From the NCBI GenBank assembly GCA_902617805.1, contig CACMYF010000004.1, forward strand, positions 1 through 49,735: DNA of 49,735 bases, given 5' to 3'. The position numbers were made by a program, and so were the translations under genes. Below are positions 1 through 49,735 of this stretch, piece by piece. The notes under the pieces were generated by a model. The model saw nothing but the letters and a program-made list of their open reading frames with translations. It made no database searches and had not been told where the DNA came from. Every line of letters starts with the position of its first letter. Within the stretch, counting starts at the first letter, position 1. The DNA comes from an uncultured Pelagibacteraceae bacterium (GTDB lineage: Bacteria > Pseudomonadota > Alphaproteobacteria > Pelagibacterales > Pelagibacteraceae).

Positions 1-55
1 TTAGTCTAAAGAGGCCTTAAGATTAAATTAAAATATTTTATAGAAAGAAATTTTT

Positions 56-1402
56 ATGAGCACACAAAATAAAACAGCAATTCCAAATTCTTTAAATGAG
101 CATTGGATGCCATTTACATCTAACAAAGATTTTAAGGAGAACCCAAGATTAATTGTTGAAGCTAAAGGTGTGTATTTAAAAAACCACCAAGGACAAACTC
201 AAATTGATGCAAGCTCAGGATTGTTTTGTAATCCTTTAGGGCATGGTAGAGAAGAAATAATTGAAGCAATAACAAATCAATTGAAAACTTTAGATTATTG
301 TCAACCTTTCCAACAAGGATTTGGTGGATCATTTGAATTAGCTACTAGAATTTCCAAACACACTCCAGGGAATTTAAATAGAATGTTTTATACTATTTGT
401 GGGTCAACAGCTGTTGAAACTGCAATTAAAATTGCAATCGCTTACCATAGAGCAAGAGGAGACAGTCAAAGATTTAGATTTGTTGGTAGAGAAAGAGGTT
501 ACCATGGAATGAATATTGGTGCGACTTCTGTTGGAGGTATGGTTAATAACGTAAAAACTTTTGCAAGTGTTTTAATGCCAGGCGTTGTGCATATGAGACA
601 TACACATTTACCAGAACATAAATTTGTAAGTGGCCAGCCAGAAACAGGTGTTGAGTTAGCTGAAGATTTAGAGAGAATTTGCATGAACTTTGGAGCTGAA
701 AATATTGCGGCTTGTATTGTTGAACCTATTGCAGGATCAACAGGTACATTAGTTCCGCCAAAAGGATATCTGCAAAGATTAAGAGAGATTTGTGACAAGC
801 ATGGAATACTTTTAATTTTTGATGAAGTAATTACTGGTTGGGGAAGAACCGGATCTCCATTTGCATCACAAGAGTACGGTGTAACTCCAGACATGATGAC
901 AATGGCGAAAGCTACTACAAACGGAATTAGTCCAATGGGTGTTGTTGCATGTAAAGAAGATATTTATGATGCTATTGCAGAAAATGCTCCCAAAGGAACT
1001 ATAGAATTATTTCATGGTTATACTTATTCAGGAATACCAATTTCTGTAGCTGCTGGTTTAGCTGTACAGGATATTATTGAAAAAGATGATATTTTTAATA
1101 GAGCAAAAAATTTAGCACCTTATTTCCAAGAAGGTTTAATGTCTTTAAAAGATATCGATGTTGTTGATAACATTAGAGGATATGGAATGATGGGTGGCAT
1201 AGATATTGTTATGGACAAAAAACCAGGTGCAGCAGGATTTACTTGTTTCAAACATTGCTATGAAGCAGGTGTAAATTTCAAAGCTACAGGTGATTGTTTA
1301 ATTATTGCTCCAATGTTTATTTGTGAAAAAAAACACATTGACGAGATAATTGAAAAGCTTCGAACTGGAATAACAAATTACGCAAAAAGTAAAAAAAATT
1401 AA
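56..1402 (+). CDS. Class III omega-amino acid:pyruvate aminotransferase (taurine or beta-alanine type)
   Basis: A PLP-dependent aminotransferase that should move the terminal amino group of an omega-amino acid (taurine, beta-alanine or similar) to pyruvate, giving alanine and an aldehyde. Seen in the 448 aa protein: N-terminal WMPFT, the cofactor region GSTAVETA (about 116-123), GRERGYHG (about 144-151), FDEVITGWGRTG (about 255-266; the Asp contacts the PLP ring) and the Schiff-base lysine in MAKATTNG (K285). Length is normal for the family. The stop lies 9 bp before alanine dehydrogenase, which would regenerate pyruvate from the alanine formed; a transaminase/Ald pair of this kind is known from taurine dissimilation. 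The exact amino donor cannot be read from the sequence. Confidence 0.85.
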   Translation: MSTQNKTAIPNSLNEHWMPFTSNKDFKENPRLIVEAKGVYLKNHQGQTQIDASSGLFCNPLGHGREEIIEAITNQLKTLDYCQPFQQGFGGSFELATRISKHTPGNLNRMFYTICGSTAVETAIKIAIAYHRARGDSQRFRFVGRERGYHGMNIGATSVGGMVNNVKTFASVLMPGVVHMRHTHLPEHKFVSGQPETGVELAEDLERICMNFGAENIAACIVEPIAGSTGTLVPPKGYLQRLREICDKHGILLIFDEVITGWGRTGSPFASQEYGVTPDMMTMAKATTNGISPMGVVACKEDIYDAIAENAPKGTIELFHGYTYSGIPISVAAGLAVQDIIEKDDIFNRAKNLAPYFQEGLMSLKDIDVVDNIRGYGMMGGIDIVMDKKPGAAGFTCFKHCYEAGVNFKATGDCLIIAPMFICEKKHIDEIIEKLRTGITNYAKSKKN

Positions 1403-1411
1403 TTTTCATTT

Positions 1412-2530
1412 ATGAAAATTGGAGTTCCTAAAGAAATTAAACCGCAAGAAAATAGAATTGGTTTAACACCAGATAGCGTGAAAACTTTAGTTTCAGAAGG
1501 TCATGAAGTGTTGGTTGAAAATAATGGTGGATTTGAAGCTGGTTTTGAAAATGATCAATATTTAAAAGCTGGTGCTAAAATTGCTAATAATGCAGCTGAT
1601 ATTTTTAATGATGCAGAAATAATTGTTAAAGTAAAAGAACCCCAAAAAGTAGAAGTTGACATGATTAGAGAAAATCAAATTGTTTATACCTATCTACATT
1701 TAGCAGCTGCAAAAGAATTAACTGAGGGATTAATAAAATCTAAAAGTATTAACATTGCATATGAAACTGTAACAGATGATAATGGAAGACTACCTTTGCT
1801 TGCTCCAATGAGCGCTGTTGCAGGTAGAATGTCTGTACAAGCAGGTGCTCATTGTTTAGAGAAAAACCAAAGTGGTAGAGGTTTGTTATTAGGTGGCGCA
1901 CCAGGTGTAACAGGCGGAACTGTAGTTATATTGGGTGGAGGAGTTGTTGGAGAAAATGCTGCAGTAATAGCAACAGGCATGCAGGCAAAAGTTCATATAG
2001 TGGATAAATCTGAAGCTAGATTAAAACAACTTATTGAGATGTTTGGAGATAAAATTATTCCAGAACAAAGTGATAAAACAGATTTAGATAAATTAGTTGC
2101 AGAGGCAGATCTATTAGTTGGCGGAGTGTTAATTCCAGGAGCAGAAGCACCAAAATTAATTACTAAAGAAATGATTAAAACTATGAAAAGAGGATCAGTA
2201 ATAGTAGATGTAGCTATAGATCAAGGTGGATGTGTAGAAACTAGTAAACCTACAACACACGGTGATCCAACCTATATAGTTGATGATGTAGTTCATTATT
2301 GTGTAGCAAATATGCCAGGTGGTGTACCCAGAACATCAACATTGGCATTGAATAATGCAACCTTACCTTTCTTAGTTAACCTAGCTAACAAAGGTTATCA
2401 AAAAGCACTTGGTGAGGATAAAAACTTTTTATCAGGGTTAAATGTTCATAAAGGTCAAGTAACTTACAAAGCAGTTGCCGATGTTTTTGGACATAATTTT
2501 GTAGAACCTGGAGAAGCTATCAAACATTAG
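1412..2530 (+). CDS. ald: Alanine dehydrogenase
   Basis: NAD-dependent oxidative deamination of L-alanine to pyruvate and ammonium in the cytoplasm. The 372 aa length is typical. It opens with the family signature KIGVPKEIKPQENRIGLTP, has the catalytic pair K75 and H96 in the expected places, a dinucleotide-binding GGGVVG (about 175-180) followed by an acidic residue at D198, and the conserved DVAIDQGG segment near residue 270. It sits between the aminotransferase (9 bp upstream) and the FAD enzyme (2 bp downstream), so one transcript is likely. Its probable job here is to recycle the alanine made by the aminotransferase and release nitrogen as ammonium. Identification is secure; the pathway role is inferred from context. 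Confidence 0.95.
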   Translation: MKIGVPKEIKPQENRIGLTPDSVKTLVSEGHEVLVENNGGFEAGFENDQYLKAGAKIANNAADIFNDAEIIVKVKEPQKVEVDMIRENQIVYTYLHLAAAKELTEGLIKSKSINIAYETVTDDNGRLPLLAPMSAVAGRMSVQAGAHCLEKNQSGRGLLLGGAPGVTGGTVVILGGGVVGENAAVIATGMQAKVHIVDKSEARLKQLIEMFGDKIIPEQSDKTDLDKLVAEADLLVGGVLIPGAEAPKLITKEMIKTMKRGSVIVDVAIDQGGCVETSKPTTHGDPTYIVDDVVHYCVANMPGGVPRTSTLALNNATLPFLVNLANKGYQKALGEDKNFLSGLNVHKGQVTYKAVADVFGHNFVEPGEAIKH

Positions 2531-2532
2531 AA

Positions 2533-4977
2533 ATGGAAAAAAACTATCCTTCAAGCGCAAAGGTAGTTGTAATAGGGGGTGGCGTTGCAGGCACCTCTTG
2601 TGCTTATCATTTAGCAAAATTTGGTTGGAAAGATGTAGTTTTATTAGAAAGAGATCAATTAACATCTGGTACAACATGGCATGCAGCAGGATTAATAGGT
2701 CAATTAGGAGCAACTTCTACAATTACTAAATTAAGAAAATATTCCTTAGATCTTTATAAAGAGCTAGAAAAAACAACAGGTTTATCAACTGGTCTTAAAC
2801 AAAATGGCGCAATTACAGTTGCTTCTTCTAAAGAGAGAATGCAGGAGTTGTTAAGGCAAGCTACCACTGCACAACTATCTAATGTTGAAGTTGAGGTTTT
2901 AAACCAACAAAGAATAAAAGAATTATATCCAGTAGTAAAAAACGAGGATCTAGTAGGTGGTGTTTATATGCCAAAAGATGGTCAGGCAGATCCTGTTGGA
3001 GTTACAAATGTATTGTCTAAAGCTGCTAAAATACTAGGTGTTCAAATATTTGAGAAGTCACCAGTAAAAAAAATTTTAGTTAAAAATAAAAGAATATACG
3101 GTGTTGAAACTGCCCAAGGTAAAATTAATTGTGAATATGTAGTTTTAGCTTCAGGAATGTGGTCTAGACAAATTGGAGAAGATATTGGTATTAGTGTTCC
3201 GTTATATCCAAATGAGCATTTCTATGTGATTACAGAACCAATAAAAGATCTTCCTAAGGATTTACCCGTTTTAAGAGATTACAATGCTTGTCTTTATCTA
3301 AAAGAAGATGCTGGAAAGATGTTAGTTGGAATTTTTGAACCTAACGCAAAACCTGCATTTAAAGATAGTGGAAGAGTTCCTGATGATTTTTCATTTGGGG
3401 AATTTCCTGATGACTTTGATCACTTTGAACCTTATCTTGAGAAATCCTTCCATAGACTTCCGTTGTTAGAAAGCGCAGGTATAAGAAAATTTTTTTCTGG
3501 TCCAGAATCTTTTACACCCGATACTCAGTATTTGCTTGGTGAAACACCTGAGGTAAAAAATCTTTATACATGTTGTGGTTTTAATAGTATTGGAATAGCA
3601 AGTTCTGGAGGTGCAGGTAGAGTTACAGCTGAATGGATGATTAATGGACATATAAATGAAGATTTATTTTCTCTAGATATAAAAAGATTCCAAAAATTTC
3701 ACTCATCTAAAAAATTCATCATGGATAGAGTTACAGAAACTTTAGGTGATCTTTATGGAATGCACTGGCCTTTTAAACAACATTCAACATCAAGAAATGA
3801 AAAATTATTACCTTATCATGATGAACTAAAAAAAGCAGGAGCTTGTTTTGGTGTAGTAGGAGGCTTTGAAAGACCTATGTGGTATTCCCTGAATGTAGAA
3901 AAACCAGAGTATGAGTATAGTTTTAATTACCAAAATTGGTATCCATCAGCAAAACATGAAACCATAAATGCTAGAAAAAATGTTGGACTTTTTGATTTTT
4001 CAACTTTTTCTAAATTTGATTTAAAAGGTGAAAAAACTCATAGTGAATTACAAAAAATCTGTACAGCAAATATAAATAATGAAATCGGCAAATCAACTTA
4101 TACTCACATGCTAAATGAGGATGGTGGTATAGAAACAGATTTAACAGTTGTATGTATAGATAAAAATTATTTTAGAATAGTAAGTTCAGCAGCAACTAGA
4201 GAAAGAGATAAATTTCATATTTTAAAATATTTATCTGAGGATGTTAAATTTTCTGATGTTACTGAACAGATTTGTTGTCTTGGATTGTTTGGTCCTAAAA
4301 GTAGAAATATGATTCAAAAGATAAGTAGTGATGATTTTAGTTCTGAAAGCTTTAAATTTGGCACAGGTAAAAATATAAATTTACATGATATTAAAGTTTG
4401 GGCACAAAGAATATCTTATGTAGGTGAACTTGGGTTTGAATTATATGTTAATAAAGAAGATGCTCTGGATTTATATAAAATTTTAATTAGTGAAGGTAAA
4501 AACTTTGACTTATCTCATTGTGGTATGCATGCAATGGATATAATGAGAATGGAAAGTGGTTTTTTACATTGGGGCCATGATATTTCACCAGAGGAAAATC
4601 AGTACCAAGCAGGTTTACAATTTACAATTAGCTATAAAAAAAACATTAATTTTATAGGTAAAGACGCTCTATTAAAAATTAAAGATAAACCTTTAGAAAA
4701 AAAAATGATGATGTTTACATTAAAAGATAGTAAACCCGGTGAACCTTTGTTGTTACATGAAGAACCTATTTATTTAGATAACAAAATCATTGGGAGAACA
4801 ACATCTGGAAATTATTCATTCTGTTTTGATAAAAATTTATCATTTGGTTATGTTAATTCTGGAAACACAATAGAAACACTTAGAGACAAAAATTTGTTTA
4901 TAGAAATTGAAAAGATAAAATACCCAGTCGAGATTATTTCAAAACCACTTAATACTAAAGATTTTAAAAGAATTTAG
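2533..4977 (+). CDS. FAD-dependent dimethylglycine/sarcosine dehydrogenase-like protein with C-terminal GcvT domains
   Basis: An 814 aa fusion of an N-terminal DAO-type FAD oxidoreductase (about 8-400) and C-terminal GcvT-like aminomethyltransferase domains (about 430-814). This is the arrangement of dimethylglycine and sarcosine dehydrogenases, which oxidise N-methyl groups and hand the carbon to tetrahydrofolate. Seen: VVVIGGGVAGTSCAYHLAKF at the FAD site, an acidic residue after the second strand (LLERD), and TSGTTWHAAG containing H50, at the position where this family attaches FAD covalently. The C-terminal half shows the GcvT hallmark GELGFELYV and MRMESGFLHWG. Its ATG is 2 bp past the ald stop. 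Likely substrates are dimethylglycine, sarcosine or another methylated amine; the exact one is not determinable. Confidence 0.85.
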   Translation: MEKNYPSSAKVVVIGGGVAGTSCAYHLAKFGWKDVVLLERDQLTSGTTWHAAGLIGQLGATSTITKLRKYSLDLYKELEKTTGLSTGLKQNGAITVASSKERMQELLRQATTAQLSNVEVEVLNQQRIKELYPVVKNEDLVGGVYMPKDGQADPVGVTNVLSKAAKILGVQIFEKSPVKKILVKNKRIYGVETAQGKINCEYVVLASGMWSRQIGEDIGISVPLYPNEHFYVITEPIKDLPKDLPVLRDYNACLYLKEDAGKMLVGIFEPNAKPAFKDSGRVPDDFSFGEFPDDFDHFEPYLEKSFHRLPLLESAGIRKFFSGPESFTPDTQYLLGETPEVKNLYTCCGFNSIGIASSGGAGRVTAEWMINGHINEDLFSLDIKRFQKFHSSKKFIMDRVTETLGDLYGMHWPFKQHSTSRNEKLLPYHDELKKAGACFGVVGGFERPMWYSLNVEKPEYEYSFNYQNWYPSAKHETINARKNVGLFDFSTFSKFDLKGEKTHSELQKICTANINNEIGKSTYTHMLNEDGGIETDLTVVCIDKNYFRIVSSAATRERDKFHILKYLSEDVKFSDVTEQICCLGLFGPKSRNMIQKISSDDFSSESFKFGTGKNINLHDIKVWAQRISYVGELGFELYVNKEDALDLYKILISEGKNFDLSHCGMHAMDIMRMESGFLHWGHDISPEENQYQAGLQFTISYKKNINFIGKDALLKIKDKPLEKKMMMFTLKDSKPGEPLLLHEEPIYLDNKIIGRTTSGNYSFCFDKNLSFGYVNSGNTIETLRDKNLFIEIEKIKYPVEIISKPLNTKDFKRI

Positions 4978-5026
4978 TATTTTCTAATTTTATTGTATTT
5001 AAGCTGATTAACTGATTAAATTAAGT

Positions 5027-5236
5027 GTGAAAAAAAATGATATAGACACTAAATTGTTTAATTCTGATACTGTCTCAAATAAAGATTTAGAAATAGATAA
5101 GATTAAAACTACAAATGTAAATATTTTACTAAATAGAGTTAGGTTAGATCAAAGAAGAACACTAAAAAAAAGAATTGTATTTTCAATTATTTTAGCTGTT
5201 CTAGTAAGTTCGTTAGCTGTTTATTTTATTATTTAG
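5027..5236 (+). CDS. Small hypothetical membrane-anchored protein
   Basis: A 69 aa protein with a GTG start at 5027 and no recognised family. The first 48 residues are polar and charged, followed by RRTLKKR and one hydrophobic stretch (about 50-69) that runs to the C-terminus, so it is probably a tail-anchored inner-membrane protein with the N-terminus in the cytoplasm. It lies between the dimethylglycine dehydrogenase-like gene (49 bp) and a tRNA (68 bp). No Shine-Dalgarno is obvious before the GTG. No function is proposed. A clean single-TM architecture and a convincing positive patch before the segment support it being a real gene. Confidence 0.6.
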   Translation: MKKNDIDTKLFNSDTVSNKDLEIDKIKTTNVNILLNRVRLDQRRTLKKRIVFSIILAVLVSSLAVYFII

Positions 5237-5261
5237 TTTAGAATTTGATTTAAAAAGTTTA

Positions 5262-5289
5262 TTGAAACAATAAAGATTTATATTATAAG
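5262..5289 (+). promoter_or_regulatory. Candidate sigma-70 promoter for the tRNA
   Basis: TTGAAA (5262-5267) and TATAAG (5284-5289) are separated by 16 bp, and the tRNA begins 15 bp after the -10 element, giving a plausible short 5' leader. Both boxes are near consensus, but A+T richness makes chance matches common. Confidence 0.4.
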
Positions 5290-5304
5290 TCATTAATCAA
5301 TTAA

Positions 5305-5381
5305 GGCGGGGTAGCTCAGTTGGTTAGAGCGCGGGACTCATAAGCCCGAGGTCAGTGGTTCGATCCCACTTCCCGCTACCA
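5305..5381 (+). tRNA. tRNA with CAT anticodon (elongator Met most likely)
   Basis: A 77 nt cloverleaf with encoded CCA. The acceptor strands GGCGGGG (5305-5311) and TCCCGCT (5371-5377) pair with G-U at both ends. The D arm is GCTC...GAGC, the T arm AGTGG-TTCGATC-CCACT, and the anticodon loop CTCATAA carries CAT. The top of the anticodon stem has an A31-G39 opposition instead of a Watson-Crick pair. It lacks initiator features (C1-A72 mismatch and three G-C pairs in the usual setting), so elongator Met is favoured; tRNA-Ile2 with lysidine at C34 is not excluded. The next coding sequence begins only 6 nt after the CCA. Confidence 0.93.
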
Positions 5382-5387
5382 TAAATT

Positions 5388-5906
5388 ATGAAAGATATTT
5401 ATATAACTTGGGAAGATTATCATAATAAGATTGAGCAATTAGCAAAAAAAATTCATGATGATAACTTAAAATTTAACCAAATTATTTGTATTGCAAAAGG
5501 TGGATTAAGAGTTGGGGATATTTTTAGTAGACTTTTTAATGTCCCTTTAGCCATTCTATCTGTTGAGTCTTACCATGGTGAAAGTGACGATATAAAAAAT
5601 CAACAAGGACAGTTTACTTTTTCAAGAGATTTAGCAAAAACTACTCCAAATTTAGGTTCACATGTTTTGTTGGTTGATGATTTAGCTGATTCTGGAAAAA
5701 CATTAATAAAAAGTATTAAATGGTTAGAGCATTTTTATGGATTTTATTTCGATGAAAAAATCAAAACTGCAGTTTTATGGCATAAATCAACTTCAAAATT
5801 TAAACCTGATTATTCTGTAGATTACCTAAAAGACTCTCCTTGGATACATATGCCTTTTGAAAAATATGAAACTACAAATATTAAAGATTTTAAGTTTGAA
5901 AAGTAA
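5388..5906 (+). CDS. Phosphoribosyltransferase, xanthine-guanine (Gpt-like) type
   Basis: A 172 aa type I phosphoribosyltransferase that should join a purine base (xanthine, guanine or hypoxanthine) to PRPP. Seen: the PRPP-binding loop VDDLADSGKTL (about 96-106) and the early KGGLRVGD segment (about 37-44) that binds pyrophosphate in XGPRT-like enzymes; W near residue 133 and the C-terminal WIHMPFEKY are also typical of Gpt-like proteins. The ATG is 6 nt after the tRNA 3' end, so there is no room for a separate ribosome-binding site, and the gene is probably co-transcribed with the tRNA. It converges with GMP reductase, 1 bp away, another purine interconversion enzyme. Base specificity is inferred, not proven. 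Confidence 0.8.
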   Translation: MKDIYITWEDYHNKIEQLAKKIHDDNLKFNQIICIAKGGLRVGDIFSRLFNVPLAILSVESYHGESDDIKNQQGQFTFSRDLAKTTPNLGSHVLLVDDLADSGKTLIKSIKWLEHFYGFYFDEKIKTAVLWHKSTSKFKPDYSVDYLKDSPWIHMPFEKYETTNIKDFKFEK

Positions 5907-5907
5907 A

Positions 5908-6942
5908 TTACTTAATTAAACTATCGTTAAATTGATTTGACACTCTAACAAATGTTGTACATTTACTCAATTGCTTAAGAGAAGGAGCACCAACATAAGT
6001 ACAGCTACTTCTAACACCACCAAGAATATTTAAAATAGTATCGTTTATTTTGCCTCTATATTTTACTCTTACTTTTCTTCCTTCACTACTTCGATAATCT
6101 GATAGTCCACCATAATGTTTTTTATTAGCAACTTCAGAACTAGATCCATAAAACTCTATATATTTTTCTCCATTAACTTTAACAATTTTACCATTCCCCT
6201 CATCATGTCCAGCTAACATACCACCAAGCATTACAAAATCTGCACCACCTCCAAAACCTTTTGCAACATCACCAGGACATGTGCATCCTCCATCTGCTAT
6301 TACATGAGCACCAAGTCCGTGTGCTGCATCAGCACATTCAATTACAGCACTTAATTGAGGATAACCAACCCCAGTTTGAATTCTTGTTGTGCAAACACTT
6401 CCAGGTCCAATTCCAACTTTAACAATATCTGCTCCACTTAAAACTAATTCTTGAGTCATATCTGCTGTTACTACGTTACCTGCAATAATTGTTTTAGTAG
6501 GGTATTTGTCTCTTACTGATTTAATAAAATTAGTAAAATGCTCTGTATATCCATTAGCAACATCAATGCAAATAAATTTAAAAAAACTAAATTCTTTTAA
6601 TACCTTATCTAAATTTTGAAAATCTTCTTTTTTGATACCAACACTAAGTGCAATGTTAGGGTATATTTTTTTAATATTTTTATTTTGTTTAATTTTTTTA
6701 ACATCGTGTTGTTTCGTTAAAGATGTAATCATTCCATATTCGTTTAATTTTTCAGCAACACTTAACTCTCCAACTCCATCCATATTTGCTGCCATTATTG
6801 GAATGCCTGACCATTCATTTTTACTGTACTTAAATCTATAAGTTCTTAAAAGATTTACATCTTTTCGACTTTTTAAAGTACTTCTCTTAGGTCTAAATAA
6901 AACGTCTGAATAATCTAGTTTTAATTCTTCCTCAATTCTCAT
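5908..6942 (-). CDS. guaC: GMP reductase
   Basis: Converts GMP to IMP and ammonia with NADPH, feeding guanine nucleotides back to the purine branch point. The 344 aa protein is a single TIM barrel with no CBS domains, which separates it from IMP dehydrogenase. Seen: LKLDYSDVLFRPKRSTLKSR at the start, the AANMDGVG segment (about 51-58), GNVVTADMTQELVLSGAD, and the active-site loop GPGSVCTTRIQTGVGYPQ with catalytic C184. ADGGCTCPGDVAKGFGGGAD follows, the phosphate-binding part. It faces the Gpt-like gene tail to tail, consistent with a purine salvage neighbourhood. Identification is firm. Confidence 0.93.
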   Translation of the reverse strand: MRIEEELKLDYSDVLFRPKRSTLKSRKDVNLLRTYRFKYSKNEWSGIPIMAANMDGVGELSVAEKLNEYGMITSLTKQHDVKKIKQNKNIKKIYPNIALSVGIKKEDFQNLDKVLKEFSFFKFICIDVANGYTEHFTNFIKSVRDKYPTKTIIAGNVVTADMTQELVLSGADIVKVGIGPGSVCTTRIQTGVGYPQLSAVIECADAAHGLGAHVIADGGCTCPGDVAKGFGGGADFVMLGGMLAGHDEGNGKIVKVNGEKYIEFYGSSSEVANKKHYGGLSDYRSSEGRKVRVKYRGKINDTILNILGGVRSSCTYVGAPSLKQLSKCTTFVRVSNQFNDSLIK

Positions 6943-6991
6943 CAGCTACAAATTATTATTTAAAAAATTAATTTCAAACCAATAAATAGCC

Positions 6992-7000
6992 TGTGGATAA
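6992..7000 (-). other. Single consensus DnaA box
   Basis: The minus strand reads TTATCCACA, a perfect DnaA 9-mer, in the 72 bp space between guaC and the rfb operon. No second box or A+T unwinding cluster was noticed beside it, so it is not proposed as an origin. It could be a DnaA regulatory or titration site, or chance. Confidence 0.35.
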
Positions 7001-7014
7001 GTTTTACAACAACA

Positions 7015-7719
7015 CTATTTAACTAATCTTTTCAACACAGATATGTTCATAGTCTGATTGAATGGTAGTTTATCTTTTACATTTAATTTGATTTTTTTTA
7101 CTTTTTTATTATGTAATTTTGCAAAAGAAAATACTGACTGTGCTTTACCCCCTACATTTAATATCCCTTTATAATTTATAATTTTTGGTAAAATTTTTAC
7201 AAGGTCTTCATGAAACATAAAATTAGATTTTAGATTAGTGTATGCTTTTTTATGTGCAAACGGACTTTCAGTCATTGTTATTCTTAGAATAAGAGAATTT
7301 TTATACATCATCACAGCACATTCTCCACCAAGTTTTGACAAACCGTAATTATTAAATGGTTTCACGGGGTCATTTTCTGAATAATTTCCTTTTTTGCCTT
7401 CATAAACATATCCTGTCGAAAAATAAATTATTTTAATATTATTTTTTTTACAAACTTTGACAACATTTGCAGTTCCAACAATGTTTAAATCAATACTCCT
7501 CTCAATATTTTTTTGATGAATATCCATTGGTCTTGACAAACCCGCACAATGTAAAATCATTTTTGGCTTTAATTTTTTAATTATTTTTTCAAGAGATTTA
7601 ATATTTAAAATATTGCACTCTTTTTTTGTCGCAAAATAAAGTTTCAGAAATTTATTATTTTTTTTTAAAACCTTTGCAAATCTACCTTGACCCCCAGTAA
7701 CTAAAATGAGATTTTTCAT
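7015..7719 (-). CDS. RmlD-like NAD(P)-dependent sugar-nucleotide reductase/epimerase (short)
   Basis: An extended short-chain dehydrogenase, last gene of the dTDP-deoxysugar operon. By position it should be the 4-keto reductase that completes dTDP-L-rhamnose or a related sugar. Seen: an N-terminal Rossmann motif VTGGQGRFAKVL (about 7-18), FSTGYVYEG (about 100-108), and the catalytic pair in YGLSKLGGE (Y125, K129). At 234 aa it is clearly shorter than typical RmlD (about 290). The N-terminal cofactor half is complete, so the missing part is in the C-terminal substrate-binding region. It overlaps the rfbC-like gene by 4 nt. It may be a divergent reductase making another 6-deoxyhexose, so the symbol is withheld. 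Confidence 0.7.
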   Translation of the reverse strand: MKNLILVTGGQGRFAKVLKKNNKFLKLYFATKKECNILNIKSLEKIIKKLKPKMILHCAGLSRPMDIHQKNIERSIDLNIVGTANVVKVCKKNNIKIIYFSTGYVYEGKKGNYSENDPVKPFNNYGLSKLGGECAVMMYKNSLILRITMTESPFAHKKAYTNLKSNFMFHEDLVKILPKIINYKGILNVGGKAQSVFSFAKLHNKKVKKIKLNVKDKLPFNQTMNISVLKRLVK

Positions 7720-8243
7720 TTAATAAAATTTTTTTTATAATTTAAAAAGGAAATTCCATTTTTATCTTTGTTTGATAAAATTTGAATTTTAGATGGCCAT
7801 TTAATTTTTAAATTATTGTCATTAATATCTATTGTTATTTCACTTTTTTGGTCTCTGTATTTTGTGCAGCTGTAGATAACATAAGTTTCTCTGTCTAGGG
7901 ATTGAAAACCATGAGCAAACCCTGCTGGTATAAATATTGAGTTTGATTTTTTTTCACTTAGCACGCAACTATAAACTTTTCCAAAAGTCTTAGATTTTTT
8001 TCTTAAATCTAATGCGACATCAAAAATTTTTCCTTTTATTACAGTTACGAGTTTACCCTGAGGTTTTTTTGTCTGAATATGAAGACCTCTTACAACATTT
8101 TTTTTTGAGTAAGACATAACTAAAAATGGAAATTTTTTTTTAAGTTTATTTTCTCTTATTAATTCTTTGAAATATCCTCTTTGATCTTTATAGGTATTAT
8201 TTTTTATTAAAAAAAGATCTTTAAATTTTGTTTTTTGAATCAT
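7716..8243 (-). CDS. rfbC: dTDP-4-dehydrorhamnose 3,5-epimerase
   Basis: A 175 aa cupin enzyme that epimerises C3 and C5 of dTDP-4-keto-6-deoxyglucose. Seen: RGYFKELIREN near the start, the catalytic histidine in VVRGLHIQ (H55), the following GKLVTVIKGKIFDVALDLRK block with K64 and D75, and IPAGFAHGFQ (about 105-113). The usual HYQ after the catalytic His is HIQ here, a mild deviation. It overlaps both neighbours by a few bases, as expected in a translationally coupled operon. The length is normal for the family and the assignment is strong. Whether the final product is rhamnose depends on the downstream short reductase. Confidence 0.9.
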   Translation of the reverse strand: MIQKTKFKDLFLIKNNTYKDQRGYFKELIRENKLKKKFPFLVMSYSKKNVVRGLHIQTKKPQGKLVTVIKGKIFDVALDLRKKSKTFGKVYSCVLSEKKSNSIFIPAGFAHGFQSLDRETYVIYSCTKYRDQKSEITIDINDNNLKIKWPSKIQILSNKDKNGISFLNYKKNFIK

Positions 8244-9109
8244 TAAGATATGATTTTTTTTAGATATTTAGAATAATCACAATTTCCATAAAATTTTATA
8301 GCTTCGTAAACCTTTTTTTTATTTATCCAATTATTTTTTAAAGCTATCTCCTCTAAACATGCTATTTTAAAACCTTGTAAATTTTCAATAGCTGAAACAA
8401 AGTTACTTGTTTTATAAAAATCTTCTATTGAACCAGTATCTAACCATGCTCCACCTCTTCCTAAAAATTCAGAAGATAGCTGATTAATTTTTCTGTAACT
8501 ATTTAATAAATCAACTATTTCAAGCTCATTTCTTTTAGAGGGCTTAAGTTTATTTGCAAATTTTATAACTTTATTGTCAAAAAAATACAATCCTGTTACT
8601 GCTAAATCTGATTTAGAATTTATTGGTTTTTCTTTTATAGATAAAATTTTCTTTCCTTTAACTGTTGCTACTCCAAATTTTTCAGGATTAGAAACTTTAT
8701 GAAGTACAACTTTCGCACCTTTTTTTATTTTTACACAATCAAAAAGCATTTTACTCAAAGATTGACCGTAAAAAAAATTATCACCTAAAATCATAGCAAC
8801 GTTATCTTTTTTAATAAATTTTTTTCCTAAAATGAAAGCATCTGGTAACCCACGAGGCTTATCTTGTTCGATGTAATCAATCTTCATCCCAAGTTTTTTT
8901 CCATCGGGAATTAATTTTCTATATTGATCTAGCTGACCTTTATTAACTATAATTAGTACATCTCTAATTTTTGCTAACATTAAAATAGATAATGGATAAA
9001 ATATCAAAGGTTTATCATAAATTGGTAGCAATTGTTTGTTCACAGCTTTAGTTAATGGACTCATTCTAGTTCCCATTCCTCCTGCTAGTATTATTCCTTT
9101 TTTGATCAT
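8243..9109 (-). CDS. rfbA: Glucose-1-phosphate thymidylyltransferase
   Basis: Joins dTTP and glucose-1-phosphate to give dTDP-glucose, the first step of the pathway. The 288 aa protein begins with KGIILAGGMGTRMSPLT, which contains the nucleotide-binding loop, followed by KQLLPIYDKPLIFYPL with the conserved QLLPIYDKP. Later DNFFYG (metal-binding Asp), GVA, EKP and the conserved GRGGAWLDTGS are all present. It overlaps rfbB by 4 nt and rfbC by 1 nt. Lysine-rich, A+T-heavy coding is stronger in this operon than in the metabolic genes around it. The identification is firm. Confidence 0.94.
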   Translation of the reverse strand: MIKKGIILAGGMGTRMSPLTKAVNKQLLPIYDKPLIFYPLSILMLAKIRDVLIIVNKGQLDQYRKLIPDGKKLGMKIDYIEQDKPRGLPDAFILGKKFIKKDNVAMILGDNFFYGQSLSKMLFDCVKIKKGAKVVLHKVSNPEKFGVATVKGKKILSIKEKPINSKSDLAVTGLYFFDNKVIKFANKLKPSKRNELEIVDLLNSYRKINQLSSEFLGRGGAWLDTGSIEDFYKTSNFVSAIENLQGFKIACLEEIALKNNWINKKKVYEAIKFYGNCDYSKYLKKIIS

Positions 9110-10119
9110 TTATTACCCAATCTTTTTAAAATATCTTTTTTTGAAATTGATTTATAGTATTTTCTGTTTTTATTATACCAATCAAATGTTTCTTTAATTC
9201 CTTCTTTAAAATTAATTCTTGGCTTCCAATTTAATTCTTTCCTAATTTTATTACTATTTAAAGCGTATCTAATATCATGCCCAGGTCTATCTTTAATAAA
9301 ATTTATTTTAACTTTAGTTCCTAAAATTGAATTTTTTTTTGCAACACTTATTAAATGCTCGCAAACTTTAAGATTTGTTAAATTCTTATTTGAACCAATA
9401 TTGTAAAAATTACCAATCTTACCTTTTTTAAATATTTTAATTAAAGCTTCGCAATGATCTTTTACAAATATCCATTCTCTTGAATTCAAGCCTTTTCCAT
9501 ATATTGGCAAAGACTTATTGTTTAAAATATTATAAATTAACTTAGGGATTAATTTTTCTGGATGTTGTTTTGGTCCATAATTATTTGAGCAGTTGGTAAT
9601 TATTGCAGGAATTTTATAAGTTCTAACATAGGATTGAACTAAATGATCTGAAGCAGCTTTACTTGCTGCATATGGTGAGCTAGGGTTGTAGGGATATTTC
9701 TCTGAAGTTCTTCCTTTTAAAATATCTCCGTAAACTTCATCTGTAGAAATATGTATTAATTTTGAACTAAATTTTTGGGAATACTCTTTAAAGTATTCCA
9801 ATAATTTATAAACACCAACTATATTACTTTGAATAAAATGTTCTGGATTATCGATAGATCTATCCACATGAGTTTCTGCAGCTAAATTAAAAATACATAT
9901 AGGCTTATATTTAAAAAGTATTTTTTTAAATTTCCTTTCACCAATGTTACATCTTATAAATTTATATTTATTTGAATTATTATATTCTTTTAAATTATAA
10001 AAATTTGATGAATATGAAATTTTATCAATATTAATTACTGAGAAATTTTTTTTAATTAATAAATCAATTAAATTACTTCCAATAAATCCAAGCCCACCGG
10101 TTACAATTATTTTTTTCAT
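9106..10119 (-). CDS. rfbB: dTDP-glucose 4,6-dehydratase
   Basis: Forms dTDP-4-keto-6-deoxy-D-glucose from dTDP-glucose using bound NAD. The 337 aa extended short-chain dehydrogenase shows IVTGGLGFIGSNLIDLL (about 5-21), the family-specific STDEVYGD with T126, D127 and E128, and the catalytic pair YAASK (Y150, K154). RPGHDIRYALN near residue 285 is also characteristic. It is the first gene of a four-gene minus-strand operon and starts 59 bp from the divergent glycosyltransferase, so a shared regulatory region at 10120-10178 is likely. Nothing is missing from the active site. Confidence 0.95.
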   Translation of the reverse strand: MKKIIVTGGLGFIGSNLIDLLIKKNFSVINIDKISYSSNFYNLKEYNNSNKYKFIRCNIGERKFKKILFKYKPICIFNLAAETHVDRSIDNPEHFIQSNIVGVYKLLEYFKEYSQKFSSKLIHISTDEVYGDILKGRTSEKYPYNPSSPYAASKAASDHLVQSYVRTYKIPAIITNCSNNYGPKQHPEKLIPKLIYNILNNKSLPIYGKGLNSREWIFVKDHCEALIKIFKKGKIGNFYNIGSNKNLTNLKVCEHLISVAKKNSILGTKVKINFIKDRPGHDIRYALNSNKIRKELNWKPRINFKEGIKETFDWYNKNRKYYKSISKKDILKRLGNK

Positions 10120-10178
10120 TGATTAAATTATTTTTACATTAGTAAAAAGTATTAGTATAGTTCATTTAACTAACACTT

Positions 10179-11072
10179 ATGTCAATATCTAGGCAAAATT
10201 TATCTGTAGTTATAGTGAGTTATATCAGTGAAGAGGTGATACACAACTGTATAGAGTCAATCCCAAAAGATATTAATATTTTGGTTGTTGATAATTCAGG
10301 AAACAAGGAATTTAAATTAAGCATAGAGGAAAAATATATTAATGCGAAATGTATTTTGTCTCTTGAAAATCTAGGCATGGGAGCTGGAAATAATTTAGGC
10401 CTAAAACATTCCTCAACTGATTACGCTTTAATTTTAAACCCTGATGTTGTTTTAGAAAACGATACAATCGACGAATTGATTAGCTCTTCAAAAGAAATGG
10501 AATCATTTGCTGTAATTGCTCCTATTATTAAATCAGATATTCAAATGAATTATAAATTATTTGATGAAAATAAAAATAATGAAAATTTTATTAATCCTTT
10601 CAAAGTTAAAAGTGTCGATGGATTTGCAATGCTTTTGAACGTGAAAAAAATAAATCAGATGGATGATTTTAAAAATTTTAAATTTTTTGATGAAAATATT
10701 TTTTTATATTTGGAAAATGATGATTTTTGTAAAAGATTAGTTGATGCTAATGAGAATATTTATGTAGTTCCAAAATCCAAAGTTAATCATTTAGGTGGAA
10801 AGGCAGTTAGTCAAAAATTTTCAGAAGAAGTTGAGCTTTCCAGGAATTGGCATTGGATATGGTCAAAATTTTATTTTCAAAGAAAACACAAAGGTTATTT
10901 AGTTGCTTTATTAAATGGTTTACCAACTTTTTTATCCGCAATATTAAGATTTCTTCTATACTTAATTATTTTTAACTCAAAAAAAAGAAGCATATATTTA
11001 CATAGAGCCATGGGATATTTAAATGCAGCAATGGGGAGAAAATCTTTTTTTAGACCAAATATAAAAATTTAA
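10179..11072 (+). CDS. Glycosyltransferase family 2 (rhamnosyltransferase-like)
   Basis: A 297 aa GT-A glycosyltransferase. Seen: LSVVIVSYISEEVIHNCIES at the N-terminus, ILVVDNSGN (nucleotide-binding), ENLGMGAGNNLGLKHS, and the metal-binding ALILNPDVVL (about 88-97). VDGFAMLLNV and FFDENIFLYLENDDFCKRL follow, the acceptor-side block with the acidic catalytic region. These are typical of the WcaA / rhamnosyltransferase branch. Residues about 240-262 form a hydrophobic segment that may attach it to the inner membrane. It lies divergent to the dTDP-deoxysugar operon, so a rhamnosyl donor is a reasonable guess. It ends with a 4 nt convergent overlap with apt. Confidence 0.85.
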   Translation: MSISRQNLSVVIVSYISEEVIHNCIESIPKDINILVVDNSGNKEFKLSIEEKYINAKCILSLENLGMGAGNNLGLKHSSTDYALILNPDVVLENDTIDELISSSKEMESFAVIAPIIKSDIQMNYKLFDENKNNENFINPFKVKSVDGFAMLLNVKKINQMDDFKNFKFFDENIFLYLENDDFCKRLVDANENIYVVPKSKVNHLGGKAVSQKFSEEVELSRNWHWIWSKFYFQRKHKGYLVALLNGLPTFLSAILRFLLYLIIFNSKKRSIYLHRAMGYLNAAMGRKSFFRPNIKI

Positions 11073-11596
11073 TGTCCTGGAAAATCCATTAAATTTTCAA
11101 TATTATAATTTTTTTTTATTAAATTATCTGAGCCACCTAAATCAAATAGATTAATAACAAATATAAAAGCAGCAACTTTTCCTTTTGAAATTTCGACAAG
11201 TTTTGCAGCAGCTTCTGCCGTTCCACCTGTTGCAATTAAATCATCAATAATTAGAACAGTATCTCTCTCGTTTATAGAATCTTTATGTACCTCTATTGTT
11301 GCAGATCCGTATTCTAGCTCAAAGTTTACCGAATGAACATCAGCAGGTAATTTATTTTTTTTTCTGAGCATTATAAACGGTTTTTTTAATATAAAAGAAA
11401 CTGCTGAAGCAAACACAAACCCTCTAGATTCTATTGCTGCAATTTTTGTAAAATTAAATTTTTTTGATCTTTCTACTATTTGATTGATTGTTTCAGAAAA
11501 TGCATTAGCATCTTTTATTAAGGTTGTAATATCTCTAAATAAAATACCTTTTTTTGGATAATCTGGAATTGATCTAATATAATCTTTTAAATTCAT
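11069..11596 (-). CDS. apt: Adenine phosphoribosyltransferase
   Basis: Salvages adenine to AMP with PRPP. The 175 aa protein is the usual length. Seen: IPDYPKKGILFRDITTL at the start, AIESRGFVFASA (about 54-65), the adenine-pocket residues in KKNKLPADV, and the PRPP loop VLIIDDLIATGGTAEAA (about 114-130). It is divergent from mtnP across 41 bp. MtnP releases free adenine from methylthioadenosine, so the two genes probably act in sequence and share a control region. Assignment is firm. Confidence 0.95.
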   Translation of the reverse strand: MNLKDYIRSIPDYPKKGILFRDITTLIKDANAFSETINQIVERSKKFNFTKIAAIESRGFVFASAVSFILKKPFIMLRKKNKLPADVHSVNFELEYGSATIEVHKDSINERDTVLIIDDLIATGGTAEAAAKLVEISKGKVAAFIFVINLFDLGGSDNLIKKNYNIENLMDFPGH

Positions 11597-11637
11597 AATA
11601 GTTAAATATAAAAGTATAAATAAATAAATTTTTAATT

Positions 11638-12510
11638 ATGACAACAGGTAAATTAGCAATTATTGGAGGAAGTGGTCTCTACGATGTTGAAGAATTCAAA
11701 AATAGAGAATTGCTTGATCTACAAACTCCATGGGGAAAACCATCAGATCAGATATTAAAAACTAATTACAATAATAAGGAGGTTTATTTTTTACCAAGGC
11801 ATGGAAGGGGGCACTTTGTTTCTCCCTCAAATATTAATTTTAGAGCAAATATAGATGCACTTAAACAACTAGGAGTTACAGATATTGTTTCTGTATCTGC
11901 AGTTGGTTCACTAAAAGCAGATTTGCCACCTGGAAAATTTGTAATAGTAGATCAATTTATTGATCGAACTTTTGCAAGAGCTAAAACTTTTTTTGATGAT
12001 GAAATTGTAGCACATGTGTCAATGGCTCACCCTACTTCTAATGGATTAATGAATGCTTGTGAAGAAGCAATTAAAAAATCAAATATAGATTATGAAAGAA
12101 ATGGAACCTATGTTGTTATGGAAGGACCTCAATTCTCTACATTAGCCGAATCAAATTTATATAGATCTTGGAAAGCAGATGTAATTGGAATGACCAATAT
12201 GCCAGAAGCAAAGTTAGCGAGAGAAGCCGAAATTAGATATGCATCAGTTTCTATGGTAACAGATTTTGACTGTTGGCACCCAGATCATGAAAATGTTGAT
12301 GTTCAACAAGTGATCAAGGTTTTACTAGGAAACGCTGAAAAAGCAAAAATTATGATTAAAAATTTGATTGATAATTTTGAAAATCATATTGACCCAAATG
12401 ATCCCACTAATAATTGTTTAGATGTAGCAATTATTACCGCTCCAGAAAAAAGAACAGAAAAAACAATTGAGAAACTCAAGACAGTAGCTGGAAGAGTCTT
12501 AAATAAGTGA
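11638..12510 (+). CDS. mtnP: 5'-methylthioadenosine phosphorylase
   Basis: Phosphorolysis of methylthioadenosine to adenine and 5-methylthioribose-1-phosphate. The 290 aa protein begins IGGSGLYDVEEF with the phosphate-binding Ser, then PRHGRGHFVSPSNINFRANI, MEGPQFSTLAE, and IGMTNMPEAKLAREAEIRYA. The base-binding segment VTDFDCW is the MTA-phosphorylase version and not that of a general purine nucleoside phosphorylase. It heads a five-gene run (hydrolase, mtnA, aldolase, fused speD-speE) whose last member generates its substrate. The stop overlaps the GTG start of the next gene. Confidence 0.93.
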   Translation: MTTGKLAIIGGSGLYDVEEFKNRELLDLQTPWGKPSDQILKTNYNNKEVYFLPRHGRGHFVSPSNINFRANIDALKQLGVTDIVSVSAVGSLKADLPPGKFVIVDQFIDRTFARAKTFFDDEIVAHVSMAHPTSNGLMNACEEAIKKSNIDYERNGTYVVMEGPQFSTLAESNLYRSWKADVIGMTNMPEAKLAREAEIRYASVSMVTDFDCWHPDHENVDVQQVIKVLLGNAEKAKIMIKNLIDNFENHIDPNDPTNNCLDVAIITAPEKRTEKTIEKLKTVAGRVLNK

Positions 12511-13313
12511 AAAAAATAATTTTTACATTTTTAATTTACTTTTTATTTATTTCTTGTTCTTACTCAAAAAACCTAAGTGGATTTGTTATTGATAATGAGA
12601 AGAATAAATTTAATTTACAGCCAATTTCAAAATCTTATAAAGGAAAAACACCTGATATAAGCTTAAATAATTCAGAAAATGTAAAAATTATTATATTTTC
12701 TCATGGAACAACTAGGCCACAAAAAAAAGAAAAATGTAAAAGAAAATATAACGCTATTCCAAATTCTTTGTTAAGCTTAACTGAAATTGATAACGTTTTC
12801 TTTTATTATTTGTGTTCTAAATCAACTGATGGAAATAAACCTGGCTCATATATTGAAAAAAGAGTTAATGAAATTGAGAATGTTTTAGATCAATTACTAG
12901 ATAATGGTATCAAGCCTAAAAATATTTTTCTTTCAGGAGTTTCTGCTGGTGGCTGGTCTTCACTTATGTTAATGCCAAAAGTAGGGAAAAAATTTAATTC
13001 AGCAATTGTTTTTGCTCCAGCGTGTTGTGGACCAAGGCATGAAATTAATAAATATCCAGTATGGAGAAAGGAAATTAGACCTAAGCAGGTTAAGCAGATA
13101 AAAGAAGCAGAATTAATTAAAGCTCTTATTTTTGCATATGAAGATGATAAATTTAACAGATCAAAAGAACTTATGTTTCTAAAGGAAAAATCACCAAATA
13201 CAGTTAATATTATAGAGTACAAATGTGGTGAGGGTCACAATACTTATAGAAAAGACTGCAGAATTAATGAAACAAAAAAAATTATAAAAAAATATATTGA
13301 AGAGCAGGGATAA
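12507..13313 (+). CDS. Exported alpha/beta-hydrolase-like protein (putative lipoprotein)
   Basis: A 268 aa protein of unknown substrate. It begins with a signal-peptide-like stretch ending in a possible lipobox (LFISC, C17), so it is probably exported or lipid-anchored. The fold looks like an alpha/beta hydrolase: FSHGTTR (about 64-70) fits the oxyanion loop, GVSAGGWS (about 144-151) is a GxSxG nucleophile elbow with S146, an acidic residue lies in AYEDDK (about 210-215), and GEGHN supplies H244. Several cysteines (76, 103, 173-174, 240, 251) suit a periplasmic protein. The GTG start overlaps the mtnP stop (GTGA), placing it inside the methylthioadenosine operon, where its role is unexplained. 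Confidence 0.65.
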   Translation: MKKIIFTFLIYFLFISCSYSKNLSGFVIDNEKNKFNLQPISKSYKGKTPDISLNNSENVKIIIFSHGTTRPQKKEKCKRKYNAIPNSLLSLTEIDNVFFYYLCSKSTDGNKPGSYIEKRVNEIENVLDQLLDNGIKPKNIFLSGVSAGGWSSLMLMPKVGKKFNSAIVFAPACCGPRHEINKYPVWRKEIRPKQVKQIKEAELIKALIFAYEDDKFNRSKELMFLKEKSPNTVNIIEYKCGEGHNTYRKDCRINETKKIIKKYIEEQG

Positions 13314-13319
13314 TTTCTA

Positions 13320-14390
13320 ATGAAAATAAAAGGAAAAGAATATCGAACAATATGGTATCAGGGAAATGTTGTTAAAATAATTGATCAAACGAAACTTCCT
13401 CATCAATTTATAATAAAAGATCTCAAATCAGTAAAAGATGCAATTAATGCAATTAAAGTAATGGAGGTAAGAGGTGCACCTCTAATTGGTGGTACGGCTG
13501 CTTACGGTATAGTTTTAGCAGTACAAGAAAATAATGATCCAGAATTTATAAAAAAAAGTGCAGAAGAATTAATTCAATCAAGACCTACTGCTATTAATTT
13601 AAAATGGGCTGTAAATCGTATGATGAAAAAATTATCAGGAATTAATAGCGATCAAATACTAAGTATTGCCCTGAATGAAGCAAAAGAAATATGCGATGAA
13701 GATGAAAAGTTTTGTGAAAAAATTGGTGTTAATGGATTAAAAATAATTGAAGAAATTTATAATAAAAAGAAAGATACTGTAAATATATTAACACATTGTA
13801 ATGCTGGTTGGTTAGCAACAATTAATTGGGGTACAGCTACATCACCAATTTACCATGCTCATAAAAAAGGTATACCAGTCCATGTATGGGTAGATGAAAC
13901 AAGACCAAGAAATCAAGGTGCAAACTTAACTTCATACGAATTAAACGAAGAGGAAATTTCCAATACTATTATCGCTGATAATACAGGGGGTATTTTAATG
14001 CAAAGGGGTCAAGTTGATATGTGTATTGTAGGTACTGATAGGACTTTATCCAATGGAGATGTTTGTAATAAAATTGGAACTTACCTTAAAGCATTAGCTG
14101 CTCATGATAATAATGTTCCTTTTTATGTGGCTCTTCCAAGCTCAACAATTGATTGGGACATCAAAGATGCAAAAAATATTCCCATTGAAGAAAGAAATTC
14201 AGAGGAATTATCTCATGTTGAGGGAATAGATGAGAATAATGAAATTAAGAAAGTTTTGATATACCCAACCAAAAGTAAAGCTATGAATTTAGCTTTTGAT
14301 GTAACGCCTGCAAAATATGTAACTGGATTAATAACTGAAAGAGGGATTTCAGAGGCTTCTTTCGATGGATTAAGAAAATTATTTAAATGA
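13320..14390 (+). CDS. mtnA: S-methyl-5-thioribose-1-phosphate isomerase
   Basis: Isomerises 5-methylthioribose-1-phosphate to 5-methylthioribulose-1-phosphate. The 356 aa protein has MEVRGAPLIGGTAAYG (about 48-63) for phosphate binding, LTHCNAGWLAT with the catalytic C160, and VGTDR with the catalytic D240; both residues fall at the positions known for the Bacillus enzyme. ETRPRNQGANLTSYEL and KIGTYLKALAAHDNNVPFYV are further signatures that set it apart from the eIF2B regulatory subunits. It is 6 bp after the hydrolase and overlaps the aldolase by 4 nt. Confidence 0.93.
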   Translation: MKIKGKEYRTIWYQGNVVKIIDQTKLPHQFIIKDLKSVKDAINAIKVMEVRGAPLIGGTAAYGIVLAVQENNDPEFIKKSAEELIQSRPTAINLKWAVNRMMKKLSGINSDQILSIALNEAKEICDEDEKFCEKIGVNGLKIIEEIYNKKKDTVNILTHCNAGWLATINWGTATSPIYHAHKKGIPVHVWVDETRPRNQGANLTSYELNEEEISNTIIADNTGGILMQRGQVDMCIVGTDRTLSNGDVCNKIGTYLKALAAHDNNVPFYVALPSSTIDWDIKDAKNIPIEERNSEELSHVEGIDENNEIKKVLIYPTKSKAMNLAFDVTPAKYVTGLITERGISEASFDGLRKLFK

Positions 14391-15052
14391 AAAATTTAAA
14401 ACAAAGAGAAGAGGTAATTGAGTATTCAATTAAACTGAATACAACTAATTTATCTCCTTTAAGATCAGGAAATATTTCTGTGAGAGGAATTGAAGATGGT
14501 ATTGAGGGTTTTTTTATAACTCCATCTGGAAAGAAGTATGAATCTTTAAAACCAGAAGATATTGTTTTTTTATCTTTAACCGAAGAAAAAGACTTCTTAT
14601 CTTGGTTTAATTCTGGAAAAAATCCATCATCAGAATGGCGTTTTCACCAAGATATTTATAAAAACAAGTGGGAAGCAAAAGCAATAGTCCATGCTCATTC
14701 ACCTCATGCTACAGCAGTATCTAGTCACGGGAAAACTATCCCACCATTTCATTACATGATTGCCCTTGCAGGTGGTGAAGATATTAGATGCTCTGAATAT
14801 GCAACTTTTGGTACCCATGAACTTTCAGTGAATATGATTAAAGCTTTAAAAGATAGGAAGGCATGTCTTATGGCAAACCATGGACAGGTTGCATTTGGAG
14901 AAAATTTATCTAAAGCTTTCGAGCTTGCTCAAGAGGTAGAAAATATTTGCCATCAATATATTATTGCTTTAAAGATGGGTGAACCTAAGAATCTTTCATT
15001 AGCTGAAATGAAAAAAATCTTAGAAAAAGTTAAAAATTATAAAAGCAGTTAG
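14387..15052 (+). CDS. Class II aldolase/adducin family protein, candidate 5-methylthioribulose-1-phosphate aldolase
   Basis: A 221 aa zinc aldolase of the fuculose-phosphate aldolase fold. Zinc ligands are visible as HAH (H102, H104) and H165 in ANHGQVAFG, with acid/base E83 in SSEWRFH, equivalent to E73 of FucA. The early SPLRSGNISVR motif binds substrate phosphate. It overlaps mtnA by 4 nt and precedes the spermidine-synthesis fusion by 4 bp. MtnB (dehydratase) belongs to the same superfamily, so two readings are possible: an MtnB-type dehydratase, or the aldolase of the DHAP shunt that cleaves methylthioribulose-1-phosphate to DHAP and methylthioacetaldehyde. The absence of mtnC, mtnD or mtnW nearby and the FucA-like Glu favour the aldolase. 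Substrate is inferred. Confidence 0.75.
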   Translation: MKNLKQREEVIEYSIKLNTTNLSPLRSGNISVRGIEDGIEGFFITPSGKKYESLKPEDIVFLSLTEEKDFLSWFNSGKNPSSEWRFHQDIYKNKWEAKAIVHAHSPHATAVSSHGKTIPPFHYMIALAGGEDIRCSEYATFGTHELSVNMIKALKDRKACLMANHGQVAFGENLSKAFELAQEVENICHQYIIALKMGEPKNLSLAEMKKILEKVKNYKSS

Positions 15053-15056
15053 TTAT

Positions 15057-16097
15057 ATGACTAAAGTTGGTGAGCATATTACTCTAGACATCATTGGAAC
15101 AACTAAAGAGTATGATCCATCTGTATTTGAAAAAGTAATTCATGATATTGCAAAAGCTGCAAAAGTAACAATTTTAAATATTTCAAAATATAAATTTGAA
15201 CCCCAAGGTTTTACAATTCTTGCATTGTTAGCAGAAAGTCACATCAGTTTTCATACTTTCCCTGAAAAAGGAATTATTAGTTTTGATTTTTTTACATGTG
15301 GAAAAGTAAGCCCATCAGTTGCAATTGATATAATAAAAAAAGAATTTGAACATAAAAGAATAGTTAAAAAAGAATTTAATAGAGACACAAAATCTCTGTA
15401 TCATGATATTTACAGTTCGCCAGGCTTACAAAAATCATATGTAGTAAATGATGTTTTAGAAGATTTTAAATCTAAAGTAGGTCAACATATTGAGATTTTA
15501 GATTTAGAACAATTTGGTAAGTCTTTATTTATAGATGGCGAGATACAAGTTGCCGCTACTGACGAACATTTATATAGCTCAACCTTTGTAGGTTCTGGTC
15601 TAGATTTAAATAAAGACAATGAAAGAGCTGCAATTATTGGTGGTGGTGATGGTGGGGTTGCAAGAGAATGTATTTCAAAAAATTTTAACTTTATAGATTG
15701 GTACGAACTAGATCCTGAAGTTGTGGATGTTTGTAATAAACATCTTGGAGATATTGGAAAAAAAGCAACAGAAAAAAATTCAGTGAAATGTGTATGGGGT
15801 GATGCTTTCGAAAGTATTAAATCAGTAAGTGATGATACTTATGATCATATTTTTGTTGATCTAAATGACGATCAATTTTGTATAGATTTAGCTGCAAAAA
15901 ATATGGATTCATTAGTCAGAATATTAAAACCGAAGGGAGTTATTACAGCTCAAGTAGGGAGTCAGGATAAAAAACCACAACAGGTTGAAAATTGGTTGAA
16001 TGTTTTTAACCAAAATTTTGGAAACGCAAAATTAGCAAGAGTTTACATACCTAGTTTTGATTGCTCTTGGAATTTTTCTTCATCAATTAATCATTAA
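15057..16097 (+). CDS. Fused S-adenosylmethionine decarboxylase - spermidine synthase
   Basis: A 346 aa two-domain enzyme. Residues about 1-110 are a prokaryotic AdoMet decarboxylase: LLAESHISFHTFPE carries the self-cleavage site E60-S61 (Ser becomes the pyruvoyl group), with H66 and C81 at the positions needed for processing and catalysis. Residues about 118-346 are an aminopropyltransferase: IDGEIQVAATDEHLYSS, the decarboxylated-AdoMet site IIGGGDGGVARE, YELDPEVVDV and FVDLNDDQF. The fusion would make decarboxylated AdoMet and transfer its aminopropyl group to putrescine, releasing methylthioadenosine. As recalled, such fusions have been described in SAR11 and a few other bacteria. It closes the mtnP-mtnA-aldolase run, so product and salvage genes are linked. 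Confidence 0.92.
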   Translation: MTKVGEHITLDIIGTTKEYDPSVFEKVIHDIAKAAKVTILNISKYKFEPQGFTILALLAESHISFHTFPEKGIISFDFFTCGKVSPSVAIDIIKKEFEHKRIVKKEFNRDTKSLYHDIYSSPGLQKSYVVNDVLEDFKSKVGQHIEILDLEQFGKSLFIDGEIQVAATDEHLYSSTFVGSGLDLNKDNERAAIIGGGDGGVARECISKNFNFIDWYELDPEVVDVCNKHLGDIGKKATEKNSVKCVWGDAFESIKSVSDDTYDHIFVDLNDDQFCIDLAAKNMDSLVRILKPKGVITAQVGSQDKKPQQVENWLNVFNQNFGNAKLARVYIPSFDCSWNFSSSINH

Positions 16098-16156
16098 TTT
16101 TACTTTTTTCTTATTTAAATTTGTGAAATAATTCTTCTTAATTAAAGGAGAAAATA

Positions 16157-17008
16157 ATGAATATATTCAAAAAAACTATTTTAACAGTTCTTGCTTCTTT
16201 ATTTATCATTGGAAATGTTTCTGCTGAAAAAATAAAAATTGGAACTGAAGGAGCTTACCCTCCATGGAATTCAAAGGATGCATCAGGTAATCTTATTGGT
16301 TTTGAGGTTGAGCTTGCTCAAGAACTTTGCAAAATTATGAAGTATGACTGTACAATTGTTGAACAAGATTGGGATGGAATGATACCCGCTCTAGTAATGA
16401 GAAAGTTTGATGCAATAATGGCTGGAATGTCTATTACAGCTGAAAGACAAAAAACAATTACGTTTTCACAAGGTTACGCTGATGAAGTAGCTTCTCTTGC
16501 GGTAATGAAAGGTTCAAGCTTAGAGGGCATGGATACACCAGAAGGTATTAATTTATCATTGGGTGGATCTGATGTTAAAAAAGCTCTTAAAACATTAACA
16601 GAAGCACTTGCTGGTAAAACAGTATGTACTCAAACAGGAACAATTCACCAAAACTTTTTAGAGTCAGGTGACGTAGGAAGTGTAAATGTTAGAACTTATA
16701 AAACTCAAGATGAAGTTAACCTAGATTTAACATCTGGAAGATGTGATGTTGCTTTAGCTGCAGCAGTTGCATTTACAGATTATGCAGATAAATCAGGTAA
16801 ACCAGTTGTATTAGTTGGACCAACTTTTTCAGGTGGTGCATTTGGTAATGGTGTAGGTGTTGGTATCAGACAAGCTAGCGATAGTGCGATTGGAAAAAGA
16901 GATGCCAAAATCTTAAAAGACTTCAATAAAGCAATTAATAAAGCTAGAAAACAAGGAATTATTAGCAAACTTGCTATTAAGCACTTTGGTTTCGACGCTT
17001 CTATGTAA
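16157..17008 (+). CDS. Periplasmic amino-acid-binding protein of an ABC transporter
   Basis: A 283 aa solute-binding protein of the polar amino acid family (SBP_bac_3, HisJ/ArtJ-like). It has a signal peptide cut after about residue 23 (NVSA|EKI), then KIGTEGAYPPWNSKDASG, GFEVELAQELC and DWDGMIPALVMRKFDAIMAGMSITAERQ in shorter recognisable pieces. A good AAAGGAG ribosome-binding site precedes the ATG at 16157. Two permeases follow after a hairpin. Ligand is likely a basic or polar amino acid; lying after a polyamine gene makes arginine, ornithine or lysine attractive but unproven. It contains a moderately longer insertion around residues 130-150 (GGSDVKKALKTLTEALAG) compared with the shortest family members. 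Confidence 0.88.
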   Translation: MNIFKKTILTVLASLFIIGNVSAEKIKIGTEGAYPPWNSKDASGNLIGFEVELAQELCKIMKYDCTIVEQDWDGMIPALVMRKFDAIMAGMSITAERQKTITFSQGYADEVASLAVMKGSSLEGMDTPEGINLSLGGSDVKKALKTLTEALAGKTVCTQTGTIHQNFLESGDVGSVNVRTYKTQDEVNLDLTSGRCDVALAAAVAFTDYADKSGKPVVLVGPTFSGGAFGNGVGVGIRQASDSAIGKRDAKILKDFNKAINKARKQGIISKLAIKHFGFDASM

Positions 17009-17021
17009 TTCATTTCAGATC

Positions 17022-17046
17022 TGGCGACTATAATATATAGTCGCCA
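17022..17046 (+). repeat. Strong hairpin between binding protein and permease genes
   Basis: TGGCGACTATA (17022-17032) and TATAGTCGCCA (17036-17046) form an 11 bp perfect stem with a 3 nt loop. No T-run follows, so it is not a classic terminator. It ends 6 bp before the permease ATG. Hairpins in this position commonly stabilise the upstream binding-protein mRNA or reduce expression of the permeases. Confidence 0.75.
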
Positions 17047-17052
17047 ATCTAT

Positions 17053-17745
17053 ATGGAACTTCTCGCATTTGGTAAAACAGGTTGGGGTGACGAGTTATTT
17101 TACGCAACCTTAATGACAATTGCTGTATCGATTACAGCAATGTTAGTTGGTTTCTTTTTTGCATTAATTTTTACGCCTTTAAAACTTTCAAAATATAAAA
17201 CTTTAAATTTAGTTGGTAATTTTTATACAACAGTAATCCGAGGAGTACCTGAACTATTAGTTATTTATCTTTTCTTTTTTGGGGGAAGTGGTGCAATCAT
17301 GTATGTAGCATCAATTTTTGGTTATTATGAATACATAGAGATTAACGCATTTATTACTGGTTCAATGGCTATAGGTATTATTTCTGGAGCTTATTCAACT
17401 GAAGTATTTCGGGGAGCAATTCAATCAATAGACAAAGGGCAGTTTGAAGCAGCAAAAGTACTTGGAATAAATAAGTTTGGGCAATTTTATAAAATAATTT
17501 TACCTCAAATGCTAAGGTTAGCTATTCCAAATTTAAGTAATGTTTGGCAAATAACATTAAAAGACACATCTCTTATTTCAGTAACAGGATTAGTAGAAAT
17601 AATGAGACAATCTTATATTGCAGCTGGCTCAACACGGGATCCACTGTTCTTTTATTCTTTTGCAGCGGTTTTATATCTGTTGCTTACTTACGTGAGTATG
17701 AAATTAATTAATAAGTTAGAAGTTAGGTATAGCAGGGGGTATTAA
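17053..17745 (+). CDS. Amino acid ABC transporter permease (HisQ-like)
   Basis: A 230 aa inner-membrane permease of the His/Glu/Gln/Arg/opine family. It has about five membrane spans and the EAA loop GQFEAAKVLGINKFGQFYKI (about 135-155), which contacts the ATPase. Early VIRGVPELLVIYLFFFGGSG is typical of this family. The start codon lies 6 bp after the intergenic hairpin and has no obvious Shine-Dalgarno, so its translation may be limited relative to the binding protein. The second permease begins at its stop codon (1 nt shared). No ATP-binding subunit is next to it. Confidence 0.9.
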   Translation: MELLAFGKTGWGDELFYATLMTIAVSITAMLVGFFFALIFTPLKLSKYKTLNLVGNFYTTVIRGVPELLVIYLFFFGGSGAIMYVASIFGYYEYIEINAFITGSMAIGIISGAYSTEVFRGAIQSIDKGQFEAAKVLGINKFGQFYKIILPQMLRLAIPNLSNVWQITLKDTSLISVTGLVEIMRQSYIAAGSTRDPLFFYSFAAVLYLLLTYVSMKLINKLEVRYSRGY

Positions 17746-18422
17746 TGGATTTTGAGTTAATGATTACTAGTTTCCCTAAGCTTTTAGAAGCAACTGTAGT
17801 TACTTTAAAATTATTATCAGCATCATTATTTTTTGGATTATTCCTAGGTCTTTTTTTTGCAATTTTAAGATTAAATAAAAATATATTTATTAATAAATTT
17901 GCTTATGGTTATTCATATATATTTAGAGGAACACCTTTATTGGTCCAGATTTTCATAATTTATTTTGGATTGGGTCAAATTGAATATTTAAGAACAACAT
18001 TCCTATGGATAATTTTAAAAGAACCTTATTGGTGTGCAATTATAGCTTTTACTTTAAACACTGGAGCATATACCTCAGAAATTTTAAGATCAGCATTTCA
18101 AACAATAAAACCAGGTATAATCGAGGCTGGAAAAAGCTTGGGAATATCAAATAAAATTATCTTTTATAAAATCCAAATTCCAATCGCTATTCGACAATCA
18201 CTTCCTGCTTATGGAAATGAAATAATATTGATGATGAAAGGTACTTCACTTGCAAGCACAGTTACCCTAATGGATTTAACTGGTGTTGCTAAATATATAA
18301 TTTCAACAACTTTTAAACCAATCGAAGTATTCATTGTTGCTGGTGGAATTTATTTGTTCATGACTTTCATCATCCATAATGTGATTAAATATTTAGAGAA
18401 AAAGTATAGCTTTCAACAATAA
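17745..18422 (+). CDS. Amino acid ABC transporter permease (HisM-like)
   Basis: The 225 aa partner permease. It shows the paired signatures IFRGTPLLVQIFIIYFGLG (about 62-80), LNTGAYTSEILRSAFQTI (about 105-122), and the EAA loop GIIEAGKSLGISNKIIFYKI. About five transmembrane segments are visible, ending in a basic C-terminus. It overlaps the previous permease by 1 nt and precedes the PhyH-type gene by 2 bp. The ATPase needed to drive uptake must be encoded elsewhere or shared with another transporter, because the next gene is not an ATPase. Confidence 0.9.
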   Translation: MDFELMITSFPKLLEATVVTLKLLSASLFFGLFLGLFFAILRLNKNIFINKFAYGYSYIFRGTPLLVQIFIIYFGLGQIEYLRTTFLWIILKEPYWCAIIAFTLNTGAYTSEILRSAFQTIKPGIIEAGKSLGISNKIIFYKIQIPIAIRQSLPAYGNEIILMMKGTSLASTVTLMDLTGVAKYIISTTFKPIEVFIVAGGIYLFMTFIIHNVIKYLEKKYSFQQ

Positions 18423-18424
18423 AA

Positions 18425-19207
18425 ATGTTTTTATCTGATAGACAAATTAAAGATTATCAAAATGATGGTGTTATAATAATTAAGGATTTATTTAAAGATT
18501 GGATTGAGCCACTTAGAAAAGGATTCCAAAAAGTTTTAGACAATCCAAGTAAGCACGGAAGAGAAAATGTAACTGATGATAATGGAAGATTTTTTGAGGA
18601 TTATTGTAACTGGGAAAGGATAGAAGAATTTAAGGATTGTTTATATTATTCACCTGGAGCTCAAATATTTGCAGAAGCAACTAATTCTAAATCTACTCAA
18701 ATTTTTCATGAACATATTTTCATAAAGGATGCAGGTACTAGTAAAGAAACACCATGGCATCAAGATATGCCTTATTATTGTGTTGATGGCAATGATACTG
18801 GAAGTTTTTGGATTCCATTAGATGCAGTTGATCAAAAAAATAATCTTAAATTAATTTTAGGATCTCACAAATGGTCAAAGTTAATTAGACCCACAAAATG
18901 GTCCAATAATCATTCTTGGTACCATGATGATAGCTCTTATATGGATTTACCATCATCAAAAGAATTTGAAAAAAATATTTTAATTCCAGAATTAAGTTTA
19001 GGTGATGCTGTTTTGTTTAATTTTAAAACTGTTCATGGTTCAACAGGAAACAATTCTTCTAAATCACGAAGAGCATTTTCGATGCGATTTATAGGAGATG
19101 ATGTAAAATATATTGATAGAGGAGGGCCAACATCCCCTCCATTTGATGGGATTAATTTAAAGCCTGGCGATAAATTACGTCAGGACTGGTTTCCTAAAAT
19201 TTCATAG
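18425..19207 (+). CDS. Phytanoyl-CoA dioxygenase (PhyH) family protein
   Basis: A 260 aa Fe(II)/2-oxoglutarate-dependent oxygenase. The iron ligands are visible as HQD (H112, D114) in PWHQDMPYYC and H204 in FKTVHGSTGNN, and R216 in SRRAFSMRF is the likely 2-oxoglutarate-binding arginine. A double-stranded beta-helix core fits the length. Substrate is unknown; family members hydroxylate small metabolites, lipids and osmolytes such as ectoine. It starts 2 bp after the permease gene and may be transcribed with the transporter, which would suggest a substrate imported by that system. This link is inferred from spacing only. Confidence 0.85.
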   Translation: MFLSDRQIKDYQNDGVIIIKDLFKDWIEPLRKGFQKVLDNPSKHGRENVTDDNGRFFEDYCNWERIEEFKDCLYYSPGAQIFAEATNSKSTQIFHEHIFIKDAGTSKETPWHQDMPYYCVDGNDTGSFWIPLDAVDQKNNLKLILGSHKWSKLIRPTKWSNNHSWYHDDSSYMDLPSSKEFEKNILIPELSLGDAVLFNFKTVHGSTGNNSSKSRRAFSMRFIGDDVKYIDRGGPTSPPFDGINLKPGDKLRQDWFPKIS

Positions 19208-19274
19208 AGTTACTAAGACTAATTTGTGTTTATTTCTTATCGCTATTTTTTATTAAAATTAATATAGTAAATTA

Positions 19275-19970
19275 ATGAACAATCTTACAATTAAAGACTT
19301 ACAAAATTTTGAAATAGATATATCTCTAAATAGCCTTTTGCTTTCATTAATAGTCGCAACTATTTGCTCGCTGGTAATAAGGCATGTATATAGAAAATTT
19401 GGCCAATCAATTAATAATAAGGAGAATTTTTCTAATATTTTTGTTTTATTAGCAATAACAACAACAATTGTTATCACTGTTGTAAAGTTTTCATTGGCAT
19501 TATCTTTGGGACTTGTAGGAGCTCTTTCAGTGGTACGTTTTAGAGCAGCAATTAAAGAACCAGAAGAACTTGTTTTTCTTTTTTTAATTATTGCTGTAGG
19601 GCTTGCATCTGGAGCAGGACAGTTGATCCCAGCAATAATATTAACAATTTTTGCAACTTTATTTATCTACATTCAATCATTATTAAGAAAAAAAAAGGGC
19701 ATAAATATAGATGTAGATATGTTAAATCTCGAATGTCCAATTAACTCAATTGATGAAGTAGAAAAAAAAATAATAGATTTATTTAAAAAAGAAAAATTTA
19801 CATTGAATCTTAAATCTATGAGTAAAGAAAATGATAAAATATTTTTAACTTTTATAATTTCTGGTGTTGATGATCACAATGTATCAGAACTAATAATTTC
19901 AGAAATTCAAAAAATTGATATTAGTGAATTAAAAATAAATTTGACCAAGGGTGTTCCTATAGCATTATAA
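19275..19970 (+). CDS. DUF4956 family membrane protein
   Basis: A 231 aa protein with an N-terminal membrane domain of about four or five spans (residues 18-136) and a cytoplasmic alpha/beta domain (about 145-231). The conserved family core GALSVVRFRAAIKEPEEL (about 82-99) between two spans identifies DUF4956, together with the GLASGAGQ motif just after it. The function of the family is not established. In other bacteria it co-occurs with CotH-type and VTC-domain genes, and both follow here (gaps 8 and 3 bp), so the three probably work as one system. The upstream gap is 67 bp and could carry a promoter. Confidence 0.88.
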   Translation: MNNLTIKDLQNFEIDISLNSLLLSLIVATICSLVIRHVYRKFGQSINNKENFSNIFVLLAITTTIVITVVKFSLALSLGLVGALSVVRFRAAIKEPEELVFLFLIIAVGLASGAGQLIPAIILTIFATLFIYIQSLLRKKKGINIDVDMLNLECPINSIDEVEKKIIDLFKKEKFTLNLKSMSKENDKIFLTFIISGVDDHNVSELIISEIQKIDISELKINLTKGVPIAL

Positions 19971-19978
19971 TAATATAA

Positions 19979-22297
19979 ATGTTAACAAAATTTTTAAATT
20001 TTTGTTTAAGATTATCTAAAACTTTTTTTGCTATAACTGGTTTTATTTCTGTAATTTTAGTAATCACAATTCTTTTTTTTGGTGACACATCTCATATAAG
20101 AAGAGCAGTAATTTTTGAAAATTTCATTCAGATGATGGGTTTTGAAGAAAAATATAATCATTTTGTTGCCAATACTCCAACAAAAATTTTTAAAGTATTT
20201 TATATCGGCACTATTAATAAATTTAAGAAAAAAAAAATTCCAAATGTTGAAATAATAATTAATTTTAAAAATTTAAAAATTTTGGAAGCACAACGAAAAC
20301 GAATAGTTGATAACGATATTCCATCATACGCTAATGCAAGAATTAAAATAACTGAAAATGAGAATGAAGAAACAGAATTAATTAAAGTAAAAATTAGAGC
20401 AAAAGGAGATAGAGAGATGCATAGGCTTGATATGGATCAAATGTCATATAAGGTTGATGTAAGAAATGATAATTTTATATTTGGCATGGAAGAAATGTCT
20501 ATACAGAAACCAATTACTAGAAATTTTGGTTGGGAATTATTATTTCATGAGATTATTAAAAAAGAAGGTCTGATACATTTAAAAATATTACCAATAAATC
20601 TCTTAAGAAATTCAAAAAAACTTGGACTATTTGTAATAGAAGAAGGGTTTTCAAAAGAACTTCTAGAAAGACAAGGTAGAAAAGATGGGCCAATAGTTGG
20701 TATTGAAGAAAATTTAAATCAAATCTTTCCAATGTTAACTTATGATTTTTATTCAGAAAATAAATGGATATCTAATTATCCAGATATATACATCACATCA
20801 AGAGAAAATTTAGAGTTATTAAAAAAAAGCTCAACTAAAAGACAATATGAAATTTCTAATTACTTTGATATTGAAATGTGGGCAAAGTTTTTTGCAATAG
20901 CAGATGTATTGAAGGGTTATCATGCAGCTGTACCAAAGTCAGTTAAACTTTATTACAATCCCTCTAATGGCTTATTTGAACCTATAGCTTTTGATGCACA
21001 TATAGGCAGTGGTTATGAGGAATTTATTTTTTTAGATTTTTTTGAGAATAACAACATAAATTGTGGATACGTTTGTGAAGATAAAGATTGGCTTAAAGTT
21101 TTTTTTAATGAAAAAAATAATGAATTTATAAAACTTTATTTAGACTATTTAGAAAAATATACCTCAAAAGAGTATCTTGATATTATTAATGATATTGTAG
21201 AAAAGAAAATTGAACCATTCAATGAACTTGTTTATTCTGAGTATTCAAATTTTGATAGAGTATTTTTTAAAGGTTTTTTACCTTATTATTTTGACTTAGA
21301 ACCAATAATAAAAAGAGCCAAGTTAATTAGAATAAAATTAAATTCATTCAAAAATTTCGCACTATTAAAAAGGGATACAAATAATCTTGATTTTATTCAA
21401 AAAAAAATTGAAAAAAAAGAATTTAAATCTTTAGCTGATTTAGGCGACGTTGAAAAATTAGATAAAATAATATTTTCCAAAGGTTTATGGATGTTAAAAG
21501 ATTTTAAAATTATTGATAAAACAATTTTATTAGAAGATGGGGCCATTTTATATTTAAAAGGAGAAAATCATTTTCAAGGATCTGAAAAAAAAATATTAAT
21601 TCAGGGAAATGGAATGATTGTTCAACTAGAAGGAATTTTAGACCTACAAAATATTAAATTTAAAAATTTGAAAAATATTAAAATTGATGGATTAAATTGG
21701 ACTGGATCTATAAATGCTATAAATTCAAGCGTAAAAATTAATGATGTTGAAATAATTTCATCAAAAGGTGAAGACGCAATAAATCTTGTTAACTCAAAAA
21801 GTTTTATAAATAATTTAGAAATTTTGGATAGCGAGTCTGATGGTATAGATGTTGATTTTGGAAATTTACTTTTCACTAAAATTTCCTGCATTAAAGCTTT
21901 TAATGATTGTCTTGATACATCGGGTGCAACAATTAAAGGAGATCATCTTTATGGTGTCGAAATAGGGGATAAACTTGCGAGTTTTGGCGAGCAATCCAAT
22001 GTAAATTTAAAAAATATTAATGGAAGCAATATAAATATAGGTGTCGTTTCCAAAGATGCTTCATATGTAGAAATAGATAATTTAGAAATATCAAATGCTA
22101 AAATATATGCGGCTGCCTATATTAAAAAGTTTTTTTTTGGACCAGCTGAATTAAAAATTAATTCATTTAAAAATTTTTCAAAAATTGAGTTAGATAAAAA
22201 AGCTGTCATTAATGCAGAAGATAACATTTTAATAGTAAATCAGAAAAATATTCAATCAAACATAAATTCTAATGAAATTGGCAATTTATTAAATTAA
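19979..22297 (+). CDS. CotH-like kinase domain fused to a parallel beta-helix, membrane anchored
   Basis: A 772 aa protein with one N-terminal membrane span (about 14-35), a CotH-like kinase region (about 130-430) and a right-handed beta-helix-like C-terminus (about 520-730). CotH signs are VKIRAKGDREMHRLD (about 137-151), FGMEEMSIQKP (about 168-178), WAKFFAIADVLKGYHA (about 301-316) and LYYNP...EPIAFDAH (about 325-341); D309 and D339 are the best candidates for the catalytic acidic residues. The helix part has repeating short strands with DAINLVNS, DGIDVDFG and CLDTSG turns. CotH proteins phosphorylate surface proteins in spore coats. A kinase linked to a beta-helix exposed outside the membrane is unusual. 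Substrate unknown. Confidence 0.8.
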   Translation: MLTKFLNFCLRLSKTFFAITGFISVILVITILFFGDTSHIRRAVIFENFIQMMGFEEKYNHFVANTPTKIFKVFYIGTINKFKKKKIPNVEIIINFKNLKILEAQRKRIVDNDIPSYANARIKITENENEETELIKVKIRAKGDREMHRLDMDQMSYKVDVRNDNFIFGMEEMSIQKPITRNFGWELLFHEIIKKEGLIHLKILPINLLRNSKKLGLFVIEEGFSKELLERQGRKDGPIVGIEENLNQIFPMLTYDFYSENKWISNYPDIYITSRENLELLKKSSTKRQYEISNYFDIEMWAKFFAIADVLKGYHAAVPKSVKLYYNPSNGLFEPIAFDAHIGSGYEEFIFLDFFENNNINCGYVCEDKDWLKVFFNEKNNEFIKLYLDYLEKYTSKEYLDIINDIVEKKIEPFNELVYSEYSNFDRVFFKGFLPYYFDLEPIIKRAKLIRIKLNSFKNFALLKRDTNNLDFIQKKIEKKEFKSLADLGDVEKLDKIIFSKGLWMLKDFKIIDKTILLEDGAILYLKGENHFQGSEKKILIQGNGMIVQLEGILDLQNIKFKNLKNIKIDGLNWTGSINAINSSVKINDVEIISSKGEDAINLVNSKSFINNLEILDSESDGIDVDFGNLLFTKISCIKAFNDCLDTSGATIKGDHLYGVEIGDKLASFGEQSNVNLKNINGSNINIGVVSKDASYVEIDNLEISNAKIYAAAYIKKFFFGPAELKINSFKNFSKIELDKKAVINAEDNILIVNQKNIQSNINSNEIGNLLN

Positions 22298-22300
22298 TTT

Positions 22301-23014
22301 ATGCAATATTCTCAAAACAACATAACAAATTTAGTTAATGATTTGGCTAAAAGATCTAAATCTCAATCTAGATATGAGAGAAAATCAAAAATAAACGTTG
22401 GCCAATCGAATTTTTTTAAAGGTATTTTTAATATATTAGGGTTTTACAAGTGCTATGAAAAAAGAAAAATTTCATCAATTTATTTTGATGATTACAATTA
22501 TAGTTTTGCAAAATCAAATATAGATGGCGATTTTTGTCGGCTTAAACCCAGAATCAGATGGTATAATGATAATTTTGATAACTCGAATTTTGAATTCAAA
22601 TATAAATTAGGTTTTAATGGGTTTAAATCAAAAGATAATTCTTTAGATAAAACTAATCTTAATTTTGAAGATAAATTAGAATTTACTAAAAAAAAATTAC
22701 TTTCAAAGTATAATTTAAATCTATCTGTATGTTCAAATGTTACTTATCAAAGACAATATCTTAGACATTCATCAGGAATAAGATTAACTTTTGATAAAGA
22801 AATTTCATGCACACATGTTAATTTTGATAAAAATAAATATGGGTTTAAACAAAAGCAGATAAAACTACCTTTTGAGGTTTTTGAATTTAAATATCCTCTT
22901 ATATTGGATAATACTTTTAGAGAAGAAATATTTCCTAAATTACAAGATTTTCCAATTAGACTCACTAAGTGTTCAAAATACACTGAATCTATAATAGCTA
23001 TAAATAATTTATGA
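22301..23014 (+). CDS. VTC-domain protein (polyphosphate polymerase-like)
   Basis: A 237 aa protein equivalent to the catalytic tunnel domain of yeast VTC4, without SPX or membrane domains. The basic tunnel and metal residues are all visible: ERK (26-28), YFDD (61-64), RLKPRIR (80-86), EFKYK (98-102), RQYLRHSSGIRLTFD (151-165), EFKYP (195-199) and KCSKYTES (223-230). This suggests active NTP-dependent polyphosphate synthesis or a related triphosphate-tunnel activity. The gene follows the CotH-like gene by 3 bp and forms the third part of the triad with DUF4956. No exporter or signal peptide is present, so it should be cytoplasmic, perhaps acting at the DUF4956 membrane protein. Confidence 0.88.
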   Translation: MQYSQNNITNLVNDLAKRSKSQSRYERKSKINVGQSNFFKGIFNILGFYKCYEKRKISSIYFDDYNYSFAKSNIDGDFCRLKPRIRWYNDNFDNSNFEFKYKLGFNGFKSKDNSLDKTNLNFEDKLEFTKKKLLSKYNLNLSVCSNVTYQRQYLRHSSGIRLTFDKEISCTHVNFDKNKYGFKQKQIKLPFEVFEFKYPLILDNTFREEIFPKLQDFPIRLTKCSKYTESIIAINNL

Positions 23015-23041
23015 TAGGCTTATTTCATTTATATAGTTAAA

Positions 23042-23431
23042 TTAATAACTAGTGTATTCTTTGATTTCTTTAATTTTTGATCCTGTATGGTTATTTATTT
23101 TTAATTTAATTTTAGCTCTGTCATCATTTAGAAAATGAACATCTCTTGAAAGCTTAATAAATTTTTCAGTGAAATCCTTATCTTTTTCACATTTTCTCTT
23201 ATCATCTTCAATGACCCAAAGTTTTGAATTAATGTCTTTTAGAGACTGAAATAAATTATCAAGCACTTCATCTGATTTTACATTCTTATCAAATTGTTCT
23301 TTTAAAATAGAGTGTTCATCAGATATAAATTTTAGCTTCTCAGGATCTTTAATTTTTTCTTGCTTAATTTCTAATATAGAAATTTTATCTAATAATTCTC
23401 CAATTGATACTTCAACTATAATTTTATTCAT
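23042..23431 (-). CDS. DUF6165 family protein
   Basis: A 129 aa helical protein. The conserved opening EVSIGELLDKISILEIK, the LWVIEDDKRKCE motif (about 72-83) and the end block FLNDDRAKIKLKINNHTGS match DUF6165, a family often found beside LPS and glycan glycosyltransferase genes. Its role is not known. It is divergent from the family 9 glycosyltransferase across 32 bp and tail-to-tail with the VTC gene (27 bp). The protein is strongly charged and predicted to be soluble. Confidence 0.75.
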   Translation of the reverse strand: MNKIIVEVSIGELLDKISILEIKQEKIKDPEKLKFISDEHSILKEQFDKNVKSDEVLDNLFQSLKDINSKLWVIEDDKRKCEKDKDFTEKFIKLSRDVHFLNDDRAKIKLKINNHTGSKIKEIKEYTSY

Positions 23432-23463
23432 AAAATTTTATACTATGTTAAGTTGTTAGAAAT

Positions 23464-24405
23464 ATGTCTAATATTTTAATCATTAAACACGGATCTTTAG
23501 GTGATATAGCTCAAGCTTGTGGTGCAATTCAAGATATTTCTGAGAATCATAAAGGAGATGAAATTTATTTGCTAACAACTAAACCCTACTTTGATTTATT
23601 TAAAAAAAATCCACATATTTCTCATGTTATTTTAGATAAGCGATTATCAAGACTAAACCTGATTTATTTATATTCATTAATGAAAAATATAAAAAAATAT
23701 AAATTTTCTAAAGTTTACGATCTACAGAATTCAAGTAGAACAGCTTTTTATAAAAAAATTTTATTTCCAAAAGTAACAAAAGATACTTGGTCATCAACAG
23801 AAACCACTTTACCTGAAGGGACTACAAAACAAGATTTTGATAAAGACTCTGTTCTATCTAGATTTGATTATCAATTAAAAAGTTCAGGCATCAACACAAA
23901 TCATACTTTGAACCCTGATTTTTCATGGAGCATAACAGACATATCTCAAATAAAAAATCACCATCAATTAGATAAATATATTCTTCTTTTTCCATTTTGT
24001 TCGACTCATTTAACCTCAAAGAAATGGCCTTATTATAATGAGTTAATTTCTATGATTAATGAAAAATCAGAATACAAATTTAAAGTAGTAATTGCACCTG
24101 GACCGAGTGAAATTAAAGAAGCATCAAATATTAATGCACTTTGTGTTTTAGATAATGGTAAAGCTTTAGATATCTCTCAGCTAGCTGCATTGATTAAAGA
24201 TAGTTCATTTGTTGTTGCTAACGATACTGGACCAGCGCATATGACAGCACACTTAGGTTCAAAAGGAATTGCTTTATTTGGATCTCACACAACTCCTTTT
24301 AAAGTAAGTATCGAAAGGGAAAATTTTAAAGCAATACAAGCTCCTGAATTATCTAAACTCTCAGCAGAAAAAGTTTTTGAAAGACTTTCTGAAATTATTT
24401 CTTAA
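23464..24405 (+). CDS. Glycosyltransferase family 9 (heptosyltransferase-like)
   Basis: A 313 aa GT-B enzyme related to ADP-heptose:LPS heptosyltransferases. Seen: an N-terminal ILIIKHGSLGDIAQACGAIQ in the usual position, and the donor-binding block VVANDTGPAHMTAHLGSKG followed by ALFGSHT (about 250-282). The function is transfer of a heptose or related sugar to a lipid A-core-type acceptor on the cytoplasmic side of the inner membrane. It converges with the AbrB-type gene with an 11 nt overlap. Which glycan is built cannot be told from this window. Confidence 0.87.
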   Translation: MSNILIIKHGSLGDIAQACGAIQDISENHKGDEIYLLTTKPYFDLFKKNPHISHVILDKRLSRLNLIYLYSLMKNIKKYKFSKVYDLQNSSRTAFYKKILFPKVTKDTWSSTETTLPEGTTKQDFDKDSVLSRFDYQLKSSGINTNHTLNPDFSWSITDISQIKNHHQLDKYILLFPFCSTHLTSKKWPYYNELISMINEKSEYKFKVVIAPGPSEIKEASNINALCVLDNGKALDISQLAALIKDSSFVVANDTGPAHMTAHLGSKGIALFGSHTTPFKVSIERENFKAIQAPELSKLSAEKVFERLSEIIS

Positions 24406-25471
24406 TTTTTTCTAACACTCTTAAAAATACAGGAACTGTGAAAAGTATAAAAAGTAATCTTATTATATGGTGAAAAGCAACAAAATCTGGGTCTAGATCA
24501 AAAGCAATTGCTATAACTGCCACCTCATAAATTCCACCAGGACTATAGGATAATATTAAAGTTAAAATATTTGTCTCTACAAAGAATGTTGCAACATAGG
24601 CTGCAAACAAACCTAATACTACCAAAATAGTAGTAGCCACAATACTATGAAGAGAATTATTAGCTATCTCTTTAACAGTTTTTTCAGCAAATCTACAACC
24701 AACTGAAGAGCCGAGAATTAGCAAACAAAAATTTACTGTTTCATCTGGTAGTTTATATGAGGCTATATCCGTAATTTGTAACAAACCACTCGCAAATAAT
24801 GTTCCAGATAGTAAAGCTGCAGGTATTCTAATTTTATCAAAAACAATTATAAAAAACAAAGAAGCAAAAATAAGTAAAATTAAATTGAAATGATTTTGAG
24901 CTAAATAATTGAAGTCATCATTTAACAAAACACTGTTGTCAGTATTATTAACTATAATAAATGGAATGACAGTTATTATGATTATTAATCTAATTAAGTG
25001 AGAAGTTGCAACCTGAGATAAATCTGTTTTTTCATTTTCTGCTAAAATCATTAATGGACCAAGTGCACCAGGTGCTGCTGAAAATATTGAAGCTTTTTCT
25101 CCATAACTTGCAAATTTTTGGAGGTATTTAGCGACAACTAAAATACAAATTATTATGTAGATTAACATAATTAATGAAGTCCAAATCCAATCAAGCATTT
25201 GATTAAATAGATTTTGGTCTATGTAATTTCCAATATGCAAACCTAAAATTATCAAGATAAAACTTAATACAATTTTTGGCATAACAATTTTAAGACCTGA
25301 TAAAGCAGCAATTGATGTGATTATCATTGGACCCAAAAACCAAGCAAGAGGAATATTAAAATAGTCAGCAATAATTGCGCTAGGAAAAGAAATTATCAGA
25401 ACAGAAATAAATTTAATTGAAAATACTTGTTTAGTATTTTCAAGATAAGATTTGATTTGATGTTTAATCAT
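24395..25471 (-). CDS. AbrB-type duplicated membrane protein
   Basis: A 358 aa protein with about ten membrane spans arranged as two similar halves, as in the TIGR03082 'AbrB duplication' family (once labelled putative ammonia monooxygenase). Seen: IPLAWFLGPMIITSIAALSG (about 40-59), FSAAPGALGPLMILAENEKT in the middle, then the second copy IPAALLSGTLFASGLLQI and YSPGGIYEVAVIAIAFDLD, where the PGG(I/L)YE repeat matches the first-half PGALGPL. The family often neighbours TRAP/TTT transporters, as it does here, divergent from tctC across 222 bp. It may regulate or export solutes; function is unknown. It is not related to the DNA-binding AbrB of Bacillus. Confidence 0.8.
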   Translation of the reverse strand: MIKHQIKSYLENTKQVFSIKFISVLIISFPSAIIADYFNIPLAWFLGPMIITSIAALSGLKIVMPKIVLSFILIILGLHIGNYIDQNLFNQMLDWIWTSLIMLIYIIICILVVAKYLQKFASYGEKASIFSAAPGALGPLMILAENEKTDLSQVATSHLIRLIIIITVIPFIIVNNTDNSVLLNDDFNYLAQNHFNLILLIFASLFFIIVFDKIRIPAALLSGTLFASGLLQITDIASYKLPDETVNFCLLILGSSVGCRFAEKTVKEIANNSLHSIVATTILVVLGLFAAYVATFFVETNILTLILSYSPGGIYEVAVIAIAFDLDPDFVAFHHIIRLLFILFTVPVFLRVLEKIKK

Positions 25472-25653
25472 TTATTAAGCTTCTATTATCAATTTTCTAA
25501 AAGATAAGAAAAAAGAAATTAAAACTAGTGAATTAAGTGAAACTTTAATCTGTATAAAAAATAAAACATCATATTAGATTGATATTTTTTTTGCTAAAGT
25601 AGTTTCAATTGAAAGTTGTGTTACTTAATTACAGGTTGAATAAACATTAAGAC

Positions 25654-25659
25654 TATAAT
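25654..25659 (+). promoter_or_regulatory. Candidate -10 element upstream of tctC
   Basis: TATAAT lies 34 bp before the tctC ATG. The best -35 is a weak TTACAG (25629-25634) with a long 19 bp spacer, so the promoter may need an activator. A good AGAGGGA Shine-Dalgarno sits before the ATG at 25694. Confidence 0.4.
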
Positions 25660-25693
25660 TAACTAACGTTTTTAAATTAGAGAGGGATAAATA

Positions 25694-26674
25694 ATGAAAA
25701 ACTTAAAAAAAATAGTTTCAGTATTATTCTCAGCAATCCTATTATTCTCAGCAACAACTACAAGCTCAGTAGCAATTGATAAATTGCACTTTGTGATTGG
25801 TGGTGGTGCTGGTGGTGGTTGGGATGGAACCGCTAGAGGTACTGGAGAAGCTTTAACAAAAGCTGGAATGTTAAGTAGTGCATCATTTGAAAATATGTCA
25901 GGTGGTGGTGGTGGTAAAGCGTTAGCTTACATGATCAATACTAAACCTGCTAATACAGTTTTAGTTCAATCAACACCATTAGTATTAAGATCAATTACTA
26001 GACACAAAGGTTATGTAAAAGGAAGTGGAACTTTATCTTATAAAGATGTTGTGCCAATCGCTGGTGTAATTGGTGACTACGGTGCTATCGCAGTTGCAAA
26101 AAGTTCATCTTTTAAAAATTTTAAAGATGTAGTTGATGCATACAAAAAAGATCCAAATTCAGTTAAAATGGCTGGAGGATCAGTAAGAGGAAGTATGGAC
26201 CATTTAATTGGTGCTTTAGCTTTCCAAGCTGCAGGTGCAGATCCAAATGCAGTTCAATACATTCCTTATGATGCTGGTGGAAAAGCTTTAGCTGGACTTT
26301 TATCTGGAGAAACTCAAATCATATCAACTGGTTTAGGTGAATTGATGGGTGCAAGAGACCAAGTAAGAATCATTGGTATCACTGCGCCTTCAAGAGTTTC
26401 TGATGCACCAGATGCACCAACTCTTAAAGAACAAGGATACGATGTACAATTCGTTAACTGGAGAGGTTTCTTTGGCCCTCCAGGTATGAGCAATGCTGAT
26501 AGATCAGCTATTGCAAAAATGCTTGGCGATGTACAAAAAACTCCTGAATGGGAAACTGTCAGAGCAAGAAATGCTTGGGTTAATATTTATAATCCAGAAG
26601 GCAAGTTTGTTTCTTTCTTAGAAAAACAAACTCAAGAAATGACAGCTCTTATGAAAAAACTAGGAGTTATATAA
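25694..26674 (+). CDS. tctC: Tripartite tricarboxylate transporter, periplasmic binding protein
   Basis: A 326 aa TctC/Bug family binding protein. A signal peptide of about 27 residues ends at SVA|ID, followed by the glycine-rich FVIGGGAGGGWDGTARG and NMSGGGGGKA loops that bind the carboxylate, and YIPYDAGGKALAGLLSGE (about 194-211) common in this family. GGGWDGTAR (in place of the usual RPGGxxD) and the two glycine-rich loops place it in the TTT family. Ligands for TTT systems include citrate, other carboxylates and aromatic acids; the ligand here is unknown. Its 3' end carries hairpins that separate it from the membrane subunits. Confidence 0.9.
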   Translation: MKNLKKIVSVLFSAILLFSATTTSSVAIDKLHFVIGGGAGGGWDGTARGTGEALTKAGMLSSASFENMSGGGGGKALAYMINTKPANTVLVQSTPLVLRSITRHKGYVKGSGTLSYKDVVPIAGVIGDYGAIAVAKSSSFKNFKDVVDAYKKDPNSVKMAGGSVRGSMDHLIGALAFQAAGADPNAVQYIPYDAGGKALAGLLSGETQIISTGLGELMGARDQVRIIGITAPSRVSDAPDAPTLKEQGYDVQFVNWRGFFGPPGMSNADRSAIAKMLGDVQKTPEWETVRARNAWVNIYNPEGKFVSFLEKQTQEMTALMKKLGVI

Positions 26675-26687
26675 TCCTTAGGATTAT
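26671..26687 (+). repeat. Small hairpin at the tctC stop codon
   Basis: ATAATCC and GGATTAT form a 7 bp stem with a TTA loop; the stop codon TAA is in the 5' arm. It is followed 8 bp later by a larger terminator-like hairpin. Confidence 0.6.
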
Positions 26688-26695
26688 TTGAAATT

Positions 26696-26743
26696 AGAGC
26701 AGTGAATATAAATACTACAAAAATTATATCACTGCTCTTTTTT
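26696..26743 (+). terminator. Terminator-like hairpin across the tctB start codon
   Basis: AGAGCAGTGA (26696-26705) pairs perfectly with TCACTGCTCT (26729-26738), with a possible 5 bp inner extension after a bulge (TATAA/TTATA). A TTTTTTATTTTTT tract follows at once. This has the form of an intrinsic terminator, yet the tctB GTG (26702-26704) lies inside the 5' arm and the T-run encodes the first membrane span. It probably limits transcription of tctBA relative to tctC. Confidence 0.7.
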
Positions 26744-27172
26744 ATTTTTTCAGCATTTTATTTATATACTGCTTATCAAATTCAAGTATTTGCATTTGAT
26801 GAAAATGCACCATTTAATGCACGAACATTTCCAATTTATTTAGGTTATGCAGGATTATTTTTTTCTGGATTAAAACTTATTTTACCAGATCCAAATACAA
26901 TTAAAATAGAACATAAAAGCTTAGAGTATAAAAAAACAGGTATACTTATACTGATTGCAATTATTTATGGAGCTACAATTTTAAAAGTTGGATATTTTTT
27001 AACTACGTCTTTATTTTTATTTTCGTCATATTATTTTTTGGGAGAAAGAAGATGGATTTTAATGTTTTTATTGTCCTTTCCATTTGTTGCTGCCTTTATG
27101 TACCTCCTACATGGTATCCTTGATATATACTTGAGGGATCCATTTTTACAATCAATAGGAGTTATGGGATGA
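26702..27172 (+). CDS. tctB: Tripartite tricarboxylate transporter, small membrane subunit
   Basis: A 156 aa inner-membrane protein with four hydrophobic spans, matching the TctB family in length and in topology. An FNARTFPIYLGYAGL segment (about 40-54) after the first span is typical. The GTG start at 26702 is inside the 5' arm of a terminator-like stem, and no alternative start codon exists in the first span, so the start is held by the open frame and the hydrophobic N-terminus. Translation from this site would need the hairpin to be opened. It overlaps tctA by 4 nt. Confidence 0.85.
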   Translation: MNINTTKIISLLFFIFSAFYLYTAYQIQVFAFDENAPFNARTFPIYLGYAGLFFSGLKLILPDPNTIKIEHKSLEYKKTGILILIAIIYGATILKVGYFLTTSLFLFSSYYFLGERRWILMFLLSFPFVAAFMYLLHGILDIYLRDPFLQSIGVMG

Positions 27173-28668
27173 TTGAAGGAATATTAATTGGATTAACAAC
27201 CGCACTTACTTTTCAGAACATATTAATGGTTATGGTTGGTTGTTTTTTTGGAACAATCATTGGAATGCTTCCTGGTCTTGGGCCAATGACAGCTATCGCA
27301 TTGATGATACCAATTACCTATGGTTTCGATCCTGCAACAGGATTAATTTTGATGGCTGGAGTTTATTATGGAGCAGTATTTGGTGGTTCTACTTCTTCTA
27401 TATTATTAAATGCACCTGGTGTTCCCGGAACTGTTGCAACTTCATTTGATGGTTATCCTATGGCACAACAAGGTAAAGCGGGCAAAGCTTTAGCGATTGC
27501 AGCCTGGAGTTCGTTTGCAGGTGGAACTTTATCTGCAATTTATTTATTATTTATGGCACCAAGTTTATCAAAAGTAAGTTTATCTTTTAGATCACCTGAT
27601 TATTTTGCCTTGATGATTTTAGGTTTAACAGCAATTGCTGCTTTTTCATCCAAAGGACAATTTTTAAAAGCAATGATGATGGTAGTACTTGGATTGATGT
27701 TAGCATCTGTTGGCCAAGATAGTTTGTCTGATATTACAAGATTTACATTTAATAATATGAACTTAACGGATGGGATTAGCTTTGTACTTGTTGTAATGGC
27801 AACTTTTGCAATGAGTGAAGCTTTAACAATTATTTTAAAAAGAAATGATCCAACTAGTGCTGCCAAACAAGTTTCATTAACTGAATTAGGTTCTATTAAA
27901 ATTAATAAAGAAGAGCGAACCAAGATGTACAAAACAATACCAAGATCATCAGTAATTGGATTTTTAATCGGAGTATTGCCTGGCGCCGGTGCAACTATTG
28001 CATCCTTTTTAGCTTATGGAATGGAACGAAATGTAGTTAGCGATGAAGAGAAAGAAAAATTTGGTAAAGGAAGTGTAAATGGTTTATCCGCACCAGAAAC
28101 TGCAAATAATGCCGCTTGTTCAGGTTCATTTGTACCAATGCTTACTTTAGGAATTCCCGGGAGCGGAACTACAGCTGTAATGCTAGGGGCTCTTTTAGGT
28201 TTTGGTGTTCAACCTGGTCCTAGACTTTATATGACTAATCCCGAAATTTTTTGGTCAATAATTATGTCTATGTACATTGGAATGGTAATTCTTCTTATAT
28301 TAAACTTACCACTCATTCCTTATATAGCCAGAATTCTTGCTGTTCCTAAAAATTATTTAATTCCTTTAATTTTATTTTTCTCTGTTACTGGGATTTACGT
28401 AATGTCATTTAATAATTTTGACATTTATTTAATGATTGGGATTGCTGTAGTTGCAACTTTTTTAAGATTATATGATTTTCCAATGCCACCTTTGATATTA
28501 GCTTTTGTTTTAGGTGGATTGATGGAAGAAAATCTTAGAAGGTCTTTGTTATTAAGTAATGGTTCGTGGGAATTTTTGTGGGACAGAACATTAACTGCAT
28601 GTATCCTAGTAACTACAATTTTAATTGTAGTTTGGCATATTTACAAAACATTTAAGAGGAAAAATTAA
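27169..28668 (+). CDS. tctA: Tripartite tricarboxylate transporter, large membrane subunit
   Basis: A 499 aa polytopic membrane protein, the ion-coupled transporter of the TTT system. Seen: GMLPGLGPMTAIALMIP (about 32-48), YYGAVFGGSTSSILLNAPG (about 66-84), VATSFDGYPMAQQGKAGKAL, and the second-half repeat GVLPGAGATIASFLAYG and FVPMLTLGIPGSGTTAV. About ten to twelve spans are visible. It is the last gene of tctCBA and converges with the EamA gene with a 4 nt overlap. Na+ or H+ coupling is not readable from the sequence. Confidence 0.93.
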   Translation: MIEGILIGLTTALTFQNILMVMVGCFFGTIIGMLPGLGPMTAIALMIPITYGFDPATGLILMAGVYYGAVFGGSTSSILLNAPGVPGTVATSFDGYPMAQQGKAGKALAIAAWSSFAGGTLSAIYLLFMAPSLSKVSLSFRSPDYFALMILGLTAIAAFSSKGQFLKAMMMVVLGLMLASVGQDSLSDITRFTFNNMNLTDGISFVLVVMATFAMSEALTIILKRNDPTSAAKQVSLTELGSIKINKEERTKMYKTIPRSSVIGFLIGVLPGAGATIASFLAYGMERNVVSDEEKEKFGKGSVNGLSAPETANNAACSGSFVPMLTLGIPGSGTTAVMLGALLGFGVQPGPRLYMTNPEIFWSIIMSMYIGMVILLILNLPLIPYIARILAVPKNYLIPLILFFSVTGIYVMSFNNFDIYLMIGIAVVATFLRLYDFPMPPLILAFVLGGLMEENLRRSLLLSNGSWEFLWDRTLTACILVTTILIVVWHIYKTFKRKN

Positions 28669-29555
28669 GATTTAATATCTATACGTTTTCTAATAATTTC
28701 TTTATCAAGCTTCATTTCACGATATGACATGATTAAAACACCTAAAAATATAACACTAGCACCAATCCAAGTGAAGAGATCAGGTGTTTCACTAAAAACA
28801 TAATATCCAATTAAAGAAGCAAACACTAAACTTAGAAACGAGTATGGTTGTGTCATACTAACATCTACTAATTTGTATGCGTGATTTATGCAAAGATGTA
28901 ACAATGTACCAAATAAACCTGCAAAAAATAAATAAATCAAAGTTTGAAAACTAGGTGTTTGCCAATAAAACAACGCAATGATGAAACTAAAAATTGTCAT
29001 ATAAGTGTATCCATAAGATAAAATCGTAATCGAACTATCATCTTTTGCGATAGTTTTTGTAATTATAATCACTATTGACCACATAAAAGACGATGCCAGT
29101 GCCATATAAACGCCAAGAGAGATTTCAATTATTCCTGGTCTTAAAATTATTAACATTCCTATAAATCCTAAAACTAGTGCAAAACTCCTGTATATGTAAA
29201 TTTTTTCTCCTAGAAATAAAACTGCCAATATTGTTACTATGAAAGGAACCACAAAAGATATAGCTGTAGCTTTTTCAATAGGCATCATTACTAAAGCTGA
29301 AAAATATAATAACATTGAAGGTAAATTTAAAACTGCTCTTAAAAAATGTTTTTTATGATGATATGTTTTAAAGACTGTAAATTTAGATTTTAACATATAA
29401 GGAAAGATAATTAGGAAACCAAATAAAAATCTAAAAAAACCTGCAACATAAACATTAACTTCTTCTTGTGCTAATTTTAAAAAAGTTAGCATTAATGTTC
29501 CACAAAAAACTGAAATTATAATCAAAAAAATTGCTAATTTATTATTTGAAATCAA
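28665..29555 (-). CDS. EamA/DMT superfamily transporter
   Basis: A 296 aa membrane protein with ten predicted spans in two EamA repeats (about 5-145 and 150-285). The first contains AVLNLPSMLLYFSALVMMPI and VVPFIVTILAVLFLGEKIYI; the second ends in YSFLSLVFASLIGYYVFSE followed by GASVIFLGVLIMS. Family members export amino acids, nucleobases or other metabolites, but the substrate is not evident. It overlaps the GT4 gene by 4 nt on the same strand, so they are likely co-transcribed. Confidence 0.87.
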   Translation of the reverse strand: MISNNKLAIFLIIISVFCGTLMLTFLKLAQEEVNVYVAGFFRFLFGFLIIFPYMLKSKFTVFKTYHHKKHFLRAVLNLPSMLLYFSALVMMPIEKATAISFVVPFIVTILAVLFLGEKIYIYRSFALVLGFIGMLIILRPGIIEISLGVYMALASSFMWSIVIIITKTIAKDDSSITILSYGYTYMTIFSFIIALFYWQTPSFQTLIYLFFAGLFGTLLHLCINHAYKLVDVSMTQPYSFLSLVFASLIGYYVFSETPDLFTWIGASVIFLGVLIMSYREMKLDKEIIRKRIDIKS

Positions 29556-30634
29556 TTTAGTATCTTTTTGTATTCTTCAATTATTTTTGACCACTGAAAT
29601 TTATTCACAAATTCTTTTGCATTTTTCCCAAGCTCTAAATATTTTTTATTTTCCAACAATGAGTTAATAGAAGAATAAATATCATCAAGACTATTTCCAT
29701 CACATATTAAACCGGTTTTTTCGTGATCAATTGCATCTGCTGCACCACCATCTTTACCACCAATTGATGGAATACCGTATTGTGCAGCTTCAACATAAGC
29801 TATACCAAAACCCTCAACTGATTTTTTATGGATTATTGATGGCATTATAAAGATATTTGATTTTGAAACTAAAGCATTTTTTAAATCATTACTAATATCT
29901 TTAAAAAACATAACTTGTGCTTCAAGATCTAACTCTTTTACTAGCTTTTTAATATTTTCTTCTTCTTCTCCATATCCAACACAAATGTAAACAATGTCAG
30001 GATATATTTGTTTCAAATTTCTCAAAGCCATAACTATTTTTTCATGATTTTTACGCTTATCAAATCTTGAAACCGTAATTAGTCTTGGATTTTTAACTTT
30101 AAGTATACTTTCAACTTTATCTAAAGTTTTTTTATTTAATTCTTCAGCAGGATCCACACCTGGATTTATTACAATTACTTTATTTTCATTAACACCAAGT
30201 TCTATTGCTAGATTTTTTGTAAACTGAGAATTTGCTATAACTTTTTCAACATTATTTAAAACACTAACTACTCTTTTATTTTGACTAGAACCTTTAGGAT
30301 GGTTGATTTCTTTACTATGAATTAAACAGTATTTTTTCTTAGAAGTTTTAATAAGTTCTAAACTTTTCCAATGATCAGCAATAATACCATCTATTTTATT
30401 TTCTTTGATATATTCATTAATTAATTGTGCTTTTCTATATTTTCTAAGCAATTTAATTCCTCCAACTCTTTCGATCGAAAAAGCGGCTTGCTCATCAAAT
30501 TCTTTATGACCTTCTATATGATCTGCAAAAACTTTTATCATAAAGTTTTTAGACAGTTCTCTTGAAAGGCCCCACATTAGATTTTGCATACCACCAAGTT
30601 CAGGTGGGAATGATCTAGTTACAATTAGATACAT
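29552..30634 (-). CDS. Glycosyltransferase family 4
   Basis: A 360 aa GT-B retaining glycosyltransferase. The N-terminal acceptor domain begins VTRSFPPELGGMQNLMWGLS; a linker VINPGVDP (about 159-166) leads to the C-terminal donor domain with VSRFDKRKNHEKIVMAL (about 188-204), then VMFFKD and the E-x7-E motif in EGFGIAYVEAAQYGIP (about 276-291) that contacts the nucleotide sugar. GKDGGAADAID follows. It overlaps the redoxin gene by 1 nt and the EamA gene by 4 nt. The acceptor is unknown; mannosyl or glucosyl transfer to an envelope glycan or glycolipid is plausible. Confidence 0.87.
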   Translation of the reverse strand: MYLIVTRSFPPELGGMQNLMWGLSRELSKNFMIKVFADHIEGHKEFDEQAAFSIERVGGIKLLRKYRKAQLINEYIKENKIDGIIADHWKSLELIKTSKKKYCLIHSKEINHPKGSSQNKRVVSVLNNVEKVIANSQFTKNLAIELGVNENKVIVINPGVDPAEELNKKTLDKVESILKVKNPRLITVSRFDKRKNHEKIVMALRNLKQIYPDIVYICVGYGEEEENIKKLVKELDLEAQVMFFKDISNDLKNALVSKSNIFIMPSIIHKKSVEGFGIAYVEAAQYGIPSIGGKDGGAADAIDHEKTGLICDGNSLDDIYSSINSLLENKKYLELGKNAKEFVNKFQWSKIIEEYKKILN

Positions 30635-31188
30635 TAATCATACTTCCATTTAATACCACAGCCCGCACTCGGTATTTGATCTTCAGGACCTTTTCCAGTT
30701 TCAGCTATTTGTCTCATAGCTGTTAGCAGATCACTTTCTCCGTCTTTAACTGGAATAAACTTTTTAAGTTCTCTTAATCGTCCTCTGTATTGAAGTTCTA
30801 GATTTTTATTATAGCCAAAGAAATCTGGTGTACATACAGCATCATATGCTTTAGCAATTTCTTGTGTTTCATCATGTAAGTATGGAAAATTGAAATGATT
30901 TTCATTTGAAAACTTAATCATGTTATCAAACGAGTCGTCTGGATAATTAACATAGTCATTTGAGCAGATTGCAACAGTGCTTATGCCAATTTTCTTCAAT
31001 TCATTACAGTCTTCAACTAATTCTTTTGTAATAGCTTTCACATATGGACAATGATTACAAATGAACATTATCAAAGTCCCGTTTTCACCTTTGATGTCAT
31101 TTAGGGATAGAATTTTATTATCAGTAGATTTTAATTCAAATGGAATAGCTTTTTGACCAAAATCACATATTGGTGTCTGTACTGGCAT
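30634..31188 (-). CDS. Thioredoxin-fold redoxin (AhpC/TSA-like)
   Basis: A 184 aa protein with a thioredoxin fold. The active site is CNHCPYVKAI (C44 and C47) at the end of the first strand, LIMFICNHC. QEIAKAYDAVCTPDFFGYN supplies the cis-Pro and a third cysteine, and the end SAGCGIKWK has a fourth. This is a common bacterial 'thioredoxin family protein' of uncertain redox partner. There is no signal peptide, so it acts in the cytoplasm. It shares its stop with the GT4 start and is divergent from the 404 aa membrane gene across 24 bp. Confidence 0.85.
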   Translation of the reverse strand: MPVQTPICDFGQKAIPFELKSTDNKILSLNDIKGENGTLIMFICNHCPYVKAITKELVEDCNELKKIGISTVAICSNDYVNYPDDSFDNMIKFSNENHFNFPYLHDETQEIAKAYDAVCTPDFFGYNKNLELQYRGRLRELKKFIPVKDGESDLLTAMRQIAETGKGPEDQIPSAGCGIKWKYD

Positions 31189-31212
31189 AATATATTCACT
31201 TATACTTATTAA

Positions 31213-32427
31213 ATGGATAGTTTCAAAAAATTATTTTCCTATTATTTAATATTTTTATTAATTTTAATCATATATTTTTTATCAGCAGTTAACAATTCAA
31301 CTGTGAATAATAGCATGGCAGAATGGGTAATTAATTACCAAGGGGGATTTACTAGACGTGGATTTTTAGGTGAAATAGTTTTTCAAATAAGTCAGGTGTT
31401 TGATTTTCAATTGAGAAAAATTTTTTTGATATTACAAATCTTTATTTATATTTTTTACTTCTATTTTATTTACAAGTTGTTTTCAAAAATTAAATATAAC
31501 TTTGTATTTGCGTTAGCAATATTTTCTCCATTATTTTTCATTTTTTCTTTGTCAGAGCTAGAAGCTCTTGGAAGAAAAGATATTTTGATGTTTCTAGTTT
31601 TTATTTTAAATTTTTTAATTTATGATAAATTTAGAAATATAAATATTAATTATTTCTATTTTTTGTTTACATTCCCAATAGTTTTCTTAACACATGAAAT
31701 CTATATTATTTATACACCTTACTTCTTATTTTTTTTTATTATTTTAGAAAAAGAATTTTCGTACAAATCAATAAGTAAAATTGTTTTTTCAATAATATAT
31801 ATTTTAATATTTTTAATTTTAATAACTAGCAATGAATATGATCAAGAAAATCTGAAATTATTATGTAAAAAATTACTACAAAAATCTGGAGAGACATGTG
31901 GTTTAGCACCTTTATCTATGATCATTGATATTAATAGTTATCAAAGCGAATTAGACTGGAAGACAACCCATATAATAAGATATTTTTTTATATTTTTAAT
32001 AGGTTTTTCAGCTTTAATATTTATTTTATTTTTTTCTAAAATTAATGAAGAAAAAACCAATGTAATTACAAATAAAATAAATTTAAAAATAATATTCTTA
32101 GTTTCAATTTCTCCAAGCATTTTACCATTTTTGACTGCTGTAGATTCTGGTAGATATATGAGTATGGCTTATACATTTCCTTGTATTTTATATTTTGGAC
32201 TTTTAAGATTAAATAGAATTAGCTTTGATTACGATCAAGTAAACATTTTAATTAGTGGATCTATTTTAAAAATTAAGAAATTTAAAATTTTGTTATTGAT
32301 ATTGCTTTGTTTTTCATGGACACCAAAAGCAGTTTATCATGAAGATATAGGTTCATTTCCTTTATATCGTACAATAATTAAAACTAAAAATTTTATAGAA
32401 GGTATTAAAAGTCTTGGCGTTAATTGA
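31213..32427 (+). CDS. Polytopic membrane protein of unknown function
   Basis: A 404 aa protein with about nine or ten hydrophobic segments, very rich in Phe, Ile and Tyr. The most distinctive part is the early periplasmic-looking loop EWVINYQGGFTRRGFLGEI (about 37-55), a motif seen in a family of bacterial envelope proteins sometimes near polysaccharide genes, but I cannot name the function. SPLFFIFSLSELEALGRKD and the SGRYMSMAYTFP segment near residue 310 also look conserved. Neighbouring glycosyltransferase genes suggest an envelope polysaccharide role, for example a polymerase-like or scaffold function, but this is a guess. Confidence 0.65.
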   Translation: MDSFKKLFSYYLIFLLILIIYFLSAVNNSTVNNSMAEWVINYQGGFTRRGFLGEIVFQISQVFDFQLRKIFLILQIFIYIFYFYFIYKLFSKIKYNFVFALAIFSPLFFIFSLSELEALGRKDILMFLVFILNFLIYDKFRNININYFYFLFTFPIVFLTHEIYIIYTPYFLFFFIILEKEFSYKSISKIVFSIIYILIFLILITSNEYDQENLKLLCKKLLQKSGETCGLAPLSMIIDINSYQSELDWKTTHIIRYFFIFLIGFSALIFILFFSKINEEKTNVITNKINLKIIFLVSISPSILPFLTAVDSGRYMSMAYTFPCILYFGLLRLNRISFDYDQVNILISGSILKIKKFKILLLILLCFSWTPKAVYHEDIGSFPLYRTIIKTKNFIEGIKSLGVN

Positions 32428-32450
32428 TAAAAGTTTAATATATTTAGAAA

Positions 32451-32963
32451 ATGTTTTACGATTTAAAAAATAAAAAACCTAAAAACTCTGGCGAAAATTG
32501 GGTTGCTCCTAATGCCACAATAATAGGGGATGTGACTTTAGAAAAAAATACAAGTATTTGGTTTAATGCCGTACTTAGAGGAGATATTGAAAATATTCAT
32601 ATCGGTGAAGGATCAAATGTTCAAGATGGAAGCGTTTTGCATACTGACCCTGGATGTCCTTTAATAGTAGGAAAAAATGTTACTGTAGGCCATTTAGTTA
32701 TGCTCCATGGATGCATCATTGGAGACAACAGTTTAATTGGAATTGGAGCTGTCATCTTAAATAAAGCTAATATTGGAAAAAATTGTATTATCGGAGCTAA
32801 GGCTTTAATTACAGAAAATAAAGTTATACCAGATAACTCTTTGGTTGTAGGCTCTCCAGGTAAAGTTATTAGAGAAGTTACAGAGGAAGAAAAAAAAGCA
32901 GTATTTGAAAACACAAAACATTATCAAGATAATTGGAAAAAATATTCTAAATCAATTTTTTAA
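32451..32963 (+). CDS. Gamma-class carbonic anhydrase family protein
   Basis: A 170 aa left-handed beta-helix trimer-forming protein (CaiE/YrdA/PaaY type). The hexapeptide repeats run from about residue 17 to 130. The three zinc-binding histidines are in place: H64 (SVLHTD), H81 (VGHLVM) and H86 (MLHG). NVQDGSVLHTDPGCPLIVG and GIGAVILNKANIGKNC are typical. The catalytic Glu loop of the Cam subclass is absent, as in most CaiE/YrdA members, so carbonic anhydrase activity is possible but not assured. DUF1330 follows after 9 bp. Confidence 0.88.
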   Translation: MFYDLKNKKPKNSGENWVAPNATIIGDVTLEKNTSIWFNAVLRGDIENIHIGEGSNVQDGSVLHTDPGCPLIVGKNVTVGHLVMLHGCIIGDNSLIGIGAVILNKANIGKNCIIGAKALITENKVIPDNSLVVGSPGKVIREVTEEEKKAVFENTKHYQDNWKKYSKSIF

Positions 32964-32972
32964 AGGAGATAA

Positions 32973-33263
32973 ATGTCAGTAGGGTACGTAATTGCTCAAT
33001 TAAAGGTAACTAATCCTGAAAATTATAAAGAATATGTTGAAAAAGTTAATCCAATTGTAAAAAAATTTGGTGGAGAATTTTTGGTAAGAGGTGGTGAATT
33101 TCAAATTTTTGATGGCGAAACAAATTTTCCTAGAATTATTATTCTTAAATTTCCTACGTATGAAAAAGCATTAGAATGGTACAATTCTGAAGAATACAAA
33201 CCAATAAAACAAATAAGATTAGATAATTCCGAAGGTACAAATATAATTATTAAAGGTATTTGA
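32973..33263 (+). CDS. DUF1330 family protein
   Basis: A 96 aa small ferredoxin-fold protein. VGYVIAQLKVTNPENYKEY at the start, GGEFLVRGGEFQIFDG in the middle and ALEWYNSEEYKPIKQIR near residues 65-81 match DUF1330 closely. The family is related to dimeric alpha-beta barrel stress proteins; its enzymatic role is unknown. A good AAAGGAG site precedes the start. It lies 9 bp after the carbonic anhydrase-like gene, so co-transcription is likely. Confidence 0.87.
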   Translation: MSVGYVIAQLKVTNPENYKEYVEKVNPIVKKFGGEFLVRGGEFQIFDGETNFPRIIILKFPTYEKALEWYNSEEYKPIKQIRLDNSEGTNIIIKGI

Positions 33264-33276
33264 AAAAATAATTGGT

Positions 33277-33480
33277 TTAATTAAATAATAGATCGTTCAC
33301 TGAATAAATGATCAATCCAATTATTACTATAAATAAAATTAAGAAAGATAATTGCCCACTTAACTTAGATTTAATTTTGGTTTTACCCTCTTTAAATTTT
33401 TTAAAATGAATACTCCCAAATCTCATTACAGCTAATCCTAAAATTATAAGAAATGCTGTAAATATATATCCAGTAACCAT
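33277..33480 (-). CDS. Small two-span membrane protein
   Basis: A 67 aa protein with two hydrophobic stretches (about 2-22 and 45-65) joined by a basic loop rich in Lys (FKKFKEGKTKIKSK). It starts immediately next to the stop of the PNPOx-like gene with no intervening bases, suggesting it is the tail of that transcript. No family recognised and no function proposed. The positive-inside pattern and close spacing support a real gene. Confidence 0.6.
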   Translation of the reverse strand: MVTGYIFTAFLIILGLAVMRFGSIHFKKFKEGKTKIKSKLSGQLSFLILFIVIIGLIIYSVNDLLFN

Positions 33481-34086
33481 CTATGGAACTAACCAGGTAT
33501 CTTTATTATTTTCCAAATTAAACTTAGCTCTTCGATGTCCTTTAGCTGCTAAATAAAGCCATTCCATAGTTTTAATTTTACATTGAATAACAGTAAAGTT
33601 TTTGTAGCCTTCCTCACTTTGTTCTTTAGTGTAATCAAAATTATCTAACTCTGGTTTTAGTCCAGAGGTTGGTGAATCTGACTCAGTTCCAGGACCATTA
33701 TCTACTAAATAACATTTTCTACTAATATGTTGGGTTCTAGACCAAGATTCTTTTGTTACATCATTATTGTGATTAATCGTACATTCAACTTTTAATCTTA
33801 CCTGTATTTTTTCATCTTTATCATAAAACAACATTGCAGCATTTTTATTCGCTTTCAATTTTTCAATTTTATCTGACCTGATATCACTATGATATTGGAC
33901 AAGATTATTTGATTGATCAGATTTTCTTAAGACTACAATTCTTCCATCAAAGTCTGATTGATCACCACAAATAAAAACTGGTATTCTAAAAGGAGAACCT
34001 CTGTCTTTAACAGCATTATCTAACATCGACCAAATTTTCTTTTTGATCTCTGCAAAGTCCTCGTAATAAGGAACTGTATCCGTCAC
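33481..34086 (-). CDS. Pyridoxamine 5'-phosphate oxidase-like FMN protein
   Basis: A 201 aa split-barrel flavoprotein. Seen: IPVFICGDQSDFDGRIVVLRKSD and HSDIRSDKIEKLKANKNAAMLFYD, the FMN-facing strands of PNPOx-like proteins; RLKVECTINHN and the C-terminal MEWLYLAAKGHRRAKF are close to the family's standard ending. The N-terminal part shows WSMLDNAVKDRGSPFR. True PdxH carries a C-terminal RLxP, which is not evident, so I keep the broad family name. It lies 5 bp after the hydroxyisobutyrate dehydrogenase-like gene on the same strand. Confidence 0.78.
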   Translation of the reverse strand: MTDTVPYYEDFAEIKKKIWSMLDNAVKDRGSPFRIPVFICGDQSDFDGRIVVLRKSDQSNNLVQYHSDIRSDKIEKLKANKNAAMLFYDKDEKIQVRLKVECTINHNNDVTKESWSRTQHISRKCYLVDNGPGTESDSPTSGLKPELDNFDYTKEQSEEGYKNFTVIQCKIKTMEWLYLAAKGHRRAKFNLENNKDTWLVP

Positions 34087-34091
34087 AAATA

Positions 34092-34967
34092 TTATTTTTT
34101 CTTTTTTAATCGAGCAATCAAACCTGAGCTATCCCAACGATTTCCACCCATTTCTTGAACTTCAGCATAATAACCATCAATAATTTCTGTTATAGGCACA
34201 GGTGAACCATTTTTTTTTGCTTCCTCGATTGCAATTTTTAAATCTTTTCTCATCCAATCAATAGCAAAACCATAATCAAATTTATCATCGGTCATAGTTC
34301 TATATCTATTTTCCATTTGCCAAGATTGCGCTGCACCTTTAGATATTGTTTCCATAACTTTATCCATATCTAAACCTGCGTTTATTCCAAAATTAATTGC
34401 TTCAGATAAACCTTGCACTGTTCCAGCAATACACATTTGGTTCATCATTTTTGTCAATTGACCACTTCCGCAAGGACCAATTAATTTTACTTTTTTACTA
34501 TAACAATCAATCACAGGCTCAGCCTTTTTAAACACCTCTTCATCTCCACCAACCATTACTGTTAGTATTCCGCCCTCAGCGCCAGCTTGTCCTCCTGAAA
34601 TAGGAGCATCTAAAAAACTAAACCCTTTATCATTTGCTTTTTTATTTAATTCCCTTGATACTTCTGCAGATACAGTTGAGTTATCAATAAAAATAGACCC
34701 AGCTTTTGCTGTGTTAAATAATCCATTTTCTCCAGTCGCTACTTCTCTCAAATCATCATCATTACCAACACATGTAAAAATGAAATCAGCACCATCTGCA
34801 GCCTCAGCAGGTGTATTTGCCATTTTACCTTTATATTCACCAATCCATTTTTCAGCCTTAGATTTAGTTCTATTAAAAACAGTTACATTGTGCCCGGCTT
34901 TTGATATATATCCAGCCATTGGGTAGCCCATAACCCCAAGACCTATGAAAGCAACATTACAAGTCAT
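34092..34967 (-). CDS. NAD(P)-dependent 3-hydroxyisobutyrate dehydrogenase family enzyme
   Basis: A 291 aa beta-hydroxyacid dehydrogenase (HIBADH, GarR, glyoxylate/succinic semialdehyde reductase group). It begins VAFIGLGVMGYPMAGYISKAG, has FIDNSTVSAEVSREL, LDAPISGGQAGAEGGILTVMVGG (shown in parts: DAPISGGQAGAEGG) with the substrate-binding loop, and the catalytic lysine in GSGQLTKMMNQ (about 172). Substrate is uncertain: the group covers 3-hydroxyisobutyrate, tartronate semialdehyde and succinic semialdehyde. The start lies only 11 bp from the divergent MFS transporter start. Confidence 0.87.
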   Translation of the reverse strand: MTCNVAFIGLGVMGYPMAGYISKAGHNVTVFNRTKSKAEKWIGEYKGKMANTPAEAADGADFIFTCVGNDDDLREVATGENGLFNTAKAGSIFIDNSTVSAEVSRELNKKANDKGFSFLDAPISGGQAGAEGGILTVMVGGDEEVFKKAEPVIDCYSKKVKLIGPCGSGQLTKMMNQMCIAGTVQGLSEAINFGINAGLDMDKVMETISKGAAQSWQMENRYRTMTDDKFDYGFAIDWMRKDLKIAIEEAKKNGSPVPITEIIDGYYAEVQEMGGNRWDSSGLIARLKKKK

Positions 34968-34978
34968 AATTTTTTTCT

Positions 34979-36184
34979 ATGTTTAAAAGTTTAAGTTTAA
35001 AAGTAATTGTATTTGGATTTATTTTTACATTTTTTTCAAGTTTTGGACAGAGTTTTTTTCTTGGCCTATTTAATTCTAGTATTAGAGACGCCTTATCAAT
35101 TACACATGGACAATTTGGCTCAATTTATGCATCAGCTACTTTATTAAGCAGTATTGTTTTAGTTTGGATTGGAAAAAAAATTGATGACGTAAACATATTA
35201 AAATTTGCTTCCTATGTAATTATTTTTCTATCTGCTTCTTGCTTTATATTTTCAAAAATTTCATCTGTTATTTATTTATTTGTAGGAATTTTTTTAATGC
35301 GATTAGCTGGACAAGGTTTATCAAGTCATACAGCAACAACAACCATATCTCGTTTTTTTGAAAAAAATAGAGGCAGAGCTTTAAGCACAGGTTGGTTAGG
35401 ATTGTCATTGGCTGAATTTATAATGCCAGTTTTAATTGTTTTTTTATTAACTTTTATAGAATGGAGAGATATTTGGGTCTCAATATCTATTTTAGTTATA
35501 CTTGTTTTACCTGTTGCAACTTTTCTTTTAGTTAAAGACGTTAAGCTTGATACCAGAGAAGAATCTAAAATAGAAGAAAACTATAAAGAAATCAAACAAT
35601 GGAAAAGAATTGAAGTTTTAAAAGATTATAGATTTTACATCATCTGTATGACAATGCTTGCTATGCCATGGATTGCAACTGGATCTTTTGTTTATCAGTC
35701 TTTTATATCTTCATCTAAAGAATGGGGTCCCTATGTGATTGCTCAATCATTTATGGCTTACTCAATTTTATCTGTGATCACTCTTTTTATATCTGGTTTT
35801 TTAATTGATAAATTTTCAAGTAGAAAATTATTAATCTATATGAATATCCCACTTCTTTTTGGCACTATAGTTCTCTACTATTTTGATGCACCGCTGTCTT
35901 CTTTTGTATTTTTTGGTTTAGTGGGGGTAACCAATGGTTTGGCAAACGTCCTTGGTTCCTCAACTTGGGCTGAGATTTATGGTGTTAAATATATTGGGTC
36001 CATAAAAGCCTTAACAACTGCATTGATGGTATTTTCAACAGCATTTGGTACGGCTCTTTTTGGCTTTCTGATTGATATTGGTTTTTCAATTGAAGACATA
36101 GCCGTTGTTTCAGGAACTTATATCTTTGGCTCAATTATTCTTCTTTATTTGGTTAAAAATAAGTTAAATCCTCATTATTTATAA
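34979..36184 (+). CDS. MFS transporter
   Basis: A 401 aa major facilitator superfamily protein with about twelve spans. N-terminal FSSFGQSFFLGLFNSSIRD and a loop with GKKIDD between spans 2 and 3 fit the MFS A-motif region, and RLAGQGLSSHTATTTISRFF with RGRALSTGWLG matches the monocarboxylate or oxalate/formate-like subgroup. C-terminal half begins around residue 205. Substrate is unknown. It is divergent from the hydroxyisobutyrate dehydrogenase-like gene with 11 bp between starts, so the two may handle the same organic acid. Confidence 0.85.
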   Translation: MFKSLSLKVIVFGFIFTFFSSFGQSFFLGLFNSSIRDALSITHGQFGSIYASATLLSSIVLVWIGKKIDDVNILKFASYVIIFLSASCFIFSKISSVIYLFVGIFLMRLAGQGLSSHTATTTISRFFEKNRGRALSTGWLGLSLAEFIMPVLIVFLLTFIEWRDIWVSISILVILVLPVATFLLVKDVKLDTREESKIEENYKEIKQWKRIEVLKDYRFYIICMTMLAMPWIATGSFVYQSFISSSKEWGPYVIAQSFMAYSILSVITLFISGFLIDKFSSRKLLIYMNIPLLFGTIVLYYFDAPLSSFVFFGLVGVTNGLANVLGSSTWAEIYGVKYIGSIKALTTALMVFSTAFGTALFGFLIDIGFSIEDIAVVSGTYIFGSIILLYLVKNKLNPHYL

Positions 36185-36193
36185 AAATAGCCC

Positions 36194-36222
36194 TTGATTT
36201 TTGAAGACTCACTGTATAGATA
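36194..36222 (+). promoter_or_regulatory. Candidate promoter for rpoZ
   Basis: TTGATT (36194-36199) and TAGATA (36217-36222) are 17 bp apart, ending 6 bp before the ATG. If used, transcription would start at or just upstream of the start codon, giving a leaderless or nearly leaderless message; no Shine-Dalgarno is seen there. Confidence 0.3.
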
Positions 36223-36228
36223 CTCGGC

Positions 36229-36765
36229 ATGGCTAGAGTTACCGTAGAAGACTGCATAGATAAAGTAGAGAGTCCTTATGAATTAGTACTTGTTGCTAAA
36301 GAAAGAGCTACTCAATTAAATGCAGGAATAGAACCAACAATTGATAGAGATAACGATAAAAATACAGTCATTTCATTAAGAGAAATTGCAGAAGAAAAAA
36401 TTAAAGTTTCAGATCTAACTGATAGTGCTGTTTACAAACTTAGAAAACATGTTGAACAAGTTGATGATAGTACAGAGGATGATGAAGAAATAGGTGATGA
36501 TTTTGAAAATCTATATAAAGGTGAAATTTCAAAAAGTGGTACCCCAATTTTACCATCTAAAAGAGCAAGAAAAACTCCAGAAAAAATTCAAGTAACAAAA
36601 GAAGATCTGGCTGAGCTATCTGAAACAGCTACAGCAGAAGTTGATAATTCCGTAGGTGAAGAAACAATGAATGAGCAAGGAGAAGTTTCTTTAGATGAAG
36701 TATCAGAATCAGAAAATCAAGAAGCAGACGTATCTTCAGACGACACTGAAGCTTCAAACTCATAA
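36229..36765 (+). CDS. rpoZ: RNA polymerase omega subunit with long acidic C-terminal extension
   Basis: The N-terminal part MARVTVEDCIDKVESPYELV, the following AKERATQLNAG (about 26-36) and VISLREIAEEKI (about 47-58) are the hallmark of omega, which helps assemble the beta-prime subunit. The core ends near residue 75. The remaining hundred residues are a low-complexity tail rich in Asp, Glu, Ser and Thr with a basic patch at about 108-116 (SKRARKTPEK). At 178 aa it is roughly twice the length of the enteric protein (91 aa). dusA follows after 22 bp. Identity is secure; the tail's role is unknown. Confidence 0.9.
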   Translation: MARVTVEDCIDKVESPYELVLVAKERATQLNAGIEPTIDRDNDKNTVISLREIAEEKIKVSDLTDSAVYKLRKHVEQVDDSTEDDEEIGDDFENLYKGEISKSGTPILPSKRARKTPEKIQVTKEDLAELSETATAEVDNSVGEETMNEQGEVSLDEVSESENQEADVSSDDTEASNS

Positions 36766-36787
36766 AAAAATAATATAAAGTTATACC

Positions 36788-37780
36788 ATGAATAGGAAAG
36801 TATCAGTTGCTCCTATGATGGATTGTACAGATCGTCATGAACGATTTTTTCTAAGATTAATATCCAAAAATACTCTTCTTTACACTGAGATGGTAGTCGA
36901 TGAAGCTATAAATAGAGGAGATAAAAAAAAGTTATTGGAGTTTAATATTAACGAGAAACCTGTAGCGCTTCAATTAGGAGGCTCTTCTCCAAAACTTTTA
37001 GCTGAAGCCACTAAAGTAGGGGAAGATTTTGGTTATGATGAAATTAATCTAAACTTAGGTTGTCCTAGTAAAAAAGTTGAAAAAAATAGATTTGGTGCTT
37101 GTTTAATGAAAGAGCCAAATTTAGTGGCAGATTGTTTAAGTAAAATGCAATCAGTTACAAAACTACCAGTAACTATAAAAACAAGAATTGGTTACGATGA
37201 TGTAGAAGATTATGAAAATTTACATAGTTTTATTTCTACCTTAAAAGCAACTGGAGTTAAAACTTTCATCATTCATGCAAGAAAAGCAATGTTAGGTAAA
37301 TTTACACCTAAACAAAATTTAAATATTCCTCCTCTAAAATATGAATATGTTTATAAATTAAAAAAAGATTTTCCTAATGAAGAGATCATAATTAATGGAG
37401 GAATTATCTCAGTGGATGAAATAAAACCTCATTTAGAAAAAACAGATGGTGTAATGATAGGAAGAGCTGCGTATCATACACCTTATTTATTAGCAGATAT
37501 TGAAAGAGAAATATTTAATAATGACGATGTTCCAAGTAGACAAGATGTAATTGAACAACTCATTCCTTATGTTAAAGAAGAATTAAAAAAAGGAACAAGA
37601 TTGAATCAAATTATGAGACATACTCTTGGTTTATTTCATGGCCAAACTGGTGCAAGTTATTGGAAAAGATATTTAAGTGAAAACATGTGTGTGAGAGATG
37701 CTGATGTGAAAAAAATTGATCACATCATGGATAAAATTAAATATAACAATGTAGATACTAGAGTAGGACAGTCTGCTTAA
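36788..37780 (+). CDS. dusA: tRNA-dihydrouridine(20/20a) synthase
   Basis: A 330 aa FMN enzyme that reduces uridine to dihydrouridine in the tRNA D-loop. Seen: SVAPMMDCTDRHERFFLRL at the start (FMN-binding), TEMVVDEA, VALQLGGSSPKLLAEA, NLNLGCPSKKVEKNRFGACL with the catalytic Cys in the second part, VTIKTRIGYDD, and IHARKAMLGK. The DusA-specific LRHxLGLF-like segment MRHTLGLFHGQTGA is near residue 277. It follows rpoZ by 22 bp. The assignment to DusA rather than DusB/C is good. Confidence 0.92.
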   Translation: MNRKVSVAPMMDCTDRHERFFLRLISKNTLLYTEMVVDEAINRGDKKKLLEFNINEKPVALQLGGSSPKLLAEATKVGEDFGYDEINLNLGCPSKKVEKNRFGACLMKEPNLVADCLSKMQSVTKLPVTIKTRIGYDDVEDYENLHSFISTLKATGVKTFIIHARKAMLGKFTPKQNLNIPPLKYEYVYKLKKDFPNEEIIINGGIISVDEIKPHLEKTDGVMIGRAAYHTPYLLADIEREIFNNDDVPSRQDVIEQLIPYVKEELKKGTRLNQIMRHTLGLFHGQTGASYWKRYLSENMCVRDADVKKIDHIMDKIKYNNVDTRVGQSA

Positions 37781-37820
37781 TTCAATTCTAACAAACGAAT
37801 ACAGTTATATTATTTTATTA

Positions 37821-38606
37821 ATGGCTTTAACAGCTATTCCAGTAGGTTTTGTGGCCGGATTATTTGGTATAGGTGGAGGGTTGATAACTGTTCCTTTTTT
37901 GTATTTTATTTTTGGTTCTTTAGAAATTGATCCTCAATATATAATGCATCTTGCTGTTGGAACTTCTTTTGCAATCATAATACCAACCTCTACAGTTTCA
38001 GTTTTAACTCATCATAAATTTAAAGCAGTTGATTTTGATATTGTAAAGAATTACGGTCTTTTTGTTGTACTAGGAGTGATTGTTGGAACTGTTTTTGCAG
38101 CTTCTCTAAAAACCAAATCTTTGGTTTTATTTTTTTCTATAATGATCTTATTTTTAGGAATTTACTTACTTTTAATAAAAGAAAAGGAGCAAAACATAAT
38201 TGTTAAAATGAAATTACATTTCAAAGTAATTCTTGGTTTTCTTGTTGGGTTTATATCTGCTCCTATGGGTATAGGAGGAGCTGTAATGAATGTACCTATC
38301 CTTAAGTTTTTTGGTTATTCAATAAATAAAGCTATAGGAAGTGCAGCAGCCATAGGTTTTCTAATTGCTCTATTTGGAGCAATAGGATTTCTTCTTTCAG
38401 GAAGTCTTATAAATTCTAGTCTTCCACTAAGTATTGGTTTTATAAACATACCAGCCTTTTTAATTTTTATACCAATCACAACTTTCATGGCTCGAATAGG
38501 AGCTAAAACAGTTCATAGTATTGATAAAAAAAAAATTAGTAAGTTTTTTGGAATTTTTCTTTTAGTCGTTTCGATTAAATTTTTTTATGAATACTTGAAA
38601 TTATAA
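37821..38606 (+). CDS. Sulfite exporter TauE/SafE family protein
   Basis: A 261 aa membrane protein with about eight spans in two halves. Both copies of the family signature are visible: VAGLFGIGGGLITVPFLYF (about 10-28) and APMGIGGAVMNVPILKFFG (about 147-165). Members transport organosulfur anions or sulfite. The ATG at 37821 begins inside what looks like the first hydrophobic segment; in-frame codons upstream read YSYIILL, but no ATG, GTG or TTG is available there before a stop, so the annotated start is kept. A minus-strand terminator follows 5 bp after its stop. Confidence 0.85.
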   Translation: MALTAIPVGFVAGLFGIGGGLITVPFLYFIFGSLEIDPQYIMHLAVGTSFAIIIPTSTVSVLTHHKFKAVDFDIVKNYGLFVVLGVIVGTVFAASLKTKSLVLFFSIMILFLGIYLLLIKEKEQNIIVKMKLHFKVILGFLVGFISAPMGIGGAVMNVPILKFFGYSINKAIGSAAAIGFLIALFGAIGFLLSGSLINSSLPLSIGFINIPAFLIFIPITTFMARIGAKTVHSIDKKKISKFFGIFLLVVSIKFFYEYLKL

Positions 38607-38611
38607 CAGGC

Positions 38612-38649
38612 AAAAAAAAGAGGTGACTTCAGTCTCCCTCCATCACCTC
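38612..38649 (-). terminator. Rho-independent terminator on the minus strand
   Basis: On the minus strand GAGGTGA (38649-38643) pairs with TCACCTC (38626-38620) with a 16 nt purine-rich loop, and eight T residues follow (38619-38612). The plus strand has no T-run after the stem, so it works in the minus direction. The nearest minus-strand gene upstream is 1.3 kb away across an opposite gene, so this terminator points to an unannotated minus-strand RNA. Confidence 0.7.
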
Positions 38650-38738
38650 ACGAATCCAAACTAAGTGATTCTTTAAATATTTAAGAACACTTATTAGTTG
38701 AAAATGCTTTTTATTAACTAATTTAAAATCAGACAATC
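38612..38738 (-). ncRNA. Putative structured small RNA
   Basis: Reading the minus strand, three hairpins lie back to back. H1 is ATTAGTT/AACTAAT (arms 38722-38716 and 38699-38693, 7 bp). H2 is AAGTGTTCTT paired with AAGAATCACTT (arms 38692-38683 and 38673-38663, 10 bp with one bulge). H3 is the terminator at 38649-38620 with its T-run. H1 and H2 touch with no spacer and only 13 nt separate H2 and H3. A TATACA-like -10 lies at 38750-38745, but a -35 with normal spacing is not clear. No open frame of useful length is present. It matches no tmRNA, SRP, 6S or RNase P signature I can see. The 5' end is approximate. Confidence 0.45.
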
Positions 38739-38821
38739 TTAAGTTGTATAAGTCTTAAATAAAAACTCAAATTAGCCACACATAATATTTAGTGTTATTA
38801 TTCAAATTGATACTTTTAAAA

Positions 38822-39925
38822 ATGGTTTCAATAAAAAATATTAATAAAAATATTAAAAAAAGTTTATTTGATCCAATCGATAATACAAAAAATAAGTTTT
38901 CCTCAATTTTAAAAGATTTTAAAAAAAACAAAGTTAAAAAAGATTTAGCATTAAAAAAACAATTGGAAAAAGAAAAGAAAAGAGAATTAATTTTAGAAAA
39001 AAAATTAGCGAAAAAAGCCAAACAAGATGAATTGAGGGAAGAAAGAAAGAAACTTCTTTTTCAAAAAAAATTAATCATCGAAAATGAAAAACAAGAAAAA
39101 AAGAATGAAGAAAAAAGACAAAAGATAGAAGCTCAAAGAATTAAAATAGAACAGAAAAAAATTAAAGACGAAGAAACTAGAAAACTTAGAGAGGAAGCTA
39201 GAAAGCTTAAACAAGAAGATTTAAGGCTAAAAATGTTAGAGAGACAAAGAATTAGAGAAGAAAATATTAAAATTAAAGAGGAACAATTAAAAAATAAAGA
39301 AATCGAAGCTCAAAAGAGAAGAGATGAAAAAGAAAAAGAAAGACAAGAAAAAATAAGATTAAAAGAAATTGAAAGGAAAAATAGACTTGAGGAAGAACAA
39401 AGGTTAAGAGAGGCAGCTAGGAAGCTGAAATATGAGCAAGAAAAACTTAAAGAAATGGAAGAAAGATTAAGAGATCTAGAAACTGAAAGACAGCAAGAAA
39501 TTCAAAAACAAATTTTAAAAGAAGAGGCTGAGCAAAGAGCGAAGGAAGAAGAATTAAGAAATAAAGAAAAAGAACTTAAAGAAGCTGAACGTGAGAGAAT
39601 AAATAAAGAAAATGAAAGGCGTCAAAGAGAAAGAGAATTGAAAATAGAGGAGGAAAGACAAAAAAGAATTGATGAAGAAAACGAGAGAATTAGATTAGCT
39701 GAAATTGCTCAAAAAGAGAGAGAAGATGAGGAAAACAGGCGAATGAAAGAATGGGAGAAAAAATTTGATGAAGAACAACGACTAAAAGAGGAGGAATTAG
39801 TTAGAAAGTTTTATAGCGATGAAATTTCTGAACAAGAAAACAATCTGGATGGCGATAATTTAGAAACTAAAGTTGATAACAATAATTTAGAAAATAAAAA
39901 CGATAAAGATAATTTTAAAAATTAA
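38822..39925 (+). CDS. Highly charged coiled-coil protein of unknown function
   Basis: A 367 aa protein made almost wholly of Glu, Lys, Arg, Gln and Leu, with a continuous alpha-helical coiled-coil predicted from about residue 50 to 330. Repeating blocks such as REEARKLKQEDLRLK and EEQRLREAARKLKYEQE recur with heptad spacing. There is no signal peptide or membrane span. The last 35 residues switch to an Asn/Asp-rich tail (NLDGDNLETKVDNNNLENK, in part). An in-frame GTG at 38792 would add ten residues, but the ATG at 38822 starts just before the charged pattern and is preferred. Similar low-complexity proteins give many false matches, so no family is assigned. It converges with the phosphohexomutase with a 4 nt overlap. 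Confidence 0.7.
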   Translation: MVSIKNINKNIKKSLFDPIDNTKNKFSSILKDFKKNKVKKDLALKKQLEKEKKRELILEKKLAKKAKQDELREERKKLLFQKKLIIENEKQEKKNEEKRQKIEAQRIKIEQKKIKDEETRKLREEARKLKQEDLRLKMLERQRIREENIKIKEEQLKNKEIEAQKRRDEKEKERQEKIRLKEIERKNRLEEEQRLREAARKLKYEQEKLKEMEERLRDLETERQQEIQKQILKEEAEQRAKEEELRNKEKELKEAERERINKENERRQRERELKIEEERQKRIDEENERIRLAEIAQKEREDEENRRMKEWEKKFDEEQRLKEEELVRKFYSDEISEQENNLDGDNLETKVDNNNLENKNDKDNFKN

Positions 39926-41376
39926 ATTTTCTGATCATATTCACCGACCTTACCTGTTTTTTGTAACAAATCGTCAATAAAATCAAAGATTTTTCTCTTT
40001 CTTTCATCCGATGTTGGGCTTTCAGTTACAATAACTAAAGATGGTTTGTTTGAAGAAGCTCTTATAAGCCCCCATGAACCATCTTCGAATGAAAACCTAA
40101 CTCCATTAACAGTTAAAATATCATTAATAACTTGGCCATCTATTTCAGTTTTGACTTCTTTTAAATTTTTAATTTGTTTAACAAGCTCTTCAACAACAAT
40201 ATACTTCTCCTCATCTTTACAAAAAGGTGCCATTGTTGGTGTTTGAAATGTATTAGGTAATTCGCTAATAATTTCACTCATTTTTTTATTTTGATTATAT
40301 AATAAGTTGCACACTTGAATTGCAGAGTTAATTCCATCATCATAGCCATATCCTAAAGGTTGATTAAAAAAGAAATGACCACTTTTTTCAAAACCTGCTA
40401 ATGCTTGTTCAGTGTTCACTTTTCTTTTAATATGAGAATGACCTGTTTTCCAATAAATTGTTTCACAATTGTTTTCTAATAAGATTTTATCTTTTGTAAA
40501 TAATCCCGTTGATTTTACGTCAACCACAAACTTTGAATTTTTATGTTTGCTTGATAAATTTCTAGCTATTAGAAGTCCTATTTTATCTGAAAATATTTCA
40601 TTACCATTGTCATCAATAACACCAACCCTATCTCCATCACCATCAAATCCAAAACCTATATCAGCATTATTTTCTTTAACTACTTTTGCTATCTCATGAA
40701 GCATTTCTAAATCTTCAGGATTTGGATTGTATTTAGGAAAATTCCAATCCAGGTTACAGTCTAACTCTATTACCTCACATCCAATACCTCTTAGAATGTC
40801 TGGGGCAAAAACACCCGCTGTTCCATTTCCACAAGCAACCACAGCTTTAATTTTTTTCTTAATTTTGTTTTTACTAATTAGGTTTTCTTTATAAATTTTA
40901 TCAAAATCTTTTATTTGTTTTTCACTACCTTCGCCTTTTGTGAACTTTTTATTTAAGGTAATTTCTTTTAATTCTTTCATTTCTTCAGGTGCATGAGTTA
41001 ATCCTTTTTTGATTCCCATTTTCACACCAGTCCAACCATTTTCATTATGACTAGCTGTAACCATAGCAACTGCATCTGTATCTAAATTAAATTGTGCAAA
41101 ATAAACCATTGGTGATAACGACAGGCCAATATCTTCTATATTGCATCCTGTAGATAATAATCCCTTTTTAAGAGCTGTTTTTATTTCTTCACTATAAGAA
41201 CGATAATCATGCCCAACTACGATTCTGGGATTATTTTTTTTAGTATGTATTTTTATCTGTGTTCCAAGCCCTTTTCCTAAATTCTCTATCCCAGATTGGT
41301 TTATATCTTTCTCATACAACCATCGGGCGTCATATTCCCGAAAACCAAATGGGTCTATTTTTATGTTTTGATTCAT
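39922..41376 (-). CDS. Phosphomannomutase/phosphoglucomutase family protein
   Basis: A 484 aa alpha-D-phosphohexomutase that interconverts hexose-1- and hexose-6-phosphates. Seen: FREYDARW near the start, the phosphoserine loop VTASHNENGWTGVKMG with S109, the metal-binding GFDGDGDRVGVID (D245, D247, D249), and the sugar-binding loop GFEKSGHFFFNQP. The closing SNKPSLVIVTES segment is the phosphate-binding domain 4. This is the AlgC/ManB type that can supply mannose-1-phosphate or glucose-1-phosphate; the latter would feed the rfbA enzyme in this window. It is divergent from nrdA across 181 bp. Confidence 0.9.
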   Translation of the reverse strand: MNQNIKIDPFGFREYDARWLYEKDINQSGIENLGKGLGTQIKIHTKKNNPRIVVGHDYRSYSEEIKTALKKGLLSTGCNIEDIGLSLSPMVYFAQFNLDTDAVAMVTASHNENGWTGVKMGIKKGLTHAPEEMKELKEITLNKKFTKGEGSEKQIKDFDKIYKENLISKNKIKKKIKAVVACGNGTAGVFAPDILRGIGCEVIELDCNLDWNFPKYNPNPEDLEMLHEIAKVVKENNADIGFGFDGDGDRVGVIDDNGNEIFSDKIGLLIARNLSSKHKNSKFVVDVKSTGLFTKDKILLENNCETIYWKTGHSHIKRKVNTEQALAGFEKSGHFFFNQPLGYGYDDGINSAIQVCNLLYNQNKKMSEIISELPNTFQTPTMAPFCKDEEKYIVVEELVKQIKNLKEVKTEIDGQVINDILTVNGVRFSFEDGSWGLIRASSNKPSLVIVTESPTSDERKRKIFDFIDDLLQKTGKVGEYDQKI

Positions 41377-41445
41377 TACCTATTTTCTTACTCTTTTTTT
41401 GTTAATTTCTTGCAAAAAAAATTTATTTTTTTATTGATTATCATT

Positions 41446-41473
41446 TTGTCGCGTTCTATAAATGTTCTATTGT
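41446..41473 (+). promoter_or_regulatory. Candidate nrdA promoter with LexA-type direct repeat (GTTC-N7-GTTC)
   Basis: GTTC (41453-41456), seven bases, then GTTC (41464-41467) exactly matches the alphaproteobacterial LexA operator. It fits the spacer of a possible promoter with -35 TTGTCG (41446-41451) and -10 TATTGT (41468-41473) 16 bp apart, each 4/6 to consensus. The site is 85 bp before the nrdA start. Whether this organism encodes LexA cannot be seen here. Confidence 0.45.
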
Positions 41474-41509
41474 ACAAAAGTTTATATAGTATATTTACGA
41501 TAAACGCCT

Positions 41510-41524
41510 ACAACATATAGTTGT
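41510..41524 (+). promoter_or_regulatory. Palindrome in the nrdA leader (possible regulator site)
   Basis: ACAACATATAGTTGT is a perfect 15 bp inverted repeat with a central T, 33 bp before the nrdA start. It resembles the NrdR box in its ACA-ATATA-TGT look but is one base shorter and no second box was found at the usual spacing. Confidence 0.35.
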
Positions 41525-41557
41525 TTTCGTACTAATAACAAAATATAATTAAAATTT

Positions 41558-43498
41558 ATGAATAAGATTCTTTCTCAAGCCCTTAAAAAAGCTGTCTCCG
41601 AATATAGCCCTGAAGTTAAAGAAGTTTCTAAAATAAATAAACCAGACCTTTTTTCACTAAATAATGAAACTGAATTATTTCAAAATGACAAAGGGATCAT
41701 AATTAAAATTGATCGTTCTAAAGATGCAAATCTAACTGATTTTGGTAAAGCAACTTTAAAAGACAGATACTTAGGTTTAAACGAATCTTACCAAGATTTA
41801 TTTGCAAGAGTAGCAAGCACATATGCAGATGATAATTTACACGCACAAAGAATTTATAATTACATAAGCAATCTTTGGTTTATGCCAGCAACACCAGTTT
41901 TATCAAATGGTGGGACAAAAAGAGGATTGCCTATTTCATGTTTTTTAAACGAAGCTTCTGATAGCTTAGGAGGTATTCTTGATTTATGGAGTGAGAATGT
42001 TTGGTTAGCAGCAAAGGGCGGAGGAATTGGAAGTTACTGGGGTAACTTAAGATCTATTGGTGAAAAAATAGGAAGAGTTGGAAAAACTTCTGGAATAATT
42101 CCTTTTATAAAAGTTATGGACTCTTTGACAATGGCTATTAGCCAAGGATCGCTAAGAAGAGGTTCTGCAGCATGTTATCTTCCAATAGATCATCCTGAGA
42201 TAGAAGAGTTTATTGAAATGAGAAGACCAACAGGTGGTGATCCAAATAGAAAAGCATTAAATTTACATCATGGCGTTTTGGTTTCTGATGCGTTTATGAG
42301 AGCAGTGGAAACTGATGAGCAGTGGGCATTGAAAAGTCCAGCAGATGGTAGTGTTCAACAAACTATTTCTGCAAGAAATTTATGGATAAGATTATTAACT
42401 GCAAGAATTGAAACTGGTGAACCGTATATAATTTATATTGATACTGTTAACAGACAAATTCCTCAACATCACAAATTAGCAAACCTTACAGTTAAAACTT
42501 CTAATTTGTGTAGCGAGATAACTTTACCGACTGGAATTGATAAAGACGGAAGAGATAGAACAGCAGTATGTTGTTTGTCTTCGTTAAATTTAGAAAAATA
42601 TGATGAGTGGAAAGATGATCCAGACATGATTAGTGATGTGATGAGATTTTTAGACAATGTTTTATCTGATTTCATTAACAAAGCACCAGATCAATTTAGA
42701 GATGCGAAATATTCGGCTGAGAGAGAAAGAAGTGTTGGTTTAGGTGTAATGGGCTTTCATTCATTTTTACAAAAAAATAGAATTCCACTTGAGTCTGTAA
42801 TGGCAAAGTCATGGAATAAAAAAATCTTTAAAAACATACATGAGAAAGTAAATCAAGCCTCTAAAGATTTAGCTGAAGAACGAGGCGCGTGTCCTGATGC
42901 AGCTGAATATGGTTACAAAGAAAGATTTTCAAACAAAACAGCAATAGCTCCAACAGCTTCTATTTCCATTATTTGTGGTGGAGCATCTCCAGGAGTAGAA
43001 CCTATTGCAGCAAATAGTTATACACACAAAACTTTGTCAGGATCTTTCAATGTTAGAAATAGATATTTAGAAGAAATATTACAAAATCATGGTAAAAATG
43101 ATGATGAAACATGGTCTACAATCACTACTAATCAAGGATCTGTTAGTCATCTAGATTTCTTAACTGATTTAGAAAAAGATGTATTTAAAACAGCATTTGA
43201 GCTTAATCAAAATTGGATAATTGAACTTAGTGGTGATAGAACTCCTTACATTTCTCAAGCTCAATCAGTAAATTTATTTCTACCAGCAGATGTTCACAAA
43301 AAAGAGTTACACAAAATTCATTTTGACGCTTGGAAGAAAGGCTTAAAGAGCCTTTATTACTGTAGATCAAAATCAATTCAAAGAGCTGAAAATATCAATG
43401 ATGCTAAATCAACTGATATTACAGCAAATGTTTATAAATCTAAAAATCAACAATCTAACGAGCAGCCAGAGTACGAGGAGTGTTTATCATGTCAGTAG
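41558..43498 (+). CDS. nrdA: Class I ribonucleoside-diphosphate reductase, alpha subunit
   Basis: Large subunit of aerobic ribonucleotide reductase, making dNDPs from NDPs together with NrdB. The 646 aa protein shows ATPVLSNGGTKRGLPISCFL (redox Cys), AAKGGGIGSYWG, SLRRGSAACYLPIDHPEIEE, the catalytic NLCSEI (N, C, E) and AVCCLSSLNLEKYDEW with the partner Cys, and the C-terminal thiol pair EECLSCQ. The N-terminal 90 residues do not show the ATP-cone fold expected in a full-length NrdA (about 750 aa), so the overall activity site appears to be missing. It overlaps nrdB by 10 nt. No Shine-Dalgarno is visible before the ATG. Confidence 0.93.
   Translation: MNKILSQALKKAVSEYSPEVKEVSKINKPDLFSLNNETELFQNDKGIIIKIDRSKDANLTDFGKATLKDRYLGLNESYQDLFARVASTYADDNLHAQRIYNYISNLWFMPATPVLSNGGTKRGLPISCFLNEASDSLGGILDLWSENVWLAAKGGGIGSYWGNLRSIGEKIGRVGKTSGIIPFIKVMDSLTMAISQGSLRRGSAACYLPIDHPEIEEFIEMRRPTGGDPNRKALNLHHGVLVSDAFMRAVETDEQWALKSPADGSVQQTISARNLWIRLLTARIETGEPYIIYIDTVNRQIPQHHKLANLTVKTSNLCSEITLPTGIDKDGRDRTAVCCLSSLNLEKYDEWKDDPDMISDVMRFLDNVLSDFINKAPDQFRDAKYSAERERSVGLGVMGFHSFLQKNRIPLESVMAKSWNKKIFKNIHEKVNQASKDLAEERGACPDAAEYGYKERFSNKTAIAPTASISIICGGASPGVEPIAANSYTHKTLSGSFNVRNRYLEEILQNHGKNDDETWSTITTNQGSVSHLDFLTDLEKDVFKTAFELNQNWIIELSGDRTPYISQAQSVNLFLPADVHKKELHKIHFDAWKKGLKSLYYCRSKSIQRAENINDAKSTDITANVYKSKNQQSNEQPEYEECLSCQ
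43475..43480 (+). promoter_or_regulatory. Ribosome-binding site that decides the nrdB start
   Basis: GAGGAG lies 8 bp before the ATG at 43489, inside the nrdA end. It supports that ATG over an in-frame GTG at 43480, which would overlap the site itself. Confidence 0.75.
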
Positions 43499-44496
43499 CA
43501 GAAAAAATTAATAAAGAGATTATTCAACCAAAAAAAATGGGTTTATTAGTAGAGAACCCAGTTTATAAACCTTTTAGATATCCATGGTGTTATGATGCAT
43601 GGTTAACTCAGCAAAGAATTCATTGGTTGCCAGAAGAAGTCCCTTTAGGAGATGATGTTAGAGATTGGCAAAAAAATTTGTCTCAACCAGAAAAAAATTT
43701 ATTAACTCAAATCTTTAGATTTTTCACTCAAGCAGATGTAGAGGTTAATAATTGTTATTTAAGACATTACACAACTGTATTTAAACCAACTGAAGTATTA
43801 ATGATGATGACAGCATTTGCCGCAATGGAAACAGTTCATGTAGCAGCATATTCTCATCTTCTTGATACGATTGGTATGCCTGAATCAGAATACTCAGCTT
43901 TCATGAAATACAAAGAGATGAAAGACAAGTACGATTACATGCAGGGTTTCAATGTAAATTCTAAAGAGGATATTGCAAAAACAGTTGCAGTTTTTAGTGC
44001 TTTTACAGAAGGATTACAGTTGTTTGCAAGTTTTGCAATTTTATTGAATTTTCCAAGACATAATAAAATGAAAGGAATGGGTCAGATAGTTACTTGGTCT
44101 GTAAGAGATGAAACGCTTCATTGTAATTCTATGATCAGAATTTTTAAAGAGTTTATAAAAGAAAATCCTGAAATCTGGACACCTAAACTTAAAAAAGAAC
44201 TTTATGAAGCTTGTAGAATAATTGTTGAGCATGAAGATGCTTTTATCGATTTAGCTTTTGAAATGGGTCCAATGGAAGGATTAACAGCCCAAGAAGTTAA
44301 AGATTATATTAGGTTTATTGCGAACAGAAGACTTATCCAATTAGGATTAGAGCCAATTTATGATGTTCAAAAAAACCCACTAACTTGGCTGGATACAATG
44401 CTTAATGCTGTTGAACACATGAACTTCTTTGAAGGTAGGGCAACAGAATATTCCAAAGCATCAACCCAAGGAACTTGGGCAGAAGCTTTTAGTTAA
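43489..44496 (+). CDS. nrdB: Class I ribonucleotide reductase, beta subunit
   Basis: Small radical-generating subunit, 335 aa from the ATG at 43489. The metal ligands line up with the E. coli enzyme: D83 in FTQADVEVNN, E114 and H117 in AMETVHVAAY, E174 in FTEGLQLF, and E208 and H211 in RDETLHCNS. The radical tyrosine Y121 is present (AAYSHLL), so a tyrosyl-radical class I enzyme is expected, unlike chlamydial types that lack it. The start overlaps nrdA by 10 nt with a good GAGGAG site. It is followed 8 bp later by a small lipoprotein gene. Confidence 0.95.
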   Translation: MSVAEKINKEIIQPKKMGLLVENPVYKPFRYPWCYDAWLTQQRIHWLPEEVPLGDDVRDWQKNLSQPEKNLLTQIFRFFTQADVEVNNCYLRHYTTVFKPTEVLMMMTAFAAMETVHVAAYSHLLDTIGMPESEYSAFMKYKEMKDKYDYMQGFNVNSKEDIAKTVAVFSAFTEGLQLFASFAILLNFPRHNKMKGMGQIVTWSVRDETLHCNSMIRIFKEFIKENPEIWTPKLKKELYEACRIIVEHEDAFIDLAFEMGPMEGLTAQEVKDYIRFIANRRLIQLGLEPIYDVQKNPLTWLDTMLNAVEHMNFFEGRATEYSKASTQGTWAEAFS

Positions 44497-44504
44497 AACA
44501 CTAA

Positions 44505-44678
44505 ATGTATAAAAAATATATATTTATATTTTTTTTTTTATTTATAACAGCTTGTAATACAGTGACAGGAACGATTGAAGGAACAGCTCTTGGAGTAGTT
44601 AAGGATGTTAAAAGTACTTATCATTATTCTACTTGTGTTTTTACAAAAGTTACTTGTGGTGACCTTGATTTAGATTGA
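44505..44678 (+). CDS. Small lipoprotein (57 aa) downstream of nrdB
   Basis: A short gene missed by length cut-offs. It reads MYKKYIFIFFFLFITACNTV and then about 37 polar residues. A lysine-rich start, hydrophobic core and lipobox ITAC with C17 mark a lipoprotein signal, so the mature peptide would be about 41 residues. Four cysteines are present in total (17, 44, 51 and none after), so three in the mature part can form one disulfide plus the lipidated Cys. TVTGTIEGTALGVVKDV resembles small entericidin-like outer-membrane peptides, but only weakly. It starts 8 bp after nrdB and ends 6 bp before the methyltransferase. Confidence 0.7.
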   Translation: MYKKYIFIFFFLFITACNTVTGTIEGTALGVVKDVKSTYHYSTCVFTKVTCGDLDLD

Positions 44679-44684
44679 TTAATT

Positions 44685-45314
44685 TTGAATTATAAAAAAT
44701 ATTTCCGTAAAACAAGCTTAAAACAAAAGGGTGTAGGTGAATTTTTCTTAGATGAAATAAGCATCAATAAACCGAAAGTATTTCTCGAGGTTGGAGTTTT
44801 TCATGGAGTTACAGCTCGAAATATCTGTGAATTACTTTACACATTTCATGGCAAAGATTTTAAATATGTTGGTGTTGATTTATTTGGTGAAAATTATGAA
44901 AATATAAATGAAGTTATTCCTAACACAAAATTTTCTAATCCATTAAAAAATATATACTTTAAATATATAAAAAAGCAAAATCCATATAGTTTAGAAGCTG
45001 TTCAAGATCTTCTTAAAAAATTTCAAAATAATGTTTCTTTAATAAAAGGAAATTCAAACAAAATATTAAAAAAAATCGATATGTCTAAAATTGATTATGT
45101 CTTTCTAGATGGAGGTCATGATTATCAGACAGTAAAAAATGACTTAGAATGTTGCAGACAAGTTATTGTTAATGGTGGAACAGTTCTTTGTGACGATTAC
45201 GATTTATCATATGCACCTGGAGTAAAAAAAGCTATAGATGAATTCTCATCTGAACATAGATTAAAATGTTCAATAATATGCAATGATAGGTTTGCTAAAA
45301 TAGAAAAAAATTAA
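44685..45314 (+). CDS. Class I SAM-dependent methyltransferase
   Basis: A 209 aa Rossmann-fold methyltransferase with a TTG start at 44685. FLEVGVFHGVTARNICELL (about 29-47) is motif I, YVGVDLFGENYENI carries the acidic residue that binds the ribose of AdoMet, and IDYVFLDGGHDYQTVKNDLE is motif IV of the Methyltransf_24 group. Members act on small molecules and glycans, and their substrate here is unknown. It is 6 bp after the small lipoprotein gene and converges on prpC with a 1 bp gap. An alternative start at a downstream codon would lose the basic N-terminus but not the domain. Confidence 0.82.
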   Translation: MNYKKYFRKTSLKQKGVGEFFLDEISINKPKVFLEVGVFHGVTARNICELLYTFHGKDFKYVGVDLFGENYENINEVIPNTKFSNPLKNIYFKYIKKQNPYSLEAVQDLLKKFQNNVSLIKGNSNKILKKIDMSKIDYVFLDGGHDYQTVKNDLECCRQVIVNGGTVLCDDYDLSYAPGVKKAIDEFSSEHRLKCSIICNDRFAKIEKN

Positions 45315-45315
45315 G

Positions 45316-46440
45316 TTATCTTTGGTTTAATTGCATTACTTTTCTATGCTTGTTTCCCTTGTAGCTAGCTAATGGTCTAATAAGTTTATTAGCAGCATGT
45401 TGCTCCATTATATGTGCAGACCAACCTGTAATCCTTGAAATTACAAAAATAGGGGTAAAAAAATCTGTATCAAAACCCATTAAATGATAAGTTGGTCCCG
45501 TAGGATAGTCAACATTAGGATGAATATTTTTCTCTTTGATCATTACTTTTTCTACAATGTCATAAATTTTTTCAAACTTTTTATCTTTTTTGATTTTAGC
45601 AACTTTTCCAAAATATTCTCTCATAGTTGGAACTCTCGAGTCGCCTGACTTATAAACTCTGTGACCAAATCCCATTACAACCTCTTTATTTTTTAAAGCG
45701 TTGTTTATCCATTTTAAAGCATTTTCAGGTTTCTTAATTTTATTCATCATATGCATCACTTCTTCATTAGCACCACCATGAAGTGGGCCTTTTAAACTTG
45801 CAATAGCTCCAGTAATTGCACCATGAATATCAGATAAACTACTTGTGATTGTCCTTGCAGTAAATGTTGAAACATTAAAACTGTGCTCAGCATACAAAAT
45901 TAAAGAAACATCGAATGCTTTTACTATTTCTTTTTGAGGTACTTTACCAAAACACATGTAGAAAAAGTTTTCAGCAAAAGTTAAAGTTTTTTTTGGTTTT
46001 ATAATTTTTTTACCTTTTCTTATTCTGTAAAAAGCAGCTAAAGCAGTTGGTGTTTTTGCAAAAATTCTTAGAGCTTTTCTCATATTTGCTTCAGGTGATG
46101 AATCAATGGTCTCTTTGTCCTCTAATCCCATAACACTAACTGCGGTTCTTGCCACATCCATTGGATGTGATCTCTTTGGCATGTGTTTGATTATTTCATA
46201 TAAATTTTTTGTTAGTTCTCTGTTATTTCTCTCTTCTTTTTCAAATTGTCTAAGCTGAATAGTGTTTGGGAGATCCTTGTTAAGAATTAGATATGCAACT
46301 TCCTCAAATCTACAATATTCGCATAAATCTTGAGCAGCATATCCTCTGTAGGTAAGAGAATTTATTTCTGGCATTACTTTTGAAACTTCAGTTTCATCAA
46401 CAACTATACCTAGTAATCCTTTTTTAATATCATCACTCAT
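45316..46440 (-). CDS. prpC: 2-methylcitrate synthase (citrate synthase family)
   Basis: Condenses propionyl-CoA with oxaloacetate to 2-methylcitrate. The 374 aa length and operon position favour PrpC over GltA. Seen: LTYRGYAAQDLCEYCRFEEVAYLIL, the substrate His in AEHSFNVSTFTAR, LKGPLHGGANEEVMHM (His in the active site), and VVMGFGHRVYKSGDSR with the third catalytic His. SRITGWSAHIMEQ includes the binding Arg. The stop and start of prpB overlap by 1 nt (TAATG), indicating translational coupling. It is the last gene of a prpD-prpB-prpC order read on the minus strand. Confidence 0.9.
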   Translation of the reverse strand: MSDDIKKGLLGIVVDETEVSKVMPEINSLTYRGYAAQDLCEYCRFEEVAYLILNKDLPNTIQLRQFEKEERNNRELTKNLYEIIKHMPKRSHPMDVARTAVSVMGLEDKETIDSSPEANMRKALRIFAKTPTALAAFYRIRKGKKIIKPKKTLTFAENFFYMCFGKVPQKEIVKAFDVSLILYAEHSFNVSTFTARTITSSLSDIHGAITGAIASLKGPLHGGANEEVMHMMNKIKKPENALKWINNALKNKEVVMGFGHRVYKSGDSRVPTMREYFGKVAKIKKDKKFEKIYDIVEKVMIKEKNIHPNVDYPTGPTYHLMGFDTDFFTPIFVISRITGWSAHIMEQHAANKLIRPLASYKGNKHRKVMQLNQR

Positions 46441-47336
46441 TATTCATGTCCTTCCGTACTAAAATTATAAATTTTTTCATCTAATGAATTATATTTTTCA
46501 TAATCAACTAATTCATAAAGTCTCTTTCTAGTTTGCATTTTATCTATAATATTATTTTGATGTCCATTTGCATAAATGTCTCTTAATCCGTCTTCGACAT
46601 TTTTCATGGCTAATCTTTGAGTTGTTACTGGATAAATAACGATGTTATAACCAAGGTTCTCTAACTCTTTGTAGTTAAATAACTTCGATTTACCAAATTC
46701 AGTCATGTTAGCCAAAAGATAAGAAGATAATTCTTTCCTGACTTTTTCAAAGTCTTTTTCATCTTGCAGGGCTTCTGGAAAAATAATTTCAGCACCAGCA
46801 TCAATGTAAGCTTTACATCTCTCAATCATTTTATCTATACCTTCAACACTTTTAGCGTCTGAGCGTGCTATAATTTTAAAATTTTGATCTTTCTTAGCAG
46901 CAACACACTCTTTAATTTTTTTAACCATTGAATCAGTTGAAATAAGCTCTTTATTATCAAGATGCCCACATCTTTTTCTTTCAATTTGATCCTCTAAATG
47001 AACTCCTGTTATCCCAAATTCTTCAAATGTTTCTATTGTTTCTTTACAAGATTTAAATCCTGTATCTATATCAACTATTGTTGGAAGATTAGTTACTCTC
47101 GAAATCAGATAAGATCTTGTGCTAACATCTTGTAGTGTTGTTAAACCGATATCTGGAAAACCAAGATCATTAGCCATTACTCCACCAGATACATAAACCG
47201 CATCATATCCAATTTCTTCTATTAATTTTGCTGTAAGAGGATTGTATGCACCCGGAACTCTTAATATTTTATTTGATTTTAGTTTTTGATCAAAATCTAA
47301 TCTTTTTTGACTAGGATCTTTTTCTATAAAATGCAT
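46440..47336 (-). CDS. prpB: Methylisocitrate lyase
   Basis: Cleaves 2-methylisocitrate into pyruvate and succinate. The 298 aa TIM barrel shows VPGAYNPLTAKLIEEIGYDA, GGVMANDLGFPDIGLTT, VDIDTGFK with the metal-binding acids, HLEDQIERKRCGH with the catalytic C123 in the KRCGH motif (the same number as the E. coli enzyme), and KIIARSDAKSVEGID. It overlaps prpD and prpC by a base or two on each side. The family also covers oxaloacetate/PEP mutase enzymes, but the KRCGH motif and neighbours settle it. Confidence 0.93.
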   Translation of the reverse strand: MHFIEKDPSQKRLDFDQKLKSNKILRVPGAYNPLTAKLIEEIGYDAVYVSGGVMANDLGFPDIGLTTLQDVSTRSYLISRVTNLPTIVDIDTGFKSCKETIETFEEFGITGVHLEDQIERKRCGHLDNKELISTDSMVKKIKECVAAKKDQNFKIIARSDAKSVEGIDKMIERCKAYIDAGAEIIFPEALQDEKDFEKVRKELSSYLLANMTEFGKSKLFNYKELENLGYNIVIYPVTTQRLAMKNVEDGLRDIYANGHQNNIIDKMQTRKRLYELVDYEKYNSLDEKIYNFSTEGHE

Positions 47337-48838
47337 TAAAAAATTCCCCTTTTATTATTTTGCTTCAATTTATTTTTTCTAACTTCAATATTTAGTTTAT
47401 GAAGTTGACCAGATTTCAAATTTCTTAAATTTTGTACCACTTTTAAAAAACGATTACTTTCTTTTTTATCTAAAATACCATCGGTTAAAGTTAAAAATTT
47501 ATTTATATAATTTTTTCTATTAAAAGGTCTAGCTCCGTATGGATGTGCGTCTGCTCTATCTAGTTCTTCTGAAATTTTTTTTCCACTATTAAGAGTTATA
47601 ACCACTTTAGCACCAAATGATTTATTTTTGGGGTTAGGATCATGATATTTTCTTGTCCATTTTTTATCTTCATATGTTTTTATTGATCTCCAAATTTTGA
47701 TTGTGCTTTTTCTATTGGCTCTAGCTTTCGTATAAGATTTGACATGATGCCAATCTCCATCTTCTAATGCTACAGCAAAAATATACATTATAGAATGATC
47801 AAGAGTTTCTCTGCTAGCATTTGGATCCATTTTTTGTGGGTCATTGGCACCTGTTCCAATAACATAATGAGTGTGGTGACTTGTAAATATATCAATTTTT
47901 TTAATTTGATTTAAATTAGGAATTTTTGTTTTAAGTTTTTTTGCCAAATCTATTAATGCCTGGGACTGATATTCAGCTGAATATTCTTTAGTATACGTTT
48001 CAAGAATAGCTTTTTTACTTTCATTTTTTTTTGGCAAAGGAACTTTATATTTTGCTTTTTTGCCATCTAGTATTCTTGCAATTACACTATCTTCACCCTC
48101 ATAAATTGGACTAGGAGCTCCTTCACCTCGCATAGCTCTATCTACAGCTTCGATTGCAAGTTTGCCAGCATGAGCAGGAGCAAAAGCTTTCCAGCTAGAG
48201 ATTTCTCCTTTTCTAGATTGTCTAGTAGATATTGTTGTGTGCAGAGCCTGTTGAACAGCTTGATAAATAGTTTCAGTATTTAATTTTAACATTGAGCCTA
48301 ATCCAGCGGCTACACTAGGTCCTAAATGTGCAATATGATCAACTTTATGCTTATGCAAACATATACCTTTAACTAAATTAACTTGAACTTCGTAAGCGGT
48401 AATTATTCCTCTTAGTAAATCTAATCCACTTTTTTTATTTTGTTGTGCAACACTTATAAGAGGAGGAATGTTGTCACCAGGATGACTGTAATCAGCAGCT
48501 AAAAAAGTATCATGAAAATCTAATTCTCTTACAGCAGTTCCATTTGACCATGACGCCCATTCACAATCAAATTTTAATTTAGAATTTACTCCAAATATAG
48601 TTGCACCGTTCTTTCTAGGATGTTTTAAAGCCATTTCTCTAGATGAAATTACTGGTTTTCTATTTAATGAAGCGATTGCAACTGATGCGTTATCAATTAT
48701 TCTATTAATTACCATCTCTATAGCATCTTTATTTAATTTAGCATTATCGCTTGCTATCTCTGCAATTTTCCACGCAAGCTGTTTCTTCTTTGGAAGATTA
48801 ATTTTTGATGGATATACTTTAACTGTGTGTAATAACAA
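47336..48838 (-). CDS. prpD: 2-methylcitrate dehydratase (MmgE/PrpD family)
   Basis: Dehydrates 2-methylcitrate towards 2-methyl-cis-aconitate. The 500 aa protein starts with TTG, placed 5 bp after a good AAGGAG. Seen: [19 protein letters not shown] (about 92-110), [35 protein letters not shown] and [20 protein letters not shown], all typical of MmgE/PrpD. A family-wide [14 protein letters not shown] is near residue 290. It is the first gene of the prpDBC order, with gph 53 bp upstream. No AcnD or PrpF is present, so the PrpD route is used. Confidence 0.92.
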
Positions 48839-48843
48839 AATTA

Positions 48844-48849
48844 CTCCTT
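48844..48849 (-). promoter_or_regulatory. Ribosome-binding site for the prpD TTG start
   Basis: The minus strand reads AAGGAG five bases before the TTG at 48838. The spacing supports this uncommon start codon. Confidence 0.75.
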
Positions 48850-48891
48850 ATTTGTGATTTTGTTTTAATAGTTAAAATAAATTAATCAATA

Positions 48892-49557
48892 TTAAAGATA
48901 ATCAGATACTATTTTCTCAATACCTACAAAGTCTTTTATAATGTGATTATGATAAATTTCCTCAGATCTTTTTTCTGTATATCCATATTTTAGTAATATT
49001 ATTGGAATTTCAGCAGCCTTAGCAGCATTAGCATCTGTCTCGCTGTCACCAATCATAATCGATTTATTTTTGTCACCATTTAAAATTTCTATTGTTGTCG
49101 TTAAATGTCTAGGGTCCGGTTTGCAATATTCAAAAGTATTATATCCTGCAACATATTCAAAATAATCATAAATCCCAATTTTTTTTAAAAGATCAACCGC
49201 TAAGTGTTCAGTTTTGTTAGTACATACTGCCATAGAAATATTTTTATTTTTACACCAATTTAAAAATTCCTTTACACCGTTGATTAATTTACTTTCATGT
49301 AAAATATTTTTTCCATAATAAGTTAAAAATTCTTCAGTCATTTCATTTTGAATTTTTTCATCAAACCATTTCCACTGACCATTAGCTTTTGCCATCATAG
49401 CTTTTGCTCCTTTGCCAACAGCATTTTTTAATTCTCCTAAAGTTTTTGTAGGATAACCAAATTTTTTCATTACATGGTTATGTGCGCGTATTAAATCTGG
49501 AGCGGTATCCACTAATGTGCCGTCTAAATCAAATAAAATTGTAAATTTTTGTTTCAT
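48892..49557 (-). CDS. gph: Phosphoglycolate phosphatase-like HAD hydrolase
   Basis: A 221 aa HAD-superfamily phosphatase, usually removing 2-phosphoglycolate. Motif I is FDLDGTLVDTAPDLIRAHNH (nucleophile and acid D10 and D12), motif II is CTNK, motif III is the conserved lysine in YCKPDP, and motif IV is IGDSETDANAAKAA. The helical cap lies between residues about 16 and 85. The AHNHVMKKFGYP segment is common in Gph. Substrate specificity within HAD phosphatases is loose, so the symbol is a family-based call. It lies 53 bp upstream of prpD on the same strand. Confidence 0.83.
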   Translation of the reverse strand: MKQKFTILFDLDGTLVDTAPDLIRAHNHVMKKFGYPTKTLGELKNAVGKGAKAMMAKANGQWKWFDEKIQNEMTEEFLTYYGKNILHESKLINGVKEFLNWCKNKNISMAVCTNKTEHLAVDLLKKIGIYDYFEYVAGYNTFEYCKPDPRHLTTTIEILNGDKNKSIMIGDSETDANAAKAAEIPIILLKYGYTEKRSEEIYHNHIIKDFVGIEKIVSDYL

Positions 49558-49626
49558 TATTAAAGTATTTTAAAGAAATAAATTGTGAATTAATCAAACA
49601 ATATACTTAATATAAATAAGGTCAAA

Positions 49627-49735
49627 ATGAAAGACTCAAGTCAAAAAAAACTTAGAGAAAAATTTATAAAATCAGGAGTTCAGATGATTGGCCCTGAAAC
49701 TATTTTTTTTTCGAAAGATACAAAGATTGGAAAGA
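49627..49735 (+). CDS. GlmU C-terminal-like acyltransferase domain (partial, runs off the window)
   Basis: The first 36 codons of a gene cut by the window end. The start MKDSSQKKLREKFIKSGVQM and IGPETIFFSKDTKIGK match the linker and first left-handed beta-helix coil of bifunctional GlmU, where the usual text is GVTLIAPETVFFS followed by DT.IG. The gene begins at that linker: an in-frame stop lies at 49591-49593 and no ATG precedes, so the pyrophosphorylase domain is absent from this gene. A stand-alone acetyltransferase half, or a separate GlmU-like protein, is suggested. Confidence 0.65.
   Translation, partial: MKDSSQKKLREKFIKSGVQMIGPETIFFSKDTKIGK

Follow-up and report, generated by a model that had tools for sequence, protein, structure and literature searches.

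Organization of the locus

The window, a 49,735-nucleotide stretch of DNA from an uncultured Pelagibacteraceae bacterium, contains a tight run of three genes encoding a DUF4956 membrane protein, a CotH-fold kinase-like protein with an additional beta-helix domain, and a VTC-domain enzyme (Table 1). The coordinates of the three genes and the gaps of 8 and 3 bp between them, as given in a first-pass annotation, were reproduced. The GC content of the module is 24.4%, compared with 31.0% in the 5 kb to its left and 30.2% in the 5 kb to its right. The DUF4956 and VTC identities proposed earlier hold, as both proteins score above the Pfam cut-offs (PF16316, 52.2 bits versus 30.6; PF09359, 45.4 bits versus 23). 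In NCBIfam, the DUF4956 and VTC matches are sub-threshold and the CotH protein has no match. A reading of the locus as a defense system was discarded, as none of the three proteins matched a PADLOC family at E ≤ 1.

Table 1. Features of the three-gene cassette (positions in the window)
Feature	Position	Strand	Remark
Cassette segment, 3,834 bp from PhyH stop to DUF6165 stop	19208..23041	.	Approximate junctions
DUF4956 membrane protein, 231 aa	19275..19970	+	Pfam PF16316
CotH-fold kinase-like protein with right-handed beta-helix, 772 aa, N-terminal hydrophobic anchor	19979..22297	+	
CotH kinase domain, residues 86-458	20234..21352	+	Predicted-structure match to 5jd9
His315, column of catalytic Asp D228 (B. 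subtilis CotH)	20921..20923	+	
Asp339, column of B. subtilis D251, retained	20993..20995	+	
Beta-helix, residues 469-766, with conserved residue set	21383..22276	+	
VTC-domain triphosphate tunnel enzyme, 237 aa	22301..23014	+	Pfam PF09359

The three genes form a self-contained unit

Small-genome bacteria carry this compact cassette in a scattered fashion. Among 297 genomes of the order Pelagibacterales, VTC and DUF4956 occur together in 34, VTC alone in 3, and DUF4956 alone in 7, a co-occurrence beyond chance (Fisher p = 2.9e-34). All three families are adjacent at 34 of the 41 loci in the order, usually arranged as DUF4956-CotH-VTC, and 6 of the remaining 7 loci end at contig edges. In a wider scan, VTC was present at 78 of the 80 best DUF4956 loci retained and lay at most 300 bp away in 70 of them. 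The distances of the three proteins correlate across 32 loci (Mantel r 0.81-0.90; 0 of 2000 permutations). The genes flanking the cassette mostly differ from locus to locus, and five close relatives (L153-L157) lack the cassette: there PhyH and DUF6165, which converge, share 11 bp. Co-occurrence, mostly variable neighbors, and this empty site all confirm that the three genes are one self-contained unit, as the first-pass annotation had assumed.

Relatives of DUF4956 (query, the L033 protein rather than that of the window) were found in 4 of 50,697 phage records and 8 of 72,556 plasmid records; by these searches, the family is therefore not mainly phage- or plasmid-borne, and we rejected the idea of phage or plasmid cargo. 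One contig from a viral collection carries a relative (L167) with VTC and DUF4956, and CotH was not found in the 9.3 kb examined. Long open frames at L047 and L064 resembled a CotH-VTC fusion, but the ORFs are separate at both. Four loci (L032-L035) contain an additional 340-amino acid gene, one copy of which was scanned against Pfam with no match and whose profile found no relative among the 80 wide-scan loci. Homologues of phosphate-selective porins adjoin L077 and L108 (10 neighbor proteins scanned).

The VTC enzyme and its membrane partner

The VTC family profile matches yeast Vtc4 (3g3q, E = 3.5e-15). Ten residues are invariant across 38 sequences (K82, R84, R86, K100, K109, R151, D165, E195, K197, and K226), and all are found in the window VTC, which features K28 and R161 as further tunnel or metal residues. 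R84, R86, and E195 correspond to R264, R266, and E426 of Vtc4, the joint substitution of which inactivates yeast VTC (PMC9911596); the basic and acidic tunnel residues are thus kept, as previously claimed. A hydrophobicity scan found no membrane segment in the VTC protein. PPK1 is missing from 16 of the 22 genomes tested and present in 2 of the 12 carriers tested, so VTC is not required for polyphosphate in these two carriers.

The predicted structure of DUF4956 (pLDDT 81.8) comprises five long hydrophobic helices, followed by a C-terminal ACT-like domain, and the family shares an invariant GALS..R.R motif (G82-S85, R88, R90). Profile-profile comparison of 20 DUF4956 proteins from many phyla with MgtC gave a probability of 94.0% over 196 columns; the alignment restricted to the order gave a weak match (26.6%, 116 columns). 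The Pfam MgtC model matched 8 of 32 DUF4956 members at E ≤ 0.05, the protein of the window not among them. The C-terminal domain resembles that of MgtC (2lqj/7qa5), among many ferredoxin-like folds, and no MgtC membrane part was among the structural matches listed, which is no argument against kinship. Profile similarity over the membrane and ACT-like parts suggests that DUF4956 is a distant relative of MgtC. To our knowledge, no MgtC protein has been shown to export polyanions, and we consider DUF4956 a candidate channel because it is paired with VTC.

A CotH fold with an altered catalytic site

The kinase domain is invisible to Pfam and phmmer alone. The window protein falls below detection for PF08757 (CotH), the cut-off of which is passed by some protein in 18 of the 297 order genomes. 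However, a profile built from 36 order proteins matches the Bacillus cereus CotH kinase (5jd9, E = 6.4e-18), and the predicted structure of residues 86-458 superimposes with 5jd9 over 329 residues (VIA-align, Z 28.0, rmsd 3.3). Profile and structure model together therefore establish the CotH fold, as annotated.

In Bacillus subtilis CotH, the D228Q and D251A variants are inactive (PMC7821199). The window protein retains Asp339 at the D251 column, but possesses His315 at the D228 column and Ser321 for the intervening Asn, so that the earlier claim of two candidate catalytic aspartates must be withdrawn. Because of His315, we class the protein as CotH-fold and not as a proven CotH kinase. At the D228 column, none of the 51 beta-helix-type CotHs has Asp and 42 have His, whereas all 44 readable other CotHs at DUF4956 loci have Asp. 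The His-for-Asp change could mark a dead kinase instead of new chemistry, and the Ser that replaces the usual Asn in the window also counts against a working kinase. The predominance of a single replacement and the D251-equivalent Asp in 32 of the 36 order proteins, on the other hand, favor a working site.

A hydrophobic segment at residues 16-34, preceded by a charge of +3, probably anchors the protein in the membrane with its domains in the periplasm. Such a segment is found in 34 of the 36 CotH/beta-helix proteins.

The most conserved residues of the protein lie in the beta-helix

The beta-helix, verified at about residues 469-766, contains a conserved set of residues: D599, D621, D624, D626, D643, D646, D664, K665, S668, G670, E671, S673, K692, D693, and K716. 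Each occurs in 35 of the 36 order proteins (the exception, L067, stops before the beta-helix) and, depending on the residue, in between 9 and all 16 of the proteins taken from other lineages, with S673 least retained. Because the protein's top conservation lies in the beta-helix core (15 columns at least 95% conserved) and not in the kinase (3 columns), the beta-helix probably provides an active or binding site. The domain had been described as an exposed beta-helix; the fold is indeed present, but a conserved site with a function describes it better than a passive part of the surface does. Its best fold match is AlgG (4ozz, Z 24.4), among many similar beta-helices (Z 20-24).

Exported-type pyrophosphatases at some loci

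At four loci (L041, L045, L046, and L051), the cassette is accompanied by a family I pyrophosphatase with a signal-like N terminus, and at L064 such an enzyme is fused to the CotH/beta-helix protein. Across 64 genomes (44 carriers and 20 non-carriers), PF00719 gave 5 matches in total, all at cassette loci. A sixth signal-like pyrophosphatase, the gene of which overlaps the end of DUF4956, was found in a Campylobacterales metagenome-assembled genome (L075). The enzyme is present at 5 of 41 order loci and 1 of 80 wide-scan loci, and is absent from the window. The link between a phosphate polymer and the envelope, raised as one reading in the first-pass annotation, is supported and strengthened by these enzymes.

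Proposed function and alternatives

The cassette hints that cells may send phosphate energy outside for surface modification. In our best model, to which we give somewhat less than an even chance, it uses phosphoanhydride energy beyond the inner membrane. Cytosolic VTC would polymerize the phosphate of ATP into polyphosphate or a shorter version of the polymer, and DUF4956, a putative five-helix relative of MgtC, would receive this product and move it to the periplasm. VTC and DUF4956 together would thereby be the bacterial equivalent of the VTC complex of eukaryotes, in which polymerization and translocation are coupled. Because the periplasm lacks ATP, the exported polymer would serve as the donor from which the membrane-anchored CotH/beta-helix protein, with His in place of Asp, might transfer phosphate to an acceptor in the envelope. 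The conserved cleft of the beta-helix would hold this acceptor, which is probably a glycan or a surface protein. At loci that encode it, the exported or fused pyrophosphatase would clear residual pyrophosphate. The VTC residues, the VTC/DUF4956 pairing, the correlated distances, the hydrophobic N termini, the pyrophosphatases, and the porin homologues argue for this model; the few loci with a pyrophosphatase and its absence here, the possibly dead kinase, the weak order-only MgtC match, and PPK1 in two carriers argue against it. That all parts apply at once, namely an ATP-free extracytoplasmic kinase with VTC polyphosphate, MgtC-type export, donor use at the CotH His site, a beta-helix acceptor site, and pull by the pyrophosphatase, seems somewhat unlikely.

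A surface coat of polyphosphate or phosphoglycan, extruded by VTC and DUF4956 and anchored or bound by a non-catalytic CotH/beta-helix pseudokinase, would account for the lack of the catalytic Asp in all beta-helix-type CotHs, for the conserved aspartates and lysines of the beta-helix, and for the exported-type pyrophosphatases, and a polyphosphate pseudo-capsule is reported in gonococci (PMC10237660). However, the replacement is mostly one residue and the D251 equivalent is largely retained, and we regard such a coat as unlikely.

Alternatively, the beta-helix could be the main enzyme, processing an envelope glycan in the manner of a lyase, epimerase, or hydrolase, while the other parts regulate or phosphorylate. 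Its conservation relative to the kinase and its top match, the periplasmic alginate epimerase AlgG, are consistent with this, as are the relatives adjoining Pel genes and the suggestion that CotH acts as a regulator at the Pel loci of Gram-positive bacteria. In Streptococcus intermedius, deletion of DUF4956 and of CotH shifted Pel levels in opposite directions, and for deletion of VTC no change in aggregation or Pel was reported (PMC12345266); two deletions that alter Pel level or aggregation fit glycan processing, and these phenotypes also weigh against our best model. On the other hand, PelG (PF16933; PelG only) is found in 0 of 44 carrier genomes, that of the window included, the mostly variable flanking genes argue against a fixed polysaccharide pathway, the crowded beta-helix matches do not indicate function, and neither the link to VTC nor that to the pyrophosphatase would be explained. 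We therefore consider glycan processing improbable.

Cytosolic phosphate storage or signaling, in which the ACT-like domain of DUF4956 would control VTC polyphosphate and CotH would act separately as a surface kinase, is very improbable: in a screen for PPK1 alone, only 2 of 12 carriers had it, so that VTC may be the sole such polymerase in many of them, but the cassette pyrophosphatases look exported or fused to a membrane-anchored protein, and CotH moves within the same cassette.

Returning to phosphoanhydride use beyond the inner membrane, the questions addressed are ATP-independent kinase action outside the bacterial cytosol and the role of bacterial VTC proteins. A likely polymerase, a candidate exporter, and a kinase with a changed active site are joined in one small unit, which at some loci also includes a pyrophosphatase. 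If the model is true, streamlined bacteria, most of those tested lacking PPK1, would gain an unsuspected polyphosphate and envelope chemistry.

Comparison with known systems

Soluble pyrophosphatases of trypanosomatid acidocalcisomes lie behind a membrane that bears VTC. They are likewise family I enzymes with sequence similarity to the cassette-locus enzyme, among whose sequence matches is 5cuy; as eukaryotic organelle enzymes, they resemble it in arrangement only. With MgtC proteins, DUF4956 shares the profile match of the broad alignment, but inspection by eye shows neither the GFLGAG nor the AGLRT motif typical of the aligned MgtC proteins, and DUF4956 is tied to VTC. Compared with the spore-coat kinase 5jd9, the window protein shares the fold over the domain and the D251 equivalent, and differs by His at the D228 column, its membrane anchor, and its fusion to a beta-helix.

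Yeast VTC synthesizes polyphosphate in the cytosol and translocates the product (PMC9911596). The eukaryotic complex (Vtc1/Vtc3/Vtc4) and the cassette have in common a homologous tunnel domain with equivalents of R264, R266, and E426 and a membrane protein as partner. The window VTC, however, lacks an SPX domain by Pfam, and its membrane partner, DUF4956, belongs to another family.

The locus had been called an undescribed system, which in the strict sense it is not: DUF4956, CotH, and VTC are published as a set of accessory genes at the Pel loci of Gram-positive bacteria (PMC7112168, PMC12345266). In streptococci, clostridia, and bifidobacteria, related genes adjoin those for Pel. In the open-licence literature, we found no report of a Pel-independent form with beta-helix fusion, His substitution, or pyrophosphatase link. 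The S. intermedius set (SIR_1592, DUF4956; SIR_1593, VTC; SIR_1594, CotH) likewise has the three families adjacent, a secreted CotH, and a DUF4956-type membrane part with an ACT domain (PMC7112168, PMC12345266). It lies at the pel locus, its authors reporting that they did not find this synteny outside Pel, and its CotH bears FN3, whereas the window CotH bears a beta-helix. The cassette further differs by its His at the Asp228 column, its usual DUF4956-CotH-VTC order, and, at some loci, an exported-type pyrophosphatase. If our best model is true, it would also suggest what the accessory genes at the Pel loci of Gram-positive bacteria, so far unexplained, might do.

Organization of the Module

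The module comprises a DUF4956 gene, a gene for a CotH-fold/β-helix protein (the middle protein), and a VTC gene. The three genes share one strand and, as the first-pass annotation had described, are separated by gaps of only 8 bp (DUF4956/middle gene) and 3 bp (middle gene/VTC); the DUF4956 and VTC family assignments of that annotation are backed by Pfam. Pfam detected no CotH domain in the middle protein, which was also missed when the source genome was searched for CotH; this assembly totals 890,788 bases (51 contigs) and is 78% complete. The attribution to Pelagibacterales is consistent with the GC content of the window (29%) and with the genome size of its relatives (∼1.0-1.5 Mb).

Genes of the module in the window
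Gene	Position	Strand	Basis
DUF4956 gene	19275-19970	+	Pfam, 52.2 bits (cut-off 30.6)
Middle gene (CotH fold + β-helix)	19979-22297	+	Profile and predicted structure
VTC gene	22301-23014	+	Pfam, 45.4 bits (cut-off 23)

The first-pass annotation had proposed checking whether the families co-occur in Pelagibacterales, and VTC and DUF4956 do so beyond chance. Among 297 genomes of the order, 37 encode VTC, 41 encode DUF4956, and 34 encode both (Fisher p 2.9e-34), and the 18 genomes with CotH above the Pfam cut-off are all carriers of VTC or DUF4956. We compared 41 order loci (the window and 40 other VTC loci). All three genes are present at 34 of them, and six of the remaining seven are truncated by contig ends. 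One locus (L053:7134-7986) has a short DUF4956 (110 aa) and a short VTC (170 aa) without CotH and is possibly a decaying module. The order DUF4956-CotH-VTC on a single strand is found at 32 of the 34 complete loci (exceptions, L036 and L060), a few of which have an additional gene inside. The neighbors outside the module mostly vary, with shared neighborhoods at some loci (e.g. L040/L042/L045 and L049/L054). Distances for DUF4956, CotH, and VTC at 32 loci are mutually correlated (r 0.81-0.90), which is what joint inheritance would give.

Four loci of one clade (L032-L035) possess a fourth gene of ∼340 amino acids between DUF4956 and CotH, the contig of L034 stopping before DUF4956; the one copy scanned had no Pfam match.

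At the window site, the module follows a PhyH gene. A search of 80 related genomes and the one containing the window (81 in all, E ≤1e-40) located this gene in nine of the relatives. In five of these nine (L153-L157), PhyH is directly followed by convergent DUF6165, the gene found 3′ of the window module. In all five, PhyH and DUF6165 overlap by 11 bp, whereas their stops lie 3,834 bp apart in the window. The adjoining ABC permeases of these relatives are 85-99% identical. The other four relatives (PhyH 60-64% identical) have none of the other sought genes in the stretch examined. The window lineage more likely gained the module than an ancestor of the empty-site relatives lost it; one of these relatives (G026) carries a module elsewhere in its genome. 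The GC content of the module is 24.4%, compared with 31.0% and 30.2% for the flanks.

CotH Fold and Candidate Catalytic Residues of the Middle Protein

A profile of 36 order-level middle proteins matched the CotH kinase of Bacillus cereus (PDB code 5jd9) at E 6.4e-18; the next two PDB matches were weak and unrelated (E 0.011 and 0.27). The predicted structure of the middle protein (pLDDT 85.1, pTM 0.85) confirms the fusion of a CotH-like part to a parallel β-helix described in the first-pass annotation, with a CotH fold at residues 86-458 that superposes on 5jd9 (Z 28.0, rmsd 3.3, 329 residues) and a right-handed β-helix at residues 469-766.

The middle protein is likely exported, because a hydrophobicity scan finds an N-terminal-region hydrophobic segment in 34 of the 36 order proteins. 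Net positive charge precedes it in 25. Of the two exceptions, L057 has a start that is signal-like by eye, and the ORF of L045 as called lacks the segment.

In Bacillus subtilis CotH, the D228Q and D251A variants are inactive (PMC7821199). Asp-224 and Asp-247 of the B. cereus enzyme are likewise 23 residues apart, and judging from this spacing they probably represent the same pair. The first-pass annotation had ascribed two candidate catalytic aspartates to the window protein, which is half right: the Asp-247 column (Asp-251 in B. subtilis) corresponds to Asp-339 and is aspartate in 32 of 36 order proteins, whereas the Asp-224 column (Asp-228) is occupied by His-315.

The Asp-224 column differs between two types of CotH. 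In a first set of 47 β-helix-type proteins (36 from the order, 11 from other lineages), the Asp-224 column never holds aspartate and holds histidine in 38. Among CotHs without β-helix at DUF4956 loci, 43 of 44 have aspartate, and one is unreadable (0/47 versus 43/43, Fisher p 1e-26, uncorrected for relatedness). Five later-added sequences agree (histidine in 4/4 β-helix forms, aspartate in 1/1 other), giving aspartate in 0/51 (histidine in 42/51) versus 44/44 readable others. An aspartate two residues downstream of this column, seen by eye in 7/11 other-lineage and ∼5/36 order β-helix forms, could substitute for the missing one in those forms. The window protein has no aspartate at that position, and at another, Ser-321 replaces the usual asparagine.

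The 36 order proteins include L067, although its β-helix is a separate piece: a fragment at the contig end (L067:4607-5269, minus strand) adjoins, on the opposite strand, a CotH protein lacking a β-helix, reflecting either a split gene or an assembly effect.

The β-Helix

The top structural match of the β-helix is the alginate epimerase AlgG (Z 24.4). However, all of the 50 matches listed reach Z ≥20 and most are β-helices; since many score alike, the fold points to no function. Conservation is concentrated in residues 598-718, where 15 of 121 columns are ≥95% identical; the kinase domain has 3 such columns among 338. These columns include an aspartate every 21-22 residues (Asp-599, Asp-621, Asp-643, and Asp-664); from spacing and strand pattern, we infer that the repeated aspartates stack on one face. 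In 16 other-lineage proteins, the conserved set is kept in 9 to 16 of 16 per position.

VTC and DUF4956 Proteins

The VTC family profile matches yeast Vtc4 at E 3.5e-15. Joint substitution of Arg-264, Arg-266, and Glu-426 inactivates yeast VTC (PMC9911596), and these residues align with Arg-84, Arg-86, and Glu-195 of the window protein. Fifteen columns besides the start methionine are invariant in 38 sequences, and the window protein matches at every residue checked, in line with the retention of tunnel and acidic residues noted in the first-pass annotation. Among genomes tested for PPK1, the gene was found in 2 of the 12 carriers and in 4 of the 10 non-carriers.

The DUF4956 model (pLDDT 81.8) shows five long helices followed by an ACT-like domain at the C terminus. 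A broad alignment of 20 DUF4956 proteins matches one of eight MgtC proteins with 94% probability over 196 columns, versus 27% for an order-only alignment. Pfam MgtC is matched at E ≤0.05 by 8 of 32 DUF4956 members, the window protein lying outside them (E 0.23). For the ACT-like part, Foldseek ranks MgtC C-terminal domains first and third, with no match below E 0.001; in a second structure search, MgtC is one among many ferredoxin-like folds.

A Pyrophosphatase Associated with the Module

Five order modules have a family I inorganic pyrophosphatase, encoded separately in four (L041, L045, L046, and L051). In the fifth (L064:632-3334, minus strand), it forms the C terminus of the CotH/β-helix protein, whose N terminus is cut off by the contig end. 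All four separate enzymes begin with a signal-like sequence; in L046 this sequence falls under the hydrophobicity threshold and was assessed by eye. We regard these pyrophosphatases as the strongest single pointer to mechanism, because the signal-like starts and the fusion would put pyrophosphate chemistry on the outer side. The window module has no pyrophosphatase gene.

The Pfam scan covered three of the five; a PF00719 genome search recovers all five and, across 64 of the 297 order genomes (44 carriers and 20 non-carriers), matches only these. Family I pyrophosphatase is otherwise absent from the 64 genomes.

Distribution beyond the Order

We scanned named genomes of many phyla for DUF4956 and considered the best 80 of at least 573 confirmed loci. 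VTC is present at 78 of these 80 (≤300 bp away in 70), CotH at 55 (with a profile widened by matches from this analysis), and a β-helix at 12. At one of the 80, from a Campylobacterales MAG (L075), β-helix, VTC, DUF4956, and pyrophosphatase are consecutive, the signal-like pyrophosphatase (2807-3460, plus strand) overlapping the end of DUF4956. Weak but above-cut-off homologues of the phosphate-selective porin Porin_O_P lie beside DUF4956/VTC at two loci (L077:8113-9171 and L108:5563-6657).

Sampling across the phylum gave 8 VTC-bearing genomes among 398, the window's own included; without it, VTC is rarer (7/397) than in the order (37/297, p 1.2e-8). Eight of nine other VTC matches were examined, the ninth being below the cut-off. 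Four loci (L169, L172, L174, and L175) have DUF4956-CotH/β-helix-VTC ordered as in the window, and L168 has a CotH without β-helix. At three loci of the same class (L170, L171, and L173), no CotH was found near VTC and the DUF4956 match is weak or absent; VTC may have another partner protein there.

Putative Mechanism and Relation to Pel Loci

These facts can most simply be joined by proposing a route from VTC through DUF4956 to the CotH/β-helix protein, with activities, donor, and acceptor all putative. VTC would polymerize, DUF4956 would export the product, and the periplasmic CotH/β-helix protein would use it; at loci having one, the pyrophosphatase would clear the end product. In the open-licence literature, screened mostly on title and abstract start, the β-helix fusion, the histidine substitution, and the pyrophosphatase link are unreported.

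VTC and CotH genes are also present in NELoc-2 of Clostridium perfringens (PMC2879425), and Gram-positive Pel loci carry DUF4956, CotH, and a “poly-phosphate polymerase” as accessory genes (PMC7112168). In Streptococcus intermedius, deletion of SIR_1592 (DUF4956 type) or SIR_1594 (CotH) lowers aggregation by more than half in one medium and shifts Pel amounts in opposite directions; for SIR_1593 (VTC), no such change is reported (PMC12345266). SIR_1592 has likewise been read as MgtC plus ACT, as we read the window DUF4956 protein (PMC12345266). The authors found no instance of this synteny away from Pel loci (PMC12345266). The order module shares the DUF4956, CotH, and VTC families with these loci, but PelG is found in 0 of 44 order carriers, and the order genomes therefore look like a counter-example to the synteny being confined to Pel loci.
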